Positions 1 to 29,189 of a stretch of 29,189 bases of DNA are shown one piece after another (positions within the stretch are counted from its first letter, which is position 1; each line of letters begins with the position of its first letter). The notes under the pieces are model-generated. The model was not told where the DNA came from. It did not search any database and was given only the letters and a program-made list of their open reading frames with translations. Origin of the DNA: a virus; IMG/VR virus record IMGVR_UViG_3300045115_000022, positions 1 through 29,189 of that record. One strand, written 5' to 3'. Position numbers and translations under genes: made by a program.

Positions 1-69
1 GTTTTCATGTGCTCCCCCTGGTTTCCATCGGCGGCCCCTTGCCTCCGACACCAGCAAGATACCCTGCCC

Positions 70-105
70 GCAAAACAAACGCAAGTCTTTTTTCGTCCGT
101 TTTGC
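70..105. repeat. Interrupted inverted repeat with T6 in the loop
   Basis: GCAAAAC at 70-76 pairs with GTTTTGC at 99-105, and ACG at 79-81 pairs with CGT at 94-96. The two stems are separated by a 2-by-2 internal mismatch, and the loop contains six Ts. It could be an operator or a weak RNA hairpin. It is not a canonical terminator because the T-run lies in the loop. Confidence 0.35.
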
Positions 106-125
106 CGAGGTTGACGCAAGCCAAT

Positions 126-233
126 GGAATCATTGCGTTTTTCGCCACGTCGTTTCTTCTTGCCCGGATTTCGCGTTCCGGCACGGTCCGGGCGCTTGTT
201 CGGAATCGTCGGCGCAACTCGCCGGAATCATTG
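126..233. repeat. Two direct copies of GGAATCATTG
   Basis: The ten-base word GGAATCATTG occurs at 126-135 and again at 224-233, 98 bases apart. The second copy runs into the TTGACA hexamer of a promoter-like site. A regulator binding pair is possible, but two ten-base copies could be chance. Confidence 0.25.
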
Positions 234-260
234 ACATTTGCTCGGAAGCGGACGGAAAAT
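231..260 (+). promoter_or_regulatory. Promoter-like site upstream of the resolvase gene
   Basis: A perfect -35 hexamer TTGACA at 231-236 is followed after 18 bases by GAAAAT at 255-260, which matches the -10 consensus at four of six positions. It lies about 200 bases before the resolvase start and points toward it. The long leader and weak -10 keep confidence low. Confidence 0.35.
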
Positions 261-415
261 GTAGACCGCTGGCATCCGTCGCGGTATTATTTCCTCGCCA
301 TTGTCCTGCGGGGCACCCGCCCCACGGCAATCACCACCGCGGTTCCTGCCTCCAATCAGTGCACCCGGTGGTGCGCGATGCGTCCGGTGTTGTCAGATGC
401 ATAGCCACGTACCTC

Positions 416-444
416 TTGCATTGCCCGCCCTGGCCCGCTAGACT
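416..444 (+). promoter_or_regulatory. Second promoter-like site just before the resolvase gene
   Basis: TTGCAT (416-421) and TAGACT (439-444) are separated by exactly 17 bases. Transcription would begin close to the GGAGGTGG ribosome binding site of the next gene, giving a very short leader. The TTGC-start -35 with a 17-base spacer resembles the site before the XhlA-like gene at 1577-1605. Confidence 0.3.
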
Positions 445-462
445 CTCCGTGGAGGTGGGACA

Positions 463-1029
463 ATGGCATGCCAAGAGACTGGACAAGATCTTGTGCTGGC
501 GTGGGACGAGGCGAACCGTAGCGGATACGCGTTGCTCACGGTCGCTGCAACCCCGCAGTTGATCGGATTCGGCGTGGCGACCGGGACAACCGACGAGGCC
601 AGGCGCCGGGAAATCCTGCGGGTCTTCTACGAGGTTGAACAGGACCATGTTGGCGACGGCGTCCGCATGGCCGCTGTCTACATGGAGGATCACCACCTAC
701 AGCTCGAAGGCGGCAGGGCCACTGGCAAGAGCATTCGTGCCGTGTGGAAGCTGCGCACTGTGCTCGGCTGGCTCGAGATGGCGTGCACGCTCTACCGCTG
801 GCGACCGGTCGCCGTGGCCGCTGACGTCTGGCGCCGGGCCGTCTATGGGCGGCAGTGGATCAAGGGGGCAGACCGGGAGCGGTACAAGGAGCTGGCTCCG
901 ATGCTCGTGCGGTCCCTGTTTCCGCACTTGGGCCGGGCGTTGCTCTCGCACGATGAGGCCGAGGCGATCCTGATTGGCGTGTACGGGGCCCGCGAGGAGT
1001 GGCGGGCGAGACAACAGAAGAGGAGATGA
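463..1029 (+). CDS. RuvC-like Holliday junction resolvase
   Basis: The 188-residue product has the RNase H-fold layout of phage RuvC-type resolvases, which cut branched DNA during recombination or before packaging. Seen in the sequence: an N-terminal strand ending in Asp15 followed by a Gly-Tyr-Ala strand, an acidic residue at the end of a central strand (YME, Glu75), and a C-terminal HDEAEA motif (Asp164, Glu165, Glu167) leading into a helix ending in ILIG. This is the D-E-DxxD/E arrangement of the family, with Glu in place of the last Asp. The length fits bacterial and phage RuvC (about 160-190 residues). The ATG is preceded by GGAGGTGG with seven-base spacing. The stop overlaps the start region of the next gene, so the two are probably co-transcribed, opposite in direction to the structural genes. 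Confidence 0.75.
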   Translation: MACQETGQDLVLAWDEANRSGYALLTVAATPQLIGFGVATGTTDEARRREILRVFYEVEQDHVGDGVRMAAVYMEDHHLQLEGGRATGKSIRAVWKLRTVLGWLEMACTLYRWRPVAVAADVWRRAVYGRQWIKGADRERYKELAPMLVRSLFPHLGRALLSHDEAEAILIGVYGAREEWRARQQKRR

Positions 1030-1031
1030 CG

Positions 1032-1223
1032 ATGAGCGACAACCCAATCATGAAGTTCTTCGAGTACGAACACCTGCCCGCTCACCTGCGGGACGTGAGC
1101 GCCGAGATCTGCGAGGTGGCACGTAGGATGGATGCGGCGCTTCCGGACTGCGCGGAGAAGTCAGCCGGCCTGCGGAAACTGCTCGAGGCGAGGAATTTCT
1201 TTGTGCTGGCATTGCTGTCGTAG
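1032..1223 (+). CDS. Small helical protein resembling the Acb2/Tad1 sponge family
   Basis: A 63-residue protein. An FEYEHLP motif near the N-terminus is followed by two amphipathic helices, the second carrying EKSAGLRKLLEARNFF. The order (aromatic-rich start, helix, P-x-x-x-EK turn, LxKLLEA helix) resembles small phage proteins that I recall being grouped with Acb2/Tad1. Members of that group bind cyclic nucleotides or cyclic ADP-ribose variants and so block CBASS or Thoeris signalling. I chose ATG 1032 because AGAGGAG lies six bases upstream; in-frame starts at 999 and 1026 are possible. The gene directly follows the resolvase, with its ribosome binding site inside that gene's 3' end. The coding call is good. 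The anti-defence role is inference from a short motif and many family members have no tested function. Confidence 0.55.
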   Translation: MSDNPIMKFFEYEHLPAHLRDVSAEICEVARRMDAALPDCAEKSAGLRKLLEARNFFVLALLS

Positions 1224-1240
1224 CTTCGAAGAGAAGGCTA
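1221..1240. terminator. Weak stem-loop between convergent genes
   Basis: TAGCTTC (1221-1227) can pair with GAAGGCTA (1233-1240), with one bulged G and a five-base loop. It includes both stop codons of the converging genes. No T-run follows on either strand, so a role in ending transcription is only suggested by its position. Confidence 0.25.
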
Positions 1241-1555
1241 GCCACCCAGTGTCTTCTGGATGGCGTATAGGATGGCAGCTCCGGCGCCGCCACTGCCAAG
1301 CAGCTTTCCGACCAGGGCAAGGAAAGCCTTGCGGTTCGCCTCATTGGTCTTGGCCTCCTTCTTCTCGATGGACAGGAGTAGGTCGAGTTTCTTGGTGATG
1401 TCCCGGGCCTCGTTCCTGAGCTCGGAAAAGCCCTCGGTCAGATCCTTCAGCCACTTCTCTGTCCAGCGATGCCGTTCCTCGAAGAGATCCTTGGTCACGT
1501 AGTCATTGGCGGGTGGCATGATTGGACTTCCTCCGGTGTCGGTCGGGTCGTGCAT
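1238..1555 (-). CDS. XhlA-like small membrane protein, holin candidate
   Basis: The 105-residue product has a charged, predicted coiled-coil stretch at about 25-70 followed by one hydrophobic, glycine/alanine-rich segment at about 79-99 and a very short tail. This is the layout of the hemolysin XhlA family, which works with a holin in PBSX-type lysis cassettes. It is the last gene of the minus-strand block, a usual place for lysis functions, but no endolysin is visible next to it. Two starts are credible: ATG 1555 (after GGGAGTGGAG) and Met13 at 1519 (after GGAGGAAG, about eight to ten bases away). A two-start arrangement is known for some holins. A promoter-like site lies just upstream. The same shape is also seen in unrelated small phage membrane proteins. 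Confidence 0.65.
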   Translation of the reverse strand: MHDPTDTGGSPIMPPANDYVTKDLFEERHRWTEKWLKDLTEGFSELRNEARDITKKLDLLLSIEKKEAKTNEANRKAFLALVGKLLGSGGAGAAILYAIQKTLGG

Positions 1556-1576
1556 CGCTCCACTCCCTGCGACTAT

Positions 1577-1605
1577 AGGATAGCCCGCATCGCGCGCACG
1601 CGCAA
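1577..1605 (-). promoter_or_regulatory. Promoter-like site before the XhlA-like gene
   Basis: On the minus strand TTGCGC (1605-1600) and TATCCT (1582-1577) are spaced by 17 bases, and a TATAGT hexamer overlaps the latter at 1577-1572. The site fills the 51-base gap between the lipoprotein stop and the XhlA-like start. It could allow separate timing of the last gene. Confidence 0.4.
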
Positions 1606-1606
1606 G

Positions 1607-2002
1607 CTATCTGTTGCACTCCTCTGCTGGCAGCGGAACGCCGCCGCAGCATACATCGTCGCCCCCCAGGGAGAAACCGTCGTTCGCTGGTGTCCACGCC
1701 ATTGCGCTGACGGCCGGATCGCAGGCGAGGCAGGGGTGCCCCTTCGGGTCTTCCCACACCCCGGGCAAATCAGGCACGCACACGCCGTCGATGGCGCAGA
1801 AATAGGGGACCACCTCGTGCACACACACGCCTTCAACCAGGCTGTCTGCCGTGCAGAAGAGGCCGTCGTCGCAGTCCTCGGGTTCCATGTCCCCGCCGTC
1901 CATTCCATCCGCGTCTGTCACGTCCAATGCGACGGTTGCCGCCGGGGGGTCTTCCGGTGCGCACGAGAGTAGCAGGAATGCTGCGACGATAATGGTCCCC
2001 AT
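1607..2002 (-). CDS. Cysteine-rich lipoprotein
   Basis: The 131-residue product begins with a short hydrophobic stretch ending in the lipobox L11-L12-S13-C14, so it is predicted to be a lipoprotein, lipid-modified at Cys14. An acidic linker (about 20-45) precedes a domain with ten further cysteines in the order CDDGLFC, C, C-x5-C, C-x2-C, CC and C, plus the segment CDPAVSAMAW. From memory, such patterns are frequent in surface proteins of Myxococcota. The start at 2002 comes two bases after the tailspike stop (TGA-TC-ATG), with no strong Shine-Dalgarno, suggesting coupled translation. A phage lipoprotein at the end of a tail operon could block reinfection, aid lysis or alter the cell surface; none of these can be shown here. 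The reading frame continues open upstream inside the tailspike gene, but that part is a shadow. Confidence 0.7.
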   Translation of the reverse strand: MGTIIVAAFLLLSCAPEDPPAATVALDVTDADGMDGGDMEPEDCDDGLFCTADSLVEGVCVHEVVPYFCAIDGVCVPDLPGVWEDPKGHPCLACDPAVSAMAWTPANDGFSLGGDDVCCGGVPLPAEECNR

Positions 2003-2004
2003 GA

Positions 2005-4053
2005 TCACACCAGCGCAGCGGAAGCGATCAGGTTGTTGTCCCGGCAGTCGTGGCCATCCGGGAGGCCAGGTCCGCCGGCGGTCTCCGGCGTGCTGCGGAC
2101 GTTCGCATAGGCGCCGATGATTCGTAGGTCTGCCACTCCCGCCACGAGGCAGCGGTTGCCCTGCACGTAGTTTCCGCGGGCACTGTTCGTCAAGTGAACG
2201 ATTCCATAGGATGGGACAACGGCCAGGAGTCCAACGTCGACGCGGTTGTCGATGACGTTGCAGTCGTTGGCCGCAGTCCCGATGGTGATACCCTCGTTGA
2301 CGACGTCCGTGCAACGGCAGTCCACCACGTCGCACCGCTGGCCCTCGAGGAAGATTCCGCGCTGCGTGAGACCGGCAACGTTGTCCACGAGGCAGTCGGA
2401 GACCGCACAGTCCTGGGCGGTGGCGAGGACGTGGATGCCGTCTGCTGCTGCCACATTCTCGACCTTGCAGGCAGCCAGCCCGTTGTTCCATCCGTCGACC
2501 TGGATTCCCACGCCGCCCGGCGTCCGCACGGAAAAGCCGTTGCCCTGACAATGGCTTCCGTCGATGACGAGCCCGGCCCCCGTCGAGTCCTCGGATACAC
2601 CGCCGATGACCTGGCAGCGGGCGCAGTTGGAGTCGACATAGACTCCGACACCTCCGGCCCGCGAGACATTGGTCACGTCGACATGACAGAGAATGCATGT
2701 GGCAAACTGCACGCCCTGCGAGCCGGGGTTGTCGACTTGGCCGCGGACGTTGACACGGGTGCAACTCGTGAGCTCGATCCCATTGCTTCCGGCGTCCTTG
2801 ACGATTGCGTTCACATAGCCGTCGGTCCCCGCCGTGATTGCGACGCCGGAGTTGACCGGGGCACTGACTGTCGCCAGTCCGATCTCGAATCGATCCGCGC
2901 TCGTTGCGATTTCGATCCCGTATGCGCTTGGCGTGTCCACGAGCAGGCGGCCGATCTTCCAATCCGTGCCGCTGGTCATGGAAAAACCATTGCCGCCTGG
3001 CGTTGTCACGATGGCATCTCCGATGCTCCATTCGTTGCAGGTATCGACCTGGATTCCGTCTGTCGTCGGAGCCTCGACAATGATGTGTCCGACCTGCCAG
3101 CGATTGCAGATTGCAGCGAGCAGGCCGTAGTCATAACTGGCCCCCAGGATGCTCACGCGGTCGAGCGTGAAGGTCGAGCTGTCGAACCACAGGGCGCCCG
3201 CCGTGCTCGGGACGTAGGCTCCAGAATTGAGTGCCACAAGGCCGTCGACTTCGACGCGGGCCCCATTGCCGGACAGGACGAACTCTCCGGCATAGACGAA
3301 TCCGATCCCGTCGTTCCATGCCTCCCGCTCGCAGTCGATGATCCGGACGCGGACGTTGGCGCCGTAGGCATAGACGGCAACTCCACGCGGAGTCGCCGGA
3401 TTCAGCGACGGCCCTCCCGTAAGCTCGGAGAACTTGACCTCCTGCACGGTCACGTCTGTCGCAAAGCCCGTGGTCGTGACCAGGATTCCATTGAGAACGT
3501 TGGTCAGCGACAAGCCGCTGACTTTCAGCCGCCCGACGGTCACACCGGTCGTGTCCGCGATCTCCAGCCCGTTGTTGTCCCCGGCGGCATCGGAGACCAC
3601 GATATTCGTGGATGAAGCCCCCATTCCGATGATGCTCACGCGGGGGGTGCCCCCATCGATGGAGATCGGGGTCTCGCACGTGAATGTACCCTCGGAGAGC
3701 ACGACTGTTCCGCCGTTCGCTCCGAGCGAGGCAATGGCCGCGTTGATCGTGAGCGCCGCGTCCGCTCCGACAGCCACAGCATAGTCGGCCGCATCCTGCC
3801 ATGGCATCGGCGCATCCTCGGCCGCAACAACCACGGAGGCGCTGCGGGTATCGGCGTCCGTCGCGGTCTCGAGGTAGTTGACCCACTCGTAGACGTAGTG
3901 CCAGAGCCAGTTGTGATGGTTGCGCGTTGGTGGCAGCGCGTACTGATCGCCTTCAGGCTTGAGCCCTGCGGCCGGCTCATACGCGTTGGTCTTGCCGCCG
4001 TAGACGCCGATGACGGTTGCCCACTCGGGCTTGAATGTCGGCTTCGGAGCCAT
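2005..4053 (-). CDS. Tailspike or tail fibre with a long right-handed beta-helix
   Basis: A 682-residue protein. Residues 1-70 look like a baseplate attachment region with the tail-fibre motif P-x-x-NHHNWLWHYVYEWVNYLE. From about residue 95 to 650 the chain is a run of about 22-25-residue coils of the type G-I-x-V-x-x-C-x-x-x-x-I, as in pectate-lyase-like beta-helices of phage spikes that bind or cut surface polysaccharide. Many coils carry cysteines in register, suggesting stacked side chains. No catalytic residues can be named from sequence alone, and no C-terminal chaperone domain is evident. The start is preceded by GAGGTG at suitable spacing, and the gene follows the DUF2612 protein with a two-base gap. 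Its place after the baseplate genes fits a receptor-binding protein. Confidence 0.8.
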   Translation of the reverse strand: MAPKPTFKPEWATVIGVYGGKTNAYEPAAGLKPEGDQYALPPTRNHHNWLWHYVYEWVNYLETATDADTRSASVVVAAEDAPMPWQDAADYAVAVGADAALTINAAIASLGANGGTVVLSEGTFTCETPISIDGGTPRVSIIGMGASSTNIVVSDAAGDNNGLEIADTTGVTVGRLKVSGLSLTNVLNGILVTTTGFATDVTVQEVKFSELTGGPSLNPATPRGVAVYAYGANVRVRIIDCEREAWNDGIGFVYAGEFVLSGNGARVEVDGLVALNSGAYVPSTAGALWFDSSTFTLDRVSILGASYDYGLLAAICNRWQVGHIIVEAPTTDGIQVDTCNEWSIGDAIVTTPGGNGFSMTSGTDWKIGRLLVDTPSAYGIEIATSADRFEIGLATVSAPVNSGVAITAGTDGYVNAIVKDAGSNGIELTSCTRVNVRGQVDNPGSQGVQFATCILCHVDVTNVSRAGGVGVYVDSNCARCQVIGGVSEDSTGAGLVIDGSHCQGNGFSVRTPGGVGIQVDGWNNGLAACKVENVAAADGIHVLATAQDCAVSDCLVDNVAGLTQRGIFLEGQRCDVVDCRCTDVVNEGITIGTAANDCNVIDNRVDVGLLAVVPSYGIVHLTNSARGNYVQGNRCLVAGVADLRIIGAYANVRSTPETAGGPGLPDGHDCRDNNLIASAALV

Positions 4054-4055
4054 GT

Positions 4056-5912
4056 CTACACCTCGTAGTCGTGCGGATAGATGTCTGCGAACACGCCGCC
4101 GATGCCCTCGCGGACCCCGGCCCCATTCACCTCGTCGAAGCAGCCGGCCTGCGGATCATCGACCCAGCCGAAATGCTGCTTGTCTTCGGCGCTCACGACC
4201 CACAGCGTCACGCCGCCCGCTGCGATGGGTTGGAACTGGTCGGTGATGTCGTTTGGCAGTGGGTCTGCGCCGGCCGCCATGCGCAAGGCGACGATGACGT
4301 GCGATGACTGATGCGGATGCGGGATGCTCTCTTCCGCGTAGGTGCGGCGCACCCGGAGCATCTGCGGATGGAAGATGTTTTGGAACGCCTGGATAATCTG
4401 CTCGGTCAGGCCATTGCCCGTGTTGATGGCAGCCTTGATGAGGATGCGCAGCCGGTAGTCGGCATCGGAGAGCCCGCCGCGCTGCTGGCCAACGATTGCC
4501 CCGATGCGGTCGAGCTGCTTGCCGGTCGCGTAGTTGACCCAGAGCTGCTTGCCCACGTCAACCAGGACCTCATAGAGATCCTCGAAGATCGCCTTGGGCG
4601 CCACGGCCCCGATCAGCGCCTTGCAGAAATCCTTGAGGTAGGTGCTCTGCTGGTACTGACCGGGCAATGCGTAGGTCTCCTGCTCTTCCCACAAGGGCCA
4701 GGACCATTGGTATTCGTATGGACCGATGTCCCATGCGGCACCGCTCAGTGCAGCCCCGAGGATGTCTGCCGAGCGACCAGAAACTGCCTGCCCCGCGTCA
4801 ATTGCGAGTGCCCCATAGAGCAACGTGAAGTCGCCGCCAGCCGCGTTCGTGTGCCCGGGGTCCTGGCCGATCTTGTCGTTCGGGCCGACTACCCAACCCG
4901 CGGTTTCCGTGCCGTTGCTGTAGCTGATGTTGCAATCGCTATCGGGCTGTGCCGTCCCGCTCGACCAGTAGCCCCGGCCTGAGCAGTTGCGGACGATGCA
5001 GTTGCGGACGTTCGGCGCTGCGCCGACCGGGTTGGCCGCCACATGGATGCCGTGCTGGCACCCGTAGACAACGCCGTTGCGGACGCGGCAGTATGCTCCA
5101 AGGAAGGCTGCGGCCGTCTCGCAGAGGATGCCAACGTCAGACCCACCGCCGATGATCTCGAAGTTGGTGAGGCTGATGCCGCGGCTGTCCTGGTGACAAT
5201 GCAGGACCGTGCCACCGCCCGAGTTGTCATGGAGTTTGAGTCCGTCAACAACCAGACAGTCCCCGGCCCCGGCTCCGCCGAACGAGACGCCCGTGAAGTC
5301 GTTTGTCGCAACGCAATCCCGGATCTCCGCCCCGGTGACTGTCGGTCGGCCGCACGCGTTGATCGAGCGGATGCCGACGATGGCCCCGCCTGCCGCCGTG
5401 CTCTGGAGGCGGACGATCTCCGGGCTCGTGATGGTTCCGCCGCCGCAGCCATCGAGCGTGATGCCGAAGTGCGACGCGTTGTTGTCCGTCCCGATGTTGA
5501 TGACCGGCCGGAGGATGGTCGGTTCGGCAGTGCACCGGATGTGGTAGCAGTTCCCGGCAGCGGCGTAGCCGTTGTTCTCGAGATAGGGGTCTTCGATGAC
5601 GTTGTCTATTCCGGAGACCCACAGCACATACCGTCCATAGCGCTTGGCCTTGACTCGGCCGGAATCCCGCTCGAGGATCAGTCGATTGCCGGCGCCCGTG
5701 ATTCGGAGCCAGTCGAGCGTTGCCGCCAGGCCGTCGAACGTGTAGTCGCCGCCGGCGTGCTTCCACGTGATGTTGTTCTTCGTCCAGACGACGGTCGGCA
5801 CGGTATCCGTGTGCGGTCCGTGCGATATGATCGTATCTCCATTGGCGGCGGCGGCCAGCGCTGCCGACAGGCTGGTGAGTGGTTGCCCGGCTCCGAAGTG
5901 GATCTCAGACAT
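4056..5912 (-). CDS. Baseplate DUF2612-type protein fused to an N-terminal beta-helix
   Basis: The 618-residue product has two parts. Residues about 5-402 form a parallel beta-helix beginning with a GDTI-x-x-x-GP-x-T strand (24-34) and an ITWKHAGGDYTFDG motif (48-61), and ending in a DIGPYEYQ strand. Residues about 420-618 match the DUF2612 family found next to baseplate J genes, with GKQLDRIGAIVGQQRGGLSD near 464-483 followed by DYRLRILIKAAINTGNG. DUF2612 proteins are usually about 200 residues and stand alone. The role is likely to link the baseplate wedge to the fibre, with the helix as a built-in spike or spacer. ATG 5912 follows a GGGGGGCGGG run and overlaps the previous stop by eight bases; ATG 5936 is an alternative. 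The beta-helix is clearly related to the secreted protein at 26725-28092. Confidence 0.78.
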   Translation of the reverse strand: MSEIHFGAGQPLTSLSAALAAAANGDTIISHGPHTDTVPTVVWTKNNITWKHAGGDYTFDGLAATLDWLRITGAGNRLILERDSGRVKAKRYGRYVLWVSGIDNVIEDPYLENNGYAAAGNCYHIRCTAEPTILRPVINIGTDNNASHFGITLDGCGGGTITSPEIVRLQSTAAGGAIVGIRSINACGRPTVTGAEIRDCVATNDFTGVSFGGAGAGDCLVVDGLKLHDNSGGGTVLHCHQDSRGISLTNFEIIGGGSDVGILCETAAAFLGAYCRVRNGVVYGCQHGIHVAANPVGAAPNVRNCIVRNCSGRGYWSSGTAQPDSDCNISYSNGTETAGWVVGPNDKIGQDPGHTNAAGGDFTLLYGALAIDAGQAVSGRSADILGAALSGAAWDIGPYEYQWSWPLWEEQETYALPGQYQQSTYLKDFCKALIGAVAPKAIFEDLYEVLVDVGKQLWVNYATGKQLDRIGAIVGQQRGGLSDADYRLRILIKAAINTGNGLTEQIIQAFQNIFHPQMLRVRRTYAEESIPHPHQSSHVIVALRMAAGADPLPNDITDQFQPIAAGGVTLWVVSAEDKQHFGWVDDPQAGCFDEVNGAGVREGIGGVFADIYPHDYEV

Positions 5913-6177
5913 GCCCGCCCCCCAGCCGCCATGCAAGCGGCGATGGCTTGACAGAGTTGCCGCCCTTGGTCACGCACCAGGCCCTGTCCGCGATGCTGCC
6001 TGCATCGAGCCCTTTTTTTTCCTCGACCTCTGCCACGGCAAGCCGACAGGACTGCGAGACCCGAATCTCGCCACGCTCCCCCGGACCCCACGGATGATTG
6101 ACAGGACCCATGCCGATCACGAGGCCCTCGAATTCATGGCCGGCGGGGCCGGCGATATAGCAGACGGTCACGATCAC
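5905..6177 (-). CDS. Small protein of unknown function between baseplate genes
   Basis: About 90 residues, with no family recognised. The sequence opens with a hydrophobic strand (IVTVCYIAGPAG), continues with glycine/proline-rich segments, and then an AVAEVEEKKG helix and a basic tail. I chose GTG 6177 because it overlaps the baseplate J stop as GTGA, matching the style of neighbouring junctions; ATG 6231 and GTG 6171 are also in frame. Its end overlaps the next gene by eight bases. Close packing on both sides argues that it is real. A phage baseplate accessory role is inferred only from position. Confidence 0.5.
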   Translation of the reverse strand: MIVTVCYIAGPAGHEFEGLVIGMGPVNHPWGPGERGEIRVSQSCRLAVAEVEEKKGLDAGSIADRAWCVTKGGNSVKPSPLAWRLGGGHV

Positions 6178-7670
6178 GGGATCACCACGAAGGAAACATC
6201 TACCTCGAGCAGCGTTGCCCGCTCGTTCCATGCGATGGCAATGGGCAACCCGGACCAGCCGACGGGGGCCACCTTGTAGTCGATCTGGATGACGAGCTGG
6301 TCAATGCCGGCGACCCCGGAGTAGATTGGGCCGATGTAGCGGGTCGGGATCATGTCCTTGCCGATGAGTTGGCTGGTCGTCGCCCACTCGGCCACGATGG
6401 CCTTGATCTGGTCCTGGCCGTCGGTCGGGAAGGTCTCCTCATCGTAGATGTGATAGAAGACCCGCATCTTCATTCCGACCTCGGTCGGGTAGGAGAAATA
6501 CATGACGTGCTCGACGCCCTGCGAGTCCTTGAGTGTGTAGGAGTCGCTTCCGTAGGTGGCGATGCCAGCGGCCACGGTAGCAAACAGGGCCTCTGCCAGG
6601 ATCTGGTCATTTGCCGGCGTGTCCTCGATGTCCACCACCGCATAGACGGAATGCGGCGGGGCTCCGTTGCTGTCCACCGCGTCGGTGATGTTCTCGAAGA
6701 CCATGGCCTCGTCGACGTCGTCGAGCTCGAGCAGCGCCGACCTGATGGCCTCCAGTGGTCCGCCGTTGGCGACATGCAGTTCCTGCTCGCGCCGCAGCCG
6801 TAGCGCAGCATCCGTCTCGATGTCCCGGCCGATGTCTGCGGCCACGAGGTTGACCGTGCTCTGCCAACCCGCCACCGGGTCGAGGGTGTTGTCGATGAGG
6901 GTGAGTTCGGGAGCGGCGACCGGCCCGGTATCCTCGGATTCCAGGTAGCCGACGGCCCCGGTCTGGTCGATGCTGATGGTGCCGATCCCTGCGACTACCG
7001 CAACGGAAACCGCCAGGGAATCAGGGACCTGCGTCCCCGCCGGCTCGGCCAGGATCTGGAGTGTGTCTTCTCCGTTCATGACGGTGGCGCGCACCAGAGG
7101 GCCAAGCGTGGCGTCGATTTCGATTGCGGTTGCCAGCGCAATGAGCGTCGTGCGTGAACTCCCATACCCCACGGCCGATTTCGTGATGCCATTGATCGTG
7201 ACCCGATAGGTCGTCGCCACATCGTGCACCGTCGAGATCCAGGCACCCCAGCAAGCCGTCGCCAGCGGAGTCGAACTGGCGAGGATGTGCTCGAACGCCA
7301 CAGCAGGCAGCGCTCCATCAACGCCGATGCGCGTTCCGACCGGGATGGTGGTCGCCGGGTCCATGCGGTGGATGTTCCAGCAGGTGCTTTCCGTGGCAGC
7401 CTTGCGGGCGATGCCGGTGAGCGACACCAGATTGTCGAGGGCAACCCCGCTTGCCGTATCCGTGCCCTGCGCGTTGTAAATGTCCTCCGCGACCTGCCAC
7501 AGCTTGTCGGCCACGGACAGGACCAGAGAGCCGACAAGGGTGAAGAGCGACGACGTCGTGGTGTTGACCGTCGCTCCGAACAATTGCTTGAGTCCGCTCT
7601 TGTACTCGTCGAGCAGGTCGGACAACTTCTTGCGGCGAAAGCCGGTGGTGACGACGCCGAACAGACTCAT
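6174..7670 (-). CDS. Baseplate J-like protein
   Basis: The 498-residue product matches the baseplate J (P2 gpJ / Mu gp47-like) layout: an N-terminal helical part (FRRKKLSDLLDEYKSGLKQLFG), the DTASGVALDNLVSLTGIARKAAT segment that precedes the beta-rich insert, and a central strand-rich region. The LRLRREQELHVANGGPLEAIRSALLELDDVDEAMVFEN block is typical of the family. This protein builds the wedge ring of contractile tails and transmits the signal for sheath contraction. The start overlaps the gp25-like stop as ATGA. The length is within the family range (about 350-500). Confidence 0.9.
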   Translation of the reverse strand: MSLFGVVTTGFRRKKLSDLLDEYKSGLKQLFGATVNTTTSSLFTLVGSLVLSVADKLWQVAEDIYNAQGTDTASGVALDNLVSLTGIARKAATESTCWNIHRMDPATTIPVGTRIGVDGALPAVAFEHILASSTPLATACWGAWISTVHDVATTYRVTINGITKSAVGYGSSRTTLIALATAIEIDATLGPLVRATVMNGEDTLQILAEPAGTQVPDSLAVSVAVVAGIGTISIDQTGAVGYLESEDTGPVAAPELTLIDNTLDPVAGWQSTVNLVAADIGRDIETDAALRLRREQELHVANGGPLEAIRSALLELDDVDEAMVFENITDAVDSNGAPPHSVYAVVDIEDTPANDQILAEALFATVAAGIATYGSDSYTLKDSQGVEHVMYFSYPTEVGMKMRVFYHIYDEETFPTDGQDQIKAIVAEWATTSQLIGKDMIPTRYIGPIYSGVAGIDQLVIQIDYKVAPVGWSGLPIAIAWNERATLLEVDVSFVVIP

Positions 7671-8050
7671 AGCGGCAGTACCTCCTCGACGGTCACGCTG
7701 CCGTCCGTTGTCTGTGCCACGAAGCTGATCGTGAGCGTGCGGGCCGTCATGTCAAGCGCGACCGAGAACGATTTGAACCCGAGCACGTCGGGTTGTCGCA
7801 GGATCTCGGCCCGCAACGCCTGCTCCACGACCGACAGGTCGATACCCTTGATGGCGAGGATTTGCTGGTACCAGGGAACACCGAGAGTCTCGTCGAAGAG
7901 CAGCTCGCCCCGGAACAGGCGAAGCGTCCGGACGAGCCGCTGATCGATCTCATCGGTGCCGCTGGACAGCATGGGGTCGAGCGCCCCGTTGGTGAGCACC
8001 AGGTCGAATCGTCCGAGGAGCGCCTGCTCCGTGTAGGCCAGATCGATCAT
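7667..8050 (-). CDS. gp25-like baseplate wedge protein
   Basis: 127 residues related to the gpW/gp25 family, small wedge proteins that nucleate sheath assembly on the baseplate. Seen here: DLVLTNG, EIDQRLVRTLRLFRGELLFDETLGVPWYQQIL and an LRAEILRQPDVLGFKSFSVALD segment, which is the family's helix followed by beta strands. The start follows AGGGGC, and the ten bases between the spike stop and this ATG are the only gap. The gene ends in an ATGA overlap with baseplate J, the usual gp25-J order. Confidence 0.85.
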   Translation of the reverse strand: MIDLAYTEQALLGRFDLVLTNGALDPMLSSGTDEIDQRLVRTLRLFRGELLFDETLGVPWYQQILAIKGIDLSVVEQALRAEILRQPDVLGFKSFSVALDMTARTLTISFVAQTTDGSVTVEEVLPL

Positions 8051-8059
8051 GCCCCTATC

Positions 8060-8734
8060 CTATGCCGGAGTGATGCCAGCCGCAAGCAAACGTGCTTGCA
8101 GGGCTGTCAATTGTATCACCATTGCCACGGCAAACACGTTGGGGGATGCGAGCAGCGCCGTTAGCAGCGGCAGCATTGTCGTAGCGAAGCCGACAGAAGG
8201 TCCCGGAGGTGGGCCGATCTCCGCGTTGCACGCTGCAATCAGTGCAGTGACCAGTGCGATGGTTGGGTAGTCGAGAGTGTTGGCCGTAGCCGCGGATAGC
8301 AGGCCGGAAATCTCGGACGCCGTGAACCCGAATAGTTCCACTACCGCCGCCCCCCACATGATCGGCAGGGCCACACAGTCGCTCAGGTCATGCGAACGCG
8401 GGGTCTGTGCCGGAACCGAGGCAAGGCCGCGCCCCGCCTTCCACGAGTCCAGATCCCGGTCCCCGAAGATCAAGAGGATGGGGTCTCCGGGCAGGATGGG
8501 CGGACGCACCGCTGCCCGAAGATTGCCCCATCCGAGGATCGGCACGTCGCGCAGCGCCGGCTCCGAAACGACGCTTCCGTTTCGTTGGCCGGAGACCATG
8601 ACCTGCACCGTCGCCGTCCCTGTCCCCGCGTTGTGCGCGATCACCGTAGCCGGCAGGCAGACCCGGAGGCCATCGCTGTTCTTTCCGAGCAGTTCGCCAA
8701 GCACGTCCGGCAGGGTCGGGCGCTTATCGGCCAT
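8060..8734 (-). CDS. Gp138-like membrane-puncturing spike
   Basis: The 224-residue product starts at ATG 8734, chosen over an upstream in-frame ATG because AAGGAGGT lies about eight bases before it and the start overlaps the preceding stop as TGATG. Residues about 22-120 form the Gp138 N-terminal OB-type domain: RVCLPATVIA, GTATVQVMV, DVPILGWG, PGDPILLIFGDRDLDSW and RSHDLSDCVALP are all in the family order. The C-terminal hundred residues are alanine/leucine-rich helices with no clear needle repeat, unlike longer spikes. It should sit at the tip of the tail tube and pierce the outer membrane on contraction. Confidence 0.88.
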   Translation of the reverse strand: MADKRPTLPDVLGELLGKNSDGLRVCLPATVIAHNAGTGTATVQVMVSGQRNGSVVSEPALRDVPILGWGNLRAAVRPPILPGDPILLIFGDRDLDSWKAGRGLASVPAQTPRSHDLSDCVALPIMWGAAVVELFGFTASEISGLLSAATANTLDYPTIALVTALIAACNAEIGPPPGPSVGFATTMLPLLTALLASPNVFAVAMVIQLTALQARLLAAGITPA

Positions 8735-9552
8735 CAGAGGACCTCCTTGCACGTCGCCTGGCTTGTCCAATCATTGCCGTGCGTGTCTCCCGAGTGCTGC
8801 ACCGACTCGACCTGGAAGACGCCGTTGGCCGTTTTGCTCACAACAACCACGCGGCCACCGGGCCGGATGGCTGGGGTCAGCAGGCATCGCACACTCAGGC
8901 CGTCGTCGGTCCACTCGGGCGAGCCGATCAGCCCGGTCTGCGGAGATAGGAGTGGTGCAGTCGCCAACCCCGATCCGATTCCGCCGTCCGTGCGAAACTC
9001 CACAATGCCGTCCTGCACCGACCACGTGAAGCCCCATGCTGCGGCCAGTTTGTCGAGGCTGACACGGGAGGAACCGGAGACAGAGAGCGGCGCGCTGATC
9101 ATGCCGACGAACGGAGCGGCCTCGACCGGCCCCAGGGCAAGCCCGGTGAGCGAGGCGGCGAGAGTCTGTGCGATCAGCAGGCGGGGCGTCCCGGCCGGCC
9201 AGGTGCGGGACAGTGCGCCGACCGTGAGCGCCCCCTGCCCGTCAAGGCACTCGGCCTCGCTGATCCAGTCCGGGGCGGCATACAGCACCCGGCCGTGATT
9301 GACCTCGCCAGCGAACAGGAGCTGCATGGCTCCGCCATAGCCGACCAGCAGGGACAGGGCCGTGCCCTTGGCCTGTAGTCGCTTGCGGTTGCGCTCGGCA
9401 AGGTTGTAGACCGTGATGGTCGCAGAATTCGCTGACGACTTCCGCGTCTTCGTGATCGAGAAGGTGAAGCGCAGATCCTTGACCGCAGCGCCCATCGTGC
9501 CGTACTGGCCGAAGACAAGCATCGCGAACCGGCCGTATTGCAGGACCGCCAC
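8734..9552 (-). CDS. Baseplate hub protein (gpD/gp44-like)
   Basis: The 272-residue protein begins at GTG 9552, supported by GGGAGG about seven bases upstream; no ATG is better placed. The order of beta strands fits hub proteins that bridge tube and spike: YGRFAMLVFGQYG, DLRFTFSITKTRKSSANSATITVYNL and RLQAKGTALSLLVGYGG, with a RVSLDKLAAAWGFTWSVQDGIVEF helix-strand unit and a GGRVVVVSKTANGVFQVESVQHSGDTHGN ending. The NSATITVYNL and H-x-G-D-T-HG motifs are typical of Pam3-type and related simple myovirus hubs. Its position between the plug gene and the spike gene agrees. Confidence 0.82.
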   Translation of the reverse strand: MAVLQYGRFAMLVFGQYGTMGAAVKDLRFTFSITKTRKSSANSATITVYNLAERNRKRLQAKGTALSLLVGYGGAMQLLFAGEVNHGRVLYAAPDWISEAECLDGQGALTVGALSRTWPAGTPRLLIAQTLAASLTGLALGPVEAAPFVGMISAPLSVSGSSRVSLDKLAAAWGFTWSVQDGIVEFRTDGGIGSGLATAPLLSPQTGLIGSPEWTDDGLSVRCLLTPAIRPGGRVVVVSKTANGVFQVESVQHSGDTHGNDWTSQATCKEVL

Positions 9553-9553
9553 G

Positions 9554-9910
9554 TCATTCCTCCCGGACCAACGTCACAAACACAAGCGGCACGGCCACCC
9601 CGAGGTCTGCCTGCTCATAGGGCACGTCCGTCTCTGCATTGCCGTCCACGACCAACACGCCGTCGCCGGGCCTGGCGCCGGGGATCTTGTCTACCGGTTG
9701 CCAGCCCTGCACGAGTTTGCGGCCTTCGATGCGGGGGGTGCCGTCTGCGTCGTAGATACTCATAGACCAGAAGCCGCCGACCGCGTTCCACTGCATGCGA
9801 AACTGGTACGAGACCCCGACGAGCTGCACGGAAAACTCGTGGTCGGCAAACGCCGGATAGGCCGGAATCGGGCTGCGCTGGTACTGGAGTCCTGCGTAGG
9901 TGTCGGTCAT
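9554..9910 (-). CDS. Baseplate plug protein, Pam3 gp18-like
   Basis: 118 residues that resemble the baseplate plug of cyanophage Pam3 and its relatives. Visible signatures are the strand FSVQLVGVSYQFRMQWN, the FWSMSIYDADGTPRIEGRKL hairpin, and a C-terminal ADLGVAVPLVFVTLV strand. In Pam3 this protein seals the central channel of the hub. The start overlaps the Dit-like stop as ATGA, and the hub gene follows after one base, so the three genes form a tightly coupled hub unit. Confidence 0.85.
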   Translation of the reverse strand: MTDTYAGLQYQRSPIPAYPAFADHEFSVQLVGVSYQFRMQWNAVGGFWSMSIYDADGTPRIEGRKLVQGWQPVDKIPGARPGDGVLVVDGNAETDVPYEQADLGVAVPLVFVTLVREE

Positions 9911-10593
9911 AGCCCGGCCTCCCTGCGCAAGTCCTCGAGTGCGTATTTCTGTTGCAACTTCTGGAACTCTCCCGGCGTAGTCGCGCCGACGACTTCCTCC
10001 ATGCGCTCCGTCTCCCGAATCGTTGCCTCCAACTTCTCAACGAGCAGTCGGTCGAGTGCCCGCTTTGCCTCGAAGGCTGCCACGAGAGCCGACTTTGCCT
10101 TTTCCGCTACAGTCTGAGCCCGCTTGAGCGCCTGCTTTGCCGCCGCAGATACGAGCACTGAGGCGACCTGTGCGAACTTGATCTCGCGCAGAGTGACGGT
10201 CGCATAGACCGCGCCGGCGTGCTCCTGGTCCTCGGGCACTTCGAAGCCGGTGATGACCATGTTGTCATAGTAGGCAAGCGGCGTCGCCACAGTAAGCAGG
10301 CGCTTGCCTTTCCAGATCCGCTCGAGCTCGTCGAATGCCCGCTGCGACCGACTCAGCAGAGAGCCCGGGGTGCGGTAGGCCGTGTTCATGGTGAGCGGCG
10401 TATCGCTCACCATGAGCTCGATGGTCAACTCCTGCGGCCGGATGATGATGTGGTCAGCGATGCTGGTTCCATCCTCGGCCGGAAAGTCGGTGACGATGGC
10501 CTCCCGGCGGTGCATGCGGGAAAGGTCGACGTCCGCCTCAAAGAAGGCGATGCCCCCCATGTCGTTTGTATACGAGAAGACGATCACGCTCAT
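9907..10593 (-). CDS. Dit-like baseplate hub protein
   Basis: The 228-residue product has an N-terminal beta-rich part of Dit-like type: AIVTDFPAEDGTSIADHIIIRPQELTIELMVSD, then a helix with AFDELERIWKGKRLLTVATPLAYYDNMVITGFEVPEDQEHAG and VTLREIKFAQV. Dit proteins form the first hub ring below the tail tube. Residues about 135-228 are a charged, alanine-rich, probably coiled-coil tail, longer than the minimal domain. The start overlaps the tape measure stop as ATGA. Gene order (tape measure, Dit, plug, hub, spike) supports the call. Confidence 0.85.
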   Translation of the reverse strand: MSVIVFSYTNDMGGIAFFEADVDLSRMHRREAIVTDFPAEDGTSIADHIIIRPQELTIELMVSDTPLTMNTAYRTPGSLLSRSQRAFDELERIWKGKRLLTVATPLAYYDNMVITGFEVPEDQEHAGAVYATVTLREIKFAQVASVLVSAAAKQALKRAQTVAEKAKSALVAAFEAKRALDRLLVEKLEATIRETERMEEVVGATTPGEFQKLQQKYALEDLRREAGL

Positions 10594-12398
10594 TTCGTCT
10601 CCGCATCGGCCGCAACCTTGCGGGCCGCGGACTCGAGTTCCTTCTCTACCACCGGGCGGACATAAGACGCAATGCGCTCCGCCTGTTCTGCCGTTGTTCC
10701 GAACGGGACCTCGATGGTGACGTTGCTTGTGACCTGGATGTTCGTCGGGGCCAATTGGCCAGCGCCACCAAGGCGGGCGATGTCTGCGGCCCGGAGTGTC
10801 GGTGCGCCCCGACCCGTGCCGAGCGCCATCAACTCACTCACTTCGGCCGGCGTGAATCCGATGGTGCGTTGACGTGGCTTGTCCGCAGGCGCAGCGCCAG
10901 CGATTCCGCCGGCAGCAGTTCCGGCGTCGCCAACCCACGGAGTCTTGCGGTTGCCGGAAAAGTCCGGGGCCTCAGGGAAGATCGGCTTGGCCCCTCGCCA
11001 GACGTTGAAGCGGTTGATGCCCTTGGCGATGACGTTGAAGAAGTTCGATCCGCTCTCCACGAGTTCATCGTATCGGGCCGCCGTGTAGACGATGGCTGCC
11101 CCGAGGCCGAACGTCGCCACGGTCAACGCGCTGGTCGCACCAAGCAGGCCGCCGGCAACCTTTCCTGCTCCGCCCGCTGCACCCGCTGCACCTCCTCCGG
11201 CAATCGCCCCAGCGGCACCCGCAATGGCCTGTGCGAGACCGTGGAAGTAGCTCACGAGTTTCATGCCGATGATGACTTTCATCAGTCCAATGAAGGCGTT
11301 GATTGCAGCCTCGTTGCCCGAGAACGCGTCCGCTATCGAACTGATGGACTCGAGGAGTTTGTTGACCACCGGGAGCAGTTTCGATCCCACTTCGATTGCC
11401 AGCGTGGCGAACCTTGCCTTCATCTGGTCAAAGCGGTGCGATGTCGTGTTTTCCATCTTGGCGACTGCGGCAGCCGTCGTGCCGGCACGGTTTGCCATCT
11501 GGTCGAGAATGCTGGAAAAGTCCCCCGACTGCTTGTTGACTAGGGCCATGATCGGCACGAGGGCTTCGATGCCGCCAAAGAGCACGGCGAGCTTTTCGTT
11601 GTTACCATCAACGGCAGCGCCGACCATCTGGAGAAAATCCGCTAGGCCCATCGACGACAGTGCCGCAGCGTCGAACCGGATGCCAAGTTCCTTTGCTGTC
11701 TTGGTCGCCTCCGCAGACGGCTTGAGCACCGCGGCCATGACGGCACGCAGGCCCGTGACCGCGACTTTCGTTCCGATGCCGCCCTTGGTCAGGGCGGAGA
11801 CGGCGGCAAGCACCTCCTCGAGACTCACGCCAACATTTGCAGCTACGGGGCTCACCGTTCCGAGGCTTTCTGCCAGTTCCCCGATGGTGGTCTGCCCAGC
11901 ACGCATGGCCACGAACAGGGCGTCAGACACGGCTTCTGATTGCTGCGCTGAATACCCATAGGCATTGAGGATGGAGACGAGGCCCTTGGTGGCGTTTTCT
12001 GTTGAGGTCACGCCGCCTTTGGCGAGATCGAGAGCAACCCGCATGACCTCAGACGATTTCGCCACGTCGGCAAAGCCTGCCGAGAAGGTGGCATAGAACG
12101 CCTTGGCCACGTCGGTCGGAAGCTGGCCTGTGTCCTTGGCGAGCCCGAGGATCTGCTGCCTCAAAGCCTCGGTCTGCTCCGCGTTGAAATCGACGAGAGT
12201 AAGGACCTCCGAGAACGCCGTCTCGAAGTCGGCGGCCATCTTGACCGAGGCGGCGCCCATCGCGAGAATGGCTGCGGATGCAACCTTGGCTGCCTTCTTT
12301 GCGCTCTCGATTCCCTTCTGAAACGCCTTGACCTGCTCTGTGTCCGCGTTGAGTTTCCACCGCGTCACGAGCTCCCGGATTGTGAGCGTGTCCGCCAT
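10590..12398 (-). CDS. Tail tape measure protein
   Basis: 602 residues of the TP901-type tape measure family, with the conserved core at about 50-330 (MAADFETAFSEVLTLVD, LPTDVAKAFYATFSAGFAD, GVTSTENATKGLVSILNAYG, IGELAESLGTVSPVAANVGVS). A hydrophobic, glycine/alanine-rich zone at about 365-450 is typical of the part that later contacts the host membrane. A GTTAEQAERIASYVRPVVEKELESAA tail closes the protein. At roughly 1.5 angstrom per residue this suggests a tail of about 90 nm, an estimate from the known length relation and not a measurement. The start lies two bases after the 40-residue ORF. Confidence 0.92.
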   Translation of the reverse strand: MADTLTIRELVTRWKLNADTEQVKAFQKGIESAKKAAKVASAAILAMGAASVKMAADFETAFSEVLTLVDFNAEQTEALRQQILGLAKDTGQLPTDVAKAFYATFSAGFADVAKSSEVMRVALDLAKGGVTSTENATKGLVSILNAYGYSAQQSEAVSDALFVAMRAGQTTIGELAESLGTVSPVAANVGVSLEEVLAAVSALTKGGIGTKVAVTGLRAVMAAVLKPSAEATKTAKELGIRFDAAALSSMGLADFLQMVGAAVDGNNEKLAVLFGGIEALVPIMALVNKQSGDFSSILDQMANRAGTTAAAVAKMENTTSHRFDQMKARFATLAIEVGSKLLPVVNKLLESISSIADAFSGNEAAINAFIGLMKVIIGMKLVSYFHGLAQAIAGAAGAIAGGGAAGAAGGAGKVAGGLLGATSALTVATFGLGAAIVYTAARYDELVESGSNFFNVIAKGINRFNVWRGAKPIFPEAPDFSGNRKTPWVGDAGTAAGGIAGAAPADKPRQRTIGFTPAEVSELMALGTGRGAPTLRAADIARLGGAGQLAPTNIQVTSNVTIEVPFGTTAEQAERIASYVRPVVEKELESAARKVAADAETK

Positions 12399-12400
12399 TT

Positions 12401-12523
12401 CTACTTCCCCTTCGGCGGCGGCGCCATCTGCGCGTCAATCCAGTCGAGGGTGAGGTGGCAGTTGTAGAGGTCGCTCGTGCTCCAGTGCGTCTCGAGCTCC
12501 TGAAGGGTGGCCGCCTTTGCCAT
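12401..12523 (-). CDS. 40-residue ORF between tail chaperone and tape measure
   Basis: Forty residues, tryptophan- and acid-rich (LQELETHWSTSDLY, then LTLDWIDAQM). In many tailed phages this spot holds the second part of the tail assembly chaperone, made by ribosomal frameshifting. Here the ORF has its own ATG with GGAGGG seven bases upstream, spanning the previous stop codon, so independent translation is well supported. It lies in the -1 frame relative to the chaperone and stays open back to 12703, so a -1 slip is also possible, but no clean slippery heptamer was seen. A role in tape measure folding is inferred from position. Confidence 0.6.
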   Translation of the reverse strand: MAKAATLQELETHWSTSDLYNCHLTLDWIDAQMAPPPKGK

Positions 12524-12525
12524 GA

Positions 12526-13038
12526 CTACCCTCCAGATGGGCCACTGGCGCTTGACCCGCTCTGCGTTGTGGGGTCCGATGACGGCTTCGATGCGCGGCC
12601 GAGTGCCTGCTTCATCGTCCCCGGTATCGCGGATAGGGCTTCGGCGATACCGGTTGATCGAAAAACCGTGCGGAAATTCTCCATGATGACCCAGCCGGCG
12701 CACTGGTAGAGGGTCATGTAGTCGCCGGCGAACGCGTCGTCGAACGCGGGCCCGCCGACCGGTTGGCCATCCTTCTTGACGTACTTGACCAGGAGCTTGA
12801 CCAGATCCCCGATCTTTCCTGGGTCCACATTGCCGAGCACGTCCCTGGCCAGGGTGGCAATCAGTTTGCCGTCCACCGCAATGTCGCTGTCGGCACGGAT
12901 GCCCGCGTTGGTGGCCGCCTCGATGGCCGTACCGATCAGGTGGCCGATGCTGAGGATGATTGCCTGGCCTTCCGTGGCCGGGTGCTCGGTCAATTCCCAG
13001 GTGTGCCCGTCAAACTCCTTGGTGAAGGTGCGTCGCAT
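12526..13038 (-). CDS. Tail assembly chaperone
   Basis: The 170-residue product starts with MRRTFTKEFDGHTWELTEHPATEG, continues with helices, then FDDAFAGDYMTLYQCAGWVIMENF, and ends in a low-complexity Ser/Gly/Pro tail. This shape and its place between the tube gene and the tape measure gene are those of tail assembly chaperones, which coat the tape measure before tube polymerisation. No enzyme motif is present. The ATG has a GGAGG-containing leader. Sequence similarity is weaker than for neighbours, so the call rests partly on order. Confidence 0.72.
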   Translation of the reverse strand: MRRTFTKEFDGHTWELTEHPATEGQAIILSIGHLIGTAIEAATNAGIRADSDIAVDGKLIATLARDVLGNVDPGKIGDLVKLLVKYVKKDGQPVGGPAFDDAFAGDYMTLYQCAGWVIMENFRTVFRSTGIAEALSAIPGTMKQALGRASKPSSDPTTQSGSSASGPSGG

Positions 13039-13071
13039 GGCCGTCCTGCCTCCATGGTGATTGCCGGCCGC

Positions 13072-13554
13072 CTATCCGAAGATGTCGGTCACGATGCTGC
13101 TGATCTTGTTCTTGATCGTGGTCCATGCCGTGGTCTGCGGAGTGACAACGTAGTCGATGCTGGCGAGACCGAGCACCCACTGTCGACTCCCGACCTCGGT
13201 TCCGTAGGAGTACGATGGGATATCCTGAATCCAGCCGTTGGCCGAGAAGATCTCGGTGTTCGTGGAATCGTCGATGCCGACCGGGAAGTGGTTGAGGGTG
13301 CCGGCCTCTTGCATCTGGCGCAATCCGTCGAGGAATGCGTTTGCGTCCGCTGTCGCGAGGAGGGTCAGAGTCAGCGTGCCGCTCTTGTTGCGGAGCTGCA
13401 CGCGCCCGACCTCCTTTCCGTCCGCAGAGACCTTGGTTGCGGCGATTGCGCTGGCCCTGGCAACCTCGACGAAGGTGCCGTCCTCGAAGCCAGAGATGAG
13501 CACGCCGGAGATGTTGAGGGCGAACTTGCCCGGGTCAAACGTCATGGTTGCCAT
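13072..13554 (-). CDS. Tail tube protein
   Basis: The 160-residue product resembles phage structural proteins of the DUF3277 / tube type: FDPGKFALNISGVLISGFEDGTFVEVARA, the GRVQLRNKSGTLTLTLLATADANAFLD strand pair, and DIPSYSYGTEVGSRQWVLGLASIDY. The segment R-x-x-NKSGTLTLTLL is a hallmark of tubes that pair with DUF3383 sheaths. It would stack as rings inside the sheath. The ATG has AGGAGG six bases upstream, which overlaps the sheath stop region. Confidence 0.85.
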   Translation of the reverse strand: MATMTFDPGKFALNISGVLISGFEDGTFVEVARASAIAATKVSADGKEVGRVQLRNKSGTLTLTLLATADANAFLDGLRQMQEAGTLNHFPVGIDDSTNTEIFSANGWIQDIPSYSYGTEVGSRQWVLGLASIDYVVTPQTTAWTTIKNKISSIVTDIFG

Positions 13555-13564
13555 GTCGGTCCTC

Positions 13565-14665
13565 CTAGATGCTCACGAGCCCGTTGACGACGGCCTTGTG
13601 GATTGCCCCAGCCTCGGTGTAGCCGAAGTTGAGATCGGGCAGCGTGCGGGCCAGCTTGTTTGCCTGACTCACGTCCGCGGCCTTCGGGGCAGTGACGTAG
13701 TCGATGTGATCGATGGCCAGCGGGATCTTCTGGTTCAACACCAGGCGCACGCAGTCCTTGGCCACGGAGATCCCATCGTCCGTGAACGGCAACTTCGGCA
13801 GGGTGGCGAACTTCGTGTAGATCGCCTCCTGGATTCTGGCAACGACCCAGTGCGCCAGCCGGATCGAGTCGAGCCAGTGACCGGATGCGACCCGGCCAAA
13901 CCGCGTGCCGTTGGCCAGGGCGATGGTGTTGTAGTAGGAGGCGTAATGCAGCGAGTCGGTGATCGTGGTGTGCTGTGCCGTGGTCAGTTGGTTGTCCGGG
14001 TTGATTCCGGTCAGGGTCTTATAGGCCCACGTCTCCTCACCGGCCTGCATCGGAAGCACGTGCCCCAACCAGGCCATGTCCGCCCAGCCCTTCACGTCGG
14101 TCGTGCTGGCAGCCTCCGAGTGGTAGATGACAGCCGTGTTCTGGTGCGTGGCGTTCTTTGCGAGGTAGGCAACGGACGTCGTATCGGCGGGATCGAGGAT
14201 GTTGGAATCGGCGGAAGCGGTCACGAAGATCCGGTTCTCGGTCTGCATGAGCTGTGCGAGTTCCCACTGGTCTCCAGTCGAGCCGTTCGTCCTGTCCGTG
14301 CAGGCGAGTGCGTACCAGTCATCGCCTCCGGCAGCGGCACGGACCAGTGCCAGTCCGGTCGTTGCGGTCTCGCCGGCGCCGGTGTTGTAGTATCCGACAT
14401 ACAGAGCGGTCGGCTTGAGGGCCTGCGAGAAGTAGGCGGTCGCGGCCTTGACGATGGCCTTGGTCGCGTCGAAGCCGTGTGCGCTGACCAGTTCGCCGGA
14501 GCTTGTCACGGAGACGATGCGAGTGGTCCAGCCGGGCGGGAAGCCTTCGCTGTAGGTGTTCGCCTTGTCCCCGAGGAGCAATGCTGTTCCGAATCCGGCC
14601 TGCGAGACCGTGGCGCTTGCCCTGGTGATGTTGACTACAATGATTTCACTGAGTTTGTCGGTCAT
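13565..14665 (-). CDS. Tail sheath protein, DUF3383 type
   Basis: The 366-residue product has the DUF3383 order: an N-terminal SEIIVVNITRASATVSQAGFGTALLLGD strand region, FSQALKPTALYVG, a central WYALACTDRT and IFVTASAD domain, then the WADMAWLGHVLPMQAGEETWAYKTLTGI segment and a C-terminal ARIQEAIYTKFATLPKLPFTDDGI helix. DUF3383 proteins are contractile sheaths, so the virion is a myovirus. AGGAGGAGG stands just before the ATG. Confidence 0.9.
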   Translation of the reverse strand: MTDKLSEIIVVNITRASATVSQAGFGTALLLGDKANTYSEGFPPGWTTRIVSVTSSGELVSAHGFDATKAIVKAATAYFSQALKPTALYVGYYNTGAGETATTGLALVRAAAGGDDWYALACTDRTNGSTGDQWELAQLMQTENRIFVTASADSNILDPADTTSVAYLAKNATHQNTAVIYHSEAASTTDVKGWADMAWLGHVLPMQAGEETWAYKTLTGINPDNQLTTAQHTTITDSLHYASYYNTIALANGTRFGRVASGHWLDSIRLAHWVVARIQEAIYTKFATLPKLPFTDDGISVAKDCVRLVLNQKIPLAIDHIDYVTAPKAADVSQANKLARTLPDLNFGYTEAGAIHKAVVNGLVSI

Positions 14666-14673
14666 GCCTCCTC

Positions 14674-15198
14674 CTACGGAACGTCAAACGTCCCGGTCTT
14701 GAGCACCGACCCGGACGAATCGAACATCGTGTATGTGGCGTCCTCGAGCTTCTCGATCCAGTAAAGCGCCTCGCTGACCGCGCCCCGGAAGCCAAGGAAC
14801 ACGTCCATCTGGTAGCGACTCTCCCACCCCGCGTTGACGATAACCGGGATGTTGTTGACTCCTCCGGTCGCCTGCACGGCCACGTTGACCGCCCGGAACT
14901 TTTCCAGTGTGGCGTCAAGGGCCAGGGCCTCGCGGGCTGCGAATGCGTGCGCCTTGGCCTGCGGCCCGAAGAACTGCACCGACATGCTGGCCCTGAATTC
15001 CTGCCTGTGCTCCCGGGTGTTCTGCGTCCCGAGCAACGGATCGCGGTCGGGGTGTCCTCGGGGGATGGCAGTGGTGAGCGAGACGGTGGCAAACGAGAGC
15101 GCAGGCTTTGGGCCAGACCCATGGCCGTTGATGACCTCGGCTCCGGTGGCATCGGAGAGCCACTGCCGCACGGCTGCCTGGAAATCGGGCACGCTCAT
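14674..15198 (-). CDS. Neck terminator / tail completion protein (LIC_12616-like)
   Basis: 174 residues resembling phage neck terminator proteins of the gp12-like or LIC_12616 group. Visible elements are FATVSLTTAIPRGHPDRDP, the QEFRASMSVQFFGPQAKAHAFA unit with a helix of alanine-rich type, and WESRYQMDVFLGFRGAVSE, a strand pair common in these proteins. It likely caps the tail tube and sheath and joins them to the head neck. The start overlaps the preceding stop as ATGA. The stop lies just before the sheath Shine-Dalgarno. Confidence 0.78.
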   Translation of the reverse strand: MSVPDFQAAVRQWLSDATGAEVINGHGSGPKPALSFATVSLTTAIPRGHPDRDPLLGTQNTREHRQEFRASMSVQFFGPQAKAHAFAAREALALDATLEKFRAVNVAVQATGGVNNIPVIVNAGWESRYQMDVFLGFRGAVSEALYWIEKLEDATYTMFDSSGSVLKTGTFDVP

Positions 15199-15545
15199 TT
15201 CCGCACCCCCAGGACTTCGTAGTGTGCCTCCTCGAGACCAATACCGGTACTCAGGTTGTCAACCTCGACAACCTCCCACGCATGGCCGTCCCACGTGATT
15301 CGATCCGCACTGGTGTGTGCCGCCTCGTCCGCCGTGCGGAGCGCCGTGCCAGTGAATACGATGATTCCGGCCGTGCCCCTGCGACCTTCCGGCAACGTCG
15401 CCATGCGCTCTGCTGGCATTGGCTGCACGCAGGCCGTGATGCTCAGCGAAACAGAACCACCTTCGGACCAGTCGCCGGAGACGTAGGAGCCCGCTGCATA
15501 GCGGGTCACCGACACGGTCCCGAAGAGTTCGGTCGGCTGCTGCAT
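15195..15545 (-). CDS. Head-tail joining / stopper-type protein
   Basis: A 116-residue beta-rich protein (ITACVQPMPAERMATLPEGRR, GIIVFTGTALRTADEAAH, DRITWDGHAWEVVEVDNL). Small proteins with a W-DG-x-x-W-E-V strand at this place are head completion or stopper proteins, which close the portal channel after packaging and receive the tail. The start shares one base with the previous stop (TGATG) and the end overlaps the neck gene as ATGA. Confidence 0.68.
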   Translation of the reverse strand: MQQPTELFGTVSVTRYAAGSYVSGDWSEGGSVSLSITACVQPMPAERMATLPEGRRGTAGIIVFTGTALRTADEAAHTSADRITWDGHAWEVVEVDNLSTGIGLEEAHYEVLGVRK

Positions 15546-16060
15546 CAGTTCCGCCCCCTCTCGAGGACCTGCGCGCCGTCGATGACGACGCGGGTGCCCC
15601 CGGACTTTGCCAGCGTCCCGGTGTCAAAGAGGGGCTGCGTTCCCCCATGCTTACGGCCGGCGATTGTGCTCTCTGCGAGCGGAGGCCATTGCGGATCGCC
15701 CTTGGTGAGCTTCGCCCGGATGTCCGACAGGATGATCTCGCCTGTGCCAGCGAGCACGGACTTGACCGTTCCCTTGCGCATGATGATTCGCAGGAGGCCC
15801 TTGTCGAGCAGCTCCTGATACTTCTGCCTGTTCTCGTCTGCGGTGCTGCGAATGAATGAGCGCTCCGGAATCACCGGCTCCGTCCCCGGCTTCGTGCCAA
15901 ACTCGTGCACGCTGGCGATGTAGGGGATGGTCGGCTCGCCGTCTCCGTGCGCCTTCTCTCCCCAGTAGCCTACATCTACCCAGGAGTTCCGTGCCCGGCC
16001 CATCTCGCGCAGGATGGCATTGTATCCAAGGTCCTTGTCCGTGGTTGCGGCCTCAGGCAT
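15545..16060 (-). CDS. HK97 gp10 / Mu gpG-like virion morphogenesis protein
   Basis: 171 residues. The frame is open back to 16435, but the upstream part is the shadow of the next connector gene; ATG 16060 fits because it overlaps that gene's stop by eight bases. Typical signatures are VDVGYWGEKAH, the IASVHEFGTKPG strand, PERSFIRSTADENRQKYQELLDKG and WPPLAESTIAGRKHGGTQPLFDTGTLAKS, which is the PL-x-DTG-x-L-x-x-S motif shared by HK97 gp10-like and Mu gpG-like proteins. These proteins act at the head-tail junction. Confidence 0.82.
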   Translation of the reverse strand: MPEAATTDKDLGYNAILREMGRARNSWVDVGYWGEKAHGDGEPTIPYIASVHEFGTKPGTEPVIPERSFIRSTADENRQKYQELLDKGLLRIIMRKGTVKSVLAGTGEIILSDIRAKLTKGDPQWPPLAESTIAGRKHGGTQPLFDTGTLAKSGGTRVVIDGAQVLERGRN

Positions 16061-16442
16061 CCATGGCCCCCACGGAAAAGTCCGGCGTCGGACGGTCGGA
16101 GTCGTCGTCGTCGAGGGTCTTGTCGGAAAGGCTGATGCCGCCGGCGTAGACGCGCCCGGACTGCCCCGCCCTGCGACGGAGCGATACGAAGAGCTCCTGG
16201 TACTGCTTGGCCTTCTGTGAGTAGCTGACGCTGATCCTGCCGACTGTCTGGTCGACGAGTGCCGCGTACTTGTGTGCGAGGTTGCGTGCGGCCTCGGCCG
16301 CAACGGCCAGGACGTTGTCGCCGACGGTGGAGCGGAGATAGGCGATCTCCGCATCCGATACCAGCTCAGTCGAGCCGGTATCCCCGATTGCGTATCGGAC
16401 AGCGTCGGCAAAGCTGGCGCTGGGATCTCCACCATAGGGCAT
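16053..16442 (-). CDS. Head-tail connector (adaptor) protein
   Basis: The 129-residue, mainly helical protein begins with FADAVRYAIGDTG, then ELVSDAEIAYLRSTVGDNVLAVAAEAARNLAHKYA, and YSQKAKQYQELFVSLRRRAG. The D-x-E-I-x-x-L and ARxLAxKYA helices are those of gp6-like adaptors that form a ring below the portal. The ATG has GGAGGAAG seven bases upstream. The C-terminus is acidic. It is the first connector gene after the capsid gene. Confidence 0.75.
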   Translation of the reverse strand: MPYGGDPSASFADAVRYAIGDTGSTELVSDAEIAYLRSTVGDNVLAVAAEAARNLAHKYAALVDQTVGRISVSYSQKAKQYQELFVSLRRRAGQSGRVYAGGISLSDKTLDDDDSDRPTPDFSVGAMDA

Positions 16443-16475
16443 TGACTTCCTCCATGGCCGCCGCGGCCTCTCGTG

Positions 16476-17453
16476 CTACGCGATCACGTTGCTGGCGTAC
16501 AGGCCCAGCGACGGCGCGATGACCTTCGGATCGAAGAACATGGCGCCCTCCACCCGCTCGCGGGTGTTCTTGTTGGGCACGTCCTCGACCGAGATCGCGA
16601 TGCCCTCCTCGTTCACGCCGTCAGCCCCGGTCCACACGAAGTGGTAGCCGGCGGTTGCGACGCGGGGCGATGGATTCGGCGTGACGTGCACGAGCAGGGC
16701 CTTCTTGGTCCCGGCGATGAACGCGTTGCTCGGCGCCCCCGGAATCGCGCTGGAGTTGTAGACCGCGTCGGCCACGAGGATCTCATCGAGCTCCATCATC
16801 GCAGCGACCTGCTGCGTGGTCGCACGGCCGCCCGCCGCCTGGAAGGCCGGGTTGTTGTACGCCAGCCGTCCGATGATCTGCGGGTGCTCCGAGATCATGT
16901 CCCACACGTCCGGAGTCAGCATGAGCTTGTTGGGCTTGCGACCCGTGGCGAGCTGGACGGTGCGCCGCCAGTTCTTCACGTCGGTGACCGGCGTCCCGTT
17001 GGTGTAGTCGCTCCACAGCGTGAAGCCTGCACCGCCGACGAGATCGGTGCCCCAGATGCCGGCGCCGAAGAAGTTGGCGACGAAGTTGCGCTCCCTCTTG
17101 ATCAGAAGCACCTCGGTGATGAACCGGGTGGCGTCCTGCTCGGGATTGAGGATGGAGTCCGCGTTGCGGGCCTCGCGCTCCGAGATGTCCTTGCCGAAGC
17201 CGTACTCCCGACAGAAGAACGACCCGGTCGAGAGGCCGTAGTCGCCGAGCTCGACCTCGGTATTCGGGGCACGGAGCTTCGCCTGGTCCCGCATCATGTC
17301 CTCGACCGTGTACGTGTAGTACAGGTCCGACTCCTTCGGGACCATCACTTTCGGAAACATCTTCAGCGCGATGAACGAGTCCAGGTCCTGGAGCACCTGG
17401 AGGGAGAAGTTGGTCAGCGGCTGGCTGACGTGTGTCTGGCTGGGGGTCGGCAT
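16476..17453 (-). CDS. Major capsid protein
   Basis: 325 residues from ATG 17453, which is preceded by AAGGAGG; a TTG six bases further up is less likely. Features of the HK97-fold capsid proteins in this gene neighbourhood are an N-terminal extended arm (FSLQVLQDLDSFIALKMFPKV), the GLSTGSFFCREYGFGKDISEREARNADS segment, a long spine helix (ERNFVANFF) and the WRRTVQLATGRKPNKLMLTPDVWDMISEHPQIIGRL core. A DEILVADAVYNS strand and a FVWTGADG strand near the end complete the fold. It follows scaffold and decoration genes. No protease cleavage site can be named, although a protease gene is present upstream. Confidence 0.88.
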   Translation of the reverse strand: MPTPSQTHVSQPLTNFSLQVLQDLDSFIALKMFPKVMVPKESDLYYTYTVEDMMRDQAKLRAPNTEVELGDYGLSTGSFFCREYGFGKDISEREARNADSILNPEQDATRFITEVLLIKRERNFVANFFGAGIWGTDLVGGAGFTLWSDYTNGTPVTDVKNWRRTVQLATGRKPNKLMLTPDVWDMISEHPQIIGRLAYNNPAFQAAGGRATTQQVAAMMELDEILVADAVYNSSAIPGAPSNAFIAGTKKALLVHVTPNPSPRVATAGYHFVWTGADGVNEEGIAISVEDVPNKNTRERVEGAMFFDPKVIAPSLGLYASNVIA

Positions 17454-17485
17454 GGTCAAATCCTCCTTGTGTTGTCATCGGCTGG

Positions 17486-17506
17486 AGGGGGCCGCACTGG
17501 CCCCCT
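17486..17506 (-). other. Perfect 8-bp GC stem-loop before the capsid gene
   Basis: AGGGGGCC and GGCCCCCT form a perfect eight-base-pair stem with a five-base loop in the gap between the decoration and capsid genes. No T-run follows in the direction of transcription, so it is not a standard terminator. An RNA processing or stability element that raises capsid mRNA is possible. Confidence 0.55.
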
Positions 17507-17521
17507 GCCATGCCGCCTTTG

Positions 17522-19411
17522 CTACGCCTGCTCGGTCACGTCGATCTCTGCGCCGGAGATGGCAGCGGTCGTCGCTGCGGCCGTGGTGCACTGGACCCAC
17601 AGATGGTAGGTCTTGTCGGCACCGACGGTCACGGCCAGGCCGGTGGCACCGTCATCGAGCGCATAGGCCGCCGTCTTGCTCACCTGCACCATCACGCTTT
17701 CCTCAACGCGGGTGGGGGTGGCGCCTGCGGCCTTGGCCAAGGACACCAGCTTTCCGTCGACGGTGACGGCATTTCCGCCCGAGTTGAGCGCGCCAAGCAG
17801 CCTGTACCCGGTGATCACGTCCCCGACCCGCAGGCCCGGGATGGCGATGAGCAGATACTCGTTGGTCTGGCTGGCCGGGAGTGCAGCATGGCCGAGTTCA
17901 TCGATGGTCCAGTTGGTGTCCATGCCGATGAACGCGTTTGCCTTGATCACGCGGGCGCTGGTTCCGTCCTGCACCCACGCAGGAAGCAGAAGCACGGTCA
18001 GGTCCACCCCAGCACCACCGGCGGTCGAGAGCGCCACACCGAGGGCGTAATGGCCCTTGATTCCGCTGGCGGTAATGGCCCGGCCGACCACATTGGCCTG
18101 CACCGTATCGCCAGCAGTCACGGCAGCGCCAGAGGTGCAGGTCACGACCCCGGCGAACTGTACGGTTGCGGAGACGCCGACGGCCGCGGTATCGAGGCTC
18201 ACGCCGATGGCCCGCTGGCCGCTCGACGTGATCGCCTTGCACTCGCCGGCCACAGTGTTGGCGGTGACGAACAGTTTTGCGGTCACACCTGCGGCCTCGG
18301 CAATCAACTCGGTCGTGAGCTGCGATGGCAGATCCTGCTCCCACCCCATAGGGACGATTGCGACATTGATGTCGCCGCCGCCCGCACCGTCTGCGCTGAG
18401 TGCGTAGCCGATCAGGTGATTGTCAGCACTGGCAACGTAGGTCACGGCCAAGCCGGCCGCATCCGCCATGAGCGCGGCCCCAGCAGCCACGATGCCGCCG
18501 GTGGTCACGCTGGCGATGCCAGCCATCTGGACGATCACATTGCCGCCACCCGCATCGGTCGTTGCGCAGACGCCGATTGCCGCATCTCCGGCTCCGCAGG
18601 TGTCGACGCGGCCCGCCACGGTGCCGGCCTTGACGAACGTCTTGGCGGTGGTGCCGCCGGCACCTGCGATGAGGGTGGTCTGCACCTTGGTCTGCACAGT
18701 GGGGTTTGCTCCGCGCTGGGTCAGGAGCACGTGCACGTCCGCATCGGCGCCCGCAGTGTCATTCAGTGCGGTACCAAGGACGAAGTAGCCGGCAGTGCCG
18801 GGGTTGTCGATGACCTTGCCAGCCGCATTGCAGATCAGTTCGGCCCCGAGGGTGACGGCTGCGCCCGAGGTCGCGGTGGCGACGCCCGAGGTCTGCACGA
18901 CCACTTCAGCAGCCGCTGCGGCCCCGGTGACCACGATGCCCACGCAGTCGGACCCGAGGGTACCCTTGACCACTTCGTCATCGGCAGACCCGACCTTGAC
19001 GGCCAGTTTGGCTGCGGCGCTCAGGTCGGCACCGGCAGTCATGCGGGCAAGGCCGCTGGACTCCTGCCCGGGCATGAGCTGCACGTCGAACAGGGCTCCG
19101 GTCGCTGCACCCGTGATGGCCACGCCAAGGGCGTAGCCGTCGCCGGTCTTCTTGTGCGCCTTGCCGGAGGCATCGGACTCGACGGTATCGCCTGCCGTGA
19201 TGGCGGAGCCGGCGATCATCTTGACCTTGCCGGCCGTTGCGACCTCCGCCGCATGCCCGGACGAAGGCGTGTTGACCAGCACCCCGACGCACTTGCTGCC
19301 GAGGGTGCCGACGTTGACCGTGTCGGCCGAGATGAGCCTGACCGCGTAGTACTGCTTCGCGCTCAGATCGGCTCCTGCGATGTAACTCTGCCTGGTGACG
19401 CTCTCGGACAT
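17522..19411 (-). CDS. Capsid decoration protein with four tandem domains
   Basis: The 629-residue protein is built of four copies of a 115-123-residue beta-rich unit of DUF2190-like decoration type, followed by a different C-terminal domain at about 484-629. The repeated core appears as GSAITAGDTVESDASGKA (68-85), GAAVTLGAELICNAAGKV (183-200), GGIVAAGAALMADAAGLA (305-322) and GAAVTAGDTVQANVVGRA (428-445). Each is followed by a lGxAL strand and a V-x-L-L strand. Single-domain members are about 100-120 residues and bind capsid lattice sites. The ATG follows GGGAGGAG at four-base spacing. Its place between scaffold and capsid genes fits. The C-terminal domain is not recognised and could face outwards. 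Confidence 0.8.
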   Translation of the reverse strand: MSESVTRQSYIAGADLSAKQYYAVRLISADTVNVGTLGSKCVGVLVNTPSSGHAAEVATAGKVKMIAGSAITAGDTVESDASGKAHKKTGDGYALGVAITGAATGALFDVQLMPGQESSGLARMTAGADLSAAAKLAVKVGSADDEVVKGTLGSDCVGIVVTGAAAAAEVVVQTSGVATATSGAAVTLGAELICNAAGKVIDNPGTAGYFVLGTALNDTAGADADVHVLLTQRGANPTVQTKVQTTLIAGAGGTTAKTFVKAGTVAGRVDTCGAGDAAIGVCATTDAGGGNVIVQMAGIASVTTGGIVAAGAALMADAAGLAVTYVASADNHLIGYALSADGAGGGDINVAIVPMGWEQDLPSQLTTELIAEAAGVTAKLFVTANTVAGECKAITSSGQRAIGVSLDTAAVGVSATVQFAGVVTCTSGAAVTAGDTVQANVVGRAITASGIKGHYALGVALSTAGGAGVDLTVLLLPAWVQDGTSARVIKANAFIGMDTNWTIDELGHAALPASQTNEYLLIAIPGLRVGDVITGYRLLGALNSGGNAVTVDGKLVSLAKAAGATPTRVEESVMVQVSKTAAYALDDGATGLAVTVGADKTYHLWVQCTTAAATTAAISGAEIDVTEQA

Positions 19412-19450
19412 GATCTCCTCCCTGTCAGCCGGCCGGAGCCGGGCTCGGTT

Positions 19451-20464
19451 CTAGTTCCTGCGTCCGTCGTATCGGTACTGCTCGTACAGCTTCGGGTCCT
19501 GCTGCCAGACCTTCGCCTCGGCCGCGGACCGCGTCATCTTCGGATCGGCATCCAGCATCTTCTGTACGCGCTGCGCACAGATGGCCTCAGCCTCCTTGCG
19601 TCCGCCGGACAGGGGCGATCCTTCCGCACCGGAACCGATCTCGCCCATCGGGGCCCGCGCCGCCGCCGCCTCCTGCCGCCACAACTCCATCATGTCGGCA
19701 TAGAGTTTTTCGTCGGTGCGCTTGGCCCGGAGCGCGGTGGCGTGCCGCTTGGCCTTGTCGCCGGCAAGGTCTCCGATTTCGTCCAGGGCCCGCGTGACTT
19801 CGGCCTCCTCTGCGGCGGCCTTCGCAGAAGCAGCGGCAGCGGCCTGCTCCTGCTCCCGGCGTGCGACGTCTGCCTCTCGTGCGATGATTGCCTGTTCCCG
19901 ATCCCATGCCGCACGGACGATGCTGCGCACGGACTCGGGCACCTTCTCGATGTCGAGTTTGCCGTCTGCGGTGAGCGGGAACTCGCTGCGAGCCTGCGCT
20001 TCGGCGGCCTGCCGCTGTGCCTCGGCTTCTGCGTCAAGGGCTTCGCACCTGGCAATTGCGGCCTGCGCCCGCTCGATCCATGCAAGGTCCGCGATGTTGT
20101 ACCCGGCGATTGCGGCCAACCGGGCGAACTCGTCGTGCTCCATCTGGCCACGCAGGGGCTCCAGTGCGGCAAGCGCAGCGGTCACGGCCGCCATCATGGC
20201 GTCGGCCTTCTCACCACGGACAACCGGGGCCTCGGCCACCTTGGCCCGGGCAGCATCGATTCCCTCTCCGATGGTGCGGATGGTCTCGACCAGATCGGCC
20301 GGGATCTCGATGGTCTTGCGTTCCTTGTTGGGCATGGCGTCTCCTTGACTGCGGACCTGAACGAAGGTCGGGAAGTTGGCGGGGTTCTTGACCAGGCCGA
20401 TGCGCGGCACAATCAACCCCTTGAGGTCTTCGCTGGTCTCGACGGTATTGGTCTCGTCGCTCAT
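19451..20464 (-). CDS. Scaffold protein with an N-terminal motif and nested start
   Basis: The 337-residue product has a long, charged, alanine/glutamate-rich coiled-coil region at about 125-260. The C-terminal segment AEAICAQRVQKMLDADPKMTRSAAEAKVW-x-x-DPKLYEQY is a pattern seen at the ends of phage scaffolds and protease-scaffold proteins. The N-terminus carries VPRIGLVKNPANFPTFVQV, like the LVDRPAN-type motif of XkdF/T4-like proteins. ATG 20464 lacks a good Shine-Dalgarno, while Met44 (20335) has AAGGAG five bases upstream, so a 294-residue short form is likely made as well or instead. It should guide capsid assembly inside the procapsid and leave before packaging. Confidence 0.78.
   Translation of the reverse strand: MSDETNTVETSEDLKGLIVPRIGLVKNPANFPTFVQVRSQGDAMPNKERKTIEIPADLVETIRTIGEGIDAARAKVAEAPVVRGEKADAMMAAVTAALAALEPLRGQMEHDEFARLAAIAGYNIADLAWIERAQAAIARCEALDAEAEAQRQAAEAQARSEFPLTADGKLDIEKVPESVRSIVRAAWDREQAIIAREADVARREQEQAAAAASAKAAAEEAEVTRALDEIGDLAGDKAKRHATALRAKRTDEKLYADMMELWRQEAAAARAPMGEIGSGAEGSPLSGGRKEAEAICAQRVQKMLDADPKMTRSAAEAKVWQQDPKLYEQYRYDGRRN
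20341..20346 (-). promoter_or_regulatory. Internal ribosome binding site in the scaffold gene
   Basis: AAGGAG on the minus strand is followed after five bases by an in-frame ATG at 20335 (Met44 of the long form). It is far better than the site before the first ATG at 20464, so a nested product is expected. Confidence 0.6.
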
Positions 20465-20523
20465 GGCGACAGTGTGCGTTCAATGGTGATGCCGCGTCAA
20501 AATGAAATGTGATGTTTCTTTTG

Positions 20524-20540
20524 CGCCCCCTATGGGGGCG
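20524..20540 (-). other. Perfect 7-bp GC stem-loop before the scaffold gene
   Basis: CGCCCCC and GGGGGCG form a stem with a three-base loop, five bases after the helix-turn-helix gene stop. In the direction of transcription it is followed by CAAAAGAAAC, not by Ts, so it is not a canonical terminator. The 81-base gap is among the longest in the block. Confidence 0.55.
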
Positions 20541-20545
20541 GGTGG

Positions 20546-21106
20546 TCACACGGGGAAGATCACGACCGGGGATTTGCTGATCTGCACAAGGCTGCGCAGG
20601 CTCCGCTCAGCGTCGATGATCCGGACTCCCTTTTCCGTGATGGCAACCACACAGGTCTCGAGGCGGTGCGGCTCCACGTTGTCGGCCTTGGCCACGAGCT
20701 CGGCATCTGCGAGTGCCGCGATCTGCCGACGCTTGCGGAGCTGCCCGATCACCTTGGCCACGTGGTGCGGGTGCCACTCCTGCGGCCGTCCCTGCTTGCC
20801 TGGCTCCATGCCGGGAATCCATCCCTTGGCCACCATCTGCGAGATGATGGTGCGGGAGACTCCAGCCTCGGCCTCGACCTCAGACAGGGTGAGCCAGTTG
20901 CGCTCCTCCGGCGGAGGTGCGGCCGGTTCCTTCGGCGGTTCCGGCGCGGGCGGAATCACGCGCTCGGCCGGCTCCCCCGGTTCTGCCTGCACTTCCGTCT
21001 CCGACTCGGCCTCGCTCACAACATCGACCTCGTTGACGGCCGGAGGGGCCGCCGCCTCTGCCTTCCTCTCTTCCTTGCGGGGTGCCCGCGTCCGCTTCGC
21101 TGCCAT
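20546..21106 (-). CDS. Helix-turn-helix protein inside the head module
   Basis: 186 residues from ATG 21106, chosen because AGGAGG is six bases upstream; ATG 21112 would have no spacing. Residues 1-68 are basic then very acidic and proline-rich and probably disordered. Residues about 70-128 look like a MerR-type or terminase-like winged helix-turn-helix (LTLSEVEAEAGVSRTIISQMVAKGWIPG, then GRPQEWHPHHVAKVIGQLRKRRQ). The last sixty residues form a small unknown domain ending in strands. DNA binding is likely; the target is unknown. It sits between the protease and scaffold genes, so it may be a late regulator or a DNA-contacting head protein. Confidence 0.65.
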   Translation of the reverse strand: MAAKRTRAPRKEERKAEAAAPPAVNEVDVVSEAESETEVQAEPGEPAERVIPPAPEPPKEPAAPPPEERNWLTLSEVEAEAGVSRTIISQMVAKGWIPGMEPGKQGRPQEWHPHHVAKVIGQLRKRRQIAALADAELVAKADNVEPHRLETCVVAITEKGVRIIDAERSLRSLVQISKSPVVIFPV

Positions 21107-21116
21107 GCTCATCCTC

Positions 21117-22157
21117 CTACGGTTTGGCCTTCCAGCCTTCGATGCTCACTCCGACATACTCGCCGGCCAGCACGCACTGCCACTTCTCCGGGTCGCGAAT
21201 CCAGACCTCGATCAACCACGAGCCCTTGGCGACCGGCACGCTCCCGATGGGGCAGTCGCACCGCTTGACCCACGACTCAACCACGTACGCGTCGATTGGG
21301 TCGGCGGGCACCCGGTTGGTCGGCACGCCGTGCTCAGTTACGTCCCCGAGCTCCGGGTCACGCAGAACCCACGCGCCGCTTGCATCCCGCTGCCAGTGCT
21401 CGTCCGTGATTGTCTCACCACGCAGGGCGATGCTCGAAATCATGAAGCCGTGCGCCCACGCCTCGACCATCTCCGGGCTTGCGGTGGTGCCCCAACTCAC
21501 GTCAATGCGGCCCGGCTCATACACGACACAGGTGAGGAGCTGCCGATCTTTGCCTTCCATGTCCCGCACGATGCGCTTGTCAACGATGGGGGCGCTGCGA
21601 GTCATGCGCTCGAAGCGGGCAGTCTCGGACTTGACCGCGGCCCGGAACTCTTCTGCGGTATCGGGCACCGCATCGATGATTGCCACGGCCACAACTTCGG
21701 CCCGCACAGCCTCGGCCTCCCACTCGCAGCGCACCAGGACCACGTCGCCCGTCGAAACGGAATGCCCCGCACAGTCAGCCGCAACGACCGGGTCGAGTAC
21801 TGTGACAGTCCCGGCTCCCGACCGCACGCCAACGGTTGCCACGCTGCCATCACCAACAACGTCGACCGCCATGACCCGGCCCCGGAACGTGACGGATCGG
21901 GCCTTGGGTTTTGGTGCTGCGTAGACGAACTTGATCGGCTTGCCGTCCGAGGAGGTCTCCTCGGTGCGGTAGATGAACTTGTCGCTCTCGGGGTCCACCT
22001 GCCGCCAACGGTATGTCTTCTCCGTCTCGTCAAGGCCGTCGGTGTAGAAGTCGTGCGCCTTCAGCCAGGTCTTGCATTCTGCCTTCGTCCAATCGGACTT
22101 CGGCATGATGACTGACTGAATGTGCGTACCCTCTCCCTTGCGTCCGACGTCCGGCAT
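21117..22157 (-). CDS. XkdF-like prohead protease
   Basis: The 346-residue product shows the bipartite signature of phage XkdF-like putative serine proteases. Near the N-terminus is IQSVIMPKSDWTKAECKTWLKAHDF (13-37) followed by Y-RWRQVDPESDKF. At the C-terminus are a FMISSIAL strand, IDAYVVESWV, GSWLIEVWIRDPEKWQCVL and GEYVGVSIEGW, where the GVSIEG serine is the expected nucleophile region. An extra beta-rich stretch (about 85-170) is inserted in the middle. Such proteases mature the procapsid by cutting scaffold and capsid arms. It starts three bases after the Mu F-like stop. Confidence 0.82.
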   Translation of the reverse strand: MPDVGRKGEGTHIQSVIMPKSDWTKAECKTWLKAHDFYTDGLDETEKTYRWRQVDPESDKFIYRTEETSSDGKPIKFVYAAPKPKARSVTFRGRVMAVDVVGDGSVATVGVRSGAGTVTVLDPVVAADCAGHSVSTGDVVLVRCEWEAEAVRAEVVAVAIIDAVPDTAEEFRAAVKSETARFERMTRSAPIVDKRIVRDMEGKDRQLLTCVVYEPGRIDVSWGTTASPEMVEAWAHGFMISSIALRGETITDEHWQRDASGAWVLRDPELGDVTEHGVPTNRVPADPIDAYVVESWVKRCDCPIGSVPVAKGSWLIEVWIRDPEKWQCVLAGEYVGVSIEGWKAKP

Positions 22158-22160
22158 TGG

Positions 22161-23033
22161 CTACCCCGCCACAAGTACGGTGTTGCAACGACACATCACG
22201 TGGGCTGGCGGCCCGCTGTAGCCGCCCGGGAACGGCTGTCCAATCAGTACGGTCTTTCCGTCCAGTGGGCCGCAGATGTTGCACACCCGCTCATCCTCGG
22301 CAGTGATCCACTTGTGCTTCTGGTCATGAGGCAATCCGCCCTCTGCCTGCAACTGCGTCCACAATTCCATGCGCCCGTTGTTCAAGGCCGTTGCCGTCTC
22401 GGTCCTGGCGATGGCCTCCGCGCGCTGGGCTAGTTTCCTCTCTGCGTACCGGGCCACCCGCTTCTCGAGTTTGTCTCCGACTACGCCCTCGTCGACAAGC
22501 TGCTTGCGGAAGTTCTCGACCGACTGCGCCTGCTTCGGCGTGAGGCCGACCACCTGCTTGATCTGCTTGGCTGCCGAGTAGGGGTGCCTGCCCGTGCTGA
22601 TGGCGTCCGACACGATGGCCCGCACGTTGTCCAGTGTGTTCTGCGTGACGGCCGCGATGTTCTGTCCGACCTGCTGCGCAATGGCCTTGCGAACATGGGG
22701 GGCCATGGGGTTGAACACGAAGCCCTCAGGTATCTCCACCTCGTCGAGCGTGATGTCCGCCGCCTTCACGAACGCCTCTTCGATGTGCGGCTCGATCTCG
22801 CCGATGCTCGCTGCCGTGGTCTCAATGCCTGTGGCCTGGTAGGCAGTCTTCCATTCGCGGGCCTCGATGCCAGCGGTCACGCCGTCGATGTCAACCCCAT
22901 CCCGCATGAGTCGAAATGCTACTCGAGCCTGCTTGCGGATCTTGCCCTCGGTGCGGGCCTCAAGCGCGGCATACTTGCCTGACTTTCCCCTGACCGCCCG
23001 GGTGACCGGTGCGTTGTTGGCCCGGAATGTCAT
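22161..23033 (-). CDS. Phage Mu F-like minor head protein
   Basis: 290 residues ending in the Mu F-like domain (about 140-285). The helix RAEAIARTETATALNNGRMELW (204-225) is followed by KWITAEDERVCNICGPLDGK with Cys251 and Cys254, then PPAHVMCRC with His278, Cys281 and Cys283, which probably bind a metal. The N-terminal half is helical. Such proteins sit near the portal, and some are ejected into the host. No toxin domain is fused to it here. The start overlaps the portal stop as ATGA. Confidence 0.88.
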   Translation of the reverse strand: MTFRANNAPVTRAVRGKSGKYAALEARTEGKIRKQARVAFRLMRDGVDIDGVTAGIEAREWKTAYQATGIETTAASIGEIEPHIEEAFVKAADITLDEVEIPEGFVFNPMAPHVRKAIAQQVGQNIAAVTQNTLDNVRAIVSDAISTGRHPYSAAKQIKQVVGLTPKQAQSVENFRKQLVDEGVVGDKLEKRVARYAERKLAQRAEAIARTETATALNNGRMELWTQLQAEGGLPHDQKHKWITAEDERVCNICGPLDGKTVLIGQPFPGGYSGPPAHVMCRCNTVLVAG

Positions 23034-24361
23034 TCCGCCGTCTCCGCCTGTGGCAGGCCAGCGATGCGGCGCAAGTGGGCCTCCAGTGCCCCATCCGGAA
23101 GGATGGCAGTGGCGCTCGTGAGCTTGGCCACGTAGTCGGCGATATTCTGGAGGTCCGGCGTCTCGATGTCACCAAACCGGATCTTCGGCCACGCCTCGGC
23201 CGGGATCGCATTGTAGGTCATGAGTCTGGCAATCAACACCCGGTTGATCGTGGCTGCGATGATTTGGAGCCAAGCCCCGATTGCCGCAGCGAAGATGCTT
23301 GTCTTGCTGTCGGCAAGCGCCCATGAGCCAGACTTCTCGTGTCCGAGCAGCACGAAGTCCGCCAGGCACGTCATGAGGATCTCCATGTTCTTGCGAGCAA
23401 TCACGGCGCCGGTGTTGGCGTTGGCGATGCTGCCGCTCGAGGAGATCAACTCGAACTTCATCAGCAGGTTGCCCTTGTCATCGTAGATCGCCGGCAGGGC
23501 AAGCCCGGCCTGCTCATCGATGCGGATGCGGCGCATCGCTTCCTGTAGGTCCTGGTATGCCGCCTGCTCGGCATCGGTCGCGGAATCGCTGCTCCATTCC
23601 GCCGGGTGGTAAAAGACCGGGAAGCCGGCCATATGCCGCTCGATCCCGATGGCCTCGTACTCTTCGATGCGCTTCTTGAAGTACCAGGGCCGATAGGCGT
23701 TCCGCAAGATGCTTACGCCCTCGGGGTTGTTCTTGGCGCTCGACGTGCGGAACAGCACCAGTCGGTCGGCTGGAATGTAGACGTTGCGGTAGCTCGGTGG
23801 GGCCATCTGGTACATTCCGAGCACGTCCCCATTCTCTGCCAGCTCCCACCTATCCACCGTGGTCTGTGCCCGCAGCGGAAGCTTCTTCCACCCGATCCGC
23901 CCGTCCTCCCGCTTCATATAGACGGGCTCGAATGGGGCGAACCCGTAGGGGAGCATCGAAAGAACTTCGCTCATGAAGTCCGACCAGGTGTGCTCCATTC
24001 CGTCGCGGCAGGAGTTGAACAGGGCGGCTGCCTCTTCTCCTCTGGGGTGGTCCGCCACCTCGGTCTGCGGCTCGACCTGCCGGATGAGTTTGTCGATGGT
24101 GAAGAGCATGGCCCCGACAGCGGGGTCGTTGCAGGCCATCTCCTGCCGGGTCTTCATCCCCTGCGAGCCGTTCCACGCGAGCAGGAAGTCATCCCGGATG
24201 TAGCCCGCCGTGTGATTGAGCCCCGTGCTTCCGAGTTCGCTGTTCAGTTGGAGGCGGCCGATCTTGGCATCCCTGGTCGTTGCTGGTGTCGGTGCCTGTG
24301 CGTGCTCGATGGGTTGAGGTGTGGCCTGCATCTCTCGGTCTGCCTTGCGTTTCTTCCCCAT
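23030..24361 (-). CDS. Portal protein, Mu gp29-like (DUF935)
   Basis: 443 residues from ATG 24361, with GGAGG eight bases upstream; a GTG two codons earlier overlaps the terminase stop. Family signatures are MACNDPAVGAMLFTIDKLIRQ, SDFMSEVLSMLPYGFAPFEPVYM, GVSILRNAYRPWYFKKRIEEYEAIGIERHMAGFPVFYHP, and a C-terminal IAATINRVLIARLMTYN-x-x-x-x-AWPKIRFGDIETPDLQ region. This is the layout of Mu gp29-like portals, which form the dodecameric DNA gate at one capsid vertex. The basic N-terminal tail precedes the conserved part. Confidence 0.9.
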   Translation of the reverse strand: MGKKRKADREMQATPQPIEHAQAPTPATTRDAKIGRLQLNSELGSTGLNHTAGYIRDDFLLAWNGSQGMKTRQEMACNDPAVGAMLFTIDKLIRQVEPQTEVADHPRGEEAAALFNSCRDGMEHTWSDFMSEVLSMLPYGFAPFEPVYMKREDGRIGWKKLPLRAQTTVDRWELAENGDVLGMYQMAPPSYRNVYIPADRLVLFRTSSAKNNPEGVSILRNAYRPWYFKKRIEEYEAIGIERHMAGFPVFYHPAEWSSDSATDAEQAAYQDLQEAMRRIRIDEQAGLALPAIYDDKGNLLMKFELISSSGSIANANTGAVIARKNMEILMTCLADFVLLGHEKSGSWALADSKTSIFAAAIGAWLQIIAATINRVLIARLMTYNAIPAEAWPKIRFGDIETPDLQNIADYVAKLTSATAILPDGALEAHLRRIAGLPQAETAE

Positions 24362-24363
24362 CG

Positions 24364-25890
24364 TCACGGCCTCCAGGGACTGCTCTGTGTGATGCCGACT
24401 CCAACGCGTATACCACCGAGGCGCTTGCGCTGTCTAGTTTCTTCTTCCCTGGCGATACAGCGCCAGATGTAGGAGGCCATGAGCCGGTCCCCCGTGTGTG
24501 CCCCGAGTTGGAATGCAAGCATCTCCCGTATCCACTCGGCAATCTCGGCCGTGGCCGGCCGTACGATTCCGTTGGCGTCCACGACGGATGGGATGATCCA
24601 CTTGCCGTTGTAGAGCTCGAGGCCGATGCTCTCGACCCCCGTGGCCGGGTCCCACTTGTCCGAGGTCGTGCTCCGTCCGACGATTGGAATTGCCGTATCC
24701 TCAACCACGTCCTGCCTGAGCCAGTCCTGCACCCCGTTGTCCTCGACGCCGATCAGCGAACGGAAGGCGTCGTGCTTGCGGGCGATGGTCTTCTTGAGAT
24801 CAGGACTGGTCATTCGCCCGGCGTCCACTTCGACCAGGTGCCGGTCCCCGTTGAGCAAGAGCGATGCAGTGAAGAACGCGGACAGGTCCCCCTTTTTCTT
24901 GTGCTTGCCTCCGGCTGGATCGAGTGCCGTGATGGTGCAGACGGCACCCTGCGGCACGACGCCCGCCGGGATGCCGCGGCCACGGTCGAGCCCCTTGCGA
25001 ACCCACTCCTCTTTGATGCGACGGAAACTGTCGTCCATGCACAGGTTGCGCATGGTTCGGGCGAACTCGATGGGACCGAGCGTATCGGCAATCTGCCGCA
25101 GGAGCTGCGCCGTGAATTTGCCAGGCCAGAGGATGTTGTCGAAGTTCTCGTCGCACGCCTCGTAGCGCAGCATCCGGTAGCCGTGGCGGGCGACCAGCAG
25201 GTGCCCGAGGTCCTCGTCATTCCACGAGGTCATGATCACGACGATGCGGCCCCGGCCGTCGAAGCGGGACTCGAAGGTGGCAAGGTACCAGGCCAGGGCT
25301 TTCTCGCGCTGCGCCTGCGTCCATGTGTTCTCGAAGTCGCAGGGATCGTCCACGACCCCAACATCCAGGCGGGCGCCGATGACCGCACCGCCAATGCCGA
25401 TGGCTTGCAGGCCCGGGTCCTTGGCGTTGATTGCTCCGGCAAAGAACAACTCCTTGTCCTGCCACTTACCCGCTGGGTCTTGCCTCAGCGCGGGGAAAAT
25501 GGCTTTCAGGCGGGGGTTGCTCTCGATGTCCCGGCGTACCGCCATGAGGCGATCAACGGCGGCCGATTGCTCGTTGCAGAGGATTGCCGCCTTCGTGTTG
25601 GGATTGGCTCCGATCTGCCTGGTGAGCCAGGATCGGGCAAGGCACTCTGTCTTGCCGTGGCCGGCGGGGGCAAAGATGACGAGGCGGACGATGGGCTTGC
25701 CGTCCGGGTCAAGCGGCCAGTCCTGTGCGTCAATGGCGGCTTCCCATTCGCGTTGGAACGGCTGCGTCTCCCACGGCTTGCCGGTGCGGCTGTCCCGGTA
25801 GACGAGGCGGTTGAACACAGCGGGGTCGGTGCGGGCGCGGCGGGCGAGCAGTTCCGCTGCGGCGGCCCGTTGCTCAGGGGGGAGTGTCAT
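24364..25890 (-). CDS. terL: Terminase large subunit
   Basis: 508 residues. The ATPase half shows FAPAGHGKTE (73-82, a deviant Walker A), LDVGVVDDP (175-183, Walker B with the catalytic acid) and MTSWNDED (220-227, coupling motif). The nuclease half has TALDPAGG (Asp324), GVEDNG (Glu383, Asp384) and a later acidic residue typical of the RNase H-like fold. It translocates and cuts phage DNA during packaging at the portal. ATG 25890 has no Shine-Dalgarno of its own within range and overlaps the stop of a 21-codon ORF as ATGA, so its translation probably depends on ribosomes leaving that ORF. Confidence 0.93.
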   Translation of the reverse strand: MTLPPEQRAAAAELLARRARTDPAVFNRLVYRDSRTGKPWETQPFQREWEAAIDAQDWPLDPDGKPIVRLVIFAPAGHGKTECLARSWLTRQIGANPNTKAAILCNEQSAAVDRLMAVRRDIESNPRLKAIFPALRQDPAGKWQDKELFFAGAINAKDPGLQAIGIGGAVIGARLDVGVVDDPCDFENTWTQAQREKALAWYLATFESRFDGRGRIVVIMTSWNDEDLGHLLVARHGYRMLRYEACDENFDNILWPGKFTAQLLRQIADTLGPIEFARTMRNLCMDDSFRRIKEEWVRKGLDRGRGIPAGVVPQGAVCTITALDPAGGKHKKKGDLSAFFTASLLLNGDRHLVEVDAGRMTSPDLKKTIARKHDAFRSLIGVEDNGVQDWLRQDVVEDTAIPIVGRSTTSDKWDPATGVESIGLELYNGKWIIPSVVDANGIVRPATAEIAEWIREMLAFQLGAHTGDRLMASYIWRCIAREEETRQRKRLGGIRVGVGITQSSPWRP

Positions 25891-25952
25891 GCGATCAACT
25901 GCGCCTGCTTCCCGGTCTCCAACTTGCCATCGTCCTGCCTCGGCCTGCCCAT
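25887..25952 (-). CDS. 21-codon coupled leader ORF between terS and terL
   Basis: The tiny frame encodes MGRPRQDDGKLETGKQAQLIA. Its ATG overlaps the terS stop (TGATG) and its stop overlaps the terL start (ATGA). GGAGAGGG lies about seven bases before its ATG, whereas terL has none nearby. The arrangement indicates translational coupling rather than a working peptide. Confidence 0.5.
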   Translation of the reverse strand: MGRPRQDDGKLETGKQAQLIA

Positions 25953-26659
25953 CAGTTCGCCCTCTCCTTTTTGGCCTGCTTGATCGCCTGCTCCATTTCC
26001 GGCCGCTGCTTCGCCACGGCGACCCCGATCTCGGCCAGATAGTCGACGAGCTGCTCGTCGGTCAGGTCTTCAACGAGGGCCGTCGCTCCGGTACGTCCGT
26101 CCCGGATCTCGCCGCTGTGCTGCACCTCGAGTTTGGCCTCGCTCTTCCAGTGCTCCCGACTTCGGTTGCAGAGCCAGAACTTGATCGCGGCGATGTCGGG
26201 CGGAAGGAAGTTCCCTGCCTTGTCCCGGAATGCCTGGCCGGTCGCCCGGTTCCACAGCGCCTTGGTCACAGAGCGGGTGCCTTTGGCGCGCGCCTCACGT
26301 AGCCTAGCCACGACATCGGGGTGCAAGGCAAGCCCGCCCTTCCAACTCTCATACGGAATGCCGTACAGCTCCGCGATCTCAGAATCGGAGCACCCGATGG
26401 CCGCCATGCCGAAAGCCTCCTCCGGCAGCCGTTGCACAGCATGCAGGTCCTCCGGGCGCGTGTCAGGTACCTGCCCGCGCATGGGGCGTGGTCGCACCTT
26501 CCCGCTCGCGGTCAGGCCATAGGGCGCGAACGGGGAGCCGTCTTCCGCGCGTCCGAACGGGGCGGACTGGTCGAGTTTCCGCGCGGGCTTCTCCGGCCGG
26601 TTCTGCTTCCTGCGCCTGCGCCTGTGTGCGGGCTTCTTGTCTTTGGGGGTGGTTGCCAT
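25952..26659 (-). CDS. terS: Terminase small subunit
   Basis: 235 residues from ATG 26659, with AGGAG five bases upstream; a GTG at 26680 is less likely. A very basic N-terminus (HRRRRRKQNR) and linker precede a helix-turn-helix-like part, EEAFGMAAIGCSDSEIAELYGIPYESWKGGLALHPDVVARLREARAKGT. Then follow VTKALWNRATG and PPDIAAIKFWLCNRSREHWKSEAKLE, a segment common in small terminases, and an acidic helical tail. It recognises phage DNA and recruits the large subunit. The basic arginine run is unusually long and may help DNA binding. Confidence 0.82.
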   Translation of the reverse strand: MATTPKDKKPAHRRRRRKQNRPEKPARKLDQSAPFGRAEDGSPFAPYGLTASGKVRPRPMRGQVPDTRPEDLHAVQRLPEEAFGMAAIGCSDSEIAELYGIPYESWKGGLALHPDVVARLREARAKGTRSVTKALWNRATGQAFRDKAGNFLPPDIAAIKFWLCNRSREHWKSEAKLEVQHSGEIRDGRTGATALVEDLTDEQLVDYLAEIGVAVAKQRPEMEQAIKQAKKERAN

Positions 26660-26684
26660 TGTCTCTCCTGCATACATCACATCC

Positions 26685-26700
26685 CCGTCCTACCGGACGG
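26685..26700 (-). other. GC stem-loop before the terminase genes
   Basis: CCGTCC and GGACGG form a perfect six-base-pair stem with a four-base loop in the 65-base gap upstream of terS. No T-run follows it on the minus strand. It is the third such stem-loop at a gene border in this block. Confidence 0.45.
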
Positions 26701-26724
26701 TACTACACTACGGGCGCGGGCGCA

Positions 26725-28092
26725 CTAGCGAGTGAGGCGCTCGTCTCGAGTTGCGGCCAGCACCTTATCCGTGAGTGGCATTCTCACATCGTGTGCCCCG
26801 ATCTGCTGGAATTCAAAGCACCCGCGATCAAGGGCGACCCCGCTCATCGGCTGACCAGCCAAATCAAACAGCCTCGTTGGAATTGCGGCCCCCGTGTCGA
26901 CGCATGGGGATTCGATTCCCGGCTGCCAGCGCAATTGATAGTCGAGCGTTGCCTCGTCCCGGAACAGTGGGTCGCCATTCAGATCGGTGGCCGACACCGG
27001 CCAATTGACAGAGTATCTGTTCGCCGTCGCCCAATTGAACGAGGAGCCCGCAACGCCACCCGCCACCGTGTAAAACTCGCTCGCGGTAGAGTTGTGTGCA
27101 ATGCAGTTCGTGACGAAGCGTCCGCCGGCTGCCGGGACGGACTGCATGGAGATCCCCTCCTCGCCTCCAATCACGGTGCAGTTCTGGACGTTGCTATTCT
27201 GCAAGATGGGATGCACCTGCACGCCATCGTAGACAATCCCGCGGTCCGTTGTCGGAGATGAGAAGCCATATGCCAGAAGATTTTGCATGGTTGCGCTGCG
27301 ATTAGACACGAAGAACACACGGATCGCTCCACCGGCACTGAGTGCATACGCAGATGAATCGAGATAGGTGGCAAAGTCATTGGCGCCAGACCCATAGAAC
27401 CCATACAGGGAGGCCCCAGTATTCACGTTACGCAGCGTGATTCCAGTCAGCAGTGGGGAAGCGGCAGTCGACGACATGCCGATGAGGTAGGTTGTTCCGG
27501 CTCCGGTGATGGTGACATTCTCAACCGTGCTGTTCTGCACTGATGCGCCAAGCCCACCACCGAGATAGATCCCCATCCAGTTCGAGCCGGCCGGATTGAC
27601 CGGAGAGTCGACGAGCAGGTCTTGAAGCACAACGGAATTCGCGTTACTGACGACGGTGAGTTGGTACACGCCGACAGCGCCGTTCGCCGTAAGGCGAAAT
27701 CCGCCGATGGTCGAGCTCGCCCCGTTGATGACGAACGGCTGCGCCCCAATGTAGCCAGTGACGACGATTCGCCCCGTCGCACTCATGGCATTGACGTTCC
27801 AGGCTGTATTGCTCGCTGCGAGCGTGAGCCAGACCGATGTCGCCCCGGTTCCGTTGAACGTGTAGTCGGCTCCGTAGTGCCGCCACGTGATCGTCGTCAC
27901 GCCGGCTGGCGGGGCGAGACTCTGATTGTTCTCCGTGTACGGTCCATAGGTTTCAATCGTGTCCCCGGTCACCAGCGCGGCGAAGCAGGAAGCGAGCGTC
28001 GAATAATCCTTTCCCGTTCCTACGGTGCGCACGGTGGCGGTCGCAGAGGACGTGACCAGACAGCACAGGATCACCAACAGAATCCGTCTCAT
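26725..28092 (-). CDS. Secreted right-handed beta-helix protein
   Basis: The 455-residue product begins at ATG 28092 with AAGGAG eight bases upstream. Residues 1-19 are a Sec signal peptide (MRRILLVILCCLVTSSATA, cleavage expected after A-T-A). The mature part is a parallel beta-helix with DYSTLASCFAALVTGDTIE, GPYTEN (50-55) and ITWRHYGADYTFNG (68-81). It ends with a DPLFRDEATLDYQLRWQPG strand and LDRGCFEFQ. The same N-terminal motifs and closing strand occur in the baseplate fusion protein at 4056-5912, so the two are paralogues. A signal peptide on a protein inside a head-tail operon is odd. It may act on the host envelope or glycans after export. No catalytic residues were identified. Confidence 0.8.
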   Translation of the reverse strand: MRRILLVILCCLVTSSATATVRTVGTGKDYSTLASCFAALVTGDTIETYGPYTENNQSLAPPAGVTTITWRHYGADYTFNGTGATSVWLTLAASNTAWNVNAMSATGRIVVTGYIGAQPFVINGASSTIGGFRLTANGAVGVYQLTVVSNANSVVLQDLLVDSPVNPAGSNWMGIYLGGGLGASVQNSTVENVTITGAGTTYLIGMSSTAASPLLTGITLRNVNTGASLYGFYGSGANDFATYLDSSAYALSAGGAIRVFFVSNRSATMQNLLAYGFSSPTTDRGIVYDGVQVHPILQNSNVQNCTVIGGEEGISMQSVPAAGGRFVTNCIAHNSTASEFYTVAGGVAGSSFNWATANRYSVNWPVSATDLNGDPLFRDEATLDYQLRWQPGIESPCVDTGAAIPTRLFDLAGQPMSGVALDRGCFEFQQIGAHDVRMPLTDKVLAATRDERLTR

Positions 28093-28490
28093 TGCGGTTC
28101 TCCTTGCGGCGGCACGACCAATGGCGCCGGGTCGATGCCCTTCACGCGCACAACCTGTCCGTCCTGGTAGGCCCATCTGCGCAGGGGGAGATCGTCAGAT
28201 CGAAAGGCCGGCGGCATGTCGACGTCTGCTGTCGCCAGCGGCGGAGTGTTGTCGCCAGGCCCCCATTCGTGACCGGCCCACACGACGGCGACGATCACGC
28301 CGGTCGCCGTGTTGTAGCAGATGGAGTGCTTCGCATGCGGGGCTTGCGGCTGCCCGGGAATAATGACAGCCGGTGGTTTCTGTGGTGCAACAGGTGGCCT
28401 TTCATCTCCGCCGCCGAATAGTCCATACACCACGACCCCGACAACAATTGCCGCACCGCCAATCATGCCATTGCGCATGAGGGGGTTCAT
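28089..28490 (-). CDS. Membrane-anchored protein with an N-terminal transmembrane helix
   Basis: The 133-residue product has a short positive N-terminus, one hydrophobic segment at about 9-26 (GMIGGAAIVVGVVVYGLFGGG) and a proline-rich linker. The rest contains CYNTATGVIVAVVWAGHEWGPG and a C-terminal part ending in VRVKGIDPAPLVV. The topology suggests a periplasmic domain. No family was recognised. The start at 28490 has GGAG seven bases upstream and overlaps the previous stop as ATGA; the end overlaps the next ATG as ATGA. Tight coupling with a secreted protein suggests a shared envelope-related job, for example anchoring. Confidence 0.62.
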   Translation of the reverse strand: MNPLMRNGMIGGAAIVVGVVVYGLFGGGDERPPVAPQKPPAVIIPGQPQAPHAKHSICYNTATGVIVAVVWAGHEWGPGDNTPPLATADVDMPPAFRSDDLPLRRWAYQDGQVVRVKGIDPAPLVVPPQGEPQ

Positions 28491-29189
28491 CGGGCGTCTC
28501 CATCGTTGTAACTGATGATTCGAACGCGCGGATTGCCAGCCGGTGCTACGGTCACGGCGTTGACGATGACGAGCAGATAGGATGCCCTCGTCTGAATGAG
28601 GGGCTGAGCGACGACGGTCTTGGTTCGGTCGCGTGAGACCTTGAACGTCGGCACAACAAGGGCGCCCACGGAGAGGTAGTCATTGAGCGCCCATGCGGCG
28701 GACGGGATGTCATTCAGCGCATAGACGATTGGCATCCATTCAAACGCATTGGCATCCGAGTCTGTCTGCGTGATCGATACCTCGTGATACTGCTTCGTCG
28801 TCGGCACCTGGTAGAGTTTCACCACCGTTCCGGCCACGATGGAGCCAGCCGGAATGACCCCTTTGTTTGCATCGGCGGTTGCCCCGCCGTCTGCCACATT
28901 GCGCCAGAGCGTGTCTTGCGGAGCCAACGCGCTGTCCACTACGCTTCCGGTTGCTGTACTGACTGGGACCGTGCTCTGGTTACTGGCGATGACGACGGGC
29001 AGGCTGGCGGCCATGAGCGCCTGGCCAAGCGTAGGCCAGAAGGTGCCATCTACCGTGATACTGTTTCCGCCGTCTTGGACATTGACTGCCAATGCCCCGG
29101 GTCCGTTTCCAACGCCGACCATGCCGTCGACGGTGAGACTTCCGCCGTTATCATCCACGCTCAAGACGCCGGTCGAGTCGCTCGCAATC
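28487..29189 (-). CDS. Phage structural protein, 5' end outside the window
   Basis: The frame stays open to the right edge, so the real start lies beyond 29189; a TTG at 29164 is in frame but is not needed. The visible 230 or so residues start with short repeats of the type GSLTVDG, GNSITVDG and ALAVNV. The phrase ALMAASLPVVIASNQSTVPV is common in phage tail or head appendage proteins. A C-terminal beta-rich part (YHEVSITQTDSDANAFEW, VVPTFKVSRD, YLLVIVNAVTVAPAGNPRVRIISYNDG) looks like a compact sandwich domain. The function is probably structural and is inferred from repeat style and place. Confidence 0.65.
   Translation of the reverse strand, partial: IASDSTGVLSVDDNGGSLTVDGMVGVGNGPGALAVNVQDGGNSITVDGTFWPTLGQALMAASLPVVIASNQSTVPVSTATGSVVDSALAPQDTLWRNVADGGATADANKGVIPAGSIVAGTVVKLYQVPTTKQYHEVSITQTDSDANAFEWMPIVYALNDIPSAAWALNDYLSVGALVVPTFKVSRDRTKTVVAQPLIQTRASYLLVIVNAVTVAPAGNPRVRIISYNDGDAR

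Follow-up and report, generated by a model that had tools for sequence, protein, structure and literature searches.

Many choice-of-anchor Q proteins (NCBIfam NF041518) are exported from the cells that make them. Among phage products, Llp of T5 interferes with the receptor from the periplasm and is encoded beside the T5 receptor-binding protein (PMC9586334). On the virion side, mutation can turn a DUF2612 baseplate protein of Pseudomonas phage K8 into a receptor-binding one, which sets a precedent for adhesion within this baseplate family (PMC9887876). In the literature, we found nothing direct on exported homologues of tail proteins or on choice-of-anchor beta-helices in phages. Here, we describe a phage genome that encodes a beta-helix fused to a DUF2612 baseplate domain (P0002) and a homologous helix preceded by a predicted Sec signal peptide (P0001).

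The window analysed is the complete IMG/VR record IMGVR_UViG_3300045115_000022 (29,189 bases). Head and tail genes on the minus strand assign this record to a contractile-tailed phage; they encode terminase, Mu-type portal, Mu F-like protein, major head protein, sheath, tape measure, E217-type hub, baseplate J, the baseplate fusion P0002 and a tailspike (P0003). A further minus-strand gene (17522-19411) encodes an unusually long head-decoration-like protein of 629 aa with four tandem stretches matching the Phage_cement_2 family.

The open reading frame of P0002 (residues 1-618; 4056-5912, minus strand) combines a beta-helix domain, delimited by homology (residues 1-402; 4707..5912), with a C-terminal DUF2612/baseplate part (residues 403-618; 4056..4706), which was recognized by PF11041 with an E value of 1.8e-6, above the cut-off, and by the baseplate family phrog_1160 with 1.2e-11. 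The same fusion occurs in three further IMG/VR phages, G001 (P0006), L020 (P0007) and G057, at L005 14040-15956 (minus strand), L020 about 4832-6712 (plus strand) and L030 10001-11839 (plus strand), and in all three the gene sits between baseplate J and the tailspike. G057 is the closest relative, with 46% identity over the entire P0002, 55% in TerL and 54% in the portal. Because three further phages carry the same protein, the fusion is, as judged from sequence, a conserved virion part. Across the four phages, conservation of the fusion helices is higher in the end caps than in the middle coils. In MW202816, the DUF2612-like gene close to that for the baseplate wedge is short and encodes no helix. 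The helix fused directly to the DUF2612 protein and kept in four phages is an adhesin-like part added to a baseplate family that is already tied to host range in K8 (PMC9887876).

P0001 (455 aa; 26725..28092, minus strand) was placed correctly by the first-pass annotation as to reading frame, coordinates and strand. Its start is preceded by a ribosome-binding site, AAGGAG, at 28100..28105 on the same strand, seven bases before the ATG. The annotation had further proposed that P0001 is a paralogue of the baseplate fusion on the basis of two motifs, and both blocks are present as quoted: GDTI at residues 43-46 of P0001 and 25-28 of P0002, and ITW(R/K)H-x-G-x-DYTF-x-G at residues 68-81 and 48-61. 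The equal spacing claimed for them did not hold, as GDTI and ITW lie 25 residues apart in P0001 but 23 apart in P0002, which requires a two-residue gap. The similar strand reported at the end of both proteins was found (DRGCFEFQ in P0001, DIGPYEYQ in P0002) and corresponds to the end of the NCBIfam choice-of-anchor Q domain, for which P0001 scores below the cut-off.

The likeness extends far beyond these motifs. BLASTP aligned residues 25-429 of P0001 with residues 7-402 of P0002 at 27% identity over 414 aa (E 1e-21), and tblastn on the same record matched residues 24-429 to the P0002 locus (E 9.8e-24). The Smith-Waterman score of the pair was 286, while the best of 500 shuffles reached at most 82; without the motif region it was 169 versus at most 64 in shuffles, and for the middle coils alone 106 versus at most 60. 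As a control, we compared P0001 with the tailspike P0003 of the same phage, also a beta-helix, which gave z = 0.6 against z = 35 for P0002. Since the shuffles scored far lower and the tailspike control was negative, the two proteins share homology over the whole domain and not a common beta-helix look; chance or generic likeness is thereby ruled out. P0001 thus aligns with the baseplate helices over their entire length and well above other beta-helices, although its own helix is not fused to a DUF2612 domain. Broken down by region, 39% of residues are identical to P0002 in the N-terminal cap, about 20% in the middle coils and 30% in the end part.

What sets P0001 apart is its N terminus. Residues 1-19 (MRRILLVILCCLVTSSATA; 28036..28092, minus strand) have the sequence features of a Sec signal peptide, namely a positively charged start (MRR), a hydrophobic core (ILLVILCCLV) and an A-x-A site (A17-T18-A19|T20), as expected for Sec export and cleavage by signal peptidase I, and the hydrophobic stretch is the strongest N-terminal one among 29 genes. 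In the alignment, the predicted first mature residue, T20, falls opposite the initiator Met of four baseplate helices, and the right-handed beta-helix domain, defined by homology to residues 1-402 of P0002 and by AlphaFold2 strands, follows directly (residues 20-430; 26803..28035, minus strand). The protein ends 25 residues past the helix and has no Pfam match. In its sequence we saw no lipobox, no C-terminal anchor and no signal for passage of the outer membrane. The first-pass annotation had named two outcomes that would refute it, an alignment limited to the motifs and an N terminus that is no signal peptide, and neither was observed at the level of sequence features. The first-pass view that one copy bears export features and the other is fused to a baseplate domain therefore stands at the level of predicted sequence features.

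These features bear on whether P0001 might itself be assembled into the particle, with the hydrophobic N terminus acting as a non-working signal or an anchor. Such a role would agree with the kinship to a baseplate part and with the coupling, described below, to a protein that looks like a phage appendage protein with a repeat type found in many phage contigs. The sharp signal-peptide features argue against it, however, with the A-x-A site exactly at the domain border, as does the lack of a DUF2612 or other docking domain. Moreover, the parts of tailed-phage virions normally fold in the cytoplasm. We regard a place in the virion as quite improbable.

P0001 lies upstream of the gene for the terminase small subunit (25952..26659, minus strand; phrog_309, E 1e-15), which is the next gene after it, and is not adjacent to the tail genes. 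It overlaps by the four bases ATGA with the upstream gene for P0004 (28089..28490, minus strand), a small protein with one N-terminal membrane segment for which a search for relatives gave none. P0004 overlaps likewise with P0005 (28487..29188, minus strand), and because of these successive overlaps the three genes form a translationally coupled set. The record ends inside P0005, so its start is cut off and the promoter region and any further genes lie beyond view. P0005 is a member of a loosely defined group of phage proteins with SLTVDG and ITVDGTFW repeats that also occurs in 12 other viral contigs, none of which contains a helix of the P0001/P0002 family. At the other end of the record, directly after the tailspike, a gene at 1607-2002 (minus strand) encodes a Cys-rich putative lipoprotein with a lipobox-like LLSC and 11 Cys in 131 aa. 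It had no match in the phage collection; its relative in G057 is 40% identical (L030 14164-14580, minus strand) and is encoded on the strand opposite to that of the tailspike. By its predicted lipobox, this protein would be another product that these phages direct to the envelope.

The coupled set is accessory, since P0001, P0004 and P0005 are all missing from the roughly 8.6 kb of G057 sequence that precedes its terminase, and since GC3 of the set is lower (0.71, 0.68 and 0.71 for P0001, P0004 and P0005) than in the other genes (0.74-0.93). The corresponding region is off the contig in G001 and L020. P0001 was perhaps acquired from another phage. An assembly chimaera with its junction between P0001 and the terminase gene is conceivable. 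In viral contigs, phages and plasmids we found neither relatives of P0001 nor a second example of an exported form of the helix; the P0001-P0002 alignment used as query retrieved no relative from viral contigs, and the PDB held none by sequence.

To place the split between the two forms, we built unrooted trees of five helix sequences (P0001, P0002 and those of G057, G001 and L020) under ten combinations of alignment and model; such trees do not give the direction of change between exported and baseplate forms. P0001 attached to the branch between (P0002, G057) and (G001, L020). Pairing it with P0002 or with the G057 helix was rejected in all ten combinations (p-AU about 0.002 or less), whereas pairing with G001 or L020 was rejected by the AU test and not by the SH test. 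These trees rule out that P0001 arose as a recent copy of the baseplate helix in this phage. Because the pairings with P0002 and G057 were rejected, the split, as read from these sequences, is older than the separation of the phage from its closest relative; the kinship is real and ancient. The earlier view of P0001 as a look-alike of the adhesin is not supported in the sense of a close likeness, as identity to the baseplate helices is only 24-27% overall and about 20% in the middle coils, the region in which one would expect a ligand to be contacted.

An accessory gene of lower GC3 whose product ends like a choice-of-anchor Q domain could also be host cargo, that is, a cell-type exported beta-helix carried for the benefit of the host, for example as a surface adhesin. 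However, the entire helix of P0001, including the N-terminal cap, matches the phage baseplate helices, while the cellular matches (Fermentibacteria), obtained in a search with two patterns, span only its last 165 residues or so. Among 42 genomes of the G002 phylum there was only one weak C-terminal match, with internal stops. The score against NF041518 was 13.7 bits (E 0.057), below the curated cut-off of 25 bits. No C-terminal anchor was seen, which also speaks against cargo of this kind, and we consider it improbable.

We then asked what the fold says about activity. An AlphaFold2 model of P0001, based on four sequences, placed beta-helix strands between residue 21 and about residue 345; its last part was poorly modelled and its mean pLDDT was 69. 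It predicts a right-handed beta-helix. For P0002, the model was poor as a whole, with a mean pLDDT of 54. The P0001 model matched generic right-handed beta-helices in cellular enzymes and viral proteins weakly, the best solved matches, with TM below 0.45, being polysaccharide hydrolases and lyases of beta-helix fold. The latter point to a secreted depolymerase or lyase that would cut envelope or capsule glycans late in infection. Yet none of the GH28 motifs NTD, (G/Q)DD, GHG and RxK was found in P0001, which rules out a GH28 enzyme. The charged residues invariant in the five helices are D44, D370, D384, D399, D410, D422 and E427, and none falls in the central coils. The lack of an invariant central charge is more in keeping with binding than with catalysis, and given also the weak, generic matches, a glycan-degrading activity appears very unlikely.

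Our preferred reading, to which we give about an even chance, is that P0001 is an exported, probably periplasmic accessory helix of a contractile-tailed phage that binds a ligand of the envelope or surface. It would be made together with P0004 and P0005 from the coupled set upstream of the terminase, directed across the inner membrane of a presumably diderm host by the Sec signal peptide set exactly before the helix, and cut after Ala19. Because it has neither lipobox nor C-terminal anchor, the mature protein would probably remain soluble in the periplasm until lysis. There, or once released, our best guess is that it serves as a stand-alone binding module for a glycan or protein of the envelope or surface.

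Whether such a module would meet the ligand of the tail is a separate matter. P0001 might act in superinfection exclusion or as a decoy, masking or jamming the receptor of the baseplate helix or tailspike, or soaking up sites on debris after lysis. Its export signal and kinship with a tail part are consistent with this role, and periplasmic action on a receptor, known for T5 Llp (PMC9586334), offers an analogy, though this case, like that of K8, is no direct evidence on P0001. On the other hand, the old divergence and about 20% identity of the middle coils do not imply a shared ligand, P0001 is not encoded beside tail genes, and to block a receptor from outside, P0001 would have to cross the outer membrane if the host is diderm, a step for which its sequence showed no signal. 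We hold exclusion of this kind to be unlikely. That the exported protein, in the envelope or once lysis has occurred, targets the ligand class of the tail, for example keeping progeny from re-adsorbing to infected cells or debris, is in our estimate improbable. Neither a common receptor nor common catalysis is implied by middle coils with about 20% identity and no invariant central charge.

Compared with known systems, P0001 is predicted to share the right-handed beta-helix fold with GH28 and PL6 enzymes, but differs from them in its lack of GH28 motifs, its weak fold scores and the absence of conserved acids in the central coils. It resembles the NF041518 proteins in the C-terminal end of the helix, while its score (13.7 bits against a cut-off of 25) and the lack of a visible C-terminal anchor separate it from them. 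Like the superinfection-exclusion proteins T5 Llp and Cor (PMC9586334), it is phage-encoded and, by its predicted signal, envelope-directed; T5 Llp is a small lipoprotein, however, whereas P0001 is a predicted beta-helix of 436 residues without a lipobox. Its closest counterparts are the helix-DUF2612 fusions (P0002, P0006, P0007 and the G057 protein), with which it shares the whole beta-helix, the N-terminal cap motif and the choice-of-anchor-Q-like end at 24-27% identity; these have no signal peptide, and their helix runs into the DUF2612 baseplate domain of a virion part. In this phage genome, a single fold family would serve in the tail and also, behind a predicted signal peptide placed exactly at the domain border, in an exported protein. 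Should the exported form bind a surface ligand, it would offer a simple way to test whether tail binding modules are reused by phages beyond the particle itself.
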